NCBI RefSeq assembly: GCF_000311825.1
Contig: NZ_HE978568.1
Coordinates: 150,203-214,202, forward strand
Source: Peptoniphilus grossensis ph5
GTDB taxonomy: Bacteria; Bacillota; Clostridia; Tissierellales; Peptoniphilaceae
Length of the DNA: 64,000 nucleotides
Direction: 5' to 3'
The translations under genes and the position numbers were made by a program. The notes beneath the pieces are model-generated. The model ran no database searches, was not told where the DNA came from, and was given only the letters and a program-made list of their open reading frames with translations. Below are positions 1-64,000 of the stretch, in pieces (position 1 is the first letter of the stretch; the number at the start of each line of letters is the position of its first letter).

Positions 1-267
1 ATTAGGTCTTACTTTTAAGAGATAGTTTATATCGCTATCAGTAATTTTTATTCCCTCTCCATCCTTAAGGTGGATTGATAACTTACCTATGGACTCACTA
101 AGGATCTTTAGGCAAATGTAATAAGTTATTTCTGATGTATTTGCCTTTGTGATTAGACTTTCGATGTTTTCCCCTGTGCTGATGTTTATGGTTTCCCAGC
201 CATCAGACTCATTTTTCCAACTAAAGGTGTTTTTAACTGCTCTTCCAAAGTTTTTAATTATTCCCAT
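1..267 (-). CDS. Phage portal protein, N-terminal fragment
   Basis: The gene runs off the left edge; only the first 89 codons are present. It would form the dodecameric ring at the capsid vertex through which DNA is packaged. The ATG at 267-265 follows a GGTGAAGAAG ribosome site, and the frame overlaps the end of terL by 14 bases, the usual TerL-portal order. The visible protein starts MGIIKNFGRAVKNTFSW and ends in YLLKVRPN, which resembles the conserved 'LLRxRPNPY' stretch of HK97-type portals. The assignment rests on this short motif and on gene order. Capsid, tail and lysis genes are expected beyond the window. Confidence 0.75.
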   Translation of the reverse strand, partial: MGIIKNFGRAVKNTFSWKNESDGWETINISTGENIESLITKANTSEITYYICLKILSESIGKLSIHLKDGEGIKITDSDINYLLKVRPN

Positions 268-2002
268 CTTCTTCACCGCCTTTCTCATCGACTCTCATGA
301 TTTCAAGCCATTCTTCTATGTCTGTTTCTGCGTTATATCTCTCAGTATTATCTATCGCCATTGCTAACTTCCAAGCATCTATGACAGCATCTACACAGTC
401 AATCCTTGCTGTGTTAGTCTCTTTCATGACCTTAATTTCTCCAAAGGAGTTTTGCGTTGTCTTGGCATTAGCAAAGGACCATTTAAGTAGGTCATTATGC
501 TTATAATACTTAACTTGTAGGGCTTGGATAGATAGTTGCAAGTCCACAGTGGCATCATTTAAGGACTTGGCAGATTGGACTATCTCCACTAAGTCACAGT
601 TTAAAAAGTCTAAGTCAGCTAAAAAGGCATTGGCATTATGGCCATCATAACCACAGGCTGTTATTACTAAGTTATAGTCCTCAATTAGCTTTTTTAAGTG
701 ACTGATTATATATTTATAGTCTGTTTTTAGTCCAAAAACACCCTCAGTTAAGGTCAAGTAACCTTGTCTTGCCCACATTCTGTAAGGTGCTTCGTCTGTT
801 TTCTCGTGTTCCTCTAGCCTTAAAATCGGCATGAAAGAGTGAGAATAAACATAGTAATAGTCTCCAAATTTAAAGACTAAGGCTATTGAGGTTAAGTCTC
901 CACCAGATGACAAATCGATTCCAAGTATGCACTCTTGACCCTTAAAATCTTCTAGGGTTAAGTCGGATTCACACTCTTTAAACTTATCTAAGTCAACATA
1001 TCCTGCTCCAGAATACTTAACCCAAACATTTAAGGACTTGGTCAAAAAGTTTATTAACTCTTGACCGCCTTTTTCCTTGGCATCTATGGCCTTTTCAGAC
1101 ATATCCTTAACCTTTTCCATGTTGTAGGTATTGTCCTCATTCCATAGTAAGAGTGGATTGGCCTTTGCCCAGTTCTTATAGTCCCAGATGTCATCATCTT
1201 CGTCCATCTCTGCAATGTAGATAAATAGGGATTCCTTTTCTACTACACCAGATAGGACTTTCTTTGCAAGCTCGTATTGTTCATAACAAGGACTATTGAT
1301 ATTAAAACCTGCCGTTGTTATAGCTAAGGTTAGTGGACTTCCCACGCTTATTTGACCATCAAGCATAAGCTTATACATTTGATTGTTAGGGTGAGCATGG
1401 TATTCATCGATTATGGCCAAGATTGACCTAAAACCATCCGCAGACTTGGTATCTCTACCAACTGACTTGATTTCAGTCCCTGTTATCTTTGATGTAATTG
1501 TTCTTTCATGTCGTCTAATTCTGTATAGCTCAGCTAGTTCCTCGTCTGCAATTATAAATTTTTCTACTTCGTCCCAAACAATGTTAGCTTGGTCTTGCTT
1601 AGTAGCTGCACAGTAGATTTTACCCTTTTGGTAACCTGAGAAAGTAGCACGATTATTGATTTCAGTTCCTGACAAAAAGGACTTGCCATTTTGTCTGCCC
1701 ATTTGTACATAGGCTTCTCTAAATCTTAACTTCTTGCTTCGCTTTTTTCTCCAGCCGTGTAGGGATCCAATTATAAAATTTTGGAAACCCCTTGTTTTTA
1801 ACTTGGCAGGTTCCATTCCCTCTAGGATAGTGAGTTCATTGGCTATGTTTATGGCTCTTTCGGATAGTTCGACATCCCAAATATAGTCAAAATCTTTTCT
1901 CTCTAGGTCCCTTAAGTGCCTTTTACAGCAGTCAATTTCAGCTTGTCCCTTTAAGACTTTACCGCTGACTACTAGCTTGGCATATTCTGTAACTCTATCC
2001 AT
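254..2002 (-). CDS. terL: Phage terminase large subunit
   Basis: This is the ATPase-nuclease motor that packages and cuts phage DNA (Terminase_1 family). The Walker A-like GRQNGKS lies at about residues 102-108 and the Walker B ILAIIDE, followed by YHAH, at about 194-204. The RNase H-like nuclease domain opens with ILGIDLSSGGD near residue 359, where D363 would be the first metal ligand. At 582 residues it has full family length. It overlaps terS by 8 bases upstream and the portal gene by 14 bases downstream, so the three are probably translated together. No frameshift is seen, so the packaging motor looks intact. Confidence 0.95.
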   Translation of the reverse strand: MDRVTEYAKLVVSGKVLKGQAEIDCCKRHLRDLERKDFDYIWDVELSERAINIANELTILEGMEPAKLKTRGFQNFIIGSLHGWRKKRSKKLRFREAYVQMGRQNGKSFLSGTEINNRATFSGYQKGKIYCAATKQDQANIVWDEVEKFIIADEELAELYRIRRHERTITSKITGTEIKSVGRDTKSADGFRSILAIIDEYHAHPNNQMYKLMLDGQISVGSPLTLAITTAGFNINSPCYEQYELAKKVLSGVVEKESLFIYIAEMDEDDDIWDYKNWAKANPLLLWNEDNTYNMEKVKDMSEKAIDAKEKGGQELINFLTKSLNVWVKYSGAGYVDLDKFKECESDLTLEDFKGQECILGIDLSSGGDLTSIALVFKFGDYYYVYSHSFMPILRLEEHEKTDEAPYRMWARQGYLTLTEGVFGLKTDYKYIISHLKKLIEDYNLVITACGYDGHNANAFLADLDFLNCDLVEIVQSAKSLNDATVDLQLSIQALQVKYYKHNDLLKWSFANAKTTQNSFGEIKVMKETNTARIDCVDAVIDAWKLAMAIDNTERYNAETDIEEWLEIMRVDEKGGEEDGNN

Positions 2003-2462
2003 CTAAATACCTGAGGTACTTGTTAGTCTCGCTTTCTTCTTTCTTAGGGACAATTAATTTAAGTCTATCAGTTGTCGCAAGTCCTAACTTACTGGAGCAA
2101 GTCATTATTTGCTTGATGATCTTATCCTGAGCATTTATGAGAGGAGATATTTTATTGTCTTCAGTGACATACCTGTATGACTCCTCAGCTTTTTGGATCT
2201 CCTCTGTAACTTCCAAATACTGTGAATAAGCGTTGCAGTATATGGCAAGTATGGATAGGTCAAGGTTATCAAGTGTATCAATTTTACTTGCTTCTTCTAC
2301 CACTCGTGTAAATTCCAATTTTGCAGTTTCTGAAAGATAGGCAGGTGCTTTAAGATTTTTGTTATCCAGTTTAATTTTGTTTTCTTGTTCCTGTCTCTCT
2401 TTTATTTTTTCTTTTCCAATTTTTCCAGTCGATGTTGCAGTCGTCTTTCTTGGTCTCGCCAT
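1995..2462 (-). CDS. terS: Phage terminase small subunit (P27 family)
   Basis: This is the DNA-recognition subunit that binds the packaging start site and hands DNA to TerL. The protein has 155 residues, with a basic N-terminus (MARPRKTTAT) and a helical body containing the P27-type APAYLSETAKLEF segment near residue 45. The ATG at 2462 is preferred over an in-frame codon 18 bases upstream, because the upstream codons form the ribosome site (AAAGGTGGTGA). It is the first gene of the late operon; the 299-bp region before it carries the repeats expected for a terminase binding or cos site. Confidence 0.88.
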   Translation of the reverse strand: MARPRKTTATSTGKIGKEKIKERQEQENKIKLDNKNLKAPAYLSETAKLEFTRVVEEASKIDTLDNLDLSILAIYCNAYSQYLEVTEEIQKAEESYRYVTEDNKISPLINAQDKIIKQIMTCSSKLGLATTDRLKLIVPKKEESETNKYLRYLDG

Positions 2463-2482
2463 AATTTCACCACCTTTCACAC

Positions 2483-2537
2483 TTAGTCCGGTTATTTCAA
2501 AAATACCAGACTATAAAAATTCTTAGTCCGGTATTTT
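2483..2537. repeat. Three-copy direct/inverted repeat upstream of terS
   Basis: TTAGTCCGG occurs at 2483-2491 and 2523-2531, and an inverted relative (AAATACCAGACTA) lies between them at 2501-2513. The inverted copy can pair with the right copy through 13 bp with one mismatch around a 10-nt loop, or less well with the left copy. Position between the HNH gene and terS suits a cos site or a late-promoter control element. The function is inferred. Confidence 0.6.
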
Positions 2538-2542
2538 CCATT

Positions 2543-2597
2543 TATCTCGTTTTAATCTCGTTTTAATTTTGGTTTATTTATGGTTTATTTATGGTTA
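2543..2597. repeat. Five 11-bp tandem units, candidate terminase/cos binding region
   Basis: Five consecutive 11-bp units fill these 55 bases: TATCTCGTTTT, AATCTCGTTTT, AATTTTGGTTT, ATTTATGGTTT and ATTTATGGTTA. The spacing is one helical turn, so each unit shows the same DNA face. This is typical of sites bound by oligomeric proteins such as a terminase small subunit. The rest of the 2463-2761 gap is AT-rich and has no convincing open frame. Confidence 0.6.
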
Positions 2598-2689
2598 TTT
2601 CACACGATTATTTAAGTTTTAACCCTTGAAATATAGCCATTCTATTTTTGTTTTAATTTGGTTTACTTTCGATTGCTCTCGTTTCAAAC

Positions 2690-2725
2690 AAAAAAAGATA
2701 AACCATTTTATTGTTTATCTTTTAG
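2690..2725 (-). terminator. Rho-independent terminator after the HNH gene
   Basis: On the minus strand an AAAAGATAAAC / GTTTATCTTTT stem with a 9-nt loop is followed by a run of seven T. It lies just downstream of the HNH stop and separates the early transcript from the late (terS) operon. Confidence 0.75.
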
Positions 2726-2761
2726 TAATGTATAATTTAATTTTTTAGCAGCTTAAAATTT

Positions 2762-3238
2762 TTAGTTTCTGGCATTTTCTCGCGAGAAGAATCGGGCGCT
2801 GGTCTTTGAGACCTCGCCTAAAACTTTCTGACCCACCCCCGTGCCATTTTTATTTATTTCGAATAATAATTGTTGAGTTTTCTTTTTTGTGTCCTCATCT
2901 CTGTTATATAGTGCGTGTATCTCTTGATGACTCCTATCCGTCAGCCAAAAAAGATTACCAACATCATAAGCCCTGGACAAATCATCAGCCACCTCAATGA
3001 TGTGGTGTGCCAACCTACCCTCAACAATCTTACCAGTCTTGTAGTAGATCCATAAGTCAATACCATTAGCCTTGGACTTACACACATCCTTAACAACACT
3101 CCAACGCTTATCAGTGTACACGCTGTGGTTATCACGACTGTACTTGTCATAAGACTTATGATACTTACTCATGCAATCCTTACACATCTTGTCAGTAATA
3201 GGAATTGCCTTCCCACACTTACAAAGTTTCTTTAACAT
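2762..3238 (-). CDS. HNH endonuclease, packaging-associated
   Basis: This is a small phage HNH nuclease. Four cysteines lie near the N-terminus (C-K-C at about 6-8, CKDC at about 20-23). The core has AHHIIEV (His-His pair), then NLFWLTDRSHQEIH with the final His. In many cos phages an HNH protein sits next to terS and helps TerL cut cos. The start at MLKKLCKCGK (3238) is preferred because AGGGTGGG lies 6 to 9 bases upstream; an ATG 48 bases further up (3286) has no good ribosome site. The C-terminal GTGVGQKVLGE tail is low in homology signal. Confidence 0.88.
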   Translation of the reverse strand: MLKKLCKCGKAIPITDKMCKDCMSKYHKSYDKYSRDNHSVYTDKRWSVVKDVCKSKANGIDLWIYYKTGKIVEGRLAHHIIEVADDLSRAYDVGNLFWLTDRSHQEIHALYNRDEDTKKKTQQLLFEINKNGTGVGQKVLGEVSKTSARFFSRENARN

Positions 3239-3308
3239 ACCAGCTTCCCACCCTAGCCTAATCAAGTGTATGTAGTTTCCCAACACATAACATAGTATAT
3301 GTTAACCT

Positions 3309-3400
3309 TAGAAAGATAAGAACATGAAATATTTTAAATGGCAATCCGTTCGCTCGTGCAATCTATATTAATAATAAGGAGGTGATTACTTATCTTTCTA
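3309..3400. repeat. 12-bp inverted repeat with a 68-nt loop
   Basis: TAGAAAGATAAG (3309-3320) is repeated in inverted form as CTTATCTTTCTA (3389-3400). The 155-bp gap between the HNH gene and the next gene has no convincing open frame. The arms could form the closing stem of a structured RNA on either strand. No known RNA family is recognised. Confidence 0.45.
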
Positions 3401-3441
3401 TCTCCACTTTAAACTATATCACAGCTTGACGGTCAAAAAGG

Positions 3442-3627
3442 TCACATCTTTTTACACTGCCTTTCTAACTCCTCTAAAAGAGCGTCAGGATCTAAATCCG
3501 TAATCGATACAAAATATTCTGACTTAATAAATCTCTTTATCTCTGCTCTCATCTTAGGATAATTTTTATAATCGTATACTGCCCTCTTAATAATTGCAGA
3601 CACTAATAGTTCGGGATGTTCAATCAT
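3442..3627 (-). CDS. Small phage protein, function unknown
   Basis: The product is a 61-residue, mostly helical, acidic-basic protein (MIEHPELLVSAIIKRAVYDY...) with no recognised domain. Its ATG overlaps the stop of the upstream sigma-like gene by four bases (3624-3627), so the two are probably translationally coupled. Small proteins of this size often sit beside the late regulator in Firmicutes phages, but I cannot assign a role. Confidence 0.65.
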   Translation of the reverse strand: MIEHPELLVSAIIKRAVYDYKNYPKMRAEIKRFIKSEYFVSITDLDPDALLEELERQCKKM

Positions 3628-4043
3628 TTAAACACCTCTGGATTCTTCGCCTTAAACTCCAGTAGTGCATGGCCATGTATGTTTTTTATATAGCCATAAT
3701 TATAGTTGTAGTCTGCCGCTATCTCCATTAAGCTCATGTCTCGTAGATAATGATTGACTAAGACTATTCTGTGAATTGGATTCTCTACCTTATCAATCTG
3801 TGAATTTATTCTTTTCTTTAAATCAACCAACTCATCAATCTTTTTGTCTATCTCTCTTTCCATGTCAGTGATTTTATCTACCCAGTCTGAAAAATTGAGA
3901 CCACCAGAGCTTTGGACCCTCTCCTTAGTGTCCAAGCTCCCAATACTTAAAGCACGTGCCCTCAAATCTTCCTTCAATTTCAGCTTGCTGTCAATCTCAT
4001 TTTCCAAGTGTCTAACCTGCGATAAGTAGTCTTTTGGTCTCAT
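3624..4043 (-). CDS. Sigma-70-like phage regulator (DUF1492/ArpU type)
   Basis: This is a probable late-gene activator. It has 139 residues: an N-terminal coiled-coil segment (YLSQVRHLENEIDSKLKLKE) and a C-terminal helix-turn-helix resembling sigma region 4 (IHRIVLVNHYLRDMSLMEIA then YGYIKNIHGHALLEFK). Phage proteins with this layout control late transcription in Gram-positive phages, and its place as nearly the last gene of the early block fits. The start at MRPKDYLSQV (4043) has GGAG seven bases upstream. A longer frame to 4112 would overlap the VRR-NUC gene and has no ribosome site. Confidence 0.75.
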   Translation of the reverse strand: MRPKDYLSQVRHLENEIDSKLKLKEDLRARALSIGSLDTKERVQSSGGLNFSDWVDKITDMEREIDKKIDELVDLKKRINSQIDKVENPIHRIVLVNHYLRDMSLMEIAADYNYNYGYIKNIHGHALLEFKAKNPEVFK

Positions 4044-4053
4044 CTTCCAACTC

Positions 4054-4407
4054 CTAACCCCAAAGAGGTATCTCCAAAATATTAAAGGCATCTTCAACAG
4101 ACCTTGCAACACCAGTCAAAATTGGAAACTTTCTGTAAATCCTGAAATATTCTTTTTGGTCTTCGCTTAATTGTCCTTTAGCATTTTTAACCTCTATAGA
4201 AACAAACTTCCCGTCTTTCTTTCTAAATCCAATAAGATCTGGAGTTCCGTTCGGGAATGTACGAACCCATCTAGCATTTTTCCCATATCCAATTTTAAAA
4301 ACTCCAGTCGTAGTATTATAAATCGATGCATAGGGAGCAATCGCTGACCTTATCAAGTCCTGTACTTCTTTTTCAGATTGCTCTTCTCCAAATAAGTTTT
4401 TACTCAT
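4054..4407 (-). CDS. VRR-NUC domain nuclease
   Basis: The product is a 117-residue stand-alone VRR-NUC protein of the PD-(D/E)XK fold. The motif sequence is visible: an N-terminal Glu (SEKEVQ), then GTPDLIGF, then VSIEVKNAKGQLSEDQKEY, giving the Asp...Glu-x-Lys metal site. Such proteins act as structure-specific nucleases and are common in phage replication modules. It starts four bases inside the end of the DnaD-like gene and is followed closely by the sigma-like gene. Confidence 0.9.
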   Translation of the reverse strand: MSKNLFGEEQSEKEVQDLIRSAIAPYASIYNTTTGVFKIGYGKNARWVRTFPNGTPDLIGFRKKDGKFVSIEVKNAKGQLSEDQKEYFRIYRKFPILTGVARSVEDAFNILEIPLWG

Positions 4408-5189
4408 ATCTCAACCCCCAATCTTTTAAAACCTTCCTTTTGCTTTCTCATTGCCATGTCTTCTAGTTCATCACTTGTGTAATTATCCGTTATTTGCTCA
4501 AAATTCTTAAAAGTATTCTTGTTTACTTCTTCGTAAGTTTTATATTCATCATCAAATACTTTCTTTATAAACTTCTTGCCCAGCTTGTTAAAATCAATGT
4601 TTTTCTTTAAATAATCGCTCTCTTTAATTTTCACTATAAGCTTATCGAGATCATCAAGACTATTAGACTTCAAAAATTTCTTGATCTGTGATGATGATAC
4701 TTTTTTATCCACCAGGTTATTAATTTTATTAAGTCGTTTTTCTATATCATCATCATTATTATCATTATTATCATTATTATCATTATTGTTTATGTGCCTC
4801 TGTGATGCTTCCGTGATGCTTCTCTGGTGCTTCCGTGATGCTTTTGCTGGTGCCTCATCTTGATATAAGCTGTAATTTACAATGGTTATAGTAGTCGCTT
4901 TTCGTGGTGCAATTTCTAGCCCTATCTTGTCATCTTCTTGGAGCAACTCAAGAAACCTTTTTACCTTTTTATTTGACCAGCCCCACCTGTCACATAGCTT
5001 TTTTATAGAGGTTATACGCTGGCCTCGTTTAACTTCTATCAATTCTCCGTTAAATAGTATTTTACTATCTTCATGATTGGCCATAAGCAACAAGTCCACC
5101 CAGGCTTGTCCCCTAGAAAAAGGCTTGTCTTTCCAAAGCCAATCATCTTCAATTTTTCTATGGACACTTATCCAGCCTTGGCTTGCCAT
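4404..5189 (-). CDS. DnaD-like phage replication protein
   Basis: The product has 261 residues. The N-terminal half (ISVHRKIEDDWLWKDKPFSR) is the winged-helix domain of phage replisome organizers, followed by a linker rich in Asn and Asp and a helical C-terminal half. In related phages such proteins bind the origin and recruit the helicase, often host DnaB (encoded at 58.6 kb here). I see no separate helicase loader in the window. The start is the ATG at 5189, after AGGTGGTGA; a GTG 12 bases upstream lies within this ribosome site. The linker is encoded by 9-bp repeats and is probably variable in length. Confidence 0.75.
   Translation of the reverse strand: MASQGWISVHRKIEDDWLWKDKPFSRGQAWVDLLLMANHEDSKILFNGELIEVKRGQRITSIKKLCDRWGWSNKKVKRFLELLQEDDKIGLEIAPRKATTITIVNYSLYQDEAPAKASRKHQRSITEASQRHINNNDNNDNNDNNDDDIEKRLNKINNLVDKKVSSSQIKKFLKSNSLDDLDKLIVKIKESDYLKKNIDFNKLGKKFIKKVFDDEYKTYEEVNKNTFKNFEQITDNYTSDELEDMAMRKQKEGFKRLGVEI
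4746..4789. repeat. In-frame 9-bp microsatellite in the DnaD-like gene
   Basis: About four copies of an ATT/ATC-type 9-bp unit (AATAATGAT on the coding strand) encode Asn-Asn-Asp repeats between the two domains. Slippage by whole units would keep the frame and only change linker length. A second, looser repeat (4800-4855, TGATGCTTCCG-type) follows. Confidence 0.7.
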
Positions 5190-5201
5190 ACTTATCACCA
5201 C

Positions 5202-5903
5202 CTAGCAAATTTCTACAGCTACACCTGTAAGTTCTTGCAGTCTCTCTTTAATAAGTTTCGCATCAGAATTAGCATCTGATAAATGCAAAACATATATCTT
5301 TTTAAGCCTTGATAAATCACTTCTTTCCAGCAAATTAATAGCGGTGTCTAAAGACATATGATTCTTTTTAATTCTCTCTCTTAGTTTGTCATTTAAACCT
5401 GGATTGTCATTAATAGTTTCTTTGTCATAATTAACTTCCATCATAAAATAATCTGGACTAAAACTATAAATAGAATATTGAGTGTCTGTTATAAAAACTA
5501 ACTCTTCTTTTGCTAAGATGTCGCAAATTAAGAATCCCACTGGCTCTTTAGCATCGTGAATTGTCTTGAAAGGTTTGACAATAAAACTCCCAATATCTAC
5601 ATCAAAATAAGAATCTCCAAAGTTTTTAAAACCCTTGACTCTATGACTATCAAGCTTCAAAGCTTCCTTTGTACCTTTAGTCATATATATGTTTACTCCA
5701 GCCTTTATCAAATTCTTACAAGCTTTTGAGTGGTCTCCATGCTCATGACTTACCAAAACACCGTCAATATCCGTAGTCTTAAAATTAAGTGCTTCCTGGA
5801 TTTTTTTATAAGGGATACCACACTCAATCAAGAGTGTAGTATCCTCATTACTTATCTTGTAACAGTTGCCAGAACTACCACTGGCTATGACTTCAATCTT
5901 CAT
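5202..5903 (-). CDS. MBL-fold metallohydrolase (phage)
   Basis: The product is a 233-residue metallo-beta-lactamase fold protein. It starts KIEVIASGSSGNCYKI, has the metal motif SHEHGDH at about 52-58, a TIHDAKEPVGF region with the next His, and FITDTQYS with the bridging Asp, ending in YVLHLSDANSD. The family includes nucleic-acid hydrolases (YycJ/WalJ-like). It sits between the DnaD-like gene and the RecT module, so a DNA-processing role is likely but not shown. It overlaps the upstream small gene by 11 bases. Confidence 0.85.
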   Translation of the reverse strand: MKIEVIASGSSGNCYKISNEDTTLLIECGIPYKKIQEALNFKTTDIDGVLVSHEHGDHSKACKNLIKAGVNIYMTKGTKEALKLDSHRVKGFKNFGDSYFDVDIGSFIVKPFKTIHDAKEPVGFLICDILAKEELVFITDTQYSIYSFSPDYFMMEVNYDKETINDNPGLNDKLRERIKKNHMSLDTAINLLERSDLSRLKKIYVLHLSDANSDAKLIKERLQELTGVAVEIC

Positions 5904-6099
5904 CTTTAAATACCTGACATTCGATTTGGAAAGTTATCCTACGCATAATATTTTCTACGCTTGACTTAGATAAATTTTCATAGAGTGTAACTGTGTAGTC
6001 TTTATTTTCCACAATTATGTCATATTTACCATCGGAGTTTTCTAGTGCATAAACTGTATCAGGGTTAAATAAAATTCCAAGTGATCCACTTACTATCAT
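5893..6099 (-). CDS. Small phage protein, function unknown
   Basis: The product is a 68-residue, beta-rich acidic protein (MIVSGSLGILFNPDTVYALE...) with no recognised domain. It lies 13 bases below recT and its end overlaps the MBL gene, so it belongs to the recombination operon. Its place directly before the MBL-fold gene suggests a partner or accessory role, which is inference only. Confidence 0.6.
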   Translation of the reverse strand: MIVSGSLGILFNPDTVYALENSDGKYDIIVENKDYTVTLYENLSKSSVENIMRRITFQIECQVFKDED

Positions 6100-6112
6100 T
6101 TTCTATTCCCCC

Positions 6113-6931
6113 TTAAAATGGTGCCTTTACATCATCTTCAATAATTTCTCCAGTTTCTGGATTAACTTCAATAGTTTCTTCTTCCTCGTCTGGATTTGTC
6201 ATTTCAAGCATAGCGTTGTTTTCTGTGGCTCTTAAAACTTCTCTGTCTTCCTCTTCCTTAACTGCATCCTGGAACTCTGTTGTCAAAACTCCATACTTGC
6301 TCAAAAGTTTTTTAATTACTGTTTTTTGTCCCATTTCATCAAATTGTTTTTTCCATGGGCTATATTTACTTCCGTAAGATTGAGAGTATCTTTCAGCGTG
6401 TTCTGTAACTTCGTCCTTTGTCATATAAATAGCTTTTTCATATCCATTTAAGAGTTGGAAGTAAGCAAAGTAACCCATAACTTTATCAGACTTAGGCTCT
6501 CCGATTATTTCAAAGGTGCCTCTTAAAAAGTCTCTTTTAACTTCCATACCCTCGTACAAAATTCCAGCGTTTAAGGCCTTATATTGTCCGCTTCTTTGTG
6601 CCATTTGGATATATCCCTTATAGCCGATTTGGAATTGAGGCCTTGTTGTTCCTTTGCTGTTGTATGGCACTATATAGGCGTAGCCAAGATTTTTATTAAT
6701 AGGCAAATTAAGAGTAGCTGCTTTTAGTGCCTCCATAACAACCTCTTTAGGGTTACAATCTTGCAAAGAAGTATCGCCATTGTATAGGTCAATAATCGAT
6801 GCTAAAAACCTGTCTTTATTTTCCTTTAAAGCATCAGCAAATAAGTTTTGCATACCTTGGTTTTTAAGCAAATTCTTCATTTGGTTTACTGGACTTAATG
6901 CCCTATTTTCTTGCTTTTGTATGTTTGTCAT
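6113..6931 (-). CDS. recT: RecT single-strand annealing protein
   Basis: This is a phage recombinase of the RecT/RedB family (272 residues). It pairs complementary single strands during phage replication and recombination. Family signatures are visible: ALKAATLNLPINKNLGYAYIVPY (about 90-110), then PQFQIGYKGYIQMAQRSGQY and the SPWKKQFDEMGQKTVIKKLL segment near residue 200. The C-terminus is a long acidic tail, as usual. No RecE- or YqaJ-type exonuclease is seen nearby; the MBL-fold gene and the SMC-like ATPase share the operon instead. Confidence 0.95.
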   Translation of the reverse strand: MTNIQKQENRALSPVNQMKNLLKNQGMQNLFADALKENKDRFLASIIDLYNGDTSLQDCNPKEVVMEALKAATLNLPINKNLGYAYIVPYNSKGTTRPQFQIGYKGYIQMAQRSGQYKALNAGILYEGMEVKRDFLRGTFEIIGEPKSDKVMGYFAYFQLLNGYEKAIYMTKDEVTEHAERYSQSYGSKYSPWKKQFDEMGQKTVIKKLLSKYGVLTTEFQDAVKEEEDREVLRATENNAMLEMTNPDEEEETIEVNPETGEIIEDDVKAPF

Positions 6932-7503
6932 TTTAAATCTCCTTTTAAATCTTCCTGTTTCATGAAAACTCCGTTTATAGTTTTTCCTTTTCTATCCTTG
7001 ATTTTTTCGTAAGCTCTAGCTAGGCAGTCGACTGGATCCATTTCTAATTGCTCGCATAAAATAATCAGAGTTACAAAAATATCGCCCATTTCTAAAATCA
7101 TCTTATCTGCTAATTCACAAAGATAAGAATTATCATCAATTTCTCCATAACCGTTGTTAAAGCTAAATTCATCTTTATATAAAGTCCACTCATCTCTAAA
7201 TTCGAAGACCTCTTCCATAAATTTTAAAAACTGTTTTTCTGCAATATCTGCGTGGAGTAAATCTTTATCCTTTGCCCAATCAAGGACCTTTTCTCCTAAT
7301 TCCTCAAATATAGTATTTTCACTAAATTTAATATGATCTAGGCTATCTATAATCAAATCAAAATTTTTAGGATAATTCTCTACATCTTTTATACGCAGAT
7401 TGTAAACTTCAGCATGTCTGCTATCACTTTTATAAGTTCTAGCTTTAACCTCTGCTTCTGGATCACAATAAATTAATTTCATTATTAAATCTTTAACTTT
7501 CAT
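6928..7503 (-). CDS. MazG-like nucleotide pyrophosphohydrolase
   Basis: The product has 191 residues. The N-terminal 65 residues (MKVKDLIMKLIYCDPEAEVK...) are unassigned. The rest is an all-alpha NTP-PPase domain: KFMEEVFEFRDEW with the first acidic pair, then ELADKMILEMGDIFVTLIILCEQL with the ExxxD metal ligands, and ARAYEKIKDRKGKTING at the end. Such enzymes hydrolyse (d)NTPs to monophosphates and occur in phage nucleotide pools. It overlaps recT by four bases. Confidence 0.82.
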   Translation of the reverse strand: MKVKDLIMKLIYCDPEAEVKARTYKSDSRHAEVYNLRIKDVENYPKNFDLIIDSLDHIKFSENTIFEELGEKVLDWAKDKDLLHADIAEKQFLKFMEEVFEFRDEWTLYKDEFSFNNGYGEIDDNSYLCELADKMILEMGDIFVTLIILCEQLEMDPVDCLARAYEKIKDRKGKTINGVFMKQEDLKGDLK

Positions 7504-7515
7504 CTTCCTGCCTCC

Positions 7516-7953
7516 TTAAAATGGTATATCGTCATTATCTACTGGGAAAAAACCTTCGTCACTATAACCATCAGCATCAGAATTACTATTTTGGTAATTT
7601 TCGCCACCAGAATTATTATTTTTAGATCCTACAAAAGTGATGCTATTAACTAAAACATCAGTTGTATAAATAGTCCTTCCGTCTTTTTCGTAGCTTCCAG
7701 TTTGGATTCTTCCCTCTACTGCAATTTGGCTTCCCTTGCTGTGATAATTTGCAATTACTTCGGCAGTTTTACCAAAGGCTGTGCATGAGATAAAGTCAGC
7801 TGTAGGTTGGTTATTTCTTTCAGCTTCTTCTCTTTTGTCTTTGCTTAGTTTTCTATCTACTGCAACTGTAAACTTTAAAATAGCCATTCCTGACTTGCTA
7901 TATTTAAGCTCTGGATCTCTCACTAATCTTCCAATTAAATTTACGCTGTTCAT
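7516..7953 (-). CDS. ssb: Single-stranded DNA-binding protein
   Basis: The product is a phage SSB of 145 residues. The OB fold starts MNSVNLIGRLVRDPELKYS and continues with ILKFTVAVDR, FISCTAFGKTAEVI and GRIQTGSYEKDG. A disordered Asn/Ser-rich linker ends in the acidic tip DNDDIPF, the usual contact site for partner proteins. It would protect single strands for RecT and the replisome. Its start overlaps the small upstream gene (7950-8114). Confidence 0.97.
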   Translation of the reverse strand: MNSVNLIGRLVRDPELKYSKSGMAILKFTVAVDRKLSKDKREEAERNNQPTADFISCTAFGKTAEVIANYHSKGSQIAVEGRIQTGSYEKDGRTIYTTDVLVNSITFVGSKNNNSGGENYQNSNSDADGYSDEGFFPVDNDDIPF

Positions 7954-8114
7954 TCTTCCACCTCAACAATTCCTCTATATTCGTATGTTGTTAAATATCC
8001 TGTGTTATTTTTCCTCTTTTCTCTAAGGAATTTTTCTGCTTTTTCTTTACTGTCAAAATAAAATTTATTTTCTGGGTATGTGTCAAAATACTTAATCACT
8101 AAATGTTTTTTCAT
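7950..8114 (-). CDS. 54-residue phage protein, function unknown
   Basis: This short frame encodes MKKHLVIKYFDTYPENKF... and ends in GIVEVEE. It overlaps its neighbours by four bases on each side (ATGA-type joins at 7950-7953 and 8111-8114), so it sits in a run of translationally coupled genes, which supports it as real. No domain is recognised. Confidence 0.7.
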   Translation of the reverse strand: MKKHLVIKYFDTYPENKFYFDSKEKAEKFLREKRKNNTGYLTTYEYRGIVEVEE

Positions 8115-8455
8115 TCTTCTTCGTCCTCCTCATCTAACATATCTATTTGATTACTTTTCACTTTTTCCAAGACAACAACACCGTCATCAATTTTAAATTC
8201 CATGCCTTGGTATGCATCGCCACCGTCTAGGCTTGATTTCTTTTGTAGATTAGTGCCTATCTTGTAGTTAAAAGCTGGCATCTTATAAACTGTCTCTTCT
8301 TTATGTTCATATACAGTTCCTATTTTTAATTTAAGAGTTATGTCGCCTTGCTCAAATTCTCCAGCAGCTATTTTCTTTGCTACATGGATAATTGATGCGT
8401 TTAAACTCATCTGCATTTCTTCAAATTTTTCATCTTGTAAACTAAATACTCTCAT
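8111..8455 (-). CDS. Phage early protein, function unknown
   Basis: The product has 114 residues: a helical start (MRVFSLQDEKFEEMQMSLNA) followed by a beta-rich part and a strongly acidic end (MLDEEDEEE). It is conserved in layout with neighbours of phage SMC-like ATPases, but I do not recognise a domain. Both ends overlap the adjacent genes by four bases. Confidence 0.65.
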   Translation of the reverse strand: MRVFSLQDEKFEEMQMSLNASIIHVAKKIAAGEFEQGDITLKLKIGTVYEHKEETVYKMPAFNYKIGTNLQKKSSLDGGDAYQGMEFKIDDGVVVLEKVKSNQIDMLDEEDEEE

Positions 8456-8634
8456 TCTTCCACCTCAAAAACCTCTGGATAAAACCTGCTTCCACACTTT
8501 AAAATTTTGTCTATGTCTTCTTTTTCATCTTGACCATAGCCTGTCCCGATGTAATACTTAACTTCATATCCATTGAAGACTTTTATAATTCCGATGTTAC
8601 CGCTGTACCACCAAGCACCTAAAACCTTAATCAA
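8452..8634 (-). CDS. 60-residue phage protein, function unknown
   Basis: The product is a compact beta-rich protein (MIKVLGAWWYSGNIGIIKVF...YIGTGYGQDEKEDI...) with no known domain. It overlaps the ATPase gene by eight bases upstream and the next gene by four bases downstream. Its end, FEVEE, resembles that of the 54-residue neighbour (VEVEE), probably through the shared ribosome-site sequence (GAGGTGGAAGAATG) rather than homology. Confidence 0.65.
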   Translation of the reverse strand: MIKVLGAWWYSGNIGIIKVFNGYEVKYYIGTGYGQDEKEDIDKILKCGSRFYPEVFEVEE

Positions 8635-10429
8635 CTTTAAGCTCCTTATCCTTGCTAACTACTAACCTTACTAACTGCGTATCTGTTTTGATTAACTCGT
8701 TTACACTTTCTGCGTTGTCTATAAATATTGGCACTTTTAAATCAAGCTTGTCTGACAAGCTATTAATTACATCAAGACCTGCGTTTATCTTTGCGGCATT
8801 GTTTAAGTCACTGTAAGGCACTCCTTTAAAAGTAGCTTCGCAAGTTTCTGTAATTCCGCCATTTATTTGATTTTCAAAAAGCTTAAATTTTACCAGGTCA
8901 AAACTGTCATTAATTTTGTCGCTTACTAGGTCTACATAAGCCTTTGTGTACTCTTCGCAAAGATAAATAATTCTTTGTTGTTCTTCGTATAATTTGGCAA
9001 GTTCTTTTTCTCGAGACTCCAACTCTTTAATTCTTTCATCAATCTTTTCGTTTTGTCCTTGTAGAGATAATTTTTTGTTTATTTCTTCCAAATCTGCGTT
9101 TAAGGAGTCTTTCTTTTCTAGTAAGTCCTTTTTATTGTCTAAAGAAAAATCACTTAATTTTGCCTTAGCCTCGTCAAGCTCCTTGTCAATTTCTTGTAGT
9201 CTAATAGGTTCAGTTGGCAGGTCTTCTTCCTTATATTCTTTTACCTCATAGATTGCTATAAGTTTTTCGCTCTCTTCAATTTTTATCTTTAAATCTTTCG
9301 CTTTTTCTTCTATGTTTGTTAACTTTTCAGATTTTTTCTTGTTGAAGTTAGCCATCGTTTTCTCTATTTGGTCTGGTAATAGGTCTTGACCGCAAGTTGG
9401 ACACTTAAAGTCTCCTTGATACTGTTCTTTGTGGACTTCTTGCCATTCTTCCCTAGCCTTTTCAACTAGATCTTTAAGCTTTTCTATATTCTTTTTCGCT
9501 TCTTCAAGTGCTAATTTATCGTGTTCTTTTTCAAGCAATACATTTTTATTTTTTAGATTTATTTCAAAGCATTTGTTTTGATACTTTTCTGCTAGGTCAG
9601 ACTTTTCTTTTTGTAACGCAGTAATTTTTTCTGTTATCTCAGTCATGCCCTCTGCCATTTTCGATGCATCTGCAAGCTTTTCGTCAATCTCTTTTATTGC
9701 TGGAAGTGTGCTTCTCTTTCTAAACTCTAAGGCATCAAAATCTATATCGTGGATCTTTGACTTGTCTAATTCGTCAATTCTTGCTGGTATAGACTCAATG
9801 TCCTTGTTTATTTTCCTGGCACTATCCTTGGCGATTTTCTTTAATTCATCAACTGTATAAGTTTCAAGGTCTAAGTCTTCTAAGTCCTTATTCTTTGCGA
9901 TAATATCCTCTGGCTTTACATCTTCTATAAGGCTTAAAAGTATTTCTCTTCTTTCTGTCTTTACCAAAAATTGGTTAAAGTACAGTGGATTTGAAAGCAA
10001 GTTGAAATTATCTTCAGACAACACACTTTCAATTCTTTCGTTGTACTCTTTTTTCTTAACTGGGACAGCGTTGATATAGTAGTCAGTAGTGTGTCCAGTA
10101 AATTCTGCCTGTGTAGATCCACGCTTCTTAGTCCAGACTTCTTTATAGATTTTTTTAAGCGTAAGATCTGTGTCGTCAAAGACAAAATCTCCTTCAACTA
10201 CTGATTCTAAGTTGTGGACTTCCTCTCCATTTTTGTCATAAGGCTTTATTGCAAAGTCTTTTCTGTTAAGGCTGTCCTTATCCCAAAGTAACCAGGAATA
10301 AGCATCGAAGATTGTTGTCTTGCCTACTGCGTTGTCCCCATAAATATTAGCTGTGTCCTTAAAGTCTATTGTTAAGTCTTTAATTCCCTTGAAGTTTTTA
10401 AGCTTTAAAGTTTTGATTTTTATTTGCAT
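8627..10429 (-). CDS. SMC/RecF-like ATPase with zinc hook
   Basis: The product is a 600-residue AAA15/SbcC-like ATPase. The Walker A GDNAVGKTT (31-39) follows LKNFKGIKDLTIDF; two long coiled coils (about 210-340 and 360-480) flank a zinc-hook CPTCGQ at 343-348. The C-terminal lobe has VPIFIDNAESVNE in place of Walker B, and VVSKDKELKV. Such phage proteins probably work with a nuclease in DNA end processing; the operon offers the MBL-fold and VRR-NUC proteins as partners. The segment ESIPARIDEL (about 212-221) is close to what CRISPR spacer 16979-17012 would encode. Confidence 0.87.
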   Translation of the reverse strand: MQIKIKTLKLKNFKGIKDLTIDFKDTANIYGDNAVGKTTIFDAYSWLLWDKDSLNRKDFAIKPYDKNGEEVHNLESVVEGDFVFDDTDLTLKKIYKEVWTKKRGSTQAEFTGHTTDYYINAVPVKKKEYNERIESVLSEDNFNLLSNPLYFNQFLVKTERREILLSLIEDVKPEDIIAKNKDLEDLDLETYTVDELKKIAKDSARKINKDIESIPARIDELDKSKIHDIDFDALEFRKRSTLPAIKEIDEKLADASKMAEGMTEITEKITALQKEKSDLAEKYQNKCFEINLKNKNVLLEKEHDKLALEEAKKNIEKLKDLVEKAREEWQEVHKEQYQGDFKCPTCGQDLLPDQIEKTMANFNKKKSEKLTNIEEKAKDLKIKIEESEKLIAIYEVKEYKEEDLPTEPIRLQEIDKELDEAKAKLSDFSLDNKKDLLEKKDSLNADLEEINKKLSLQGQNEKIDERIKELESREKELAKLYEEQQRIIYLCEEYTKAYVDLVSDKINDSFDLVKFKLFENQINGGITETCEATFKGVPYSDLNNAAKINAGLDVINSLSDKLDLKVPIFIDNAESVNELIKTDTQLVRLVVSKDKELKVD

Positions 10430-10713
10430 GATAAACCTCCGTCAAATAGAGACTTAAAGGCTGCAAAGTCCTTTAACATGACTTCTGTCATATAACTTAC
10501 TAAGAATTTTTTAAAGATTTGTGCGTCAATAGGATTGTTACAAAGTTTGTTTTCTCCAACATTTTTTTTCATTAAATCGCCAGTTATTATGCTTGCATTT
10601 AAGATTAAACGTAAATCATTTTTTACTTCTTCTTCTTTTTCGTGCATCAATGCATCTGCGTAAGTTTTAAACAATTTTCCATCTTCAGTTTCAAAACATT
10701 CTATTTTTTTCAT
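10420..10713 (-). CDS. Phage early protein, function unknown
   Basis: The product has 97 residues and begins MKKIECFETEDGKLFKTYAD, a pattern seen in many small phage and plasmid proteins whose first 30 residues form a short beta-helix unit. The rest is helical and unassigned. It overlaps the ATPase gene by 10 bases, so it belongs to the same operon. Confidence 0.65.
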   Translation of the reverse strand: MKKIECFETEDGKLFKTYADALMHEKEEEVKNDLRLILNASIITGDLMKKNVGENKLCNNPIDAQIFKKFLVSYMTEVMLKDFAAFKSLFDGGLSCK

Positions 10714-10758
10714 TTTTCTAACTCCTTGTGATATACTAAGAGCAAATATTAATTTATT

Positions 10759-10809
10759 TTAGTCCTTGAGTTTTAGCCGACCTGGGACTTTTTTCTTGCT
10801 CTTTTTCAT
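10759..10809 (-). CDS. Possible 16-residue basic peptide
   Basis: A tiny frame (MKKSKKKVPGRLKLKD) is preceded by an excellent ribosome site, AGGAAG five bases before the ATG, and starts immediately after the stop of the upstream gene (10812). Nine of 16 residues are Lys or Arg. It may be a real peptide or only a remnant; nothing else in the sequence decides. Confidence 0.35.
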   Translation of the reverse strand: MKKSKKKVPGRLKLKD

Positions 10810-10811
10810 TC

Positions 10812-11030
10812 TTACTTCCTCTTTAAATACTTATTTTTTACATACTTTAAAAATTTCCCATAATCGTGGAAAACTTTAACTCCAAACTCTTTGCGATAAG
10901 CTTCCCTTTCATCTTCCAGAAATTTTCTATAATCTTGTATTTCAAAATCTTCTCCATCGGCAATATTATTTTTCTCAAAAAATGCTCTTAAAATTCCTGT
11001 CGCAGTTCTTATATTTGCTTTCAATTTCAT
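10812..11030 (-). CDS. Small phage protein, function unknown
   Basis: The product is a 72-residue helical, charged protein (MKLKANIRTATGILRAFFEKNN...) with no known domain. The ATG at 11030 shares its A with the TGA stop of the upstream membrane peptide gene (TGATG), which argues for translational coupling and for this start rather than the GTG three bases upstream. Confidence 0.65.
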   Translation of the reverse strand: MKLKANIRTATGILRAFFEKNNIADGEDFEIQDYRKFLEDEREAYRKEFGVKVFHDYGKFLKYVKNKYLKRK

Positions 11031-11203
11031 CACCTCACCAAAAACTTAAAAAAACTATCAATTACTTCCACGCCTGCGTATAAAAACCAAAATACAAATT
11101 TAATTGAAATCAAACTTATAAAGTATAAGGCTTTCGCAAGGATCAGTATTCCTATAAATCTTCTGATTAATAAAAATAAGTTAAATCTGTTAACCTTTAT
11201 CAT
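11030..11203 (-). CDS. 57-residue phage membrane protein
   Basis: This short frame (MIKVNRFNLFLLIRRFIGIL...) starts seven bases after GGAGGT, an ideal ribosome site, and ends in a TGATG overlap with the next gene. Two hydrophobic stretches (about 8-33 and 35-44) suggest one or two membrane passes. The function is unknown. Confidence 0.6.
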   Translation of the reverse strand: MIKVNRFNLFLLIRRFIGILILAKALYFISLISIKFVFWFLYAGVEVIDSFFKFLVR

Positions 11204-11838
11204 TTTTTAAACCTCCATAAATCCCAAATATAAGTTGGTGTGTACCAAATAGACATTGTCTCTAAAGTTAAAGCATCTTGATTTTTAACTATCGCAGGGA
11301 TCCCCAGTAAACTAAGTTGTATATAAGTCATGTGGACTGCCTTGATGTCTAAGTCTCCGCATATAACAAGTAATTGCTTTTGTGGGTTTAAGCCTTGCCT
11401 TAGCATGGCTCTTACAAGTCCTATGATGGTAACTCCGCCACCAACCGCAGGGTCAGTCACTGTCATATAACCTTTTTCTTTTATTTCTTTGTCGTCAAAT
11501 GCTACATTTGCCAATAAATCTGCAAGATTTAAAGGTGTAAAGACTTGACCTGTCCACTTATTGCCTAACTCCAATTCCATAAAGACTCTACCTAATACGT
11601 CTTGCGGCTCTTTTGATAGCTCCAGGACTACAAGGCCCATGATGTCGGATATTTTCCAGATTTGCTCTGGACTGTAAGTCTTTATGATGTCGAGATACCT
11701 TTTCTCTCTTTCTGCTGCTTGGTCTTTATCGCAAGCATTACTAATTGATATTGCCACGACTTCTAAAAAATCTTTATAGACTTGCCATAAATCTCTGGTA
11801 GATGCTAACTCCCTAAACTGCTTGATTATTTCTTTCAT
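11200..11838 (-). CDS. N-6 adenine methylase-like protein lacking motif IV
   Basis: The product has 212 residues and resembles the N-terminal and SAM-binding part of HsdM/N6_Mtase proteins: WTGQVFTPLNLADLL, then the AdoMet motif TDPAVGGGVTII, then VICGDLDIKAVHMTYIQLSLLGIP. The catalytic (N/D)PP(Y/F) motif that should follow is absent; the protein ends soon after NQDALTLETM. Short proteins like this recur in Firmicutes phages. It may bind SAM without methylating, or use a partner. The ATG at 11838 is chosen over a TTG 12 bases upstream. It overlaps the next upstream small gene by 26 bases. Confidence 0.72.
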   Translation of the reverse strand: MKEIIKQFRELASTRDLWQVYKDFLEVVAISISNACDKDQAAEREKRYLDIIKTYSPEQIWKISDIMGLVVLELSKEPQDVLGRVFMELELGNKWTGQVFTPLNLADLLANVAFDDKEIKEKGYMTVTDPAVGGGVTIIGLVRAMLRQGLNPQKQLLVICGDLDIKAVHMTYIQLSLLGIPAIVKNQDALTLETMSIWYTPTYIWDLWRFKK

Positions 11839-11971
11839 TTTCTTTTTCAAAATCCTTTAAAAATGCTCTAGCAAGTATTCTTCCTAATTCGGGCATTACA
11901 TTTATTTCTTCTGATTTATCTTCTTCGATTTTTTTGACTTCCAATGTTTTCTTGTCCATAGTTATTTTCAT
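11813..11971 (-). CDS. 52-residue phage protein, function unknown
   Basis: The frame encodes MKITMDKKTLEVKKIEEDKS... and ends ENERNNQAV. AGGTGGGTG lies just upstream of the ATG, three bases after the stop of the antirepressor gene. The last 26 bases overlap the methylase-like gene in another frame. A charged helical protein with no recognised domain. Confidence 0.6.
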   Translation of the reverse strand: MKITMDKKTLEVKKIEEDKSEEINVMPELGRILARAFLKDFEKENERNNQAV

Positions 11972-11972
11972 G

Positions 11973-12737
11973 TCACCCACCTAAAAACTTGTTGGTAAAG
12001 TAAATCTGTCCCTTACCAGTCATCTTGGTAGTTGTAGTTGTCCTTGTGCTTCCGTCTGGGTTGTTAATTACTCTTACCTTAGTTTCAAAAAGTCCTTGTT
12101 CCATAGATCTTTGTGTAGGCTGATTTCTTCTTTCTCCGCCCTTACATAAATAACCTTGGTCTCTCAGTAAAGCAAATAACCTATTTTGCCCCATGTTTGG
12201 TAGACCATTTTGTTTTAACCTCTTGGCAAATTCGCCTATAAGAATTGAGTTCTCAGCAACTTCGCAAGAGTCAGAAAATAAAACTTTAGGTCTGTTTCTT
12301 TCGTTTTCTGCTTCGGCTGCAATTCTTCTTTGCTTTTCCTCTTTTAGAGTCGTTGCAAGTTGTATCAAATAGTCTGGGTCTGTAAGAGTTCTTTCAATGA
12401 CAGTTTCCGTCATGTACGCTCCATGTTTTCTGATTGTTGGTAGCACTTCTGATGTAACCCAATCAGCAAATCTTTCTGCCTCAGGTTTTCTGCTTTGGAA
12501 AATCAATTTATATAAGTTTGATTCATTTATAAAATTCGCTTGTTGTCTTCTTCCGATTGAATCTATGACGTCAGTAGTACTGACACCATCTTCATTAAGT
12601 CTTGTTTTAGCCATTCTTGGATTGTTAATCTCTAAAACCCTACATACATCGTTTAAATTGAAATAAGGCTCATCATTTATAATCGATGTTCTTACTTGTC
12701 CAAACTCTCTATTTTCAAAAATTCTTAAATCATTCAT
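11973..12737 (-). CDS. Phage antirepressor (Bro-N plus KilA-C)
   Basis: The product has 254 residues. The N-terminal Bro-N domain (to about 105) shows YFNLNDVCRVLEI, FINESNLYKLIFQSRKPEAE and FADWVTSEVLPTIRKHGAYM. A short helix leads to a C-terminal ANT/KilA-C domain (LIGEFAKRLKQNGLPNMGQN...RLFALLRDQGYL, ending TGKGQIYFTNKFL). Such proteins counter the CI-like repressor and promote lytic growth. The ATG at 12737 is used because TAGGTGA lies five bases upstream; the earlier GTG is inside that site. Confidence 0.92.
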   Translation of the reverse strand: MNDLRIFENREFGQVRTSIINDEPYFNLNDVCRVLEINNPRMAKTRLNEDGVSTTDVIDSIGRRQQANFINESNLYKLIFQSRKPEAERFADWVTSEVLPTIRKHGAYMTETVIERTLTDPDYLIQLATTLKEEKQRRIAAEAENERNRPKVLFSDSCEVAENSILIGEFAKRLKQNGLPNMGQNRLFALLRDQGYLCKGGERRNQPTQRSMEQGLFETKVRVINNPDGSTRTTTTTKMTGKGQIYFTNKFLGG

Positions 12738-12742
12738 TTCAT

Positions 12743-13015
12743 TCACCTACTTTCTATTTTTATAAGTTGTCGTATTATGGTCTGCAAATAAATCAAGCAA
12801 AGATTAAATAAAAACTGGGCATTTATATCTCCTAATAACTGCCTAGCATAATCAGGATCATAATTCGATTTTTCAATAAGCCTTATTCTTCTTTCAAACT
12901 CTTCAATATTTGGCATATTAAAGACTTGTAAAAAAATCCCAGACATAAATTCATCTTTTAAATTTTTATTGATTTTTTCTATAGCATCCTTAATTTCTTC
13001 TCTTTCTTTTTCCAC
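12743..13015 (-). CDS. Phage early protein, function unknown
   Basis: The product is a 90-residue helical protein (MEKEREEIKDAIEKINKNLK...) with a hydrophobic C-terminal helix (AQFLFNLCLIYLQTIIRQLI) and no known domain. It starts with GTG just after GGTGAGG. It is five bases upstream of the antirepressor gene. The plus-strand gene that follows begins on the other side of a 50-bp gap. Confidence 0.6.
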   Translation of the reverse strand: MEKEREEIKDAIEKINKNLKDEFMSGIFLQVFNMPNIEEFERRIRLIEKSNYDPDYARQLLGDINAQFLFNLCLIYLQTIIRQLIKIESR

Positions 13016-13036
13016 GTCCTCACCTCTCCTTTATTT

Positions 13037-13044
13037 GCTATAAT
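13037..13044 (+). promoter_or_regulatory. Extended -10 element before the plus-strand small gene
   Basis: TGCTATAAT (TG at 13036-13037, TATAAT at 13039-13044) is an extended -10. No good -35 is seen. It would start a very short leader reading into the gene at 13066. Confidence 0.5.
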
Positions 13045-13065
13045 CTCCATAAGGAGATGATTTTT

Positions 13066-13374
13066 TTGAATTATTCTGAAATTGTTTTAAGTCCTCATCA
13101 AAAACAAATACTTAAATATCTGTCTAAGAACCCCAACTCACAATTAGAACAATTCGATGACAAAGATATAGACTTTCTAGTTAAATTGCACTTCATAAAG
13201 CAAGAACTTGCTTACAAAGGTTCGTTAGAAACCATCCTTTTGTATTCCTTAGATCCCCAAGCCTACAACTACTCTTTATTTGCTAAAAGAGATGTCTTAA
13301 GAACTTGGTATCCCTCCATAATTTCAACCCTATCTTTAATTCTTTCTGTAATTGCTATACTTAGGACTTTGTAA
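13066..13374 (+). CDS. Small winged-helix-like protein with C-terminal membrane anchor
   Basis: The product has about 102 residues. The first 60 (LSPHQKQILKYLSKNPNSQL...) look like a winged-helix fold; the last 18 (IISTLSLILSVIAILRTL) form one membrane segment. TTG at 13066 is chosen because AAGGAG lies nine bases upstream; an in-frame ATG at 13057 directly abuts that site. It faces all its neighbours and has its own promoter, a layout typical of genes expressed from a prophage (for example superinfection exclusion). That role is inference. Confidence 0.6.
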   Translation: MNYSEIVLSPHQKQILKYLSKNPNSQLEQFDDKDIDFLVKLHFIKQELAYKGSLETILLYSLDPQAYNYSLFAKRDVLRTWYPSIISTLSLILSVIAILRTL

Positions 13375-13543
13375 CAGTAATCAAAGCTATAAGCGATATT
13401 AATAAAGACGCTAAAGATATAATTGGAGTGTAAGTTTCTAAATCCATCCACAAAAAAGGATATTTGATGTCTATAGCAACTATCAGTCCATGTTTTTTTA
13501 TCAGCTCTCTCAAAGGGAGCTTTCTTTCATCTTCTAACTTCAT
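13361..13543 (-). CDS. 60-residue membrane protein, function unknown
   Basis: The product begins MKLEDERKLPLRELIKKHGL and ends in a hydrophobic segment (IISLASLLISLIALITVTKS). AGGTGA lies six bases before the ATG at 13543. Its 3' end overlaps that of the plus-strand membrane gene by 14 bases, and the two C-terminal membrane segments are similar in character (SLxLxISxIAxxxx), so the convergent pair may be related in function. Confidence 0.55.
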   Translation of the reverse strand: MKLEDERKLPLRELIKKHGLIVAIDIKYPFLWMDLETYTPIISLASLLISLIALITVTKS

Positions 13544-13573
13544 TTCTTTCACCTTCCTTTTATCTGCTCATCT

Positions 13574-13783
13574 TTACTGGCAAAGATTTTCAAGGAAATC
13601 TGACTCAAAAACTGATTCATGTAAATCAGCTAAATATGAATTTAATTTCAATGAATTCGAGTAATTCTGAGAAGCCAAAGAAATCAATTGGATTCTTAGG
13701 AGAAATTTATTAAACTCTATAAGCATTTCTATTTTTTGATCCATTTGCTCCATCAAGTGGATCATTTCTATTTCGCTTTTCAT
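13574..13783 (-). CDS. Small phage protein, function unknown
   Basis: The product is a 69-residue, largely helical protein (MKSEIEMIHLMEQMDQKIEM...). AGGAAGG lies six bases before its ATG. It follows the cro-like gene, separated by an operator-like palindrome (13805-13821), so its transcription is probably controlled by the phage repressor or Cro. Confidence 0.6.
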   Translation of the reverse strand: MKSEIEMIHLMEQMDQKIEMLIEFNKFLLRIQLISLASQNYSNSLKLNSYLADLHESVFESDFLENLCQ

Positions 13784-13804
13784 ATTTCGCCTTCCTTTTA
13801 TTTT

Positions 13805-13821
13805 CTACCGTTTTTCGGTAG
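13805..13821. promoter_or_regulatory. Third phage operator, perfect palindrome
   Basis: CTACCG-TTTTT-CGGTAG is a perfect 6+6 inverted repeat with a 5-bp centre. It matches the two sites at 14102-14118 and 14122-14138 and lies in the 55-bp gap after the cro-like gene. Confidence 0.75.
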
Positions 13822-13838
13822 TCTTGGGTCAAAAAAAA

Positions 13839-14063
13839 TTACTCGTCGTAATTTCCGTCATTGACAATTGGTATCTCTACAATTGCTGGGTTTATTTTAT
13901 AAATCTCAGTACACAAATAGTCAAAATCAATGGCTTTAATAGGTACTAAGCCTCTTTCCCAACAACTTATAGTTTTAGAACTTTTCCCAATTTTTTCAGC
14001 TGTATCACTTAAAGATAAGCCTGCATTTACTCTAGCCGCCCTTAAAGTTATTGTATTTGTCAT
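13839..14063 (-). CDS. Cro-like helix-turn-helix regulator
   Basis: The product has 74 residues and an HTH_3 fold: LRAARVNAGLSLSDTAEKIG then SSKTISCWERGLVPIKAIDF. It is divergently placed from the S24-type repressor and is the first gene of the leftward early operon, the position of Cro. It probably binds the CTACCG...CGGTAG sites and shuts down repressor or early transcription. Its promoter (14096-14124) is consensus-like, so strong early expression is expected when the repressor is absent. Confidence 0.85.
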   Translation of the reverse strand: MTNTITLRAARVNAGLSLSDTAEKIGKSSKTISCWERGLVPIKAIDFDYLCTEIYKINPAIVEIPIVNDGNYDE

Positions 14064-14095
14064 GTAATCACTTCCTTTCTCACTGCGTTGAACTT

Positions 14096-14138
14096 ATTAT
14101 ACTACCTGTTTTCGGTAGTGTCAACTCTTTTTCGGTAG
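14096..14138 (-). promoter_or_regulatory. cro promoter with embedded operators
   Basis: On the minus strand TTGACA (14124-14119) and TATAAT (14101-14096) are separated by exactly 17 bp, and those 17 bp are the operator CTACCGAAAACAGGTAG. A second operator copy (14122-14138, half-site CGGTAG) overlaps the -35 from upstream. Repressor bound here would block RNA polymerase directly. Confidence 0.88.
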
Positions 14139-14165
14139 TTTTTTTCTTTTTTTATTACTTTCTCG

Positions 14166-14203
14166 TTGTTCTTCTTACCTAAAAATGGTATTATATAGGT
14201 AAG
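14166..14203 (+). promoter_or_regulatory. Repressor promoter with inverted repeat
   Basis: TTGTTC (14166-14171), 17 bp, TATTAT (14189-14194). The repeat CTTACCTA (14174-14181) / TAGGTAAG (14196-14203) brackets the -10, unlike the CTACCG operators, and may be a separate Cro or autoregulation site. AAGGAGG at 14212-14218 serves the repressor ATG at 14227. Confidence 0.72.
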
Positions 14204-14226
14204 AAATCGGAAAGGAGGTATGAAAA

Positions 14227-14844
14227 ATGTTAGAAAATAGGAATGATATTCTTGTAAAAAATCTTTTATTTTATCTTGATAGGTTAGGTTTAACACAAAC
14301 GGAATTTGCAAGGGAACTTGGTTATCCAGAGACCACTGTTTCTAATTGGTTTAACAAAAACACCTATCCAAGACCTGATAAAATACAAGAAATGGCAAAT
14401 TATTTTGGAGTAAGAAGGACTGATCTTACTGAAAACAATGATGAACAACAAGCTCCACTTAAAAATGCCAAATCAATCCCTATTATTGGCACTATTGCCG
14501 CTGGATCCCCTCTCTTAGCAGAGGAAAATATAGTCGACTACTTTCTCATAGATAGTAGAGTTGATGCAGACTTTGGTTTAACTGTTAAGGGCGAAAGTAT
14601 GATAAATGCAAATATATTTGACGGAGATATTGTTTTTATCAGAAAGCAACCTACTTTAGAAAATGGAGAAATTGGAGCAATCCTTTTAGAGAATGAAGCG
14701 ACCTTAAAAAGGTTTAGCAAAACTGATGGAAGTGTAATCTTACAAGCTGAAAATCCAAACATGACTGATTGGCCTAGAGTTTACACAAATGGGAATATAC
14801 AAGTGCTAGGCAAACTAGTAGGTGTATATAGTAAAAAAAATTAG
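14227..14844 (+). CDS. CI-like phage repressor with S24 protease domain
   Basis: The product has 205 residues. The N-terminal HTH (LGLTQTEFARELGYPETTVS) binds operators; the C-terminal LexA/S24 domain carries the cleavage site Ala92-Gly93 (TIAAGSP), catalytic Ser124 (KGESMINANIFDGD) and Lys161 (EATLKRF). All self-cleavage residues are present, so the prophage should be inducible by RecA after DNA damage. It is transcribed away from the cro-like gene and followed by a small lysogeny gene and the integrase. Confidence 0.95.
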   Translation: MLENRNDILVKNLLFYLDRLGLTQTEFARELGYPETTVSNWFNKNTYPRPDKIQEMANYFGVRRTDLTENNDEQQAPLKNAKSIPIIGTIAAGSPLLAEENIVDYFLIDSRVDADFGLTVKGESMINANIFDGDIVFIRKQPTLENGEIGAILLENEATLKRFSKTDGSVILQAENPNMTDWPRVYTNGNIQVLGKLVGVYSKKN

Positions 14845-14893
14845 GGAGTGCAGTGCGCAAGCACTCTCTAATTAATATGTATGGAGGTATACT

Positions 14894-15205
14894 ATGGGAC
14901 TATTTAAAAGCAGTGAAGAAAAAGAATTAGAAAGACAACAAAAAGACATTGAAAAACTAGAAAACTTTATGAAATATTATGGTTTAGAAGGTTTAAACAA
15001 CGATGACAGAGACAATCTTTTAAACCTTGCAAAAGCATCAGATGGTGATGCCTTTTTCCACCTTGGGACTATGTTGTCAGCTAGTGAAACAGATTATCTA
15101 AGTCACATGGATCATCAAAACAGTGTAATCATTGACCAAAACTTTTTAATCATCAAACAATTAGACAGATTAAATAAAAACTTAGAAAAATTAATTGAAA
15201 AATAA
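14894..15205 (+). CDS. Lysogeny-module protein, function unknown
   Basis: The product has 103 residues, is hydrophilic and helical, with coiled-coil potential at both ends (KELERQQKDIEKLENFMKYY; LIIKQLDRLNKNLEKLIEK). GGAGGT lies six bases before its ATG. Located between repressor and integrase, it is expressed in the lysogen; such genes often act in immunity or exclusion, but no domain is recognised. Confidence 0.65.
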   Translation: MGLFKSSEEKELERQQKDIEKLENFMKYYGLEGLNNDDRDNLLNLAKASDGDAFFHLGTMLSASETDYLSHMDHQNSVIIDQNFLIIKQLDRLNKNLEKLIEK

Positions 15206-15209
15206 ATAA

Positions 15210-15247
15210 AAAAAAAGAAGGCACCATAAAGCGCCCTCTTTAAAAAA
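15210..15247 (+). terminator. Imperfect terminator after the lysogeny module
   Basis: An AAAGA..GGC / GC.CC.TCTTT stem is flanked by A-runs on the left and T/A-runs on the right, so it could stop transcription in both directions between the repressor operon and the integrase. Confidence 0.55.
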
Positions 15248-15248
15248 A

Positions 15249-15309
15249 GTGGTATAAAAATAACACTTTTCCCTGACAGGAATATTATACCACAGAAATG
15301 GAGGTATAA
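15249..15309 (+). promoter_or_regulatory. Integrase leader with alternative hairpins
   Basis: GTGGTATAA (15249-15257) pairs with TTATACCAC (15285-15293). The same TTATACC (15285-15291) can instead pair with GGTATAA (15303-15309), which contains part of the integrase ribosome site GGAGG (15300-15304). The two pairings are mutually exclusive. The repeats could also be protein-binding sites in DNA. Confidence 0.5.
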
Positions 15310-15313
15310 AACA

Positions 15314-16813
15314 ATGAAAACTGCTTACGCTTACGCTAGGTTTTCTAGTGGAAATCAAAAAGAAGAGTCTATTGAGGAACAGTTTTATGAAATAAAAAGA
15401 TACGCAGAGTCCGAAGGAATAATGATTAAAAAATATTACTCCGACGAAGCTATAAGTGGTCTTACAAATGGTAGAGATCAATTCCGAGAAATGATAAATG
15501 AAATCTTAAATCATGGAGGAATAGATTATGTCATTGTATATAAAGTAGAAAGGTTTAGTAGAAACAAATATCAATCTGCAATCTATAAAGAAAAGTTATC
15601 CCGTAGAGGAGTAAAAGTTTTATATGCTGCCCAAAGACTTTCTGACACCCCAGAAGGTGGGCTTATGGAAGGTATTTTAGAGAGTTTTGCCCAATATTAC
15701 TCTGAAAATTTAAGCGTAGATACACGACGTGGACAATATTATAATGCCAGGAAGGGCTTATTTAATGGTGGAATCCCACCACTAGGTTACTCTATAGATG
15801 ACGAGAAAAAATATAAAATTGATCCATACGAAGCTACAATAGTAAAATCAATATTTGATATGTACTTAGATGGTATGTCTCAATCAGAAATAGCCAGAGA
15901 ACTTAATAAAAAAGGATATAAAACCAACAGAAAGAGAAACTTTGCCCAAACATCTATAAGTGGAATTCTAACCAATAAAAAATATATAGGGATCTATGAG
16001 CATGGAAGAATACAACTTAAATATAATGTTACTGGTAAAAGAACCCTTGAAGTTATGCGACCTGATGACCAAGTTGTAGTAAATTATGATGCAATTCCAC
16101 CTATTATAGACAAGGAAGTTTTTGAGAGGGTACAAAAAATGATAAAAGATAGAGCAAATCAAAAAGCAGTTAGACAACATCACGATTATCCACTAAAGGG
16201 GCTTATATACTGCGAGTGTGGTCAAAAGATGTATGGCTATACTGATACAAGATACCCTAGCAATAGCCGATATCGATGTAAAAAATGTAATAATGCTATA
16301 AAAAAAGAAGCCTTAGAAAAATATATTATGTCAGTAGCAAGAAATTACATTTTAGATAACGCTGATGTTTTAGTTGACAGAATTGAGCAAGAAACAAAAA
16401 AAGCATTAGAGTCGCTAGATACCGACAAAAATGCACTTAAAAAAAGGCTTGATGAAATTGATAAAGAAGAAAATAACTGCGTTGAATATGTAATGTCCTT
16501 TGGTGCCAATGACAAAATAAAATCTAAGATAGATGAATTGAATAAAGAAAGAAATGAAATTAACAATTTATTAGCATCTACTGGAGGTCCAATAAACATA
16601 AAAAAAGAAATTAGAATTTGGATCAATAAAATTAAAAATGATAACTTAGAATTAAACAAAAAAGAATTTATACAGTTATTGGTTAGAAAGGTTGTAGTTT
16701 CAAGGGAGGAAGTGCAAATTTTTTTTAACATATTTGCACGCCCCTCCAACACCAACGCCCCCACGAGGGGTGCGACATGGAATGGTATAAAGAGTGCTAC
16801 AACATCAACATGA
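15314..16813 (+). CDS. Large serine integrase, C-terminus reading into the CRISPR array
   Basis: The product is a 499-residue serine recombinase that would integrate and excise the prophage. The resolvase domain has YARFSS with catalytic Ser11 and DYVIVYKVERFSRN; the recombinase domain spans about 160-290; a zinc ribbon has Cys300, Cys302, Cys322 and Cys325; a coiled coil covers about 365-420. The last ~18 codons (APTRGATWNGIKSATTST) are encoded by CRISPR repeat and spacer DNA, and the TGA (16811-16813) shares its last A with the next repeat. In the free phage the gene must end differently. The domains are otherwise intact. Confidence 0.95.
   Translation: MKTAYAYARFSSGNQKEESIEEQFYEIKRYAESEGIMIKKYYSDEAISGLTNGRDQFREMINEILNHGGIDYVIVYKVERFSRNKYQSAIYKEKLSRRGVKVLYAAQRLSDTPEGGLMEGILESFAQYYSENLSVDTRRGQYYNARKGLFNGGIPPLGYSIDDEKKYKIDPYEATIVKSIFDMYLDGMSQSEIARELNKKGYKTNRKRNFAQTSISGILTNKKYIGIYEHGRIQLKYNVTGKRTLEVMRPDDQVVVNYDAIPPIIDKEVFERVQKMIKDRANQKAVRQHHDYPLKGLIYCECGQKMYGYTDTRYPSNSRYRCKKCNNAIKKEALEKYIMSVARNYILDNADVLVDRIEQETKKALESLDTDKNALKKRLDEIDKEENNCVEYVMSFGANDKIKSKIDELNKERNEINNLLASTGGPINIKKEIRIWINKIKNDNLELNKKEFIQLLVRKVVVSREEVQIFFNIFARPSNTNAPTRGATWNGIKSATTST
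16712..16776. other. Prophage attachment junction inside a CRISPR repeat
   Basis: The unit at 16745-16776 equals the CRISPR repeat over its last 17 bases (CCCACGAGGGGTGCGAC, 16760-16776) but differs at 8 of the first 10 bases and at position 15. Sequence to the left is integrase coding. This fits a hybrid att site with crossover near 16756-16766, around the loop of the repeat's own palindrome. GTGCAAAT (16712-16719) / ATTTGCAC (16732-16739) is a perfect inverted repeat just before it. A naturally degenerate last repeat is the alternative. Confidence 0.7.
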
Positions 16814-17448
16814 TTTCAATCCACGCACCCACGAGGGGTGCGACTTTACAATTATAATAAGCTTAGGGGTCTAATTAGAATTTCAATCCACGCACCCACG
16901 AGGGGTGCGACGATTGCTTTTTCTTCTCCGTCATACTCCATGGCATATTTCAATCCACGCACCCACGAGGGGTGCGACTTGAGGAACTTCCTGCAAGATT
17001 AGACGAGCTAAAATTTCAATCCACGCACCCACGAGGGGTGCGACGCTAAAAAATACGAGATAAATTCTGATGCTAGGGTGATTTCAATCCACGCACCCAC
17101 GAGGGGTGCGACATGACCTTACATCTTATGCAAAAAGTGAGGATATAATTTCAATCCACGCACCCACGAGGGGTGCGACTAGTCGATGTAGGCTTTTACA
17201 AAGATTTTTCCATTATTTCAATCCACGCACCCACGAGGGGTGCGACCTTTCAGTTCCAAAAAAGCTAGTTCAAGTCCTTTATATTTCAATCCACGCACCC
17301 ACGAGGGGTGCGACAGATTCCAAACCAACTGATGTTACTAATTATATAATTTCAATCCACGCACCCACGAGGGGTGCGACTTTTTCTGTATACTGTTGCA
17401 TCTTGTAAATTGTCGTATTTCAATCCACGCACCCACGAGGGGTGCGAC
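16745..17448 (-). CRISPR. Type I-C CRISPR array, 10 perfect repeats plus one half repeat
   Basis: Perfect 32-bp repeats start at 16813, 16880, 16947, 17013, 17081, 17148, 17215, 17283, 17349 and 17417; a half-degenerate unit is at 16745. Ten spacers are 34-36 bp and all differ. In the transcribed (minus) orientation the repeat is GT, a 7-bp stem CGCACCC/GGGTGCG with 5-nt loop, then the 11-nt handle TGGATTGAAAT, the type I-C form. The leader and newest spacers are at the right, next to cas2. Many spacers have an open frame throughout (for example one reading EELPARLDELK), as expected for phage coding DNA. Open frames with ISIHAPTRGAT are repeat artefacts. Confidence 0.99.
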
Positions 17449-17578
17449 TGCATTTTTTAGCCTTTTTCTACTACTAAAAGATACAGCTAATCATTTTTTT
17501 AAGAGTTTTGTCTCTTTTTCATTGTTTTATTATGAGTTAGTTACAAGAATTATATGTCCAGCTCTAAATCTCATAATC
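17449..17578 (-). promoter_or_regulatory. CRISPR leader
   Basis: This 130-bp AT-rich stretch separates the cas2 stop from the first repeat. On the minus strand it has a TATAAT-like element (within CATATAATTC, about 17550) and long A/T runs. It should carry the pre-crRNA promoter and the signals for new spacer insertion. Confidence 0.75.
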
Positions 17579-17872
17579 TTATAAGATTAATAAGTCTTTT
17601 TCTGGGTTATAGGAGTCATCTCTTCCAAGAGTTTCCACTCTCCTCTCCCAATTTTTCCCTAAATTGTAAATTCTAATTGAGTCTTTTTTAGGGTCAATTA
17701 TTTTTTCTAATTTGTTTTTAATAAGAACTAAATCTGCAGGATAAATATTTAGTTCGAAAACAGAATTTTGAACTCTTTGTCCGTAATCTAAACAGACTTT
17801 TGCAACCTGCCTTAATCGTCTTTTGCCATCACTTGACACTGTTTCTACATCATAGGTTATTAGTACTTGCAT
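17579..17872 (-). CDS. cas2: Cas2, spacer-acquisition subunit
   Basis: The product has 97 residues and a ferredoxin fold beginning MQVLITYDVET, with RLRQVAKVCLDYGQRVQNSVFE as the first helix and strand. It dimerises and bridges two Cas1 dimers to insert new spacers at the leader. The stop is the last codon before the leader; it follows cas1 with one base between. The length and sequence are typical of type I-C. Confidence 0.97.
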   Translation of the reverse strand: MQVLITYDVETVSSDGKRRLRQVAKVCLDYGQRVQNSVFELNIYPADLVLIKNKLEKIIDPKKDSIRIYNLGKNWERRVETLGRDDSYNPEKDLLIL

Positions 17873-17873
17873 T

Positions 17874-18905
17874 TTAGCCTCCCATCATAAAAGGTGGATA
17901 GGATTCTATATCTCCTCTAAGATACGAATTTAATAACATGGCTTGAACATGGGGAAGTAGCCCTATTTTTATATTTTCTTCTATAAATGGATGATATATT
18001 TCTTCTTGTTCTCTTTTGTTCCAATTTTCTAAAACTATTTGTCTGCCATTATCGTTTAAAAGTGTGGCGCCATTTTCTTTTACCTCAAAATGATTCTTGT
18101 TTATTCTATTTAAGTTTATCATTGATAGCGTAAATTTATCAACTAGAAAGGCTCTCATTTCTTCTATTAAGTCAAGTGCCATGCTAACCCTTCCCGGCCT
18201 ATCTGTATGAAAGAACCCTGCATAGGAATCTATACCTACACCTCCAAGGGCTGCCGCAATATTATTTGTAAGTAGTGAATATAGAAAGGATATTAGGGCG
18301 TTGAACCTGTCCATTGGAGGTCTTTTGCTTCTATCTATAAAGAAAAAATCTTCACGCTGTTTTATTATTAATTCATCTAAGACCGAAAAGTACTCTCTAG
18401 CTATTATTCCTTCTATACCTCTTACACTGTCTTTGTTCTTGCAGTTTTTGATTTCCAGCATTAAAAGTTTTATGGAATTTATAACTTCTTCTAGTCTTTT
18501 GACATCAACTTTTTCTTTATTGTCTAACTTTCCTCTTATTAAGATTTTCCTGGAATTATATGCCTTTGCGTAGATTATATTTTTTACAAAATCCAAGGAC
18601 TCTTCTGACTCTTGCATTTTATATTGTTTCTTCCTTGTGTAAATATTTCCATAAGATGCTCCAAGAACTCTGCCGCAATACTTTCCATAGGGTGTAAAGA
18701 AGGTTATGGCTACATTTTCTTCCATACACATTTTCATTAAATCTGGACTCATGCCCATATAATTAAAACAAACTATCTGTTTTAATATGTGGATTGGGTA
18801 TCTTGCCACTGTTTTTGAATCAAGAGTTATAGAAATGTTTCTTCCTTCTTTTCTAAGATAATAATCTGGATTTGTGACATATAAAGTGTTCAATAGCTTT
18901 TTCAT
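17874..18905 (-). CDS. cas1: Cas1 integrase, type I-C
   Basis: The product is a 343-residue metal-dependent integrase that joins prespacers into the array. The N-terminal beta domain is followed by the all-alpha catalytic domain with the acidic metal site: EGIIAREYFSVL (Glu), then DSYAGFFHTDRPGRVSMALDLIEEMR with the conserved His and Asp. Full length. Its ATG overlaps the stop of cas4 by four bases. With intact Cas1, Cas2 and Cas4, the locus should still take up spacers. Confidence 0.97.
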   Translation of the reverse strand: MKKLLNTLYVTNPDYYLRKEGRNISITLDSKTVARYPIHILKQIVCFNYMGMSPDLMKMCMEENVAITFFTPYGKYCGRVLGASYGNIYTRKKQYKMQESEESLDFVKNIIYAKAYNSRKILIRGKLDNKEKVDVKRLEEVINSIKLLMLEIKNCKNKDSVRGIEGIIAREYFSVLDELIIKQREDFFFIDRSKRPPMDRFNALISFLYSLLTNNIAAALGGVGIDSYAGFFHTDRPGRVSMALDLIEEMRAFLVDKFTLSMINLNRINKNHFEVKENGATLLNDNGRQIVLENWNKREQEEIYHPFIEENIKIGLLPHVQAMLLNSYLRGDIESYPPFMMGG

Positions 18906-19555
18906 AATTCTGCCCCATAAATATAGTTATCAACATTTTTAATTTTTTTCGTTATCCTTGGGCTACACTCATTATAAAGAGAACACATCTTGCAATTCTT
19001 ATAATTTTCTGCTCTAGGGACTATTTTTTCTTTATAGTACTGGTGCATCTCTTTTGCTGCACTTATTGTTAGTTCTCTTAATTCATTTGCGAACTCAACT
19101 TTTTCACGAGTATCTGTTTCATTATAATAAATATATCCATAATCAAGTTTTGTATTGAAATTTTCTTCCACACAAATTGCCTGTGCCATTAACTGGGCAT
19201 TGTCATAATTATATTTTTTCTTTTTGCCCCTCTTATATTCTATAATAATTGGCTGCCATAAGCCCTTTCTATTATTCAACTCAATTCCCTTATCTGATTT
19301 ATGAAATTCGATTGCATCTAACCTGCCAGAGAGTCCCAGATTTTTGGAACTCACTGACATTGCTCTTGATATTATTAAGTCTTTTCTCTTTTCTTTTATA
19401 AAGGGTTTATCAACTTTTGTATGAATTACTTGACCTTCCGCTGTAAATGAATTTTCCGTCCAAATATTTTCAACATGAATTAGAGCCCACTGTCTCTTAC
19501 AAAACAAAAAGTGTTGAACTCCACTTAACATTAGGTATTCATCTTCAGCATACAT
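18902..19555 (-). CDS. cas4: Cas4 nuclease
   Basis: The product is a 217-residue RecB-type (PD-(D/E)XK) nuclease with a 4Fe-4S cluster. The first Cys is in FLFCKRQWALIHVE; the other three are in CKMCSLYNEC near the C-terminus. The nuclease core includes LDAIEFH and PIIIEYKRGKKK. In type I-C it trims prespacers and selects them next to the right PAM. It sits between cas7 and cas1 as usual. Confidence 0.96.
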   Translation of the reverse strand: MYAEDEYLMLSGVQHFLFCKRQWALIHVENIWTENSFTAEGQVIHTKVDKPFIKEKRKDLIISRAMSVSSKNLGLSGRLDAIEFHKSDKGIELNNRKGLWQPIIIEYKRGKKKKYNYDNAQLMAQAICVEENFNTKLDYGYIYYNETDTREKVEFANELRELTISAAKEMHQYYKEKIVPRAENYKNCKMCSLYNECSPRITKKIKNVDNYIYGAEL

Positions 19556-19556
19556 T

Positions 19557-20411
19557 TTAAATTCCCTTAATATGTTCTACTTTTAATCCCTTTTCTTCAT
19601 ATTCTTTTAGTTTTTCTTGGTCTAGTCTAATATTGTAATCTTCATATTTTACTTTTAAGTCTTCTGCGTTAGGAAGGTCGTACTCTAATAGGTCCTTTAT
19701 CTTTCCACTTGACACATCTCCAACCTTTGATGAGTGATTAAACCAGAATATGTCTTTGACTTCCATAGAGCCGTCTGGTCTAGCTGACGAAATATCATTA
19801 ATAAATAAAGTTTTTATACATTCTTTTATAGTTTCCACATCTTTTTCATCGAAGCCAGTTTTTTCTGCAAAGTATGAATTAATGCTTCCATTAACTACAT
19901 AAACTCCGTGGTCCACAAAGTGCTTTGTTCCCATTGTATCGGCACTTCTTGACTTTCCGGCAGTAGGTTCCATACCACTTATAGATTTAGTTATTTGCAT
20001 TGTAGTTGTTTCTATTGGCTCAAGAGATTTTGCTATAGAAATACTTACTGGTCCTCTAATTCCAAGAGATCTTTTTTGATAAGTAAAGACTTGACCAAAG
20101 GACCTTATATCAATCCATTTTTCATTGGCTCTTTTTTCTACTTCTTCGTCACTATCTTCTTTTTTGAAAACTGAATCAAATCTTTTTTCAAGAGATCTAA
20201 AGCCGTCGTCACTTCTGTCTAAGGATTTTACAAAGATGTCGTGACCCATGTCTTGCATCCTATTTCTTAGCTTTCTCTTTAAGCATACATCAGAAATTTC
20301 TCCAAATCCTCTATTATCTATTCTTGGCATATTGCCAGTTAGTGGGTCACCATTAGGATTTGCTCCAGAAACTTCAATTGTAAAAATAAAATCTACTTTA
20401 TTATTAATCAT
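19557..20411 (-). CDS. cas7: Cas7 (Csd2), Cascade backbone
   Basis: The product is a 284-residue RAMP protein that forms the helical backbone along the crRNA spacer. The family start KVDFIFTIEVSGANPNGDPL and the IDNRGFGEISDVCLKRKLRN segment are clear. Cas7 thumbs flip out every sixth base of the guide-target duplex, which matters for reading the crRNA-like RNA at 23207. Its ATG overlaps cas8c by eight bases. Confidence 0.96.
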   Translation of the reverse strand: MINNKVDFIFTIEVSGANPNGDPLTGNMPRIDNRGFGEISDVCLKRKLRNRMQDMGHDIFVKSLDRSDDGFRSLEKRFDSVFKKEDSDEEVEKRANEKWIDIRSFGQVFTYQKRSLGIRGPVSISIAKSLEPIETTTMQITKSISGMEPTAGKSRSADTMGTKHFVDHGVYVVNGSINSYFAEKTGFDEKDVETIKECIKTLFINDISSARPDGSMEVKDIFWFNHSSKVGDVSSGKIKDLLEYDLPNAEDLKVKYEDYNIRLDQEKLKEYEEKGLKVEHIKGI

Positions 20412-22338
20412 GTTTTTCCCCGCTTTCTCTTGTAGTTTTTTTGTATAAGTAATCTAATTCTTTAATTTGTGCTTGATACCCAAATAAAAATCCTGAGTTT
20501 AAAGGTTTATTTGTTTCTACCCCATTAAATTTGTAATTTTCCCCTATAAGTTCAATTACATCTCCAGCTTCTCTTTTTAAAATATTTCTTATTTCTCTAG
20601 TTTTTTCATTTGCATGCAACTTAAAATCATAGGGCTTGATTAAATCGCTAAGTCTCATGCTCATAGTTGCAGGTTTATTTAAATAACTTGACCAAAGTTT
20701 TTCAGCATTTGTTATTCTTTCGTCATCTTTATTGTAAGTAAAAGCTTCAGTTTTTTCATATATAGCTAGAAGTCTCCCAAATAAATAAGACCTATCTATT
20801 TCTTTTTTATCTAACATATTGCTTTTTATTCCCTCCTTTTCCCTCAGAACTGACAAGGCACATAACTTTACTTGTAGCCAAAACTTGTCGTAGTTTAATC
20901 GGTTTCTAATATTTATTTCTAAAGCTTGAATAATATTTTTAGGCATATCTCTGCCTTCAATAATCGAAGCTAAAATATTTTTGTATTGATCTGTTACGAA
21001 TTTCTTTTTTGCTACCTCAAGTCCCTTTTCTCTTTCTACTCCATAAGCTGTTTGTATAAGCATTAATGGGCTTGGCGTATAATTAGTCTTGCCCTTTTCT
21101 TTGGTAAATCTGTACCAATGATATTTGTTTTGCCAAGAAACTAAATTTTCCTTTAGCCTTGAACTATCCATCTCTCTAAAATATTTTACAGCTACTCTTC
21201 CATTGCTGACTTTGTCAATTATAGCCATATAATATTTAGATTCATTAGAAAATAGAACTTTACCGCTAGTGAAAGACTTGACTATACTTTCTGAAGTTTC
21301 ATCAGAAATTTTTCTGCCTTCATTTCTATTTCCTTGAGGCAAGTCTTCTCCTGCTATATCAAAAAGTGGTCCCAAATCAATAATTTCAATTTTCTTTGTT
21401 GGGTCTAAATCAGTTTTATTCTGAATATCATCGGAAAACCAACTTAGAGCATAGGTAAACTCTCCAAGCCACCTAGCTGTATTATCCCCATCAAGTAAAG
21501 ACTTTGCCATTTGAATTATTTTTTGGCTAGATTCCTTTCCAATTTTTATAGTTTCATCTGGCTTATCAAATCTGCCTAAAAAATTTTCATTATTTGCAGT
21601 AATTTGAGAAATAAGTCTTGCAGAACCTATTAAAGGTTTGTGTTTAAGACATAGAAAATCTTTTTCTCCACTGATGTTGCAAATAATTTCTTCCGTGTCT
21701 TTGTCTCTCGCAAAAATGTCCTTGGTGTACTTAATAAATTTTTCTTGCAAATCCTTATTTTCAGAAAGGCTTAAATCTTTTTTCCCATCATAATTTTCAA
21801 CTGCAAATGTTAAAAACACCTTTGAAAAATCTATTGTAACTTTCTTTGCCTTCTTGTCAGACTTATCCACAAATTCAACATTTTTATCTTTTAGAATTTT
21901 ATATTCTTTAAATAATTTAGAAAGTATATCTTCGAAAACCTTTTCTTTAATAATGTAGTCGTGGATTATTCTTACAAATTCATCTTCATCATAATTTAAC
22001 CATGCTTCCTGCTGACTAATGTAAGCTTCAGATTTGTTTGTGTTTTCTTGCATTACATAATCGAAGTTGTCAAAGAGAGGATGGGGTGCAATTCCACTAG
22101 ATCTTGCAACAGAATCTTCTGTTACAGGGAAAATTACAATATCGCCATCTTCTAAAAATTTTGCATCAACTAATTCACTTTTTTTGTTAATCGTAATCTC
22201 AACAATGTTTTTGCCATTGGACTTCATAGAATTGTGATAAATCGGAAGAATTAAACTGGATTTATCATCTAGGTTCCCAACTAAATTATTCTCAAGTCCA
22301 TAGTTATAAGAATTTAATAAGGCTGTTAAAAAACTCAA
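20404..22338 (-). CDS. cas8c: Cas8c (Csd1), Cascade large subunit
   Basis: The product is a 644-residue large subunit that reads the PAM and recruits Cas3. Family features seen: GIAPHPLFDNFDYVM near residue 80, CLKHKPLIGSARLISQI near 225, NDNTARWLGEF-type segments and the C-terminal helical bundle (possible internally translated Cas11-like small subunit, as known in type I-C). It starts with TTG at 22338, 6 bases after GGAAGTGA. No frameshift is seen. Confidence 0.93.
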   Translation of the reverse strand: MSFLTALLNSYNYGLENNLVGNLDDKSSLILPIYHNSMKSNGKNIVEITINKKSELVDAKFLEDGDIVIFPVTEDSVARSSGIAPHPLFDNFDYVMQENTNKSEAYISQQEAWLNYDEDEFVRIIHDYIIKEKVFEDILSKLFKEYKILKDKNVEFVDKSDKKAKKVTIDFSKVFLTFAVENYDGKKDLSLSENKDLQEKFIKYTKDIFARDKDTEEIICNISGEKDFLCLKHKPLIGSARLISQITANNENFLGRFDKPDETIKIGKESSQKIIQMAKSLLDGDNTARWLGEFTYALSWFSDDIQNKTDLDPTKKIEIIDLGPLFDIAGEDLPQGNRNEGRKISDETSESIVKSFTSGKVLFSNESKYYMAIIDKVSNGRVAVKYFREMDSSRLKENLVSWQNKYHWYRFTKEKGKTNYTPSPLMLIQTAYGVEREKGLEVAKKKFVTDQYKNILASIIEGRDMPKNIIQALEINIRNRLNYDKFWLQVKLCALSVLREKEGIKSNMLDKKEIDRSYLFGRLLAIYEKTEAFTYNKDDERITNAEKLWSSYLNKPATMSMRLSDLIKPYDFKLHANEKTREIRNILKREAGDVIELIGENYKFNGVETNKPLNSGFLFGYQAQIKELDYLYKKTTRESGEKHD

Positions 22339-22352
22339 TATATCACTTCCAT

Positions 22353-23057
22353 TTAATAATCTTCTAATTCTTGGTCCACTGTTCTCGTAACTTTAGCCTC
22401 TTTGAAAGAATAATTTGAAACCTCATTTATTATTGGGCACTCTTCAGGTTTTTTAAAAACTATTCTGCCTTTTTTCATATTAATTGGTCCATAAGCTGAC
22501 TTTAAAGTTTCTCCAGATTTTTCCGGATAAATAAAGCCAACAAACATTAGCCCAAGTCCTAAATCACTTTCATCATAGTAGCCCTTGTCACTTTCATATT
22601 CTTCTTCAGATAAATATTCAATGTAGCCTTGGCACTCAGATACACCTAAAAAGATTGGTCTTCTTCCACCTCTTTTTAGAGATCTCTCTGTAATTGCTTC
22701 GTGTTTGTTAAAATTTCTATCGCTTTTTAAATCTTCTCTATCTTCATTCCACTCAAAGTGAAACTTAACATAGTAGCAGGGACTAATTAAATAGGTATAT
22801 GCCGATAAATCGGACTTATAATCCTTTAATAAGAGTCTCATACCCTGTGTGTAGGATTCGATTTTATTCATGACTCTAACTTCGTCAATTACATTTGTAA
22901 TTGTGGGCTTAAAATAATTTGCATCGATTATACCCTTTAAGGCTTCTCTAGTAGGCGCGGAATAAGAGATCTTTTCTCCCCCGCTCTTACTTTCAGGCGC
23001 TGTAAACAATGCTTTAGATCCATAAATTTTTGCGTAAAAATATTTTGATTGATTCAA
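22353..23057 (-). CDS. cas5c: Cas5c (Cas5d), pre-crRNA endonuclease
   Basis: The product has about 234 residues. In type I-C this RAMP protein replaces Cas6: it cuts pre-crRNA at the base of the repeat stem, leaving an 11-nt 5' handle, and stays bound. Visible are YFYAKIYGSKALFTAPES at the start and the Arg/Lys-rich segment ERSLKRGGRRPIFLGVSECQ. TTG at 23057 is preferred since AGGAGG lies eight bases upstream; the GTG at 23066 overlaps that site. It heads the operon controlled by the promoter at 23130-23158. Confidence 0.93.
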   Translation of the reverse strand: MNQSKYFYAKIYGSKALFTAPESKSGGEKISYSAPTREALKGIIDANYFKPTITNVIDEVRVMNKIESYTQGMRLLLKDYKSDLSAYTYLISPCYYVKFHFEWNEDREDLKSDRNFNKHEAITERSLKRGGRRPIFLGVSECQGYIEYLSEEEYESDKGYYDESDLGLGLMFVGFIYPEKSGETLKSAYGPINMKKGRIVFKKPEECPIINEVSNYSFKEAKVTRTVDQELEDY

Positions 23058-23126
23058 TATTTTCACCTCCTCTTATTTAAATTTTATTTGAAAAATATTT
23101 TATGAAAACGAAATCATCTCTTTGTA

Positions 23127-23149
23127 TTTATGTTAATATTTAACTAAAA
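23127..23149 (+). promoter_or_regulatory. Predicted target of the crRNA-like RNA over the cas -10
   Basis: The sequence from 23130 (ATGTTAATATTTAAC...) matches the guide starting at 23233 at positions 1-5, 7-11, 13-15, 17-18 and 20; the early mismatches are at 6 and 12, positions that type I Cascade does not read. The 5' flank is TTT (23127-23129), close to the I-C PAM TTC. The site covers the whole -10 of the cas promoter. Confidence 0.75.
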
Positions 23150-23158
23150 ATTTGTCAA
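23130..23158 (-). promoter_or_regulatory. Promoter of the cas5-8-7-4-1-2 operon
   Basis: On the minus strand TTGACA (23158-23153), 17 bp, TAACAT (23135-23130). Transcription would start near 23123, about 65 bases upstream of the cas5c start. The -10 and most of the spacer lie inside the target of the crRNA-like RNA. Confidence 0.82.
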
Positions 23159-23191
23159 TGGTTAAATATTATTTTATTAGTTTTATTTTTC

Positions 23192-23200
23192 TGTTATAAT
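23192..23200 (+). promoter_or_regulatory. Extended -10 promoter of the crRNA-like RNA
   Basis: TGTTATAAT is a perfect extended -10 (TGnTATAAT). No strong -35 is present, as is common with extended -10 promoters. Transcription would start at about 23207, the first base of the pseudo-repeat. Confidence 0.75.
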
Positions 23201-23206
23201 TAATAT

Positions 23207-23283
23207 GTCAGCTGATGGCTGTGGATTGAAAAATGTTTATATTCAACAAAGACCCAATTATTACTAAAGGGTCTTTTTCTTTT
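23207..23283 (+). ncRNA. crRNA-like cas-regulating RNA (CreR/CreA type), predicted
   Basis: A ~77-nt RNA opposite to the cas genes. It starts GT, then stem CAGC/GCTG (23209-23212, 23218-23221) with 5-nt loop TGATG, then the 11-nt handle TGGATTGAAAA (23222-23232). The real repeat has the same plan: GT, 7-bp stem, 5-nt loop, 11-nt handle TGGATTGAAAT. Cas5c cutting after the stem would give a handle followed by guide ATGTTTATATTCAAC (from 23233). The RNA ends in a terminator: AAAGACCC (23248-23255) / GGGTCTTT (23269-23276) plus a T-run. The guide matches the cas promoter -10 region, so Cascade carrying it should repress cas transcription. Short pairing should not trigger Cas3. Seen: structure and match; known: such RNAs exist in other CRISPR loci; inferred: function here. 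Confidence 0.8.
23248..23283 (+). terminator. Terminator of the crRNA-like RNA
   Basis: Perfect 8-bp stem AAAGACCC/GGGTCTTT, 13-nt loop, then TTTTTCTTTTC on the plus strand, ending at the cas3 stop codon. On the minus strand the hairpin has only a weak T-run, so it may partly limit cas3-to-cas5 readthrough. Confidence 0.85.
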
Positions 23284-25851
23284 CTACATAAAAAATCCTC
23301 CAGGATCTTCAAAGTTTACTCCAAATTTTTCATCGTAATACTCTTGAGGTAAAATATAAACTTTTCCATCAAGTATCTTGTCGCAAGAACCTAAATCTTT
23401 TTCTCGCACCGATACAGTGTGTCTATTTAATTTTTTTAAAATAATTTTAATTTCTCTTAAGTCCTTTGGGTTATAATTTTTTAAAAATTCCTGCTCTAAT
23501 TGCCAAATCCTTTCAATTTCTTCCTTAGTTTCAGCATAATTTACAACAGCTGCTTTCTGGTTTTCTTCTATTAACTCGAAGTCTTTGTATGCTTCTTTAA
23601 ATGATTGGAATAAATCTATTGGCATTGCTAATTCTGTTGAAACTAAATATCCTTTAAGCATTACAAATTCTTTAGTTTTTTTCAAAGCATCACATTTATC
23701 TTTGTTTTCAGCCAACAATTCTAAAACTGGAGAAAATTTATCCTTTTCCAAATTTGCATATAATTTTTCAAAATACTCTTTAGTTAAATCTTTAATATCA
23801 AAATCATCTTCATAACTTTCAAAGGCAGATTGACAGGCACTCTTTCTTTTATCAACTCCCTTTAAGAGAGAAGTTTTTTCTTCAGTATTGTCTAGTTTAA
23901 TGAGATAGGTATAAGCCTCTTCTTTTTTCCCTTCTCTATTACATCTGCCCATGGCTTGAATTATGGAATCCATTCCTGATAGAGACCTTATAACCATATC
24001 AAAATCCACATCGACTCCTGCTTCAATAAGCTGAGTTGAAATAAGACAAATTTTATCTCCATCTTTTAATCTTTTTTTAATCTCATGAATTTTTTTAAGC
24101 CTGTCGTTTGCAGTTAAGTTCGTTGTTAAGTAATATAGATCTCCTTCCTCATAATCTTCTTGTAACAAATCGTATAATTTTTTTACAACAGACTTTGTGT
24201 TTAAAATTATTAAATTTGATTTGTCAGAATTTTCTAATACAAGGTCTTTAACATCCTCTATTCCATACATTTTTCTTATGTCGCCATAAATTTTTAATTT
24301 TGCCCTTTCAAAGGCTGAAAAATCATAATTTTTATGCTCAATGATGTCTTTATTTTTGCCCGATAAATCTCCATAAAAAAGTTTATGGCAAAGAGCATCA
24401 TAATCATTAGTAGGTTGAGTTGCTGTTGAAAGAACAAAATTTGCTCTCATTACAATTTTCATAAAATTTAAAACCAAATTTGTCAAATACAAAAATTCTG
24501 TTGGAATAGATTGCCACTCGTCCAAAATTATTACAGAATTGATAAAAGATTTAAACCTTGTGAGATTTGCTGATTTCCCCTTAAATAGGGAATTGTAAAA
24601 CTGCACCATTGTAGTTAGAACCACTGGTGATGTCCAGTCGTCTAATAAAAATCTTTTTCTTGTTATTTCAATTGAATCCTCTTTGTCATCAATTGAAGCT
24701 TCTTCTTCATCATCTACTACATTTGAATGATGCTCCAATACATATTTGTCATTATTTAAAACTTTTTTCATCTCAGATGCATTTTGTTCCAAAACAGAAA
24801 GAAAGGAAGTTACATAAAAAAATCTTTCCTTATTTTGATAATTCATTTGATTTATTCCATATCTTAAAGATAAAAGAGTCTTTCCTGCACCCGTTGGCAA
24901 ATCCAACTTATATATTCCATTTCTATCTTCTTTAGATCTCTTTAATATGTCCTCTGAAATTTTATTCCTCAAAATGTTTAATTCTCCAAGGGCTTCTCCA
25001 AAGGAACTGTATTTTTCATCCACATTTTTTTCAAAATTTTTTATAACTTTTTTTAAATTATTTTCATCTTCATCAATAATTATTTCACCAAAAGCATTTA
25101 TTGTATCTTTAATATCTGCTGACTTTAGTATAGAAACTAAAAGTCTTATAAGCATTGCCTTGTAAAAATAAACTGCTTCTTCTCTTTTTTCTTGGCTGTA
25201 ATCGGAAGCTGTCCTTTTCAATTTTTCTAAAACTTTTGCATACTCTAAAAAGCCCTTGCAAAATATTCTATTTATATTAATTTTTTTAGCTTCAAAAAAC
25301 TTTTGAGTCTCAATATAAAATTCATCAATGTCAAAACTTTCACTGTCACTAGTTCCAAACTTATATTCCAATTTTTTGATTTTTTTCATTCTTTCAAGGC
25401 TAGTAAAAACATAAGCCATGTCTTCATTTTTTCGAACCATGTCATATTGACCGTGGTGAGACATTATTGTGTAAACCAAAATATTTGTATAATCACTAAG
25501 TTCAGAAATAAGGCTTTTATCAGCCATTAAAATCTCTTTTAATTCTAATATGTAATCACTAGAGACATTTTTAAATTCACTTTGAATATCTTTATAAATT
25601 TTTAAAACAAATAGTCCACCAAGGCTTGAATGGTCTACCCTTTTGTTTGAATTTTTTCTAATCTTTTCTTGAAAGTCTATACTTGCTTTACCAATATCGT
25701 GAAGTAGACCAAGTAAAAAAGAAATATTTTCCATTTCAACTTTTTCACCAATTTTTTTGCTCTCGCAAGCTGTGTTAAAAAGATGAGAGTATAAAGTCTG
25801 CGCCTTTCTTAAATTTCCCTGATCTATATGGGCATATAATTTATCTAACAT
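23284..25851 (-). CDS. cas3: Cas3 helicase-nuclease
   Basis: The product has 855 residues: HD nuclease followed by SF2 helicase. The HD motif LLHDIGKASIDF is at about 50-60, with SHHGQYD near 131; Walker A LPTGAGKT at 318-325; DEWQS at 444-448; motif III STATQP; motif VI QAMGRCNREG. It is recruited by target-bound Cascade and shreds DNA. It is the most upstream cas gene, but is separated from cas5c by 217 bp containing a second promoter and the crRNA-like RNA, so Cas3 and Cascade levels can be set separately. Confidence 0.97.
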   Translation of the reverse strand: MLDKLYAHIDQGNLRKAQTLYSHLFNTACESKKIGEKVEMENISFLLGLLHDIGKASIDFQEKIRKNSNKRVDHSSLGGLFVLKIYKDIQSEFKNVSSDYILELKEILMADKSLISELSDYTNILVYTIMSHHGQYDMVRKNEDMAYVFTSLERMKKIKKLEYKFGTSDSESFDIDEFYIETQKFFEAKKININRIFCKGFLEYAKVLEKLKRTASDYSQEKREEAVYFYKAMLIRLLVSILKSADIKDTINAFGEIIIDEDENNLKKVIKNFEKNVDEKYSSFGEALGELNILRNKISEDILKRSKEDRNGIYKLDLPTGAGKTLLSLRYGINQMNYQNKERFFYVTSFLSVLEQNASEMKKVLNNDKYVLEHHSNVVDDEEEASIDDKEDSIEITRKRFLLDDWTSPVVLTTMVQFYNSLFKGKSANLTRFKSFINSVIILDEWQSIPTEFLYLTNLVLNFMKIVMRANFVLSTATQPTNDYDALCHKLFYGDLSGKNKDIIEHKNYDFSAFERAKLKIYGDIRKMYGIEDVKDLVLENSDKSNLIILNTKSVVKKLYDLLQEDYEEGDLYYLTTNLTANDRLKKIHEIKKRLKDGDKICLISTQLIEAGVDVDFDMVIRSLSGMDSIIQAMGRCNREGKKEEAYTYLIKLDNTEEKTSLLKGVDKRKSACQSAFESYEDDFDIKDLTKEYFEKLYANLEKDKFSPVLELLAENKDKCDALKKTKEFVMLKGYLVSTELAMPIDLFQSFKEAYKDFELIEENQKAAVVNYAETKEEIERIWQLEQEFLKNYNPKDLREIKIILKKLNRHTVSVREKDLGSCDKILDGKVYILPQEYYDEKFGVNFEDPGGFFM

Positions 25852-25873
25852 TTCGCACCTCTTATTTTATGCA

Positions 25874-25914
25874 CAAAAGAGTTTGCAACTTATTTATATA
25901 AATTACAAACTCTT
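25874..25914 (-). terminator. Likely terminator of the dehydrogenase operon
   Basis: On the minus strand AAGAGTTTG (25914-25906) pairs with CAAACTCTT (25885-25877), 20-nt loop, followed by TTTTG. It lies between the dehydrogenase stop and the cas3 start. Confidence 0.6.
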
Positions 25915-25932
25915 CCCCAATTTATTTTATTA

Positions 25933-26871
25933 TTAATAACCCTTGTCGAAGTCTACTATATTTTTGAAGTCGCCGTCGTTTTTTAGGGCCTTTAGGTTTT
26001 GGTAGGCTGTTTCAAACTGTCTTCTGCCCAAGTCTTCACAGGAGAAGGAAATGTGTGGATAGATGTAGACATTATCCATGTCCCAAAGTGGTGATGACTC
26101 ATCTAGTGGTTCTTCTTCAAAGACATCTAGGGCTGCCCCTCTTACTTTTCCTTCTTCAAGTGCTTCTACAAGTGCCTCTTCGTCAATTGTTGCTCCCCTT
26201 GATATGTTTACTATTACTACTCCATCTTTTAGGATTTTAAATCTTTCTCTATTTAATATGTGATGAGTTTTTTCTGTTCCTGGCAAGCACATTATGATGT
26301 AGTCCATTTGTGGAAGTATGTGGTCAAGCTCATCTATTGAATAGACATTGTCGAAGGGCTCAACTTTTCTGCCGCTGGTGTTAAAGCCATTTAGTTCAAT
26401 ATCAAAGCCCTTTAGCCTTTTTGCTCCTGCTATGGCAATTGTGCCTGTGCCCAAAAATATTGCCTTCTTGCCATATAGGTTGTGGGAGAAACTTCTCTTC
26501 TTCCAAAGTTTTTCCTTTTGGTTTTCTATATTTTTTCTGTCTTCCTTATCTATTTGAAGTAGTCCATAGACAATCCATTCGGCTATGGGGTCGTCGTAGG
26601 CGCCGTTGTTGTTGGATAATATTATTTCCTTTTCTTTAATGTAATTTAAGTCCAAAAAGTCAATGCCCACTGATGTCAAAAAGATGTACTTTAAATTTTT
26701 GTGGTCCTTGTAATTTAAATTTTCTAAATTTATTGCGCCAATTAATATGTCTTCGCCATAATCTTCCTCTGCATTGGGATTTTTTTCGTCATAACCAATT
26801 ACCTCATAACCTAATTTTCTTATTGTGTCGCCATATTTTCTTGCCATACCTTGGCCTAATAGTACTTTCAT
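25933..26871 (-). CDS. D-2-hydroxyacid dehydrogenase family protein
   Basis: The product has 312 residues and an NAD-binding Rossmann domain with FLGTGTIAIAGAKRLKGF (about 139-156). Catalytic residues fit the family: Arg in VNISRGATIDE, Glu in DVFEEEPLDE, His in YPHISF. It reduces 2-oxoacids or oxidises D-2-hydroxyacids; the substrate cannot be told. The first residues MKVLLGQGMARKYGD replace the more common start. It directly follows the hydrolase gene with no gap, so the two form an operon. Confidence 0.9.
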   Translation of the reverse strand: MKVLLGQGMARKYGDTIRKLGYEVIGYDEKNPNAEEDYGEDILIGAINLENLNYKDHKNLKYIFLTSVGIDFLDLNYIKEKEIILSNNNGAYDDPIAEWIVYGLLQIDKEDRKNIENQKEKLWKKRSFSHNLYGKKAIFLGTGTIAIAGAKRLKGFDIELNGFNTSGRKVEPFDNVYSIDELDHILPQMDYIIMCLPGTEKTHHILNRERFKILKDGVVIVNISRGATIDEEALVEALEEGKVRGAALDVFEEEPLDESSPLWDMDNVYIYPHISFSCEDLGRRQFETAYQNLKALKNDGDFKNIVDFDKGY

Positions 26872-27774
26872 TTATTCCTCCACAAATTTTTTTATATTTT
26901 TTATTACTAAATTCTTTTTGTCAGTCATTACAGAGTGTCCACAATTGTCTAGCTTTTCAAATTTTGCGCCAATTTCATCTGATAAAAATTTTCCATCCAT
27001 ATAAGATATTATTTTGTCATCATAGCCATGAAGGACTAGGCTTTTCATGGCAAGCCTTCCTCCATGATATTTATAATCTCTCAAGATGCCTGCAACTTCA
27101 TCTAAATTTCTCTGCCTAATTGCCGACTCTACATTTCTCTCAAACTCTTCCTTTTCTGGCAATTTTACATTGTAGATAAAGGTCTTAAATAAAACTCTTA
27201 TGTTGTCTTTTTTTAATTCTGTTCCCGTCATGCCCATGCTGGCAAAGCTGTCTTCGATTAAGTTTAAGTTAAAGGTCATGAGACCCTTTATGATTTCTAG
27301 GTTTTTTTGAGGGTTTATGAAGTCAAAATTATTTAAATATTCATGAAAATTATTTGTCAAAATATCTGCGCCATTGGTCCTAAAGGGTGCGTAGCCAAAG
27401 GGTGCAAGAAAAATTTGATTTTTGATTCTGTCTTTTATGTCTTTGTCCTTTGCAAGTTCAAGGGCGACGCCACCGCCAAGAGACCATGAGACTAGGGTAA
27501 AGTTTTTTATGTCAAGCTTTAAAATAAATTCTTTGATGTCTGAAACAAAATCATCAATTGAAGTAATTTTATTATTATAAGAAGACTTGCCATATCCCCT
27601 CATGTCGGGAGCAAATATGTGATAGTCCTCTAATTTTTTTATGATTTCAATAAAACAAGAAGATGAGTACATATTTCCATGAATCATTAAAATATTTTTG
27701 TCAGATTTGCTTTCATTGTCCAGATAAAAAATTTCCTCGTCATTGAGCTCTATGTGTTTTTCTTTTAAGTTCAT
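26872..27774 (-). CDS. Alpha/beta hydrolase
   Basis: The product has 300 residues. The oxyanion segment LMIHGNMYSSS, PDMRGYGKS, the nucleophile elbow SWSLGGG, the acid in HGYDDKI and the final His in NCGHSVMTD give a complete catalytic triad. A helical cap (about 150-230) sets the substrate, which is unknown. ATG at 27774 is used since GGAAGGAGAAGGTGA lies directly upstream; an ATG 18 bases earlier is part of that region. Confidence 0.87.
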   Translation of the reverse strand: MNLKEKHIELNDEEIFYLDNESKSDKNILMIHGNMYSSSCFIEIIKKLEDYHIFAPDMRGYGKSSYNNKITSIDDFVSDIKEFILKLDIKNFTLVSWSLGGGVALELAKDKDIKDRIKNQIFLAPFGYAPFRTNGADILTNNFHEYLNNFDFINPQKNLEIIKGLMTFNLNLIEDSFASMGMTGTELKKDNIRVLFKTFIYNVKLPEKEEFERNVESAIRQRNLDEVAGILRDYKYHGGRLAMKSLVLHGYDDKIISYMDGKFLSDEIGAKFEKLDNCGHSVMTDKKNLVIKNIKKFVEE

Positions 27775-27840
27775 TTCACCTTCTCCTTCCATATAATTAA
27801 ATTATATGCTAAAGGTCTAATTTAGTAAATAGAAGGCATA

Positions 27841-27869
27841 TTGTAAAAATTTTTCAAGTAGCTTATAAT
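27841..27869 (+). promoter_or_regulatory. Promoter of the zinc-ribbon/SH3 gene
   Basis: TTGTAA (27841-27846), 17 bp, TATAAT (27864-27869); the gene starts at 27903 after AAAGGAG. Confidence 0.75.
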
Positions 27870-27902
27870 TAAGTAATAAAGTATGGATAGAAAGGAGTCT
27901 TT

Positions 27903-29468
27903 ATGAGTTTTTTTAGAACACTGCCAACTAAACTTAGCTTTAATACAAGTGAAAAAATTCAAATTGCCAATGCAGAACTCACTAGCGGCGATTTTGCCCT
28001 AGCCATTGATGTCTTAAATGCACAGGACTCCTTTGTCACAAACATTGAATTTGCCGTAAAGTTTAAGTCCATTGAAAAGTCCTATCTCTTTAATGGCAGA
28101 GAATTTTATTTTTCTCAAGCAGTAAATATTGAGCCCTATAAAAGATATTTTTTGGAGCCTTTTTTATTAGACGAGAGATTTTATGAGGCAAGGGCCATAG
28201 ACATTTACATATCAAAGTACACTTGCGACGGAAAGACTATCACTTGTTCAGAAAAAAAATATGACATGAGTCTGCCAGTCATCCCTGAAAAAAAGCGTGC
28301 ACAAATAAAGGAAACCCTTGGCGATGGAATTAAAACTTATGGCGAAAACCAAATTGATTTTTGGCGCTGTGCCTGTGGTTTTATAAACGAAAAGGACAGC
28401 AGCGAATGTGATTTTTGTGGCAGAAATAAAAGTTTTGTCCTAAATAATTTGACTGAGCCACTTATTAATTCAAAAATTTTAAATGTACTTGAAAACACCA
28501 AGTCAACTTCAGACATAAATTTAAAGACCCTTGAGACTCACTTGACTCAGACAAACCTTTCAAAGATTGCTCCAAACACTGAGAGCCTCAAAGTTGACAG
28601 AACTAATGAAGTGACTACAAAAAAACCAAAGAAATTTTCTGCAAAGATTGTGTTTTTCTCCATAGTTTTAATTATTATTTTGTCCATAATCTCTCTATTT
28701 ATAATTAATTTTGCAGTTATAACGAGAAACGAAAATAAAATTGACGATGCAAGGGGACTTGCCCTAAGTGGTGAGTACAAAGAGGCACTGGACTTATACA
28801 AGGAAGCTACAAAGAAAAAGACCAGTCCAGAAATTTCAAATGAAATGGAAAAACTAAAGAAGTTAGTTCAATCTGATGACTTCTACCAAAAGGGCATCAA
28901 ACTTTACCAGGAAGAAAATTATATTGATTCAGCCTACAATTTTAAAAAGGTAATTCAAGAAGATGAGAAAAATTATAAGGCAGCTCAAGATAAACTTCTC
29001 TCCATAGACAATATAATTTTAAATAAAGTAAAGGATGCTTACAAGGAAAATAAAGTAAATGAAGCAATGCTTCTTTTAAATTCCTACCTTGGCGTCGTGC
29101 CTGAATCTGCCAAGGCAACAAGCCTAAAAAAAGAAATTGAAAGCAAAAACGCCATTGATATAAACAAAGATAAAGATCAAACAGAAAGTTTTGAAAAAGA
29201 AAATGACTACACCGATGCAGCTCAAACTGCAAAAAAATCTTCTGAACTTCTTCACACTTACAGAAATGTTGCCACAGAAAAGGCAAACCTAAGAAAGGAA
29301 GCAAGTGTAGATTCTGAAATTATAAAAATTTTGGAAAAGGGAACTGAACTCTATGTCTTAGAGACAAAAATCGAACAGGGCAAGAGAATTTGGTGCCATG
29401 TAGAAGTTAAGTCCAGCATCTCCGGTGAAAATTTGAGGGGCTGGATATCAGATAAGACTTTAAATTAA
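27903..29468 (+). CDS. Zinc-ribbon, membrane-anchored TPR/SH3 protein
   Basis: The product has 521 residues. An N-terminal beta-rich domain (1-150) precedes a zinc ribbon WRCACG...CDFCG (about 158-178), a linker, one membrane segment (about 248-272), TPR-like helices (about 280-400) and a C-terminal bacterial SH3 domain (KANLRKEASVDSEII...RGWISDKTLN). The topology puts the zinc ribbon inside and the SH3 domain outside, where it may bind cell-wall peptides. It could link a cytoplasmic signal to the wall. No catalytic domain is seen. Confidence 0.75.
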   Translation: MSFFRTLPTKLSFNTSEKIQIANAELTSGDFALAIDVLNAQDSFVTNIEFAVKFKSIEKSYLFNGREFYFSQAVNIEPYKRYFLEPFLLDERFYEARAIDIYISKYTCDGKTITCSEKKYDMSLPVIPEKKRAQIKETLGDGIKTYGENQIDFWRCACGFINEKDSSECDFCGRNKSFVLNNLTEPLINSKILNVLENTKSTSDINLKTLETHLTQTNLSKIAPNTESLKVDRTNEVTTKKPKKFSAKIVFFSIVLIIILSIISLFIINFAVITRNENKIDDARGLALSGEYKEALDLYKEATKKKTSPEISNEMEKLKKLVQSDDFYQKGIKLYQEENYIDSAYNFKKVIQEDEKNYKAAQDKLLSIDNIILNKVKDAYKENKVNEAMLLLNSYLGVVPESAKATSLKKEIESKNAIDINKDKDQTESFEKENDYTDAAQTAKKSSELLHTYRNVATEKANLRKEASVDSEIIKILEKGTELYVLETKIEQGKRIWCHVEVKSSISGENLRGWISDKTLN

Positions 29469-29470
29469 TT

Positions 29471-29496
29471 TCTCCACTTAGGTGGAGATTTTTTTT
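29471..29496 (+). terminator. Rho-independent terminator
   Basis: TCTCCAC/GTGGAGA stem with a 4-nt loop followed by eight T, directly after the SH3-protein gene. Confidence 0.9.
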
Positions 29497-29504
29497 GAAA
29501 AAAA

Positions 29505-29530
29505 TGAACCTTTTTCCATCCTAAATGGTC
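29505..29530 (+). promoter_or_regulatory. ECF-type promoter of the sigma operon
   Basis: TGAACC (29505-29510), 16 bp, then GGTC (29527-29530). The GAAC ... GTC pattern is that of ECF sigma promoters and suggests autoregulation. Confidence 0.55.
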
Positions 29531-29561
29531 TTATAAGTAGATGCATCTAAAGGAGGTTAAA

Positions 29562-30134
29562 ATGAATCCCCAAAAATTTAACATAGAAAATTTTAAAAAA
29601 TTAAAAAAGGGCGACAAAGATTCCTTTGATCTCCTCTATGAAGAATACTACTTAAGCTTGTACCGAACTGCCCTTCTAATATTGGGAAATAAGGAGGAGG
29701 CAGAAGATGTCCTCCAAGACACCTTCCTTTCTATTTACAAAAACATAAATAACTTGAAGGAATTTAACAAGTTAAGACCTTGGATTTTTTCAATTTTAAA
29801 AAATTCTTGCTACACCAGATATAAAAATAGAAAGAGAGAATTTCCCGACGAATTTATTTTGGAAAAGGCTGACTCAAATTTTATTTCAAGTAGAGAAGAT
29901 GAATTTGTATTAAATAATGAAGTTGAATCAGCCCTCTTAAAATTAAATCACAAGGAAAGAGAAGTCCTGGTCCTCTTTTATTACGACGACTTCTCCATAG
30001 AAGAAATTGCAAAAATCTTGAAGACCTTTCAGGGTACAGTTAAGTCTAGACTTTTTAGAGCTCGAAAAAATTTAAAGAAAGAAATAATGAAAGTCGACCA
30101 AGACTTTGGCGAGAAGGAGAGTATTTATGAATAA
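29562..30134 (+). CDS. ECF-type RNA polymerase sigma factor
   Basis: The product has 190 residues. Region 2 shows SFDLLYEEYYLSLYRTALLI and AEDVLQDTFLSIYKNI, with RPWIFSILKNSCYTRYKNRK; region 4 shows REVLVLFYYDDFSIEEIAKI and GTVKSRLFRARKNLKK. ATG at 29562 follows AAAGGAGG; the earlier in-frame ATG at 29541 has no such site. It overlaps the anti-sigma gene by eight bases. An ECF-like promoter precedes it. Confidence 0.93.
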   Translation: MNPQKFNIENFKKLKKGDKDSFDLLYEEYYLSLYRTALLILGNKEEAEDVLQDTFLSIYKNINNLKEFNKLRPWIFSILKNSCYTRYKNRKREFPDEFILEKADSNFISSREDEFVLNNEVESALLKLNHKEREVLVLFYYDDFSIEEIAKILKTFQGTVKSRLFRARKNLKKEIMKVDQDFGEKESIYE

Positions 30135-30897
30135 TTTTAATAATTTTGATGAGTATATAAAAGACAAATTAGAAAAAAGCGTGGAAAATTCTGCTCCTTC
30201 TGCTTACCTCAAAAATAAAATTGACTTAGAAATTAAGTCTACAGAAGAAAAAGGAGAATTTAAAATGAAAAAAAGATTTGTATTAATGGCAGCCGCTGCC
30301 CTTGTCCTTTCAGTAGGCGTATTTGCAGCAGGAAAAATTACTGGAACTATTGCATCTTCAACATCATATTACAACTACACAAATTACACTGACCTAGCTA
30401 AGGCTGAAAAAAAGGCAGGTTTTGATACAGAAGCACCAGAAAGCTTAGGTGAATATAAATTTGACGGAATCACAATGGTGAATATGGCAGATATGGACGA
30501 TACTGGAGCACAAATAAATAAGAGAAAGGCGTTTGATGTAACCTATAAAAACGAAGCAGACGACAAAGTAATGCTCTCAATTGACAAGTATCCAAAAAGT
30601 TCAATACCTACTTCAGAACAAGCTCATCAAGAAATGAGAGAAATTAATGGCGTGCAAGTTTATTATTCAAGATTAGAAAGTGTCTTTTTACCAGATGAAA
30701 AAGATGCAACAAAAGAAGAACTTGAAAGGTCAAAAAATGATCCATTCTTTAACCTAGGCATTGGCTCAGATAAAAGAGAAGAAAAAGCATCAAAGCACCT
30801 AAGCTTTGATTACAAGGGAATTCAATATTCTTTAATGGCAGAAGATGACATGGACGTGAACGAATTTTATAGGATGGCAGAAGAAATTATAAAATAA
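30127..30897 (+). CDS. Probable membrane anti-sigma factor (DUF4367-like)
   Basis: The product has 256 residues. The short cytoplasmic N-terminus (about 1-46) would hold the sigma factor; one membrane segment (RFVLMAAAALVLSVGVFAAG, about 49-68) follows, then an extracytoplasmic domain ending in KGIQYSLMAEDDMDVNEFYR, similar to DUF4367 sensors. An internal ATG at the MKKRF segment has its own ribosome site (AAAGGAG), so a shorter secreted-like form is possible. Coupling to the sigma gene supports the anti-sigma role. Confidence 0.75.
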   Translation: MNNFNNFDEYIKDKLEKSVENSAPSAYLKNKIDLEIKSTEEKGEFKMKKRFVLMAAAALVLSVGVFAAGKITGTIASSTSYYNYTNYTDLAKAEKKAGFDTEAPESLGEYKFDGITMVNMADMDDTGAQINKRKAFDVTYKNEADDKVMLSIDKYPKSSIPTSEQAHQEMREINGVQVYYSRLESVFLPDEKDATKEELERSKNDPFFNLGIGSDKREEKASKHLSFDYKGIQYSLMAEDDMDVNEFYRMAEEIIK

Positions 30898-30967
30898 TTT
30901 TTTCACAGTTAGTTAAAACATTTTTCTTATAAATTAGATTGTTGTAAATTTAAAAATCTAAAGGCCA

Positions 30968-30998
30968 AAAAAGGACCAGCTCGGTCCTTTCTTTTTGT
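30968..30998. terminator. Bidirectional terminator
   Basis: AAGGACC/GGTCCTT stem with 5-nt loop, flanked by A-run and T-run, placed between the converging anti-sigma and DnaJ-domain genes. Confidence 0.88.
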
Positions 30999-31021
30999 CT
31001 AAATTTTCATATCAAATAAAA

Positions 31022-31873
31022 TTAATTTGTGCCAGACATTTTTTTATACATCTCAATGTTTGAGTCATTTAAAAATTCGTAGGCTGCATTTATTTCTTGG
31101 AATTTTTCCTTGGCGCCCTCTTCCTTATTTAAGTCAGGGTGATATTTTTTCGCCATCTTTCTGTAGGCAAGCTTCACTTCATACTTGTCTGCAGAATAAT
31201 TTACGCCGAGAGTGTCGCAGGCTTTTTCGTATTGGTCCTTAAAGCCGTAGCTTCCTCCTTGTGATTGATTTCCATAAGAGCCACCATAATTATTTCCATA
31301 AGAGCCGCCTTGATTTTCGTAGAAGCCGCCATAACCTTGCTGCCTAAAAAATTCATCAAACTGAGAAAAGTCGTCGAAGGTTGTCCAAGTAAAGCCACCG
31401 AAATCTTTAAATCTCTCTCTAAATTCTTCCTCTCTCTTCTTCCTTCTCTCTTCCTCTTGTCTAATTCTTTCCCTTTCTTTTTTCTCCCAATAAGCCCTGC
31501 CGTAGCCAGATATGCTTTCGAATTCATTAGCCTTGCCAAGGAGATAATGATCTGCCCTGTCGTAGAAAAATTCTGTCACCATATAATGTATGTACTTCAA
31601 AAAAGATTCTGACACATTACCAAGTAGTGGCACAACAATAGCCAGCATGATTAGAGTTGACAGCCACTTATTTCTTGCAAGTCCCTGCCAAGCAAAGGGA
31701 TTTAAAAGTAAAAATATTATCAAACATCCACCCATGGAAATTATATATAAGAACAATCTCCTTACAGCTGAAAATAAATCAACAGCAATATTAACTATTA
31801 CAATTAAAAAGGTTAAGATGAGGTCAAAAAATTTGCCTAAACCCTTATAAAAATATCCTAAAATTTTATTCAT
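31022..31873 (-). CDS. Membrane protein with C-terminal J domain
   Basis: The product has 283 residues. Two or three membrane segments lie in the first 100 residues, followed by a charged helix ([20 protein letters not shown]), a Gly/Tyr/Asn-rich linker of GGSYGN repeats (about 185-212), and a J domain at the end ([23 protein letters not shown] in [12 protein letters not shown]). The HPD motif is intact, so it should stimulate DnaK at the membrane. The order is reversed from classic DnaJ. Confidence 0.88.
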
Positions 31874-32546
31874 TTTGCTTCCTTTTTCTATATTCTTCTA
31901 AAAATTTCTTGTCTTCAATTACAAGTCCCCACTCATTGGCAAGAAACTCCAAGTGATGAGTGAACTCGTGGAGGAGAACTTCCTCTAGCTTTTCCCTTAG
32001 AGTCTCCCTTGAGGAAAATCTGTACATGTCCATAAAGGACCCATAATAAATTTTTATCATGTTGCCAAGCATTGACCTTTGGTACTCGCCCATTATAACT
32101 AGGTCCTCTGCATAGGCTTCCTCGTGGTACTTTGACTCTTCTGTAAGAATTATACCACCATTAAGATGCTCATAGGCATAAGAAGGTATGGACTCACAAA
32201 TTTCTTCCAAAATTTCCTGAACTTCGTCGATTCTCTCCAAGTAATAGGGATCATATTTATTTTCATCAAATAAATCCTCATCTTCTTGATTGTCATCTTT
32301 ATTGTCATCTTGATTGTCATCTTGATTTTTATCTCGAGCTTCCTTTTGAACTTCTTCTAGACTTTCTTCTTGGCTCTCCTTTAAATCTTTATGAGTAAAG
32401 TTTTCTTCTTTTGGATCATCATCACTGGATTTAAAATCTATTTTCTCTTCTCTTTTGACATAAATATCCTCAATTATTTCAAGGGGAAGGTCAATATTAT
32501 TTTCTTGGTCGCTAAAAAAAATTCTTTTGCCCTCTTCATTAAGCAT
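31866..32546 (-). CDS. Zincin-type metallopeptidase family protein
   Basis: The product has 226 residues. The C-terminal half carries HEFTHH (HExxH), with a conserved upstream [14 protein letters not shown], as in the small Zincin_1/DUF1025 family. The N-terminal half holds acidic repeats ([14 protein letters not shown]) that resemble a charged spacer. Family members are often near chaperone genes, but the target is unknown. It overlaps the J-domain gene by eight bases, so the two are co-translated. Confidence 0.82.
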
Positions 32547-32561
32547 CTTTTCACCTCCAAA

Positions 32562-32590
32562 ATAAAAAACTGTAGAAGCCTACAGTTTTA
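32562..32590 (-). terminator. Terminator of the opp operon
   Basis: On the minus strand AAAACTGTAG/CTACAGTTTT with a 4-nt loop is followed by TTATTTT. It lies after the last ABC ATPase gene. Confidence 0.88.
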
Positions 32591-32629
32591 TCTACTTTAT
32601 CTAATTATAATACCCAGGAAGAAAAATTT

Positions 32630-33430
32630 CTACACATCTTCCACTTGAGCCAAAGTCTTGCCTGGCACTGATGACAATAATTTTTTCGTGTAGTCCTCTT
32701 TTGGGTTTTCAAAAATTTCTTCGGATTCATTATACTCCACGCATCTGCCCTTATACATGACCAGGACTTCCTCTGCCACATGCCTTACAACAGATAGGTC
32801 GTGAGAAATAAAAATCATGGATAGACCCAAGTCCCTTTGCAGATCTTCAAGAAGGTTTATTATTTGTGCCTGAATGGAAACATCAAGAGCAGAAGTTGGC
32901 TCGTCTGCCACAATTATTTTTGGGTCAACGGCAAGAGCCCTTGCAATGGAAATCCTCTGTCTTTGCCCTCCAGAAAATTCGTGGGGATACCTCTCCATGT
33001 GATATTCTGACAGACCACAAATTTCCATGGTCTCTAAAACTTTTTTTTCGATCTTCTTTTTGTCCTTCTCGCCTAAGAGATTTCTTATGCCCGATGCAAT
33101 TATGTCCTTGCACTTTTTTCTTGGGTTAAGTGAGGAATAAGGGTCTTGAAAAATCATCTGCACATCTTTTCTATATTCCTTTAATTCCCTCTGATTTTCC
33201 TTTAAAATATTTTTGCCCTTATAAATTATTTCTCCGCTGGCATCAGGATAAAGTCCCATGATGCACCTGGCAAGAGTTGACTTGCCTGAGCCACTTTCGC
33301 CAACAACTCCAAGTGTGTGAGAAGTTTTTAGGTCGAAGGAAATGTCATCAACTGCCTTAAAGCTTTTACCGCCGCTAATTTTAAATTCTTTATTTAAATT
33401 TTTAACTTGTAAAATAATTTCGTCCCTCAT
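32630..33430 (-). CDS. oppF: Oligopeptide ABC transporter ATPase (OppF/DppF type)
   Basis: The product has 266 residues: Walker A GESGSGKST, Q-loop QDPYSSLNPRK, signature SGGQRQRISIARAL, Walker B IIVADEP, H-loop ISHDL, and the oligopeptide-family tail EDYTKKLLSSVPG. With OppD it powers uptake of peptides. The start at MRDEIILQV follows AGGTGA; the longer frame lacks a ribosome site. The substrate (peptide, dipeptide or nickel) is not shown by the sequence. Confidence 0.92.
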   Translation of the reverse strand: MRDEIILQVKNLNKEFKISGGKSFKAVDDISFDLKTSHTLGVVGESGSGKSTLARCIMGLYPDASGEIIYKGKNILKENQRELKEYRKDVQMIFQDPYSSLNPRKKCKDIIASGIRNLLGEKDKKKIEKKVLETMEICGLSEYHMERYPHEFSGGQRQRISIARALAVDPKIIVADEPTSALDVSIQAQIINLLEDLQRDLGLSMIFISHDLSVVRHVAEEVLVMYKGRCVEYNESEEIFENPKEDYTKKLLSSVPGKTLAQVEDV

Positions 33431-33434
33431 TTTA

Positions 33435-34391
33435 TCACCTATACAAAAAGCAGGATACCTTATGACCGTCAATGTCCACTTCTTCAGGAATTTTTTCCTG
33501 GCAAATTTTCATCTTCTCGTCACACCTGTCGCAGAAGTAACAAGATTCTGGAAGGTCAATTGGATTTGGAACTGACCCTCTAATTGTGTAGAGCTGGTCC
33601 TTTTTCTTGTGAGCAGTAGGTATTGCCCTTATAAGTCCTCTGGTGTAAGGGTGAAGGGGCTTTTTGAATATATCTTCTGCCCTCGCCCTCTCCACGATTT
33701 TTCCCGCATACATTACATTTACATAATCTGCTATGTCAGAAACAACTCCAAGGTCGTGACTTATAAAAATTATGGCAGTATTCATGTCTTCCTTTAATTT
33801 TTTCATGAGCTCCAAAACTTCCTTTTGAATGGTAACATCAAGGGCAGTTGTAGGTTCATCTGCTATTAAAAGTTTTGGCGAAGAGGAAAGAGCCATGGCA
33901 ATCATAATTCTCTGCCTCATGCCTCCAGAAAGTTCGTGAGGATAAGAATTGTAGACATCTTCTGCCCTACCTATTTCAACTTTTTTTATCATCTCTAAAG
34001 ATTTTTCCTTGGCAGTTTTTTTATCCATGTCAAAGTGAGTCCTAAAGACTTCAGACATTTGGTAGCCAACCTTTAGGGCAGGATTTAGTGAAGTCATGGG
34101 TTCTTGAAAAATCATAGAAATTTCATTGCCTCTAATGTGCCTTAATTCTTCTGGAGAAGACTCTAAAAGATTTTTTCCTTCAAAAATTATCTCGCCAGAA
34201 ATTTTTTCAAGAGAGGACTTGTCCAGAAGACCCATAATGGCAAGGGAAGTAACAGACTTTCCCGAGCCAGATTCACCTACTATGGCAGTTGTCATTTTTT
34301 CACGAGTATTTATATTAACTTTATTTACAGCTTTTACTATGCCTTGGGAGCTTTTGAAAAAAACTTCAAGGTCCTTTATTTCTAATAACAT
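33435..34391 (-). CDS. oppD: Oligopeptide ABC transporter ATPase (OppD/DppD type)
   Basis: The product has 318 residues: Walker A GESGSGKS, QEPMTSLNP, signature LSGGMRQRIMIAMAL, Walker B LLIADEP. The C-terminal oligo-HPY extension has four cysteines (CYFCDRC...C), which in this family can bind an iron-sulfur cluster. ATG at 34391 follows AGGAGGTAGT. It stops five bases before oppF. Confidence 0.93.
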   Translation of the reverse strand: MLLEIKDLEVFFKSSQGIVKAVNKVNINTREKMTTAIVGESGSGKSVTSLAIMGLLDKSSLEKISGEIIFEGKNLLESSPEELRHIRGNEISMIFQEPMTSLNPALKVGYQMSEVFRTHFDMDKKTAKEKSLEMIKKVEIGRAEDVYNSYPHELSGGMRQRIMIAMALSSSPKLLIADEPTTALDVTIQKEVLELMKKLKEDMNTAIIFISHDLGVVSDIADYVNVMYAGKIVERARAEDIFKKPLHPYTRGLIRAIPTAHKKKDQLYTIRGSVPNPIDLPESCYFCDRCDEKMKICQEKIPEEVDIDGHKVSCFLYR

Positions 34392-34392
34392 A

Positions 34393-35235
34393 CTACCTCC
34401 TGAACTTTGGGTCAAAGGCATCTCTTAGGGCGTCGCCAACAATGTTTAAAAGTAAAATTGTTATGGCAATTGCCATGCCTGGGAATAGAGTTATGTGTGG
34501 ATAGTTTCTAATATAAGCTCTCCCTTCAGAAAGCATTTGACCCCACTCTGCTTCTGGCGGCATAATTCCCATGCCAATAAAGGAAAGGGAAGCTGCAGAT
34601 AAGATTGCAGTGCCCACACCAATTGTGGCTTGGACAATTATGGGAGCAAAGCAGTTGGGTAGAATTTCTGCAAAAATTAATTTAAAAGTTTTTACTCCAG
34701 CCAACCTTGCCGATTCAATATACTCTAAATTTTTTACAGACATGACCTGACTTCTAACTATCCTTGCATAGGATGGAATTGAAGATAGGGAAACTGCCAA
34801 AATTAAGTTTTTCATGCCGCCACCAAGGGCTGCAGCAAGGGCAATGGCAAGGACAAGTTGTGGAATGGATAAGATCGTGTCCATGACTCTCATAATTATA
34901 GCATCAAAAATTCCCTCGTAGTAACCTGCCAAGGCTCCAATAATTACTCCAATTACTGTGGAAATAATTACAGATGTGAAACCAATTTTAAGGGAGACTT
35001 GGGCTCCGTGAAGGACTCTTGAAAAAATGTCTCGTCCAAAATTATCTGTCCCCATTAAGTGGCCCCTACTTGGTCTTAAAAAATTTTCCTTGGGAAATTG
35101 CTCTGTGTAGTCGTAGGGTGAAAGGAGGTCGGCAAAAATTGCAGCAAAAATTATTACAACTAAAAGAACCAGTGCCACTACTGCAACTTTATTTCTCCTG
35201 TAATATTTAAAAAATGTTTTTAATCTCTTTAACAT
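34393..35235 (-). CDS. oppC: Oligopeptide ABC transporter permease (OppC type)
   Basis: The product has 280 residues, with an N-terminal membrane segment (VAVVALVLLVVIIFAAIFADLL) and PYDYTEQFP, then HLMGTDNFGRDIFSRVLHGAQ, typical of OppC, and an EAA-like loop (AGVKTFKLIFAEILPNCFAP). Six membrane segments are expected. It is followed by oppD with one base between. Confidence 0.94.
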   Translation of the reverse strand: MLKRLKTFFKYYRRNKVAVVALVLLVVIIFAAIFADLLSPYDYTEQFPKENFLRPSRGHLMGTDNFGRDIFSRVLHGAQVSLKIGFTSVIISTVIGVIIGALAGYYEGIFDAIIMRVMDTILSIPQLVLAIALAAALGGGMKNLILAVSLSSIPSYARIVRSQVMSVKNLEYIESARLAGVKTFKLIFAEILPNCFAPIIVQATIGVGTAILSAASLSFIGMGIMPPEAEWGQMLSEGRAYIRNYPHITLFPGMAIAITILLLNIVGDALRDAFDPKFRR

Positions 35236-35242
35236 GTTTCAC

Positions 35243-36172
35243 CTACTTGTAGTCTGCCTTTATTCTCGGATTTATAAAGCCGTAGAGGATGTCAACGATA
35301 ATTGAAATCACAGAATAAACTATGGCTATGAGCATAATTGCCCCAAGAATTATTGGGTAGTCACGAGTTTTTATGGAGTCAACCATTAGCCTTCCAATGC
35401 CAGGAATGGAGAAAATTGTTTCTGTCAAAATACTTCCGCCAAGAAGTCCACCTGCTTGAAGCCCAATAGTGGTTATAACAGGAATCATTGCATTTTTAAG
35501 GGCGTGGACAAAAATAATTTTGGATTTAGAAAGTCCCTTGGCATAGGCAGTCCTGATGTAGTCCTTGTCTAGGACGTCTAGCATGGCAGATCTCGTCATC
35601 CTCATAATTACAGCTGATGACTGAAAGCCTAGGGCGAACCAAGGCAGGATCATGTGCTTTATGGAAGAAAAACCCGATGCTGGAAGAATTTTTAGCTTTG
35701 TTGAAAATACAATTATAAGCAAAAGCCCTGACCAAAAAATTGGCATTGCAAGTCCAACCATGCCTAGGGCAGTAATCATTGAGTCGATAAAAGTATTTTT
35801 CTTTAGGGCTGCTATTACGCCAAAAGTTATGCCCATAATTATGGCAATGACAAGGGCGCCACCGGCAAGTTTTAAAGTTGTTGGAAAAACTCTAAGCAAG
35901 GCTTCTGAAACTGATCTTCCTGACTGATAGCTTTTGCCAAGGTCAAAGTGAAAAATTAAATCCTTTAAGTAATTTCCATATTGAACTATAAAGGGCTTAT
36001 TTAGTCCAAGACTTTCTCTTATAGCATCAACTGTCTCCTTAGGTGCGTTAGGTCCAGCTGCAGCAAGGGCAGCATCTCCTGGCGACAAGTAAAGGAGCAA
36101 GAAAACTATAAAGCTCACTCCAAGGAGTGTAGGTATTAATATTAAAAGTCTCTTTAATACATATTTAGTCAT
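35243..36172 (-). CDS. oppB: Oligopeptide ABC transporter permease (OppB type)
   Basis: The product has 309 residues: the family start YVLKRLLILIPTLLGVSFIV, GDAALAAAG and RESLGLNKPFIVQYGNYLKD are typical, as is the EAA loop (YAKGLSKSKIIFVHALKNAM) and GSILTETIFSIPGIGRLM. ATG at 36172 follows AAAGGA; an in-frame codon 30 bases upstream is not used. It forms the membrane channel with OppC. Confidence 0.94.
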   Translation of the reverse strand: MTKYVLKRLLILIPTLLGVSFIVFLLLYLSPGDAALAAAGPNAPKETVDAIRESLGLNKPFIVQYGNYLKDLIFHFDLGKSYQSGRSVSEALLRVFPTTLKLAGGALVIAIIMGITFGVIAALKKNTFIDSMITALGMVGLAMPIFWSGLLLIIVFSTKLKILPASGFSSIKHMILPWFALGFQSSAVIMRMTRSAMLDVLDKDYIRTAYAKGLSKSKIIFVHALKNAMIPVITTIGLQAGGLLGGSILTETIFSIPGIGRLMVDSIKTRDYPIILGAIMLIAIVYSVISIIVDILYGFINPRIKADYK

Positions 36173-36201
36173 ATCTAATCCTTTCTTCTGTAGAAAAGAC
36201 A

Positions 36202-36235
36202 AAATTCACCAAAGAAGACCTTGGTGAATTTAAAA
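36202..36235 (-). terminator. oppA-oppB intergenic hairpin (attenuator)
   Basis: AAATTCACCAA/TTGGTGAATTT gives an 11-bp stem with an 8-nt loop, followed on the minus strand by a TG-TCTTTT tract. Incomplete termination or 3'-end protection here would leave more oppA than permease mRNA. Confidence 0.7.
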
Positions 36236-36238
36236 AAA

Positions 36239-37768
36239 TTATTTTTCTAAAAGTTTTACATCTTTAAGTTCTTGTGGATATTTTGGAAGAAGATCAAGAC
36301 CTTCTACTTTATTAGAACCAGCAACAAGTGTCTCGCCATAGCAGATGTAAAGCCATGGATATTCTCTATTGATAAGCTCTTGGGCTCTCTTATAGATGCC
36401 AGCTCTCTTGGCATCGTCAATAGTTGAAATACCTTCTTTAATTAAATTATCAAGTTCTTCATTTCCAAAGAATGTGACATTTGGCTCCTTACCTTTATTT
36501 TCAGAATGGAAAGGTTGGAAAAGTTCATAATGTGCATCTACTATTGATGGGTTCCAGCTCATAATAAACATATCATGTTCCTTATTTCTAACAGCATCTA
36601 CAAAGGCACCCCATTCAAGTCTTTCTACGCTAAGGCCAATTCCATAATCCTTTAATTGGTCTTGCATCATTGTAGCAACATTAACTCTTTGTTGGTTGTC
36701 AGAAGTATAAATTTTAAGATTTGTTCCCTCTCCAAGACCTGCTGCAGCAAAAAGTTCCTTTGCCTTTTCTTTATTTACTGCATTTGGCTTTAATGAATCA
36801 GCAATAGAATATTTGAAGTTAGGGTTTATTGGACTTGTTGCAAGCTTTCCACTGTTCATGTAGACAGTTTCAAAAATTGTCTTAGTGTCAATGGCATTTA
36901 CCATAGCTTCCCTTGCTTCCAACTTGTCAAAAGGAGCTTTAGCTACATTAAATCCAATAAAGTGAATTGAATTATCTAATCTCCTAAAAAGTTGTAGGTC
37001 CTTATTTTCTTCTATATTTGAAATTTCACTTGGGTCGATTTTATAAGCAAGGTCAACTCCACCACTTTCAAGCTCAATAATTCTTTGTGAAGCTTCTGGT
37101 ATAACCTTCATTTCGATGCCAGCAATTGTTGGCTTGTCGCCCCAATAATTTTCGTTTACAGAAAAAGTTGCGTGGTCATTTTGAATCCACTCATCTAATA
37201 CAAAGGGACCAGTTCCCATTGGTGCAATAGTAAGATCGGCTCCACCTTCTACATAGGCTTTAGACACAATAGACACAGCTGGATGTGATAGTGAATTTAA
37301 AAAGGCAGCGTCAGGTTCACTTAGTTTAAAGGAAAAAGTTAAATCATCTTCTTTTTTGTAAGAATTTGCGTCAATTTTTCCATAAAAAGATTTATATCTG
37401 TCACTTGCTGCTGCTCTTTGAAGAGTGAAGATTACATCATCAACAGTAAGTGGGCTTCCATCAGAGAACTTAACACCCTCTCTAAGTTTAATTTTAAAAG
37501 TTTGTGGGTCTGGGTTTTCAATGGATTCTGCAAGAGAATTAACCAGTTCACCCTTAGAATTCCTCTTAACTAAAGTGTCGTAAACTTGAATTAAAATATT
37601 TTCTTCATAGTCATCAGAAAGTGCATTTGGTTCAAGTGTTGTAGTGTCTTCTGAAACTGCAACCTTTAAGACCTTGCCTTCCCCTTGGGCTTCTTCTTTT
37701 TTATTGGAACAAGCTACCATAAATAGGGATAGGACTAAAAGCATTCCTATAATAAATTTTTTCTTCAT
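36239..37768 (-). CDS. oppA: Oligopeptide-binding lipoprotein
   Basis: The product has 509 residues and belongs to SBP family 5. The signal peptide ends in the lipobox LFMVACS, so the protein is tethered to the membrane by its Cys. Family landmarks: SLAESIENPDPQTFKIKLRE (after the first lobe strand), GVKFSDGSPLTVDDVIFTL, TGPFVLDEW and ENYWG. It binds peptides and delivers them to OppBC. ATG at 37768 lies six bases after AAGGAAG. Confidence 0.93.
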   Translation of the reverse strand: MKKKFIIGMLLVLSLFMVACSNKKEEAQGEGKVLKVAVSEDTTTLEPNALSDDYEENILIQVYDTLVKRNSKGELVNSLAESIENPDPQTFKIKLREGVKFSDGSPLTVDDVIFTLQRAAASDRYKSFYGKIDANSYKKEDDLTFSFKLSEPDAAFLNSLSHPAVSIVSKAYVEGGADLTIAPMGTGPFVLDEWIQNDHATFSVNENYWGDKPTIAGIEMKVIPEASQRIIELESGGVDLAYKIDPSEISNIEENKDLQLFRRLDNSIHFIGFNVAKAPFDKLEAREAMVNAIDTKTIFETVYMNSGKLATSPINPNFKYSIADSLKPNAVNKEKAKELFAAAGLGEGTNLKIYTSDNQQRVNVATMMQDQLKDYGIGLSVERLEWGAFVDAVRNKEHDMFIMSWNPSIVDAHYELFQPFHSENKGKEPNVTFFGNEELDNLIKEGISTIDDAKRAGIYKRAQELINREYPWLYICYGETLVAGSNKVEGLDLLPKYPQELKDVKLLEK

Positions 37769-37788
37769 TATCATCTTCCTTTCTTTTT

Positions 37789-39036
37789 CTATACTCTTCT
37801 TATATCTGCTCCAAGATTTCTAAATTTTTCTTCAATTTTTTCGTATCCCCTATCAATATGATGGATTTCAGAAATTTCTGTTTCTCCTTCAGAAACGAGT
37901 CCTGCAAGTATAAGGGCAGCTCCTGCTCTTAAGTCTGTTGCAGCAACCTTGGATCCGTATAGTTTACTTTTACCCAATAGAATAGCTTCTCTATCTACTA
38001 CTTTGATTTTTGCGCCCATCTTCTTTAACTCTTCAGCGTGCATAAAGCGGTTTTCAAAAACTGTCTCAATAATAGAAGATTGTCCCTCGGCTTGAGTTAA
38101 AAGTGCCATGAATTGTGCTTGTAAATCTGTTGGGAAACCTGGATGAGGAAGAGTTTTTATCTCAATTGGCTTTATTTCATCTGAGCCAATTACTCTCACT
38201 GTGTCGTCCTCTTCAATTATCTTTGCCCCAGTTTCTTCTAGCTTTGCAATGACAGGCTTTAAGTGAGAAGTTATGATGTTTTCAATTGTGATGTCGCCAC
38301 CAGTAATTGCAGCTGCCACCATAAAAGTGCCTGCTTCAATTCTATCTGGAATAACTTGGTGAGTGCAGCCTCTTAGCTTTTCCACTCCCCTAATTCTTAT
38401 AGTTGAGGTTCCTGCTCCCATTACCTTAGCGCCCATTTTATTTAAAAAGTTTGCTAGGTCCACAATTTCTGGCTCCATGGCGCAGTTTTCCATTACAGTT
38501 TCGCCCTCAGCCAAAACTGCAGCTGTCATAATATTTTCAGTTGCACCAACAGAAGGGAAGTCCAAATAAATTCTTGTGCCAACTAATTTGTCGCACTCAG
38601 CCTTTATCTCGCCATGAGTCATTTCTATGTTGGCTCCTAATGCCCTAAAGCCCTTTAAGTGCAAGTCAATTGGTCTTGACCCAATGTTGCAGCCGCCAGG
38701 TAGGGAGTTGTAAGCCTTGTTTAACTTGGCAAGAAGGGGTCCCATGACAAGGAAGGATGCCCTCATCTTGCTCATGAGTTCGTAGTCTGTTTTATAAGAA
38801 TTGAGTCCAGAAGGGTCGATTATGAGTTTGTTGCCTTCCTTATTTATTTTAAGACCAAGTTTTCTCAAAACTTCTGTAATTATTTCAACATCCTTAAGCT
38901 CAGGCACATCTTCCAAAATAATTTCTTCTGTTCCAAGTATTGTAGCTGCAAGTATAGGTAGAGCAGCATTTTTCGCACCTGATATTCTAACATTGCCTCT
39001 TAGTGGGCCATTGGGTTTTACTAAAATTTTATCCAA
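37789..39036 (-). CDS. murA: UDP-N-acetylglucosamine 1-carboxyvinyltransferase
   Basis: The product has 415 residues and catalyses the first step of peptidoglycan synthesis (PEP to UDP-GlcNAc). KNAALPILAA with the catalytic Lys22 and the active-site loop LPGGCNIGSRPIDLH with Cys116 are present; the Cys makes it fosfomycin-sensitive in principle. Full length. It stands alone between the opp operon and a divergent aminotransferase gene. Confidence 0.96.
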   Translation of the reverse strand: MDKILVKPNGPLRGNVRISGAKNAALPILAATILGTEEIILEDVPELKDVEIITEVLRKLGLKINKEGNKLIIDPSGLNSYKTDYELMSKMRASFLVMGPLLAKLNKAYNSLPGGCNIGSRPIDLHLKGFRALGANIEMTHGEIKAECDKLVGTRIYLDFPSVGATENIMTAAVLAEGETVMENCAMEPEIVDLANFLNKMGAKVMGAGTSTIRIRGVEKLRGCTHQVIPDRIEAGTFMVAAAITGGDITIENIITSHLKPVIAKLEETGAKIIEEDDTVRVIGSDEIKPIEIKTLPHPGFPTDLQAQFMALLTQAEGQSSIIETVFENRFMHAEELKKMGAKIKVVDREAILLGKSKLYGSKVAATDLRAGAALILAGLVSEGETEISEIHHIDRGYEKIEEKFRNLGADIRRV

Positions 39037-39187
39037 AAGGATTCCTCCTATATTTTATTTATAACGATTATTATTTTATCTATATTTATTTAATTATAAC
39101 ATAGCCAACTTGAATATTTAAGGAATTAAAAGCGTGACCTTAAATAAAAAATTTTTGTGTTAAAATATTATTGATGGAGGAAGAAAT

Positions 39188-40342
39188 ATGAAAGAATTTA
39201 TCCAAGAAAAATATAAAAATATTAAAGAGTCTCTTTATTCCACTGACTATTCAAGCATATATCCTGACTTTATAAATTTTGCCTTAGGCGACCCAGACCT
39301 TAAGACTCATGACATGATTATAAAAGAAGCCTACGACTCACAGATGAAGGGCTACACTCACTACGCCGACCCCCAAGGCTACCTTGGACTTAGAGAGGAA
39401 ATTGCCAAAGCCTACTGGGAAGACTACGGAGTAAGCTGCGAGGCCAAGGAAATTTTAATTACCATGTCTGGCACTGAAGCCCTTTATATAATTTTAGAGG
39501 CAATAATAAATCCAGGCGACGAAGTCATTGTGCCTTCGCCCTACTTTAGCGTCTATCCCGACCAAATTGAAATGACAGGAGGCGTTCCAGTAATTTATGA
39601 GACAAAATTTGAAAATGAATTTAAGCTTGAGCCAAGAGAAATTGAAAAATTAATCACTGCAAAAACTAAGGCGATAATAATAAATACGCCTAACAATCCA
39701 ACAGGCGCAGTTTATAGTGACGAAACTCTAAGAGAAATTTATGAAATGGCAAAAAAATACAATATTCTTGTAATTTGTGACGACATCTACACAATTTATT
39801 CCTACGAGAGCAAATTCAAGCCAATGATTGCCTACGATGAAGAATTTAAAAATGTAATTTCAATTACATCTATGTCCAAGGACTTTGTCATGACTGGTTG
39901 GAGGCTTGGCGCCATACTTGCTAATGAAGAATTAATAAAGACCATGACCTACATTCACGAGAACATAGTCTATTCAGTGCCAACAATTTGCCAGCACGCA
40001 GGTGCCCTTGGCATTGCCAATAGAAAGACCATTTGCCCACCCCTCTATGAAGAGTACAAGGAGAGGATGTATCTCGCCTATGAGAGGCTAAAAAAATTAA
40101 AGTATGTAGAAGTTTTAAAGCCACAAGGAACTTTTTACATCTTTCCAAAAATTTCTGTGCCAGGCATGACTACAAAAGAAGTTCTAAGAGAAATATTAGA
40201 AAAGGCTCATGTAAATTTAATTGACGGCGAAGCCTTTGGACCAGGAGGAGAGGGCTTTATAAGAATTGCAGTAACAGTCAATAAGGACAAAATAAATGAA
40301 GCCTTTGATAGGATAGAAAGGCTAGAAATTTTTAAAAAATAA
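39188..40342 (+). CDS. PLP-dependent aminotransferase, class I/II
   Basis: The product has 384 residues, fold type I. NFALGDPDLKTHD, the YADPQGYLGLREEIA segment, NNPTGAVYS and the PLP lysine in SMSKDFVMTGWRLG (about residue 231) identify the aspartate/aromatic aminotransferase group. FIRIAVTV near the end carries the substrate Arg. The amino-acid substrate cannot be named. The ATG follows GGAGGAAGAA. Confidence 0.9.
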   Translation: MKEFIQEKYKNIKESLYSTDYSSIYPDFINFALGDPDLKTHDMIIKEAYDSQMKGYTHYADPQGYLGLREEIAKAYWEDYGVSCEAKEILITMSGTEALYIILEAIINPGDEVIVPSPYFSVYPDQIEMTGGVPVIYETKFENEFKLEPREIEKLITAKTKAIIINTPNNPTGAVYSDETLREIYEMAKKYNILVICDDIYTIYSYESKFKPMIAYDEEFKNVISITSMSKDFVMTGWRLGAILANEELIKTMTYIHENIVYSVPTICQHAGALGIANRKTICPPLYEEYKERMYLAYERLKKLKYVEVLKPQGTFYIFPKISVPGMTTKEVLREILEKAHVNLIDGEAFGPGGEGFIRIAVTVNKDKINEAFDRIERLEIFKK

Positions 40343-40379
40343 TACTTAAGCGAAATTCAGTATAACAAATGCAAAATAA

Positions 40380-40436
40380 AAGCTCTTAGAAGAATATTTG
40401 AAATTTATATTCCTCCAAGAGCTTCTTTGTTTTTAA
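40380..40436 (+). terminator. Terminator of the aminotransferase gene
   Basis: AAGCTCTT/AAGAGCTT at the ends of a long, partly paired hairpin (with AGAATAT/ATATTC inside), followed by CTTTGTTTTT. Confidence 0.8.
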
Positions 40437-40443
40437 TTTTTTA

Positions 40444-41319
40444 TTACTTCCCCAACTTGTTTTCTCTGCCATAATAAAATAAATATTGATTGGCAAAGCC
40501 TGCGTTTTTGCCAAAGACTTCTCGTCCTCTCATGGCAATTTTTGATTTTGGTGTAACTTCTTTTAAATAAAGTTCTTCCATAACTCTCTTTATCCAAACA
40601 TCAACGGGGAAGGACTCCTTCCTGTCAAAGGCAAAGAGGAGGATGCAGTCGGCAACCTTTGGTCCAACTCCAGGTAGAACTTGGAGGGCACATCTGGCAT
40701 CTTCAAGGTCCATCTTGTCGATTTCATCTAAATTTACATAGCCATCCTTTATTAAATTCGCCGTCTCAACTATTCTCACATCGCGAAAGCCAACTCTTGC
40801 AAACTCTCTTAAGTCTTCTGGTCTTGCGAGAGAAAGTTTTTCGGCACTTGGGAAGGAATAATATTTTCTATTTTCGTCTTCACCAAGATAATCTCCATAC
40901 ATTTCAGAAATTTTTTCTATGGCATTTTTTATTCTCGGTATTTGATTGTTTGCAGAAATTATAAAGGAAATAATTGTCTCAAACTTGTCCTGATTTAAAA
41001 TTCTTATGCCCTTTCCATATTCCGTTGCATTTTTCATGACTTCGTCTCTTGCAAGTTCTTCCATTACAATTTTGTAGTCCCGAGAAAGGTCAAAGTAATT
41101 ATAAAAAATTTCATCAAAGGAAGCCTTGTCCACTCCCCTTAAGAAAATTTCTCCGCCAACTTTTTTTGCATTGGCAACTTTTCCATGAGCTATAAAGGTA
41201 AAGGACCCGTCAGCTTCTTCATACCACCTAAAGGCTTGACCGCAGGTGAAAATATCCCTTGGGTCAAACTCATCTAGTTCCCTTATTAGGCAAAGATCTC
41301 CATCAAAATTTATCTTCAT
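40444..41319 (-). CDS. ogg: 8-oxoguanine DNA glycosylase (Ogg1-like)
   Basis: The product has 291 residues. The helix-hairpin-helix-GPD motif is clear: LQVLPGVGPKVADCILLFAF with the catalytic Lys, then FPVDVWIKRVMEEL with the Asp. The N-terminal domain (FTCGQAFRWYEEADGSF) is the OGG_N fold. It removes oxidised guanine from DNA and cuts the strand by beta-elimination. It stands alone. Confidence 0.9.
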   Translation of the reverse strand: MKINFDGDLCLIRELDEFDPRDIFTCGQAFRWYEEADGSFTFIAHGKVANAKKVGGEIFLRGVDKASFDEIFYNYFDLSRDYKIVMEELARDEVMKNATEYGKGIRILNQDKFETIISFIISANNQIPRIKNAIEKISEMYGDYLGEDENRKYYSFPSAEKLSLARPEDLREFARVGFRDVRIVETANLIKDGYVNLDEIDKMDLEDARCALQVLPGVGPKVADCILLFAFDRKESFPVDVWIKRVMEELYLKEVTPKSKIAMRGREVFGKNAGFANQYLFYYGRENKLGK

Positions 41320-41364
41320 TAAAAAATTCTCCCATAAATAAAAAACCTATTAATAAATAATAGG

Positions 41365-41994
41365 TCAGCTAATTTCTTTCATAAAATAAGAAAGGGTTAA
41401 AAGAGAGTCGTTAAGTCTAATATTTTCAACAACTACACCTTCAGGTCCCTTTAAATCGTAGGGCGCAAAATTCCAAATTCCCTTAACGCCTGCATCTATA
41501 ACTTTTTTTGCCACATCCTGGCAAAATTCCTTGGGCACAGTTATTATTGCAACATCAACTTTCTCATCTCTTATGTATTTTTCCATGTCCTTCATATTCC
41601 TAACCTTGATGCCACTTATGTCTTCCATGTCCTCTTTGACATCAAAGAGAGAAATCACATTAAAGCCAGAATCTCTAAAGCCCTTGTATCTGGCAATGGC
41701 TTGGCCAAGCCTACCTGCACCAATGACAATGCTCTTGTAAGACTTATCTATTCCTAGAATTTTATCCACTTGTTCCTTTAGAGCCTTGGTGTTGTAGCCA
41801 TAGCCCTGTTGACCAAAGCCGCCAAAATTATTTAAATCCTGTCTAATTTGTGACGCAGAAAAGCCAGTGATGCGGCTAAGCTCCTTGGAAGAAACTCTCT
41901 CAATACCACTGTCAATTAATTCTTTTAAATATCTATGATAAACTGGCATTCTCCTTATAACCGTTTCAGAAATGCCCCTTGCGTTCTTAGGCAA
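41365..41994 (-). CDS. rex: Redox-sensing transcriptional repressor Rex
   Basis: The product has 209 residues. The N-terminal winged helix (RVSSKELSRITGFSASQIRQ; DLNNFGGFGQQGYGY) binds DNA and the Rossmann domain (IVIGAGRLGQAIARY) senses NADH/NAD. It represses fermentation and respiration genes when NADH is low. A Rex-type palindrome overlaps its own promoter (42009-42026), suggesting autoregulation. Confidence 0.96.
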   Translation of the reverse strand: MPKNARGISETVIRRMPVYHRYLKELIDSGIERVSSKELSRITGFSASQIRQDLNNFGGFGQQGYGYNTKALKEQVDKILGIDKSYKSIVIGAGRLGQAIARYKGFRDSGFNVISLFDVKEDMEDISGIKVRNMKDMEKYIRDEKVDVAIITVPKEFCQDVAKKVIDAGVKGIWNFAPYDLKGPEGVVVENIRLNDSLLTLSYFMKEIS

Positions 41995-42008
41995 ATTTAC
42001 ACCCCCAA

Positions 42009-42026
42009 TTGTTTATATTATAACAA
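42009..42026. promoter_or_regulatory. Rex operator at the rex promoter
   Basis: TTGTTTATATTATAACAA is an 18-bp near-palindrome with TTGTT...AACAA half-sites, close to the Rex consensus. It includes a TATAAT on the minus strand, 15 bp before the rex ATG. Confidence 0.75.
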
Positions 42027-42081
42027 TCTTTGCTATTTTTGTAAATTGAGGCACTTTAAAATTATAAAAATTTAAAAATTA

Positions 42082-42807
42082 TTATTCTACTAATTTTCCT
42101 TGCACAACAAGCCTTGTATCCTTTGGAGAACAAGTTTGTAGGGTTAAAATATCTTTAAATTCACTGGGGACTTCTGTCTTTAATATATTTCTCTCTTTGA
42201 TGTAGGTGCGAAGTTTTTCTCCATCTTCTTCTGAATATTTTGGACTTCTAAATTCATCATAAGGTCCTGCCTTATACACTGCAAAGATTTGGTATTTCTT
42301 GTAGCCAGCCTCAGAAAAAATTTCAATAAATCTATTTTTTTCAAAAAATCCATCTTCCTCTAACTTGTGAAGTGCTCTAAAATTTCCGCCGCGATCATTG
42401 TTGTGGCCATAAATAATTGTGTTTTGGTCAGAAAAATTCTCCTCGTTTCTGTAGTCCATGAAAATTGCTCCAAAGACATTGTAGTCATTCTTGTAATTAT
42501 GATTTAGGTAATATTTGTTGTCACTGCCCTTTACTATGGGATAATCTATTTCTGTCCCGTCCACTTTTATCCAGCCAATTACTGACTCATAGTCTTTTTG
42601 AAGTGCCTCAATTTTTTCCCTTGCTTCCTTATCCCTATTGTCATCAGCAAGCTTTTCTTCATTAGATTTTTGAAACTTCTCCTGCACTTCCCTTGTAGCA
42701 GTCTTAAATTCCTTGTCAGCCTTGTTGTAACTATATATTCTATAAAAGCTTGTGGCTAAAATTACTATTAAAATTATTTCTACTATACTTAAAATTTTAT
42801 TTTTCAT
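42082..42807 (-). CDS. srtB: Class B sortase
   Basis: The product has 241 residues: one N-terminal membrane anchor (ILSIVEIILIVILATSFYRI), then the sortase fold with IIYGHNN (catalytic His) and LTLQTCSPKD (Cys226) and LVVQGKL holding the Arg region upstream (TRLVV). Class B enzymes attach haem-uptake proteins or pilus parts to the wall; no substrate gene lies beside it here. It is separated from rex by 87 bp. Confidence 0.9.
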   Translation of the reverse strand: MKNKILSIVEIILIVILATSFYRIYSYNKADKEFKTATREVQEKFQKSNEEKLADDNRDKEAREKIEALQKDYESVIGWIKVDGTEIDYPIVKGSDNKYYLNHNYKNDYNVFGAIFMDYRNEENFSDQNTIIYGHNNDRGGNFRALHKLEEDGFFEKNRFIEIFSEAGYKKYQIFAVYKAGPYDEFRSPKYSEEDGEKLRTYIKERNILKTEVPSEFKDILTLQTCSPKDTRLVVQGKLVE

Positions 42808-42908
42808 CTTTTCTCCTTTAGAAAATCTAAATGTTACCTATATACTTACCTGATTTTAATACAAATAGTCAAGGAAAATAAAAATTAAAGAAAGAAATCT
42901 TTGCAAAT

Positions 42909-42938
42909 TTGACATCTCAAGTCTTTTTAAATTATTAT
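42909..42938 (+). promoter_or_regulatory. Promoter of the APC permease gene
   Basis: TTGACA (42909-42914), 18 bp, TATTAT (42933-42938), with a further TATAAT-like stretch just after. Confidence 0.6.
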
Positions 42939-42995
42939 TATAATATAGTTTCACATAATAAAGTAGACTTAAAACTTTTGACAGAGGTGTTTATT

Positions 42996-44459
42996 TTGAA
43001 AGAAGACAAGTATCAGGAAATGAAAAAAAGAATTCCAAATATAAAAAATATAATGAGAATAAGACAAAGCAGAAAAAAAGGTGACATGGGTTATCTTGAT
43101 TTTTTCATGCTTGGTTTTGGGTCTATGGTTGGAGTTGGCTGGGCAGTTTCATCTAACCACTGGATTGCTCAAGCTGGAGGTCCCATCCCTGCCTTTTTAG
43201 GTTTTATAATCGCCACCCTGCTTTTGATACCAATTGGCTTGTGTCATGGTGAACTTCTCGCCACTCTTCCTCAAGGAGGCGGCGTCTTAGTTTACACCAA
43301 CAAGGCCTTTGGGAGAAATTTATCCTTTATATCATCATGGTTCTTGGCACTTTCTTACTTGACAATACTTCCTTGGGAGGCAATTTATATAAACACCATC
43401 CTCGAAAATTTGATTCCTTGGCTCTCAAGTTCAAGAGTCCTTTATTATGTAGTAGGTGCTCCCATAAAAGCATCTTCCATCCTTCTTGGAGTCATCCTAG
43501 CCCTTTTATTATTTTTTATAAACTTTAAGGGGTCTGATTTTGCTTCAAAGCTTCAGTCTATACTTTCTATTTTAATAATTGTAATAGGAGTAATAGTAAT
43601 TATATTTTCTTTTAAGGCAGGAAATGCAAATAATTTATACCCCCTTTACCAAAATGTTGGCGAGGGAAGTCACTCCTCACTTTTCGGCGGAATAATAGCC
43701 ATTGTAGTATTAGTTCCCTTTTTTATGTCAGGCTTTGACACTATTGCACAGTCTGTTGAAGAAACTTCGCCAGATAAGAAATTTAAAAATGTGGCAATTT
43801 CCATGGTCCTTTCCATAGTTGCTGCAGGAATTTTTTACTCACTTGTTATACTTTCAACAGCTAGCGTCTCCAATTGGCAAGAATATTCTCTCGCCAGTCC
43901 ACCTGCCATGGGCTATTTGCTTCAAGAAGCTTATGGTGGAAAGCTAGGTTACATTCTTTCAAAACTAATTATAATAGGAACTTTGGCAGGACTTTTTTCC
44001 ACTTGGAACGGAATGTTTATGGCATCGGCAAGACTAATCCAATCAATGGCAAAAAATAATTTAATTCCAAAAATTTTTGCCAAGGAACATGCCGAGTATG
44101 GAACTCCAGTAACTGCTCTAGTTTTTTGCTTTATTTTTGCTGCCATAGGTCCCTTTGTGGGCATGAACTTAATAGACCCCTTAACTAGTCTGGGTTCAGT
44201 TTCCTTTGTCATCGGTTGGTTCTTAACTTGCCTATCCCTTGTGGTTTTAATAAACAAGGACAAAGAGTATTACACATCCTTTAAGGCACCTGGTGGAAAG
44301 CTAACTATTTATCCAGCAATAATAATTTCTGCTGTAATTGTCATCTCCACCTTTGTTCCAAAGACTCCTGCCTTTATGGGCTACACTGCCTTAATTATTT
44401 TCTTCTTCTGGTTATTTTTGGGGCTGGCCTTTTTAAAATTTTATAGTAAAAAAGCTTAG
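42996..44459 (+). CDS. APC-family amino acid permease
   Basis: The product has 487 residues and about 12 membrane segments. GFGSMVGVGWAVSSNHWIAQ matches the first helix of the APC superfamily, and GGVLVYTNKAFGRNLSFISS the third. PFFMSGFDTIAQSVEET is the conserved helix 6 region. The amino acid is unknown. TTG at 42996 is chosen, since AGAGGTG lies six bases upstream; the longer frame starts inside the promoter. Confidence 0.88.
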   Translation: MKEDKYQEMKKRIPNIKNIMRIRQSRKKGDMGYLDFFMLGFGSMVGVGWAVSSNHWIAQAGGPIPAFLGFIIATLLLIPIGLCHGELLATLPQGGGVLVYTNKAFGRNLSFISSWFLALSYLTILPWEAIYINTILENLIPWLSSSRVLYYVVGAPIKASSILLGVILALLLFFINFKGSDFASKLQSILSILIIVIGVIVIIFSFKAGNANNLYPLYQNVGEGSHSSLFGGIIAIVVLVPFFMSGFDTIAQSVEETSPDKKFKNVAISMVLSIVAAGIFYSLVILSTASVSNWQEYSLASPPAMGYLLQEAYGGKLGYILSKLIIIGTLAGLFSTWNGMFMASARLIQSMAKNNLIPKIFAKEHAEYGTPVTALVFCFIFAAIGPFVGMNLIDPLTSLGSVSFVIGWFLTCLSLVVLINKDKEYYTSFKAPGGKLTIYPAIIISAVIVISTFVPKTPAFMGYTALIIFFFWLFLGLAFLKFYSKKA

Positions 44460-44470
44460 CCAATAAAAAA

Positions 44471-44500
44471 GCAGAGACAAAATTTATCTCTGCAAGTATT
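44471..44500 (+). terminator. Terminator of the APC permease gene
   Basis: GCAGAGA/TCTCTGC stem (44471-44477, 44487-44493) with a 9-nt loop, followed by a T-rich but broken tract. Confidence 0.65.
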
Positions 44501-44533
44501 TTAAATTATTTCTTGGACCTTTCCCTCTGTCTC

Positions 44534-44710
44534 TTAAATAAAAACTCCTATTGCCAAGATTATTGCAGAGGGAATCATTATGATGCGACCAAATAATTCC
44601 AAGAAGTTTTCCAAATTTTTTTCTTCTCTATAGTCCCTTAATTTTTTTGGGATTCCCAAAGCCAAGCCAAGTGCTACAAGTAAAAATCCCAAGCATTTTA
44701 AAATTTCCAC
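44534..44710 (-). CDS. 58-residue membrane protein
   Basis: The frame (MEILKCLGFLLVALGLALGI...IIMIPSAIILAIGVFI) has two hydrophobic segments around a charged loop (PKKLRDYREEKN). It starts with GTG right after the ctlX stop, with AAGG upstream, so it is translationally coupled. No family is recognised. Confidence 0.6.
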   Translation of the reverse strand: MEILKCLGFLLVALGLALGIPKKLRDYREEKNLENFLELFGRIIMIPSAIILAIGVFI

Positions 44711-44711
44711 C

Positions 44712-45614
44712 TTAATATTTCCTTAAGTCAAAAAAATTTTCGGCAATCATACATCTTATTGACCCGCCGCCATATTTTGCAATTGTGTCTACGCAAATAG
44801 GAAGGATCTCATCATACTTTTCAATAATTTTTTTGTGGTCATCACTTAGGCTATCATAGGCAGCCTTTGAAATCACGAGAATATTTTTGTCTTCTCCCTT
44901 TAACTCAATGGAGTTTGCCGCAAAATTATTAAACTCATCTTCTGAAAGAGATATTATTTCCTTGCCGCTTTCCCTCAAGGAATTTAAAACTTCCTCTCTA
45001 TTTTCAGTAATCAAACTATCTGCAATAATTGCAAACTTTTCTGCCACCATCATAAGCACATTTGTGTGGTAAATGTCCTTACCCTTGTCCCTTGCCCTAA
45101 AAGCCACTGGCTTAAGACCAAAGACCTTGGCAAATTTTAAAAATTCATCTTCGTCGCAGCGCTTTGATAGGCAGCCGTAGCAAATATTACTCCACCTGTC
45201 TATGACAAGGGCGCCTGTTCCTTCCAAAACTTTTCCCTCATCATTTCTAAAATCAACTAGGTCAGCTTTGTCATAATCAATAATTTTTTTTAGCTGGGGA
45301 ATAATTTTTTCGTACTCCTTATTTCTGTTTTCTGTGTACATTTCTGACACAAAAACTTTTCCTGGGAAGGTCACAAAGACATTGTTAGGAAAAATTGAAT
45401 CTGGTGTAGACTCATCAAAATCTTCTATTACATAAACATGAATTTTATTTTCTTGAAGAAGTCTTACTGCCTGGTCAAATTCCTCTAAGGCTCTCTCTTT
45501 TATTTCATCCTCTGCACTTTCCCTGGGACGCTCTTGGTAGGCATTGTCAATGGCTGTCTCTTTATTGTACTTAAAGGCATAGGGCCTAACTAAAATTACT
45601 TTATTTGTTATCAT
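44712..45614 (-). CDS. ctlX: CtlX-like citrulline/arginine hydrolase (amidinotransferase fold)
   Basis: The product has 300 residues of the pentein fold. RPYAFKYNKETAIDNAY, DSIFPNNVFVTF, EGTGALVIDR, HTNVLMMV (His) and GGGSIRCMI with the catalytic Cys fit the CtlX/arginine-deiminase-like group. It would hydrolyse citrulline or a related guanidino/ureido compound. ATG at 45614 follows AAGGAG; the longer frame reads through the upstream terminator. Confidence 0.83.
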   Translation of the reverse strand: MITNKVILVRPYAFKYNKETAIDNAYQERPRESAEDEIKERALEEFDQAVRLLQENKIHVYVIEDFDESTPDSIFPNNVFVTFPGKVFVSEMYTENRNKEYEKIIPQLKKIIDYDKADLVDFRNDEGKVLEGTGALVIDRWSNICYGCLSKRCDEDEFLKFAKVFGLKPVAFRARDKGKDIYHTNVLMMVAEKFAIIADSLITENREEVLNSLRESGKEIISLSEDEFNNFAANSIELKGEDKNILVISKAAYDSLSDDHKKIIEKYDEILPICVDTIAKYGGGSIRCMIAENFFDLRKY

Positions 45615-45642
45615 TTCTCGCTCCTTTTTTTCATTATAACAA

Positions 45643-45681
45643 ATATAAAAATAAAAGGCTCTCCAGAAAATTTGGAGAGCC
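45643..45681 (-). terminator. Terminator of the SDR-lipid kinase-folD transcript
   Basis: On the minus strand GGCTCTCCA/TGGAGAGCC with a short loop is followed by TTTTATTTTT. Confidence 0.9.
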
Positions 45682-45689
45682 AAAAATTT

Positions 45690-46517
45690 TTAATAATAAT
45701 TTATTACATTTTCAAGTAAAAGTAGGTTGGTAATGCTTCCTATGCCACCGGGAACTGGTGAGTAGGCACTTATTTTTCCATCTACTGACTTTTCGTCAAG
45801 GTCGCCTCTGTATTTCCCTTCCTTATTTTTTGAAGTGCCAATGTCAATTACAAGAGCATCTTCATTAAAATAAGTCTCATCTAAAGTTTCAGCACGGCCC
45901 ATGGCTGTAAAAATAATTTCTGCCGACCTTGTGTGTTTTTTAAGGTCCACTGTACCCACATGGCAAATTGTAACTGTGGCAAGATCCTTTAAAAGAAACA
46001 TGGCAAGGGGCTTACCCACAACATTGGAGTGGTTGATTATAACTGCCTCCTTGCCCTTTAAGTCATAGCCATAAAACTTTAAAAGCTCATAGGCTGCCTT
46101 TGGGGCAAGGGGCGTGAAACCACTGACATCTCCACTGAAAACTCTCGCCATGTTTAGGGGATGCATGCAGTCCACATCTTTTTTTGGATCTAGGGCAAGA
46201 GAAATTTTTTTCTCGTCAAAATTTTCTGGAAGAGGTCTAAATACAAGTATGCCGCCAATTTTTTCGTCAGCATTTAATTTTTTTATTGCATCAATGACTT
46301 CATCTTGGCTGGCATCTTTTGCAAATTCATTGACATCAACCTCAATGCCAAGTTTTTCTGCCGTCTTTTTTATTCCCTTTTCATAGGCAAGGCTTCCGTA
46401 GTCCTTGCCTACTCTTATTATAGAAATAATTGGCTTAGATTTTAAGTTTTTTACCCTTTCTATTAGGTCACCACTTTTTTTCTCAACATAATCCTTAGCA
46501 TATAAAATCTTAGTCAT
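45690..46517 (-). CDS. folD: Methylenetetrahydrofolate dehydrogenase/cyclohydrolase
   Basis: The product has 275 residues. It interconverts 5,10-methylene- and 10-formyl-THF. The catalytic region (IIRVGKDYGSLAYEKGIKKT), VDCMHPLNMARVFSG, the NADP site (INHSNVVGKPLAMFLLKDLA) and PVPGGIGSITN are all visible. The usual YxxxK appears as YEKGIK. It overlaps the lipid kinase gene by eight bases. Confidence 0.95.
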   Translation of the reverse strand: MTKILYAKDYVEKKSGDLIERVKNLKSKPIISIIRVGKDYGSLAYEKGIKKTAEKLGIEVDVNEFAKDASQDEVIDAIKKLNADEKIGGILVFRPLPENFDEKKISLALDPKKDVDCMHPLNMARVFSGDVSGFTPLAPKAAYELLKFYGYDLKGKEAVIINHSNVVGKPLAMFLLKDLATVTICHVGTVDLKKHTRSAEIIFTAMGRAETLDETYFNEDALVIDIGTSKNKEGKYRGDLDEKSVDGKISAYSPVPGGIGSITNLLLLENVINYY

Positions 46518-47406
46518 CTTTCACCTCACTTGGAAGATAAACTTCCACTTCTTCTCTTAAAATTTTTATCTTAACTGGCAAGCTTGGTCCCTTGTCCCCA
46601 TCAATGTCAAGCGCAACTTCTTCTCCATCCATTGAATTTATTTCCACTTCTTTAACTGTATAGTGAACTATGCTTTCTCCCTCTTCAACTTCGCCGCTAA
46701 GGGAGTCCTTTAAAACTTCAAGCCTGTCCCTTACTGAATCACTTGTCATTATAAATAGGTTTGCCTTGCCACTATTCATCTCTTCATTTTCTTGGGTAAA
46801 TTCTAATTTTCCAATTTTATTTGTAAGACCAACTATTAAGTGGTCTACTGATCCAGAATAATTTCCACCATCAGATTTCACATCAAGTTTATATTCTTCA
46901 GACGAAGCTAATTTTTCTATGGACTTCTTTATATAGGCAAGACCACCAAATTTTGACTTTTCTTCTGAGGAGACTTCGTGGATTGCCTCTGGCACAGCCC
47001 CTATTGAAGCAAAGAGGCTGAAAATTTTATCATTTACCTTGCCAAGGTCAATCTTCTTTGTCCTTTTAAAGTCAAAGGATCTTAGGGCAGCTTCCTTGTC
47101 ATCATCTATTCCCAGTTTCTTTGCCAATAAATTTCCCGTACCTCCTGGCAAAATTAAAAGTTTAGCCCTTGAAGAAGTTTTATGCATACCCAATAAAACT
47201 TCATTTACACTTCCGTCACCACCATAGACTCCTATGGCGTCTACATCCCTTATCTCTTCAACAAATTTTGTGCCGTCGCCAGATTCTTTTGTCTCCTTAA
47301 TAATAATTTCATCAAAATATTTTTTGAGATAATCTTCAACTTCTCCCACAAATTCTTTGCCGCTTTCGTCTCCAGAATTTGGGTTGTATATAAATAAAAT
47401 TTTCAT
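46510..47406 (-). CDS. Diacylglycerol/lipid kinase (DagK/YegS family)
   Basis: The product has 298 residues. NPNSGDESGKEF opens the fold, GVYGGDGSVNEVLLGM is the nucleotide motif (GGDGT type, with Ser) and LPGGTGNLLAKKLGI follows. The C-terminal beta-sandwich is complete. It phosphorylates a lipid, probably diacylglycerol recycled from lipoteichoic acid synthesis. It follows the SDR gene closely (17 bp), so they form an operon with folD. Confidence 0.9.
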   Translation of the reverse strand: MKILFIYNPNSGDESGKEFVGEVEDYLKKYFDEIIIKETKESGDGTKFVEEIRDVDAIGVYGGDGSVNEVLLGMHKTSSRAKLLILPGGTGNLLAKKLGIDDDKEAALRSFDFKRTKKIDLGKVNDKIFSLFASIGAVPEAIHEVSSEEKSKFGGLAYIKKSIEKLASSEEYKLDVKSDGGNYSGSVDHLIVGLTNKIGKLEFTQENEEMNSGKANLFIMTSDSVRDRLEVLKDSLSGEVEEGESIVHYTVKEVEINSMDGEEVALDIDGDKGPSLPVKIKILREEVEVYLPSEVKDD

Positions 47407-47423
47407 TTAAACACCTCTATCTA

Positions 47424-48158
47424 TCAATATACTATCATGCCGCCGTTAGGCGAAATAATTTGCCCTGTCATGTAGGAGTTTTTCTCTGAAATCATAAAGG
47501 CAACTAGCTCTGCTATCTCTTCAGTGGTGGCAAGTCTACCCATGGGAATTTCCTCAGAGAGAAGGCACAAATTTTCTTCTCCTATTTCTTTGGTCATTGG
47601 TGTATCGACTGCACCTGGTGCAATGGCGTTAACCGTTATGCCAGAGTAGCCAAGTTCCTGTGCCAGAGCCTTAGTAAGTGCATTTATGGCGCCCTTACTT
47701 GCCGAGTAATGACTTTCCATGGAGCCACCAACTATGCCCCAGATGGAAGACATATTTAAAATTTTCCCTGAATGCTTCTCTAGCATATAGGGGAGGGCTG
47801 CGTGAATGGAATTGTAAACACCCTTTACATTTACATCAAAAATATGGTCCCAAGTTTCTTCGTCAATGTCTTGGAAAAGTGCGTAGCTAGAAATTCCTGC
47901 ATTGTTTATAAGTATGTCAACACCCTTAAATCTTTTTGAAACTTCGTGAAACATTTCTTCCACTTCAGAAAATTTTGTCACATCTGCCTTTATGGCAAGG
48001 GCATCTTTTCCCATAGTTCTAATTTCTTCTTCTAATTTTTTTGCTTCTTTTTCAGATTTATTGTAATTTATTATAATTCTATAGTCTTCTCTTGCCAGCC
48101 TCTTGGCAATTTCTCTGCCAATACCTCTTGAGGCACCTGTTATAAGTACAGTCTTCAT
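47424..48158 (-). CDS. Short-chain dehydrogenase/reductase (FabG-like)
   Basis: The product has 244 residues: TGASRGIGREIAKRL (cofactor), NNAGIS, MSSIWG (Ser) and YSASKGA (Tyr, Lys) are complete. The length and the last residues (TGQIISPNGGMIVY) resemble 3-oxoacyl-ACP reductase FabG. No fatty-acid genes are adjacent, so the substrate may differ. Confidence 0.9.
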   Translation of the reverse strand: MKTVLITGASRGIGREIAKRLAREDYRIIINYNKSEKEAKKLEEEIRTMGKDALAIKADVTKFSEVEEMFHEVSKRFKGVDILINNAGISSYALFQDIDEETWDHIFDVNVKGVYNSIHAALPYMLEKHSGKILNMSSIWGIVGGSMESHYSASKGAINALTKALAQELGYSGITVNAIAPGAVDTPMTKEIGEENLCLLSEEIPMGRLATTEEIAELVAFMISEKNSYMTGQIISPNGGMIVY

Positions 48159-48236
48159 GTCACACCAACCTTTAGTTTCATTATAGCAAATTTATTTTAA
48201 TTCTTTAATTAGTTAGACATAAAATATTTTATAAAG

Positions 48237-48268
48237 CAAAAAAACTATGTCCGAGACATAGTTTTTTC
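48237..48268 (-). terminator. Bidirectional terminator after the DAACS gene
   Basis: ACTATGTC/GACATAGT stem with a 3-nt loop, flanked by A and T runs on both sides. Confidence 0.9.
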
Positions 48269-48289
48269 TAGGTAAATATGCATTTTTGA

Positions 48290-49531
48290 TTAAATATCTA
48301 ATCTTGCTTCTTCGTCGAAGTTTTCTTCTGGAATAGGTCTCTTTACAATGTACTTGTAATAGATTTTTTCAACTGCCATTGAAATAGCGTTATCGCCAGT
48401 TACGTTAGCTGCTGTACCAAAAGAGTCTTGAGTTAGATATAGTGAAATTAAAATTGTAGCAAGTGTTCCTGATGATTCAATTCCTACTACTGGTAAGAAT
48501 GGAAGTGCACTCATTACTGCTCCACCTGGTGCTCCTGGTGCTGCTACCATGGCAACTCCTAGGATTCCGATAAATTTAAGAATTAGTGGGAAAGAGTGAG
48601 GCATATCAAACATTGAAAGTAGTGTAAATACACAAGCTGTTAAAGTAATCATTGATCCAGCTAAGTGAACTGTTGCACATAGTGGGATACAGAATTCTCT
48701 AATTTGTCTTGTTACACCCATTTTTCTGTTACAAGCAACGTTAACAGGAATAGTTGCTGCTGAAGATTGAGTTCCTATAGCTGTTAAGTAAGCTGGAACT
48801 GCTGCTTTTAAGCATTTGAATGGGTTTCTTCCAGTGTATGCACCTGATATAACAAATAAAAGAACCAAATATAGTGTATGCAAAATAATAATGCAAAGGA
48901 ATATTTTCCAGAATATTCCAAGAATTGCAAATACTGAACCTGAATATGATAGGTTACAGAAGTTACCAAAGATGAAGAATGGAAGTAGAGGTATTACGAA
49001 TTTAGCTAATACTAAATTTATGATTTCATTGAATTCGTTAATTCCCTTATAGAAAATTTCTCCGCTTCCCTTAGCTCTTAGTGCTGAAACTGTAAGTCCT
49101 AGCATAAATGCAAGTACAAGTGCTGCAGTTACATCGATGAAAGCTCCTAGTGGAATTTCAAAGAAAGGTGCAATTTCATTTGCAGTTGCTTTTTGAACTT
49201 GTTCTGCAAGTTCTGGTTTAATAAAGCTTGGGAATATGTTTCTTGCCATAGTGTAGGATAGAGATCCTGCAACTAATGTAGATAAATAAGCAAGTCCAAC
49301 TGTTACTCCTAAAAGTTTACCAGCACCTTCAGATAGGTCTGCAATACCCTTAGATACAAAGGCAATAATCATTAATGGAATAATGAAGTTTAAGAACTTT
49401 CCAAATAATCCTGAGATTGTGATTGCAATTTTAGTTACTACTGCTGGACAATATTGACCAACAAGAATACCTAGTGCAATAGCTATAATAAGTCTAGGAA
49501 TTAGACCTATTTTTTTCTTTTTTTCTGTCAT
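48290..49531 (-). CDS. Dicarboxylate/amino acid:cation symporter (DAACS)
   Basis: The product has 413 residues and 8 or more membrane segments. AIGTQSSAATIPVNV is the family serine-rich re-entrant loop and GDNAISMAVEKIYYK the final helix region. Its location directly after sdaAA, with one base between, suggests that it imports serine (or threonine) for the dehydratase. Confidence 0.9.
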   Translation of the reverse strand: MTEKKKKIGLIPRLIIAIALGILVGQYCPAVVTKIAITISGLFGKFLNFIIPLMIIAFVSKGIADLSEGAGKLLGVTVGLAYLSTLVAGSLSYTMARNIFPSFIKPELAEQVQKATANEIAPFFEIPLGAFIDVTAALVLAFMLGLTVSALRAKGSGEIFYKGINEFNEIINLVLAKFVIPLLPFFIFGNFCNLSYSGSVFAILGIFWKIFLCIIILHTLYLVLLFVISGAYTGRNPFKCLKAAVPAYLTAIGTQSSAATIPVNVACNRKMGVTRQIREFCIPLCATVHLAGSMITLTACVFTLLSMFDMPHSFPLILKFIGILGVAMVAAPGAPGGAVMSALPFLPVVGIESSGTLATILISLYLTQDSFGTAANVTGDNAISMAVEKIYYKYIVKRPIPEENFDEEARLDI

Positions 49532-49532
49532 T

Positions 49533-50414
49533 TTAATCCTCCTTAATATTCAAAAACTCGGCTCTAATACATTGTCCGGTTTTTGTACCTGCTAGCCCGC
49601 CAAGACCAGTCTCCCTAATTGATTCATGTAGTAGATGCCCAACTTCACCCATTGCTTGACAAACTTCGTCAAAAGGTACAATTGATTTTACACCTGCAAG
49701 GGCCATGTCAACTGATATGAAAGAATTCATAACACCTGAGGCATTTCTAAAAGTACATGGATACTCTACTAGTCCCGCTATTGGATCGCAGGCGAGCCCC
49801 ATTACATTAATAAGTGTAATGCTGGCTGCATTTAGTGCTTCTTCTACGCTTCCGCCAAGCATCTCTACTAGTGCGGCAGCTGCCATAGCACTGGCAGAAC
49901 CACATTCAGCTTGGCATCCACCTTCAGCACCGGCGAATGTTGCATATTTACCAATAATTTGCCCTATTCCTATTGATGTCAAAAGTCCATTTATTAATGT
50001 CTCATCATCTAAACCATATTTGTCTCTTGCTGCCATTAGGGCTGCAGGCATAATACCGGAACTTCCAGCAGTTGGCGCTGCTGCAATAGTTCCCATATTG
50101 GCATTGGTTTCAGATGTGGAAAAGGCCATAGCCATTGTCCTAACTAGAAATTTGCTAGTTAAAGGATCTTTTTCTTTTTGATAGTCGTTCATCTTCTTTG
50201 CAAAGCCGTCTATCATTTTATATTCAGTGTCGTAAGTTTTATCTAGTGTTTCATGCGATGAAGCTTTCATGACATCTAAAATTTCTTGAAGCTTTTTCTT
50301 CATCTCTTCTTCAGTCATTTTAAGGGTCTTTGTCTCTCCCTTTAAGACTAAATCATAAAGGTGAAGATTTTCACTTTCGCATACTTCTATAATTTCTTTA
50401 GCAGTATTTAACAT
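49533..50414 (-). CDS. sdaAA: L-serine dehydratase, alpha subunit
   Basis: The product has 293 residues. It deaminates L-serine to pyruvate with a 4Fe-4S cluster. AAPTAGSSGIMPAALMAA and the cysteine motifs GCQAECGSASAMAAA and ACDPIAGLVEYPC are present. It is adjacent to the beta subunit with no gap, as in Firmicutes and unlike the fused enzyme of E. coli. Confidence 0.96.
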   Translation of the reverse strand: MLNTAKEIIEVCESENLHLYDLVLKGETKTLKMTEEEMKKKLQEILDVMKASSHETLDKTYDTEYKMIDGFAKKMNDYQKEKDPLTSKFLVRTMAMAFSTSETNANMGTIAAAPTAGSSGIMPAALMAARDKYGLDDETLINGLLTSIGIGQIIGKYATFAGAEGGCQAECGSASAMAAAALVEMLGGSVEEALNAASITLINVMGLACDPIAGLVEYPCTFRNASGVMNSFISVDMALAGVKSIVPFDEVCQAMGEVGHLLHESIRETGLGGLAGTKTGQCIRAEFLNIKED

Positions 50415-51083
50415 TTAAACCTCCACATATTTTGAAGTTAAATATCTAGGATTATTTAACAAAAGATTTTTTAAATTTTCATTGGCATTTTCGTCTAGCT
50501 CAACAGTTAGGGTTACAATTTCAGTAAGCATATCCTTAGATGTGTTAATAGATTCAATATTGTAATTTTCATTAGCTAAAGCTGTGGAAACTTCAGCGAT
50601 AACGCCCTTTTGTTCATTGTATTGGAACAAAAATGTAGGGAATTTGCCATCAAATTCAACCTTTATTCCATTTATGTCAACGATTATCATATTGCCTCCG
50701 CCAATTGAGGAGCCAATTACATATTCGCTACTTCCATCTTTATAATTAAATTTTATTTTAACTGTATTTGGGTGATACTCTTCTCCTAAATTCATTGGGA
50801 TGAAAGAGTAGTTAATGCCTCTCTCATCAGCAATTTCGTAAGCCCTTCTAATAGAATTATCATAGGTCTTAAAGCCCATTATTCCGCCTAAAAGTGCCCT
50901 ATCAGTGCCATGTCCCTTATATGTATATGCAAAAGAACCGTGTAAATAAAATTCCACGCTTTCATAATTTCCAGGACAAATTTTTGCAGCAACTCTTGCT
51001 ATCTTGCAAGCGCCTGCAGTGTGTGATGACGATGGACCAACCATTATGGGTCCAAGGATTTCAAAGGAACTATATTCTTTCAT
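50415..51083 (-). CDS. sdaAB: L-serine dehydratase, beta subunit
   Basis: The product has 222 residues: the beta domain (ILGPIMVGPSSSHTAGACKIA, GHGTDRALLGGIMGF) and a C-terminal ACT domain (FLFQYNEQKGVIAEVSTALA) that may sense an amino acid. It forms the enzyme with SdaAA. It is the first gene of the serine operon. Confidence 0.95.
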   Translation of the reverse strand: MKEYSSFEILGPIMVGPSSSHTAGACKIARVAAKICPGNYESVEFYLHGSFAYTYKGHGTDRALLGGIMGFKTYDNSIRRAYEIADERGINYSFIPMNLGEEYHPNTVKIKFNYKDGSSEYVIGSSIGGGNMIIVDINGIKVEFDGKFPTFLFQYNEQKGVIAEVSTALANENYNIESINTSKDMLTEIVTLTVELDENANENLKNLLLNNPRYLTSKYVEV

Positions 51084-51351
51084 TATTTAACCCTCTCCTT
51101 GCTATTCTATTTTAGCATAAAGTGATAAAATTGTGAATTAATTTTAACATTCCTAAACCCTCTAAACAACAAATTTTTAGTCAATAGTTGATTATAAATA
51201 GATTGTACATTGCATGAAATTAAATCGTTTAATTTATCCCATTACAGCACTGATAAAAATAATAATCTTCACAAATAAGTCTTGCAAGTATAAAAAAAAT
51301 ACTATAACATTTACTATGAGGATATTATTTTCATTAATGAGGAGGAATTGA

Positions 51352-52929
51352 ATGAAAGAACAGAACAAAAAAATTAAAGACAAAAATGATGTTGGCGGCT
51401 TTCTGAAAGGCGTAGAAAGAATTGGTAATAAATTACCTCACCCTGCCATGATTTTTGCAATACTAAGTGTAATCGTAATCATAATTTCACATTTTGCAGC
51501 AAAATCAGGCTTAAATGTTACATATTTCGATGCCAAGGCTGGAGAAGAAGTTACTAAAGAGGCTGTATCTCTATTAAATTGGGAAGGGCTTGCTTACATT
51601 TTTAACTCTGCAACAGAAAACTTTACAGGCTTTGCTCCACTAGGAACAGTTCTTGTAGCTATGCTTGGTGTTGGTGTTGCTGAAAACAGTGGACTTTTTG
51701 ATGCAACTTTAAAAAGACTTCTATCAAATGTAAACCCTACACTTTTAACTGCCACAGTTGTATTTGCTGGTGTTATATCAAATATTGCATCTGACGCTGG
51801 ATACCTAGTAGTAGTTCCACTAGGAGCACTTATATTTGCAAACGCAGGTCGTCATCCCCTTGCTGGAATAGCTGCAGCCTTTGCAGGCGTAAGTGGTGGT
51901 TTCTCTGCCAACTTAGGTCTAGGTACTACTGACCCACTACTTACAAATATTACAAATGAAGCCCTAAAAGCTGGTGGTATAGACATGACTCTTGCCGCTA
52001 CTTGTAACTGGTACTTCCTATTTGTATCAACTTTCTTAATCACAATTATTGGTACCTTTGTAACTAATAGAATTGTAGAAAAGAACTTGGGAGAATATCA
52101 TGGCACTTATAAGGCAGACGAAACACCTATAACTGACCTTGAAAGAAAGGGACTTAGAAACGCACTTATAGCACTTCTTATATACTGTGCAATAATGGCC
52201 GCACTTATGTTCCCAGCTAATGCACCATTTAGAGCTTTTGATGAATCTAAAAATGCAATGACACTTAAATACTTCTTGGGTCACGGACTTATACCTGGAA
52301 TGTTATTACTTTTCATGATTCCTGGTCTTGCCTATGGTAAAACTGTTGGAACTATAAAAACTTCCCACGACCTTGTTGATGCCATGACAAAAGCCATGAA
52401 GGGCATGGGCGGATACCTTGTTCTTGCTTTCTTTGCGGCACAATTTGTATCTTACTTCAATAAGACAAACTTGGGACTAATCCTTGCAAAAAACGGAGCA
52501 GACTTCTTAGAGTCAATTAACTTAAAGGGACTTCCACTATTAATTATGTTCATCTTGCTTTCAGCTTTCCTAAACCTATTTATGGGTTCAGCTTCTGCAA
52601 AATGGGCAATTATGGCTCCAATATTTGTGCCAATGATGTATAATCTTGGACTTTCACCTGCACTTACACAAGTTGCCTATAGAATTGGTGACTCTTCAAC
52701 AAATATCATTACACCACTTATGTCTTACTTTGCAATGATCGTTGTCTTCATGCAAAAATACGACGAAGACTCTGGACTTGGAACTCTTACATCAATGATG
52801 CTTCCATATTCAATGTTCTTCTTGTTAGGTTGGACACTTTTAATGATAGTATGGTACCTAATAGGACTTCCTGTTGGACCAGAAGCACCACTTCATGTAG
52901 AAGACATGATAACAATGTTATTTATCTAA
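51352..52929 (+). CDS. AbgT-family transporter
   Basis: The product has 525 residues and about 11 membrane segments. KGVERIGNKLPHPAMIFAIL and AMLGVGVAENSGLFDATLKR, then FAGVSGGFSANLGLGTTDPL and MGSASAKWAIMAPIFVPMM are typical of the p-aminobenzoyl-glutamate/antimetabolite family. It transports p-aminobenzoyl-glutamate or exports sulfonamide-like drugs in known cases. It has its own start (GAGGAGGAATTGATG) and terminator. The 268-bp region before it (51084-51351) holds AT-rich promoters and no gene. Confidence 0.9.
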   Translation: MKEQNKKIKDKNDVGGFLKGVERIGNKLPHPAMIFAILSVIVIIISHFAAKSGLNVTYFDAKAGEEVTKEAVSLLNWEGLAYIFNSATENFTGFAPLGTVLVAMLGVGVAENSGLFDATLKRLLSNVNPTLLTATVVFAGVISNIASDAGYLVVVPLGALIFANAGRHPLAGIAAAFAGVSGGFSANLGLGTTDPLLTNITNEALKAGGIDMTLAATCNWYFLFVSTFLITIIGTFVTNRIVEKNLGEYHGTYKADETPITDLERKGLRNALIALLIYCAIMAALMFPANAPFRAFDESKNAMTLKYFLGHGLIPGMLLLFMIPGLAYGKTVGTIKTSHDLVDAMTKAMKGMGGYLVLAFFAAQFVSYFNKTNLGLILAKNGADFLESINLKGLPLLIMFILLSAFLNLFMGSASAKWAIMAPIFVPMMYNLGLSPALTQVAYRIGDSSTNIITPLMSYFAMIVVFMQKYDEDSGLGTLTSMMLPYSMFFLLGWTLLMIVWYLIGLPVGPEAPLHVEDMITMLFI

Positions 52930-52957
52930 TAAAAAAATAAAATATTCTCAAAAAATA

Positions 52958-52991
52958 ATCCCGGTGGAAATTTTTCCATCGGGAATTTTTT
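52958..52991 (+). terminator. Terminator of the AbgT gene
   Basis: A TCCCGGTGGA/TCCATCGGGA stem (one G-T pair) with an A/T loop is followed by seven T. Confidence 0.9.
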
Positions 52992-53038
52992 TAATCTTAA
53001 AATAAATTTTAAAGCCTTCTATTTTTTCTTAGAGATTT

Positions 53039-53722
53039 TTAGCCCACACCAAAATCTGTAATTTCAAATAAAATATCAACTCGTGGATCATCTTCAAGAT
53101 ACCTATATTTTTCCACGAACCACGCTACAAGTTCATCGTCTCTTTTTATATCTGTGGAGTTGTTCATAAAAATATTTACTGTTGCGTGAGAGAAGTTTTT
53201 TATGATTTCCATGTCACGGTCAATCATTTCTCTCGTCTGTCCCTTTATTCCCACCATAACACAAGGGGAATCAAAATATTTTTGGACTTCTCTATAGTCT
53301 TTAAAGTCAGCTCCCTTTTTTAGGACTTTTTCCCTAAAGTCATTGTCAAAAGTTTCTATGCCAGTTTTAAAAGTTATGGGGATTCCAAAAAAGTCTCTTA
53401 TCTCATCTAGTCTATTTCTATAAATCCAATGAGCTTCAAAAAATAAGCGCCTTATATTTTTTTCTTCAACAACTTTTTTTATTGCCTCAAGACTTTTGTC
53501 TGTCAAATCAAAAACTGAGGCTGAGTCGATGACTTCTAAAACTCCAAATTCTCCAGTGACATTTTTTAAAACTTCAAGATTTATGTCATCAATTTTTTTA
53601 CTGTCCACTTCGTTGTCTTCTATATAATCACAGAAAGTACACTTGCCCCACTTGCAGGGTCTTGCCTTTAGAAGGACAATTTCCCTTTTTGTCTTATTTG
53701 TAATTTTTGAATATCTATTGAT
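53039..53722 (-). CDS. Radical SAM protein with a non-standard start codon
   Basis: The frame from 53722 encodes the radical SAM cluster motif ARPCKWGKCTFCDY (CxxxCxxC, about residues 24-31) followed by IEDNEVDSKKIDDI. The first ATG/GTG/TTG in frame is the GTG at 53608, which would lose the cluster. A strong ribosome site, GAGGAG, lies eight bases before ATC at 53722, and the frame is closed by TGA just upstream. So the gene either starts with the rare AUC, or its start codon has mutated. The rest (FFEAHWIYRNRLDEIRDFFG) fits a short radical SAM protein. Confidence 0.7.
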   Translation of the reverse strand: MNRYSKITNKTKREIVLLKARPCKWGKCTFCDYIEDNEVDSKKIDDINLEVLKNVTGEFGVLEVIDSASVFDLTDKSLEAIKKVVEEKNIRRLFFEAHWIYRNRLDEIRDFFGIPITFKTGIETFDNDFREKVLKKGADFKDYREVQKYFDSPCVMVGIKGQTREMIDRDMEIIKNFSHATVNIFMNNSTDIKRDDELVAWFVEKYRYLEDDPRVDILFEITDFGVG

Positions 53723-53800
53723 AAAATCATCTCCTCAAATAAAATCAATCTTCTCTAAATATTTTACCACAAATACTTTACAGTTGGCTTGGTGTAAATG

Positions 53801-53829
53801 TTGACACTTGCCTTTCTTTTCTCTATACT
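53801..53829 (+). promoter_or_regulatory. Promoter upstream of the degV gene
   Basis: TTGACA (53801-53806), 17 bp, TATACT (53824-53829). A second -10-like TATAAT lies near 53911. The leader is about 120 bases. Confidence 0.7.
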
Positions 53830-53956
53830 AAAGCTTACACAATATAGTAAATATGTGAAAAATTTAATGAAATGTTAATAATTTATAAAATAAGTTTTAA
53901 TATTTTAAATGTATAATAGTAAAAATAGATAAAATAAAATAATTGTGAGGAAATAT

Positions 53957-54799
53957 ATGGCAGTAAAAATAATTGTAGGATCAACTTGTGACATAGAAGA
54001 AAATATTAAGAAGGACTTAATTGTAGTGCCACTTCACGTAACTTTTGGCGAAGAAGACTTTTTAGATTCAGTTGATATTACAAAGGATGAATTTTATGAA
54101 AGGCTTGAGAAAAAGGAAGAGTTCCCAAAGACAAGTCAACCTACGCCTGTGGCTTTTATGGATGTTTACAAAAAAGTCATAGATGAGGGCGATGAGGCTG
54201 TGGTAATTGTCTTGTCATCAAAGCTATCTGGTACTTATCAAAGTGCAAAGCTTGCAAGCCAGGATCTTGAGGATAAAATTTTTATTGTAGATAGCTTAAA
54301 TGTTTCAAATGCAGAGGGAGCCCTCGTTGATTATGCCTTGAGACTTGTAAAAGAAGGAAAGTCTGCAAGAGAAATTGCTGAACTTTTAGAAGAAGCAAAG
54401 AAAAGACTTAGACTTGTAGTTTTAGTTGACACCTTGGAATATCTTGAAAGAGGCGGAAGAATTTCCAAGGCATCTGCCCTTATAGGTGGACTTTTCTCTG
54501 TCAAGGTCCTTCTTTCCATGGAAGATGGCGCAATTGAATCTGTTGGCAAGGCAAAGGGAATAAAAAATGCCAACAACTTATTTATTAGCGAAATAAAAAA
54601 ACATGGGTCTATTGACTTTTCCATGCCACTTAAACTTGGCTACACAGGAAGAGACAGTGAAAAGATTGAAAAATATTTGAGAGAGACAAAAGATCTTTGG
54701 GAAGATAAAATTTCTTCTCCAGAGTTTATACAAATAGGAAGCGTTGTTGGCACTCACACAGGTCCAGGCGCCCTCTTCCTTGCATATTTTAGAAATTAA
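53957..54799 (+). CDS. DegV family fatty-acid-binding protein
   Basis: The product has 280 residues. KIIVGSTCDIEE, KTSQPTPVAFMDVY and VIVLSSKLSGTYQSAKLASQ, then ERGGRISKASALIG and VVGTHTGPGALFLAYF, are DegV marks. Such proteins bind fatty acids and feed them to the FakA kinase in Firmicutes. The ATG at 53957 follows GTGAGGAAAT. Confidence 0.92.
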   Translation: MAVKIIVGSTCDIEENIKKDLIVVPLHVTFGEEDFLDSVDITKDEFYERLEKKEEFPKTSQPTPVAFMDVYKKVIDEGDEAVVIVLSSKLSGTYQSAKLASQDLEDKIFIVDSLNVSNAEGALVDYALRLVKEGKSAREIAELLEEAKKRLRLVVLVDTLEYLERGGRISKASALIGGLFSVKVLLSMEDGAIESVGKAKGIKNANNLFISEIKKHGSIDFSMPLKLGYTGRDSEKIEKYLRETKDLWEDKISSPEFIQIGSVVGTHTGPGALFLAYFRN

Positions 54800-54800
54800 T

Positions 54801-54825
54801 TTTAATTTCCTTTCGGGGAAATTTT
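54801..54825 (+). terminator. Weak terminator after degV
   Basis: AATTTCC/GGAAATT stem with a short loop followed by TTC and AT-rich DNA. It may only attenuate. Confidence 0.4.
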
Positions 54826-54902
54826 CTATATAATTTTTTTCTTTTTTAAGTTATTTATTAAGAGTAGTTTTTATAATTATTTTTTGAGAAAGGAAGGAAT
54901 TT

Positions 54903-55079
54903 ATGGAGGAAAAGAAAATAGTTGTATCGGGCATTACTTTTCGCTACGAGGATTTGGAAATTAATGATGAAGTCATGGAAAATATAGAGGACTTTTTACT
55001 GGACTTAGAGAACAGCCCCGATGGAATTTACGACAGCTTCTTTATGTATAAGGATGGCGACAACTTAATTATTTACTAA
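54903..55079 (+). CDS. 58-residue acidic protein, function unknown
   Basis: The frame encodes MEEKKIVVSGITFRYEDLEI... ending DGDNLIIY. GAAAGGAAGG lies about six bases before the ATG and a strong terminator follows, so this looks like a real single-gene unit. It is very acidic (about 16 Glu/Asp). No domain is recognised. Confidence 0.7.
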   Translation: MEEKKIVVSGITFRYEDLEINDEVMENIEDFLLDLENSPDGIYDSFFMYKDGDNLIIY

Positions 55080-55084
55080 TTTTT

Positions 55085-55113
55085 AAAGCTAGGGATGACC
55101 CTGGCTTTTTTTA
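55085..55113 (+). terminator. Terminator after the 58-residue gene
   Basis: AAAGCTAGGG/CCCTGGCTTT stem (one G-T pair), 4-nt loop, then T-run. Confidence 0.88.
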
Positions 55114-55234
55114 TAAAATTTGCCAAGACTTTATTGCCAACTTTATTTTTTATTTTTATAATTTTTACCTAAATTTAGATTTCTTTATCAAATTATAAAT
55201 CTGTGGTAAAATGAAGAGGACAGGAGTTGATTTA

Positions 55235-56152
55235 TTGGAAAAAGAAACTGATTTTAAGGGACTCTTTAGACTCTTTACTAGGTCTATAATTATTTCCATG
55301 ATTGGAATGATTTTTCCCTTTCTTTATATTTTATTTCCTTCTATGTATGTAGTTGAATCTGTAAAAGAAGGAATCATAAAGGTGATGGCGACTTTAATTG
55401 CAGTTGTCCTCCTAATCGGTGCCATCTTAGGACCCATGGAGGCAATAATAATTTTTACAATTTTTGGGCCCTTCATCTTAATTTTTCACTATATGATTAG
55501 CACCAATAGACCTGTTGCACCGACAATTATGGCAACATCTCTTATATTTTTTACATCTATAATGGTTTTATTTTTTGCCTTTGGCATAAATAGTGAAGTG
55601 CTAAATTCAAGGGAAACAATTAATTCCATTACAGGCTTTTACACAAATATTGCTAAGGAAGCTGGACTATCACAAGGGGACCTATCAAATTTTGCTGCAA
55701 GTGCAGAAATTTATTACAAGAGATTTTTACAAATCCTTCCCTCTGTTTTGATAATCATATCTGTAGTCACTTCCTATGTAACTTACACTACAGCTGGAAG
55801 AAGTCTCCTTTCAAAGGGAAAGTTTATCATGCAACCTTCTTCTCTTGAATTTTTAAAACTCCCAAGAGAAGTTATTATGCTATCAATTGCTACTCTTGCA
55901 ATTTTTTCTTTGACTGGCGATTATTTTGGTCCCAGCGGTCAAATTTTCACCTTAAATTTAATGAACTTAGTTTTTTTCATGCTCTTTGCGGCAGGTATAA
56001 GCGTTCTTAAATTTTATATGACAAGATTTGGCTTTAAGAGTTTTTTACAATACCTATTAATTGGTCTTTGCCTAGCCATCTCAGGGCTACAAATTTTTGT
56101 CATGATACTTGGCGCCCTTGACCAAATTGTTAACTTTAGAAAAATTAATTAA
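55235..56152 (+). CDS. DUF2232 membrane protein (YybS-like)
   Basis: The product has 305 residues and about 8 membrane segments. It lies directly upstream of gdpP, rplI and dnaB, as yybS does in B. subtilis; this conserved order supports the assignment. Its function is not known. TTG at 55235 is preferred because AGGAG lies eight bases upstream; an ATG at 55211 has no ribosome site. Confidence 0.85.
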   Translation: MEKETDFKGLFRLFTRSIIISMIGMIFPFLYILFPSMYVVESVKEGIIKVMATLIAVVLLIGAILGPMEAIIIFTIFGPFILIFHYMISTNRPVAPTIMATSLIFFTSIMVLFFAFGINSEVLNSRETINSITGFYTNIAKEAGLSQGDLSNFAASAEIYYKRFLQILPSVLIIISVVTSYVTYTTAGRSLLSKGKFIMQPSSLEFLKLPREVIMLSIATLAIFSLTGDYFGPSGQIFTLNLMNLVFFMLFAAGISVLKFYMTRFGFKSFLQYLLIGLCLAISGLQIFVMILGALDQIVNFRKIN

Positions 56153-56163
56153 GTGGGAATATT

Positions 56164-58161
56164 ATGAAAGATAATTATAAAATTAGCGATTTTCTCCCCT
56201 ATCTTATTTTTGGAATCGCAGTCGTTATTATTTTAATAATACTAAAGCCAATTCTTGGCCTTATTTCAATTATTGCTTTTGCATATGTTTTTTATTTAAG
56301 CTATTCCGAAATCAAAAATAAGAATGAAGAGACAATCAAACACATTGAAAATTTAAACGAAAATTTTGACTCCTTAACTAAGGAAGCTATTTTTGACATG
56401 CCCTTTCCCCTTGTAGTAACTGACGAAAAGGCAAAAATCCTCTGGTACAACACTCCCTTCATAAATTTATTTAACGAGAAGAGCGTGCTAGACAGGGACC
56501 TTGAAAATTTAGTTAAGGATATTGACATCTCAAATATAATAGGTAGAAACGGTGCCAACACCCTTCCTATTGAAATCAACAAGAGATCCTTTAGCGTCTA
56601 CACCAATGTTGTGGAAGATAAGTCTGAAAATAAGGATGGGAAGTCTGTCCTCCTTTACTTTGTAGACAACACAGCCTACAAAAATTTAAAGGACAAGTAC
56701 ACCTTTGAGTACCCAATTATTGCAAAGATCGAAGTGGACAATTTCTCTGAGGCAATATCTTCTGCCCCATCAGAAATTAGACCCCTGCTTATTGCAGAGA
56801 TTGACTCAACTATTTCTCAGTACTTTGAAGAATACGACGCCCTAGTTAGAAAAATGGACGAAGATTTGTACCTTGTTGTAATGACCTATAAGTCCCTAAC
56901 TATTTTAAAGGACAAGAGATTTGACATCTTAGACGACCTTAGAGATTTAAACAAGGGCAACTCCATTCCAATAACCTTATCCATTGGTGTTTCTTCCTTT
57001 GGACTTAATTTCAAAGATGCCTACCTTGAAGCTGACTCATCTCTTGATTTGGCACTAGGTCGTGGTGGTGACCAAGCCGTTGTAAAGGTTGACGACAACT
57101 ATGCCTTTTTTGGCGGCAAGTCAAAGGCTGTTGAAAAGAGAAATAAGGTTAAGGCTAGAGTTATAGGTGAAGCCCTAAAACAATTAATCGACAGATCTGA
57201 AAATGTCTACATCATGGGTCACCAAAATCCAGACATGGATGCCATTGGTGCTGCCATAGGTTGTCTTCGTGCAACCCTAAATAGGAATAAGGAAGGCTTT
57301 ATAGTCCTTGAAAAGTCCAATCCATCTATTGACAATTTAATTGACAGGATGAAGGAAGAGGAGCCTGAGCTTTATGCAAAGGTCATTTCTAGGGAAACTG
57401 CCATGAATACAATAAAGCACTCTTCTCTAATAATTTTAGTTGACAATCACAAGCCATCCTTTACAGAGTATCCAGACCTCTTAAAGGCAACTGGTCAAAT
57501 AGTTGTAATCGACCACCACAGAAGGGGCAAGGAATTTGTTGAAAATCCGGTTTTAACTTATGTAGAACCCTATGCTTCTTCCACTTGCGAGCTCATAACT
57601 GAAATGCTAACTTATATGTCTGACGACTTAAATTTAACTCACTTTGAAGCCGATGCTCTCATGAGTGGAATAGTTGTTGACACAAAGAACTTCTCCTTCC
57701 AAACTGGGGTGAGAACCTTTGAAGCTGCTTCAGTTTTAAAGAGAGCTGGGGCAAATATGTTAAAGGTAAAGGCACTTTTCCAAGACGATTTTGACACTAT
57801 GCTTTACAGGGCAGATGTAATTCACAACACAAAAATTATCCACGACAATATTGCTGTATCGAGATTTGAAAAGGCGGCAAAAAATTCCGTCCTTGTGGCT
57901 GCACAAGCTGCCGATGCCCTACTTGATATCAACGGCATTGACGCATCCTTTGTTTTAACAATTAACGATGGCAAAACCCACATCTCTGGCAGGTCTCGTG
58001 GAGAAGTTGTATCAGTTCAACTTATACTTGAAAAAATTGGCGGCGGCGGTCATTTAAATATGGCTGGAGCCCAAGTTGACACAGAAGATTTAGACGAAGC
58101 TGAAAAGATTTTAATAGAAGCTATAGATGAATATTTAGAAGAAAACAAAAGCGAGGAATAA
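56164..58161 (+). CDS. gdpP: c-di-AMP phosphodiesterase GdpP
   Basis: The product has 665 residues: two membrane segments in the first 45, a PAS domain, a degenerate GGDEF domain (ending [20 protein letters not shown]), and DHH-DHHA1 domains with [14 protein letters not shown] (about 350) and VVIDHHRRG (about 445), ending [12 protein letters not shown]. It hydrolyses c-di-AMP, which controls osmotic balance and cell-wall stress. All metal ligands are visible. Confidence 0.95.
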
Positions 58162-58162
58162 C

Positions 58163-58612
58163 ATGAAAGTAATTTTATTAAAGGACGACAAAAACTTAGG
58201 ACCAAAGGGAAGCATAGTTAACGCAAAGACTGGCTACGCTCGTAACTTTTTAATCCCAAGGGGAGTTGCCATTGAAGCTACTCCTGAAAACATGGAAACT
58301 TGGAAGAAAAATAAAATTGAAGAAGAAAAGTTAGAAAAGGAAAACCGCGCCAAGGCAAATGAAGTTAAGAAAAAAATCGAAGAAATAACTCTTACTATTA
58401 AGGCAAAGGCTGGCGAAGGCGGAAGACTTTTTGGTGCAATAACTTCACAAGACATTGCTAAAAATTTAAAGAGTGAATACAAAATTGAAGTTGACAAGAA
58501 AAAAATTGACCTAGCTGAAAATATTAAAGAAGCTGGCATGAAGAACATTGACATTAAACTATATCCAGATGTTACTGCAACTTTAAAGGTAAATGTTAGA
58601 CCGGAATCTTGA
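58163..58612 (+). CDS. rplI: 50S ribosomal protein L9
   Basis: The product has 149 residues. The L9 N-terminal signature [20 protein letters not shown]...[14 protein letters not shown] is followed by the long central helix and the C-terminal RNA-binding domain. It starts one base after gdpP. The 3' end overlaps a possible TTG start of dnaB. Confidence 0.97.
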
Positions 58613-58617
58613 TTGAC

Positions 58618-59979
58618 ATGGATGTAAAGGACCAATTAGATTTAAATTCTGTTGAAAATATAAAAATGCCTCCTCACAGCTTAGAGGCTGAGGAATCTGC
58701 CCTTGGCTCTATGATGTTATCCAAGGAAGCCATAACCTCATCTATTGAAATTTTAAAGACAGAGGACTTTTATCAAGATGCTCACAGAAAAATTTACGAT
58801 GCAATTTTAAATATTTACAACAGAAACGAACCTGCAGATGTAATAACCATTGCAGAGGAACTGAAAAAAACTGACTCCCTAGAAGAAGTTGGCGGCATAA
58901 CTTATCTTGCCGACCTCTCTTCCAATGTAACTGCCGTATCAAATATTAAGTCTTACTGCAAAATTATTAAGGAAAAGGGAATCTTAAGAGAATTAATAAA
59001 TGCCTCTGACAAAATTATTTCCGCTGCCTATTCATCAGATGCAAAGGCAGAACTTATAATCGAGCTTGCAGAAAAATCTGTATTTGATATTACTCAGGAC
59101 TCAACAAAAAATGGACTTGTAAATATAAAAAATATTGCCCTTGAATCCTTCTCTGACTTGGAAAAGAAGGCGCAAAATCCAAATGCCTTAACTGGTCTTA
59201 CAACTGGCTTTGTAGATCTTGACAGAAAAATTTCTGGTCTTCAGAAGTCTGACTTAATTTTACTTGCAGCAAGACCTTCCATGGGTAAAACTGCTCTCAT
59301 GGTAAATATTGCCACTAACGCAGCCCTAAGAGGGGGCGCATCAGTTGCAGTCTTCTCCCTTGAAATGAGCAAGAACCAACTTTTCCAAAGAATTATTTCA
59401 TCAAATGCCCATGTGGATTTGCAAAAAGTTATTTCCGGCAACTTAAATGAGGAAGAGTGGACAAAAATAATTAACACCATGCCCATTGTCTCCAATTTAA
59501 AAATTGAAATTGACGACACTGCCGGCATATCGCCCCTTGAACTAAAAGCCAAGTGCAGAAGGATGAAGGTGGAAAAGGGACTTGACTTAATTGTAATAGA
59601 CTACTTGCAACTTATGCAGATGAACTCCCGAGTTGAGTCAAGGCAACAAGAAATTTCTGCCATTTCAAGAAATTTAAAGGCAATAGCCAAGGAACTTGAA
59701 GTGCCAGTTATTGCCCTATCACAACTTTCTCGTGCCCCAGAACTAAGAACTGACCACAAGCCAATCCTCTCTGACCTTCGTGAGTCTGGTGCCATAGAAC
59801 AAGACGCCGACATAGTAATGTTTTTATACAGAGATGAATATTACACCAAGGAAGAATCAGAAAAGCCAAACATTGGCGAAGTAATTATTGCCAAGCACAG
59901 AAATGGTCCTACGGGAACAGTTGAATTAATGTTTAAGAAGGAATTTACAAAATTTTTAAATTTACAAAGAAGTGAATAA
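58618..59979 (+). CDS. dnaB: Replicative DNA helicase
   Basis: The product has 453 residues. The N-terminal DnaB domain (PPHSLEAEESALGSMMLSKE) is followed by the RecA-like core with Walker A ARPSMGKTA (about 218-226), VFSLEMSKNQLFQRI and LIVIDYLQLM. No intein is present. Start at ATG 58618 is tentative; TTG at 58609 is the alternative. This host helicase would also be the target of the phage DnaD-like protein. Confidence 0.96.
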   Translation: MDVKDQLDLNSVENIKMPPHSLEAEESALGSMMLSKEAITSSIEILKTEDFYQDAHRKIYDAILNIYNRNEPADVITIAEELKKTDSLEEVGGITYLADLSSNVTAVSNIKSYCKIIKEKGILRELINASDKIISAAYSSDAKAELIIELAEKSVFDITQDSTKNGLVNIKNIALESFSDLEKKAQNPNALTGLTTGFVDLDRKISGLQKSDLILLAARPSMGKTALMVNIATNAALRGGASVAVFSLEMSKNQLFQRIISSNAHVDLQKVISGNLNEEEWTKIINTMPIVSNLKIEIDDTAGISPLELKAKCRRMKVEKGLDLIVIDYLQLMQMNSRVESRQQEISAISRNLKAIAKELEVPVIALSQLSRAPELRTDHKPILSDLRESGAIEQDADIVMFLYRDEYYTKEESEKPNIGEVIIAKHRNGPTGTVELMFKKEFTKFLNLQRSE

Positions 59980-59986
59980 ATTTTTT

Positions 59987-60022
59987 AAGGCTCTTGTCTT
60001 TATGGCGAGAGCCTTTTATTTT
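59987..60022 (+). terminator. Terminator of the gdpP-rplI-dnaB operon
   Basis: AAGGCTCT/AGAGCCTT stem (13-nt loop) followed by TTATTTTTG. Confidence 0.88.
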
Positions 60023-60068
60023 TGTCGCTACAAATGTTATAATAGCTTTGACAAATTTGGAGGTAAAT

Positions 60069-60944
60069 ATGATTTTAGACATAATAAAAGTAGTGATCCT
60101 TGGAATTATTGAAGGACTCACAGAATTTTTGCCTGTTTCATCAACAGGACACCTAATAATAGCAGACAGCTTTATAAAACTTGAGCCAAAGTCCTTTTCC
60201 AATGCCTTTAGCGTAATTATTCAGCTTGGCGCAATTCTTGCCGTAGTTTATTTATACTTCTACGACATCAATCCCATTGCCAGGGGAAAACTTGCACCAG
60301 TTATTGGCGAGGAGAAGTACGATAGTTTAACTTTTAAAGAAAAATTTAAGTACCGAGATATGGAAACTATGAGGCTAATTGCAAAGATAATTGTAGGTTT
60401 TCTTCCCGCAGCCTTTTTTGGATTTTTGCTAGACGACTTCATCGACGCCCACCTCTTTAATCCAATTACAGTTGCCATAGCCCTAATTTTTTATGGGATA
60501 ATAATTATTTTTATGGAAAAAAATAATAAGAATAAGGATTTTAAGTACGAAAGCTTAGACGACATTGGACTAAAGACTGCACTTTTCATTGGCTTTTTCC
60601 AATGCCTTGCCATGGTGCCAGGCACATCTCGTTCTGCTGCCACAATTATTGGCGCCATGCTACTTGGCTGTTCAAGAACAAGCTCAGCAAAATTTTCTTT
60701 TTATCTAGCAGTGCCAACTATGCTTGGGGCAACTGCCCTTAAAATTTTTAAGATTGGCTTTTCCTTTACAGCTTGGCAATGGTTTTTGATTATTCTTGGC
60801 GGCGCCATTTCTTACATCGTTGCCCTTATAGTAATCAAAAAATTCCTCGGCTATATTCGTGAGCACGACTTTATCCCCTTTGGCTATTACAGAATAGTCC
60901 TCGGCATTCTTGTTTTGTGTCTCGGCTTTTTTAATGTAATTTAA
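60069..60944 (+). CDS. uppP: Undecaprenyl-diphosphatase
   Basis: The product has 291 residues and recycles the lipid carrier of cell-wall synthesis. The two signature regions are EGLTEFLPVSSTGHLI (about 15-30) and PGTSRSAATIIGAML (about 182-196). About 8 membrane segments. ATG at 60069 follows GGAGGT. It gives bacitracin tolerance when abundant. Confidence 0.95.
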   Translation: MILDIIKVVILGIIEGLTEFLPVSSTGHLIIADSFIKLEPKSFSNAFSVIIQLGAILAVVYLYFYDINPIARGKLAPVIGEEKYDSLTFKEKFKYRDMETMRLIAKIIVGFLPAAFFGFLLDDFIDAHLFNPITVAIALIFYGIIIIFMEKNNKNKDFKYESLDDIGLKTALFIGFFQCLAMVPGTSRSAATIIGAMLLGCSRTSSAKFSFYLAVPTMLGATALKIFKIGFSFTAWQWFLIILGGAISYIVALIVIKKFLGYIREHDFIPFGYYRIVLGILVLCLGFFNVI

Positions 60945-60957
60945 TTTTGAGGTGAAT

Positions 60958-61752
60958 ATGAAAGATTTTAATGTAGGAATAATTCAGCTGCCAGCCACTG
61001 GAGACAAGGAAAAAAACTTAAATACTATGGAAGAATATGTGACTCGGGCAAAAAAGGAAGGGGCTCATGTAATTTGTCTTCCAGAAATGTGGAACTGTCC
61101 CTACCAAAATTCTTATTTCACAAAATTTGCAGAAGAAGATTTTGGCAAGACTTACAAAAAAATGAGCCAGGTGGCAAAAGAAAATAAAGTCTACTTAATT
61201 GGCGGCTCAATACCAATTAAGTCTGGCGAAAAAATTTACAACCGCTCCTATGTCTTTGACAAGGAGGGCAAAGAAATTTACAGGTATTCAAAGATCAACC
61301 TCTTTGACATTGAGGGCTACAAGGAGTCTGATACCATTTCTGGCGGCAAGTCCCTAGGGGTTTTTGAAACAGAGTATGGGATTTTTGGTCTGGCAATATG
61401 TTTTGACCTGAGATTTCCTGAGCTCTTCCAAAGTTTTCGTGACTTTGGAGCAGAAGTCATCTTCGTTCCGTCAACCTTTATGAAAAAGACTGGCGAAGTT
61501 CACTTCCACCTTTTAAATAGGGCTCGTGCAGTGGACACTCAGTGCTATGTTGTTTCACCTGCCATAGCAAGAGATGAGGACCTTTCCAAAAACGCCTACG
61601 CCCACTCCCTGTGTGTTTCACCAAGGGGCGATGTCCTTGCAGACTTAGGCCAAGAAAAAAATCTGGCCGTAATAAAATTGGAAGATGAAAAGGTAAAGAG
61701 GGAAAGGGAAAAACTTCCCCTAGAAGTCTCAAGACAAAATAGAAAATTATAA
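60958..61752 (+). CDS. Nitrilase-family amidohydrolase (omega-amidase type)
   Basis: The product has 264 residues. The catalytic triad is visible: Glu in ICLPEMW, Lys in YSKINLFDIE, Cys in GLAICFDLRFPE (about 148). The group of enzymes includes omega-amidase (2-oxoglutaramate hydrolase) and deaminated-glutathione amidase. ATG at 60958 follows TGAGGTGA. It lies 13 bases after uppP. Confidence 0.87.
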   Translation: MKDFNVGIIQLPATGDKEKNLNTMEEYVTRAKKEGAHVICLPEMWNCPYQNSYFTKFAEEDFGKTYKKMSQVAKENKVYLIGGSIPIKSGEKIYNRSYVFDKEGKEIYRYSKINLFDIEGYKESDTISGGKSLGVFETEYGIFGLAICFDLRFPELFQSFRDFGAEVIFVPSTFMKKTGEVHFHLLNRARAVDTQCYVVSPAIARDEDLSKNAYAHSLCVSPRGDVLADLGQEKNLAVIKLEDEKVKREREKLPLEVSRQNRKL

Positions 61753-61778
61753 GTTACAAATAAAAATTTATAAAAAAG

Positions 61779-61811
61779 AAACTCTTGCAAAATTTTCGCA
61801 AGAGTTTTTTT
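61779..61811 (+). terminator. Terminator of the uppP-amidase operon
   Basis: AAACTCTTGC/GCAAGAGTTT stem with a 9-nt loop followed by T-run. Confidence 0.9.
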
Positions 61812-61842
61812 ACGCCTTAAAAATCACTCAAGGCTTTTAATT

Positions 61843-62484
61843 TTAAATTCCCTTAGTGTAAAGGTAATAAGAGTAAATTGCAGGAATTATTGCTCCAAGA
61901 AAAAGTGGAACTAAAAACACAATTTCACTTTTTAAAAATACTGAAAGTATTAAAGAAAATCCAACTATTATAAAGCAAATTCCACCAAGTCTATGAGTCC
62001 TCCTCCAATTTTCATCGCTATTTAAAGTCCAAGGAAGTTTTATACCCATTGTGTAGTTCCTCTTCATCTTTGGAAGGTAATTTCCAATGGCGATTATTAA
62101 AACTCCAAGGAAAAGTGGAATTACAACTGACACTCTTATTTCTCTACCTAGTCCTACCATAACTGTTATAACATAGACTACAAGCATTATTAGTGGCATG
62201 GCAAGTTTACTTAGTGTCATTACAAAATTATTTTGTTTCTTGTTCCTTGGGTCGTTATCTACCATAAAGCAGAGGAAGATATTCATTATAGCTAAAAAAA
62301 CTTGAGTGAACACCATGGCATCAAACCTCGAACTATATTTATCTGCTTGACCTTGAAAGTTCCAGTGAGTTGGAAGTTCTGCAGGCATTTTATCGTAAAA
62401 CAAGAGGTTAAAAATTACTACAATTGAAAATGCTAGGATTATGGAAATTATTGAATCTTTTCTCAGTTTAAATTTATTTTTCAT
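61843..62484 (-). CDS. sdpI: SdpI-like membrane protein (DUF1648)
   Basis: The product has 213 residues and about six membrane segments. Residues PAELPTHWNFQGQADKYSSR are the DUF1648 motif; YTMGIKLPWTLNSDENWRRT is the SdpI motif. SdpI is an immunity and signalling protein in B. subtilis. No SdpC toxin gene is seen nearby. ATG at 62484 follows AAAGGAGG. Confidence 0.88.
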   Translation of the reverse strand: MKNKFKLRKDSIISIILAFSIVVIFNLLFYDKMPAELPTHWNFQGQADKYSSRFDAMVFTQVFLAIMNIFLCFMVDNDPRNKKQNNFVMTLSKLAMPLIMLVVYVITVMVGLGREIRVSVVIPLFLGVLIIAIGNYLPKMKRNYTMGIKLPWTLNSDENWRRTHRLGGICFIIVGFSLILSVFLKSEIVFLVPLFLGAIIPAIYSYYLYTKGI

Positions 62485-62749
62485 CTGGACCTCCTTTAAA
62501 TTTAACAATCCATGTAAGTATTTCTTCGAATACCGAAGTGTTTAATTCGTAATAAATAAAATTTTTTTCTTTTTCTTCGTAAATCAAATCCTGCTCTCTT
62601 AAAATTTTTAGATGATGGGAAATTGTCGCCTTGGATAAGTCAAAGTTGTCAGAAATTTCTCCTGCATTCATCCTGCCATTTTTTTTCAGCATATTTAAAA
62701 TTTCAAGCCTGACTGGATCAGATAGGGCCTTAAAAGTATCAGAAAACAT
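62474..62749 (-). CDS. sdpR: ArsR-type repressor, SdpR-like
   Basis: The product has 91 residues with a winged helix: FKALSDPVRLEILNML, MNAGEISDNFDLSKATISHH, LKILREQDLIYEE. It overlaps sdpI by 11 bases, the usual SdpR-SdpI pair, in which SdpR represses its own operon and SdpI relieves it. No metal-binding cysteines are present. Confidence 0.9.
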   Translation of the reverse strand: MFSDTFKALSDPVRLEILNMLKKNGRMNAGEISDNFDLSKATISHHLKILREQDLIYEEKEKNFIYYELNTSVFEEILTWIVKFKGGPDEK

Positions 62750-63159
62750 ATTTCACCTTCTGTGTCTATTTCGATAATTATCTAAACTCTTAATTTTATT
62801 ATATAAAATTTTTTACAAAATTCAAGACTATTTTGATTTTTTTCAAAGTAGTTTTCTTTTTTTTGAAGGATAAAAATTTCCTGATTAAAAATTAATTACC
62901 AACTCATAATTATTACTTGGCTCATAATTTTTTCTTGATCATAAAATTTTTACCGATTCATAATTTTTTCTTATTCAAAAAATTTTTTTCCATTAAAAAT
63001 TATTTACCGACCCCTAATTATTTCGCCCTTAAAAATTTTAACAATTAAAAAATTTTTCAATTAATAATTTTTTTAAATCATAATAATTTCTCCCCAATAT
63101 TATTTCTTTTAGTGAAATACTTTCCATTATATGATATAATTTTAGAGGAAGGTGAAAAA
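62750..63159. repeat. AT-rich tract with degenerate 15-20 bp tandem units
   Basis: This 410-bp gap has no gene. From about 62880 to 63095 it contains about 12 degenerate units of the type TCATAATTTTTTCTT, TCATAAAATTTTTACC, TAAAAATTATTTACC, separated by short GC-containing spots (ACTTGG, CTTGA, ACCGA). It may be a bent or easily melted regulatory region. The IclR-gene -10 TATAAT (63135-63140) lies in its right part. Confidence 0.6.
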
Positions 63160-63909
63160 ATGATTCAAAGTTTAATAAAGGCAGCTAATGTTTTAGACAT
63201 ATTAAAAAATGAAAATCGAGAACTTACAATTGCAGAAATTTCTGAATTTTTAAATATACCGCCAAGCACAGCCCATAGAATTTTGTCCACCCTAATCGAG
63301 GTGGGCTATGTATCAAAGGACGAGAGGACCCACCTCTATGCCCTTGGCCCTGCCCTTATCCCTCTTGGCATAAAGGCATCCTCAAAGCTAGACCCTCAAG
63401 CTGTGGGAAAGTCTGTCCTAGAAAATTTATCTGAAATCACCATGGAAGATTCCTTTTTTATAATAAAATCTGGTGACAAGGGACTAATGCTTTCAAAGTC
63501 TGAAGGCAAGCACACCCTAAAAATCGTAGAAAATTTTGGAATAGAAATAGATTTACACAAGGGGGCAATTAGAAAGACAATCTTGGCCTTTCAGCCCAAG
63601 GAATATATCGATTATTACTTAGAAAAGGATCTTTCTGACTACTTAGACGCGTCAGTGGATAAGGCAGCCTTAAAAAAAGATTTAATAGACATTAGGAACA
63701 AAAAAATTTCTGTCTCCGACTCGGAATACATTGAAGATGCCATTGGCATTGGAGCTCCCGTATTTAATTACAAGGAGAACCTCGTGGGAGCAATTGGCGT
63801 AGTAATTCCCAAGGAAAGAGTTACAGAAGCTACAAAAAAAGAATATATAGAGGCAGTGAAAAACTGCGGCATGGAATTTTCAAAAAATCTTGGATATTCT
63901 GAAGTTTAA
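63160..63909 (+). CDS. IclR family transcriptional regulator
   Basis: The product has 249 residues. The N-terminal winged helix (SLIKAANVLDILKNENRELT, ISEFLNIPPSTAHRILSTLI) is followed by a GAF-like ligand domain. The small-molecule ligand is unknown. ATG at 63160 follows GGAAGGTGAAA; the longer frame starts before the -10. No target gene is adjacent in the window. Confidence 0.9.
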   Translation: MIQSLIKAANVLDILKNENRELTIAEISEFLNIPPSTAHRILSTLIEVGYVSKDERTHLYALGPALIPLGIKASSKLDPQAVGKSVLENLSEITMEDSFFIIKSGDKGLMLSKSEGKHTLKIVENFGIEIDLHKGAIRKTILAFQPKEYIDYYLEKDLSDYLDASVDKAALKKDLIDIRNKKISVSDSEYIEDAIGIGAPVFNYKENLVGAIGVVIPKERVTEATKKEYIEAVKNCGMEFSKNLGYSEV

Positions 63910-63924
63910 TATTTTTTATTTATG

Positions 63925-63952
63925 AGTTGTGTCAAGGGGCACAACTTTTTTC
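63925..63952 (+). terminator. Terminator of the IclR gene
   Basis: AGTTGTG/CACAACT stem with an 8-nt loop followed by a T-run. Confidence 0.9.
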
Positions 63953-64000
63953 TTTACCTAAATTTTTTTAGGAGCCTTAAAATTTTGTGAATTATTATTT

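Follow-up and report, generated by a model that had tools for sequence, protein, structure and literature searches.

The gap between cas3 and cas5c in a type I-C CRISPR-Cas locus of Peptoniphilus grossensis ph5 contains a stand-alone, shortened I-C repeat followed by a guide that matches the promoter of the cas5 operon. We predict with high confidence that this unit gives rise to a crRNA-like RNA, a type I-C CreR, with which Cascade would repress its own operon. The DNA itself shows the unit, its match, its conservation, the PAM and the way in which guide and target change jointly, as well as a match that is lost at each sixth base and past position 17. An original prediction, made from the window (the whole stretch of 64,000 nucleotides analysed here), had proposed that Cascade represses its own operon. 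Comparison with related genomes supports this idea, since the unit is conserved, its target co-varies with it and the flank of the target is mostly TTC.

All of the cas genes lie on the minus strand in the order cas3, cas5c, cas8c, cas7, cas4, cas1c and cas2 (TIGR profile matches), together with an array. The features of the locus, in window coordinates, are:

16745..17448, minus strand: CRISPR array of 11 repeats, GTCGCACCCCTCGTGGGTGCGTGGATTGAAAT on the cas strand
17579..17872, minus strand: cas2 (TIGR01573)
17874..18905, minus strand: cas1c (TIGR03640)
18902..19555, minus strand: cas4 (TIGR00372)
19557..20411, minus strand: cas7 (TIGR02589)
20404..22338, minus strand: cas8c (TIGR01863)
22353..23066, minus strand: cas5c (TIGR01876, 226.6 bits)
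23127..23129, plus strand: PAM position, TTT in the window
23130..23149, plus strand: target of the guide, with the conserved matched part at 23130-23146
23130..23158, minus strand: cas5 operon promoter, -35 TTGACA (23158-23153), 17-nt spacer and -10 TAACAT (23135-23130), 10/12 match to consensus
23192..23200, plus strand: extended -10 TGTTATAAT of the predicted guide-RNA promoter, predicted start near 23207
23207..23232, plus strand: stand-alone shortened I-C repeat, with GT at 23207, stem 23209-23212/23218-23221 (CAGC/GCTG), loop and 11-nt handle
23222-23232, plus strand: handle TGGATTGAAAA, 11 nt, part of the stand-alone repeat
23233..23249, plus strand: guide, 17 nt with conserved matching
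23248..23278, plus strand: intrinsic terminator, 8-bp stem 23248-23255/23269-23276, 13-nt loop and T run
23284..25851, minus strand: cas3 (TIGR01587, TIGR01596), ending just past the terminator and convergent with the guide RNA

The true start of cas5c is probably the TTG at 23057 and not the GTG at 23066, because the TTG aligns with the ATG of relatives and the GTG lies inside the ribosome-binding site. The stretch from the cas -10 to the ribosome-binding site includes GATGATTTCGTTTTC (cas strand, 23118-23104), perhaps an operator or leader element. With small changes this sequence is common to five Peptoniphilus loci (the window and L083-L086), and it was not seen in L087 or other family units. 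It contains a 5-codon frame (23117-23100) that is closed by a stop in only some of these five loci.

The predicted layout of the unit, with an extended -10, a GT start, a 4-bp stem, a 5-nt loop, the handle and a terminator, was confirmed by direct reading of the strand opposite to cas. In ViennaRNA the stem has 4-5 bp and the loop 5 or 3 nt, depending on a fifth U-G pair that the program adds, and the hairpin does not fold clearly better than shuffled sequences (z -1.4 to -1.9). The handle equals that of the array repeat in 10 of 11 nt, with only the last base differing, and the stand-alone repeat, TGTGGATTGAAA, is present as a single copy in the 2.1 Mb genome. A repeat-derived, crRNA-like unit is found outside the array at the cas locus, as it is with CreR. 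Our scan for promoters and terminators did not report the guide-RNA promoter because it has no -35, nor the unit's terminator because the 13-nt loop exceeds the limit of the scan. Of the 16 family units, 11 have the motif TGnTAnnnT at a distance of 28-33 nt upstream of the handle. A search of Rfam gave nothing above the gathering score and two chance matches. In ViennaRNA the free guide RNA is predicted to pair part of its handle with the guide, which could hinder loading.

Alignment of the guide, ATGTTTATATTCAACAAAGA, with ATGTTAATATTTAACTAAAA at 23130-23149 gave matches at 14 of the first 17 bases, with mismatches at positions 6, 12 and 16, and another at 19, exactly those listed in the original prediction. 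The target overlaps the -10 of the TTGACA-17-TAACAT promoter ahead of cas5, which had also been predicted. An equally good match (10/10 seed, at least 14/15) was obtained in 4 of 20,000 dinucleotide shuffles of the gap and in 0 of 20,000 shuffles of the guide. Within the 64-kb window the full guide seed matches only itself and the target, and the degenerate target site with its PAM has one exact match in the whole 2.1 Mb genome. Six further places in the genome fit the degenerate pattern with 2 mismatches each; as a control, the reversed pattern gave 13 at 2 or fewer. These data suggest that the window genome by itself already counts against chance, if not overwhelmingly because the gap is so AT-rich.

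Related loci were collected by Cas5c searches of 130 family genomes (28 with a match), 249 order genomes (32, including the 28 of the family), 391 class genomes (61 with a match), 398 phylum genomes (110 with a match) and a named collection (16 loci), with one genome sampled per species. Regions of up to ~17 kb around cas5 were read in 20 family loci, 40 class loci (drawn from the 57 non-family class genomes that gave a Cas5 match) and 80 phylum loci (79 genomes). Including the window and five named loci, 146 loci were scanned in total. Outside the family, absence was judged by a handle-based scan that misses strongly altered handles, and contig ends shorten some regions.

The Cas5c of the window is 81-87% identical in five named Peptoniphilus species and 67% in a sixth. 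Whether handle and guide-target match recur and co-vary in relatives had been posed as a test of the original prediction, and they do recur: of the 28 family genomes in which Cas5 was matched, 16 carry the unit, as do 12 more distantly related loci and one more that is doubtful (L160), and other Bacillota families are included. The named collection has it in 10 of 16 loci, among them Peptoniphilus harei, P. genitalis, P. vaginalis, P. lacydonensis, Urinicoccus massiliensis, Anaerococcus porci and A. senegalensis. It occurs in 8 of 40 class loci, 3 of 80 phylum loci (L160 being a doubtful fourth) and 1 of 5 further named loci (Veillonella intestinalis). Handle and guide together locate a site in the 5' region of cas5 in 15 family loci, with 9-10 of 10 seed bases; the 16th unit (L023/L100) was outside the range of the first scan and was read by eye and then recovered by a wider scan. 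The search for terminators in relatives was permissive (4 T in 7) and despite this found none in L103.

The remaining 12 of these 28 family genomes have no detected unit, with 11 of them read (5 over ~16 kb and 6 over no more than 330 nt upstream). It was not found in four of four other order loci (~3.6 kb read each), nor, by the handle-based scan, in 32 of 40 class loci and 76-77 of 80 phylum loci. Because many I-C loci have no detectable unit, it is dispensable. In a close relative, P. phoceensis (L083, the same as L034), the cas3-cas5 gap is without a unit and a terminator-like hairpin remains; cas5 is intact there, the array has 18 repeats, and the unit was probably lost naturally. In L100 (~9319-10134; also L023 and L032), unit and target are 33 nt apart, too close for the usual guide-RNA promoter to fit, and Cas5 is matched in two pieces, so that this looks like a decaying locus.

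As controls for these identifications we compared real and mock guides. A test of 481 stem-bearing, handle-like sites gave 34 with a match close by, 24 of them flanked by TTC, while 15,551 mock guides gave 162 matches of which only 2 had a TTC flank. The PAM was not used in finding units. The mock rate predicts ~5 false matches among the 481, nearly always without TTC, and non-TTC matches outside the family therefore need other evidence. Dropped from the 34 matches were window position 18608 (PAM GTC, poor handle), L100 8904 (PAM GGT), L152 (a masked run of N) and L168 (PAM TAG). The flanks of the remaining 30 units are TTC in 24, TTT in 3 (the window, L086 and L160), CTC in 2 and TAC in 1. 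L160 was kept yet is doubtful, with TTT, a site 468 nt away and no support from an array handle. A TTT flank had been named as a weak point of the original prediction; this holds for the window, but TTT is not the rule.

Stems vary in sequence and still pair, with at least 4 Watson-Crick pairs in 22 of 30 units compared with 5.5% of random positions; a stem, with G-U allowed, was a criterion in the 146-locus scan and not in the first family scan. Two loci, L138 and L139, have arrays with the handle TGAGTTGAAAC and units with TGAGTTGAAAT. Both units and arrays there bear the unusual handle TGAGTTGAAA, which supports these non-TTC matches. By contrast, L095-L097 and L100 have a unit handle CGGATTGAAA beside arrays with TGGATTGAAA, so the handle does not always follow the array. 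Co-variation of handle and array, with L138 and L139 for it and L095-L097 and L100 against it, says little because nearly all arrays seen share TGGATTGAAA.

Guide and target co-vary much more clearly. Across 21 distinct guides (24 units), own targets fit at 14.1 of 15 positions and foreign targets at 6.4, with 3 of 420 foreign pairs reaching 13, for example between close relatives. None of 100,000 permutations reached the observed sum, own scores being raised by the choice of site. Because the sites were first picked by the score being tested, this choice was repeated with plain 20-nt identity, without position weighting or PAM, and the same site was best in 28 of 30 units. For L086 and L092, plain identity preferred another site and the target rests on position and orthology. 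Among 12 distinct family guides, positions 1-5 and 7-11 each have two to four different bases, and both sides change together in all but one of 120 cells. As in CreR systems, guide and target stay matched in related loci, through partial, seed-centred complementarity to a cas promoter with a PAM.

The matches per position in 28 units have a regular pattern. Positions 1-5 match in all 28, 7-11 in 26-28 and 13-16 in 26-28, compared with 9 at position 6 and 7 at position 12. Position 17 matches in 18, 18 in 8 and 19 in 3, with values beyond scattered around chance (36%, from composition). Class 1 complexes flip out every sixth guide base and leave five-base blocks (review, as excerpted in PMC11127173). 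On the evidence of these aligned pairs, the profile is the footprint of sixth-base flipping by Cascade, as had been suggested from the mismatches at 6 and 12 in the window, and evolution is seen to have kept just the bases readable by Cascade, in three blocks only. Matching at positions 6 (9/28) and 12 (7/28) was also tested for selected mismatch against the 36% expected by chance; because it is near the chance rate, these positions look simply unread.

With the best promoter guess, the -10 is inside the site or at its edge in 12 of 16 family units. The best guess for L095, L096 and L099 puts the -10 13-16 nt beyond the site, L100 gives a weak guess only, and the target in L048 is in the first codons of cas3; blocking in L095, L096, L099 and L048 would therefore act just after transcription start. 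Loci with abutting cas3 and cas5 (L110, L111, L138, L139, L154 and L048) have the unit at the start of cas3. The two genes are 11-13 nt apart in L138 and L048 (from ORFs), 29 nt apart in L110 and L111 (from tblastn) and close or overlapping in L154, and L139 was placed by its likeness to L138. L134 carries two units (6006 and 8393), one matching the start of cas5 and one just upstream of the cas3 promoter. Less clear cases are L103 and L150, with ~300 and ~600 nt between target and cas5. Downstream of the guide's target, the 786-nt cas3-cas5 gap of L150 (5190-5977) has small overlapping ORFs resembling a broken gene.

In 17 of 30 units (L088, L089, L092-L102, the cas5 unit of L134, L138, L139 and L208), the PAM is at most 18 nt from the ribosome-binding site of cas5 or cas3. 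A TTC PAM reads GAA on the strand leading into the cas gene, as in GAAAGGAG of L101 and L134, and the CTC PAM of L138 is the GAG of GAGGTGA. This leaves no room for a toxin in these 17 units and the cas gene is therefore the target there. The spacing bears on whether the unit is an addiction module like CreTA, in which the guide would be an antitoxin silencing a toxin hidden between promoter and cas5. A putative CreA and toxin are described for the cas3-casA gap of the Citrobacter rodentium I-E locus (in the excerpted text of PMC12055562), and the window has a leader of ~57 nt with the 5-codon frame between the site and the cas5 ribosome-binding site, in an element common to the five Peptoniphilus loci. 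However, L085 and L086 do not keep the small frame closed, and in the 17 units the targeted promoter has no toxin to drive. A tiny toxin in the ~57-nt leader is unlikely, and we consider an addiction module improbable.

It is still less probable that the unit sequesters Cascade, as a decoy or a dead remnant, in the manner of phage Racr RNAs, with the promoter match incidental. Solitary repeats can inhibit Cascade, and RacrIC1 blocks type I-C (extract of PMC10651486), but the unit is inside a host cas locus and not in a phage, a guide-specific pattern gave 0 viral contigs, and carriage by a phage or mobile element was not what we found. Nor would a decoy need a guide that tracks the promoter base by base. 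An effect by self-targeting, with cutting or primed adaptation instead of repression, would draw on the PAM and full seed that are present. We give it the same slight weight, since matching is at chance from position 18 on (28 units), the site persists in the chromosome, and cutting and priming in the Haloarcula I-B system vanish with spacers of 24 nt or less, with repression remaining (PMC10989794, as excerpted). A chance similarity beside a stray repeat relic has hardly any probability left: the target region has 15% G+C and its shuffles reach a 10/10 seed in 120 of 20,000, but this reading is already contradicted by the comparative data, namely joint conservation and co-variation across many genomes and TTC in 24 of 34 matches compared with 2 among 15,551 mock guides.

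Under autorepression through a CreR-like RNA, the transcript would start near 23207 and end at the terminator. Cas5c cuts I-C precursors, and here it would cut ahead of the handle, near 23222, with the product being loaded into Cascade. Cascade would then pair with 14-15 bases of the cas5 start region and block RNA polymerase. Because pairing stops at 17, Cas3 would not be recruited and the chromosome would be left uncut. Competition from array crRNAs, or removal of Cascade by an anti-CRISPR, would lessen repression and lead to more Cas protein; this feedback step is modelled on the CreR of other subtypes (as outlined in PMC12737573 and PMC13131331). The Neisseria lactamica I-C Cascade uses the PAMs TTC and TTT and, when aimed with TTC at a -10, represses the gene (PMC10865793, in part). 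In Haloarcula I-B, spacers of 16-20 nt repressed a test gene weakly and the natural CreA acts via an 11-bp seed (PMC10989794, same excerpt); blocking may take less at a promoter than against a polymerase that is already elongating.

If the proposal is true, RNA-guided CRISPR self-control extends to type I-C. The ~24 natural guide-target pairs would then show what a repressing Cascade reads: three blocks of about five bases, with none at every sixth position or past 17. Native I-C loci used as CRISPRi or Cas3 tools may have a built-in off-switch, and such very small loci (an RNA gene of ~80 nt) are suited to testing whether anti-CRISPRs raise Cas expression. More tentatively, and with somewhat more doubt than belief, we suggest that type I-C in many Bacillota has an RNA thermostat. 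A one-repeat, terminator-ended, Cas5c-cut guide of ~17 bases would form a dedicated short Cascade that is purely a repressor of its own operon. It would move with the operon start, even as two units in one locus, its PAM often beside or inside the Shine-Dalgarno region, and anti-CRISPR attack would trigger new Cas synthesis.

Several known systems resemble this unit. Liu et al. in 2023 reportedly described CreR, a cas-regulating RNA, in types I-B, I-E and V-A. The present unit shares with it a crRNA-like RNA at a cas locus, partial complementarity to a cas promoter and, as we propose, autorepression. It differs in its type I-C setting with Cas5c understood to be the processing enzyme, in one shortened repeat with a terminator, in matching within 17 nt, in a position that moves with the operon start and in one locus with two units, although published CreRs may share some of these traits. 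Shmakov et al. in 2023 are said to have surveyed CRISPR-derived regulatory elements, or mini-arrays, over many subtypes. These too are conserved stand-alone repeats with a spacer partly matching cas promoters, whereas theirs reportedly often have two repeats and are aimed at cas8. Long-form tracrRNA of Cas9, reportedly described by Workman in 2021, also gives RNA-guided self-repression of cas genes, but it is a type II, natural single-guide RNA and is unrelated. CreA of CreTA has one or two ectopic repeats, a seed-limited match and Cascade as the repressor (PMC9458426 and PMC10989794, in extracts); here, by contrast, the cas gene itself is targeted. Reports of CreR cover I-B, I-E and V-A (PMC13131331, as excerpted), and a review calls it widespread in type I and V-A (excerpt of PMC12737573). 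The original prediction held that a type I-C version seems not to be widely described, and no I-C CreR was among the matches listed in our literature searches (titles and abstract openings), which fits this view as far as it goes; an I-C entry in the work of Liu or of Shmakov in 2023 is possible. Compared with known CreRs, what may be new here is a type I-C form with a single shortened repeat, ended by a terminator, whose guide is read over 17 nt.
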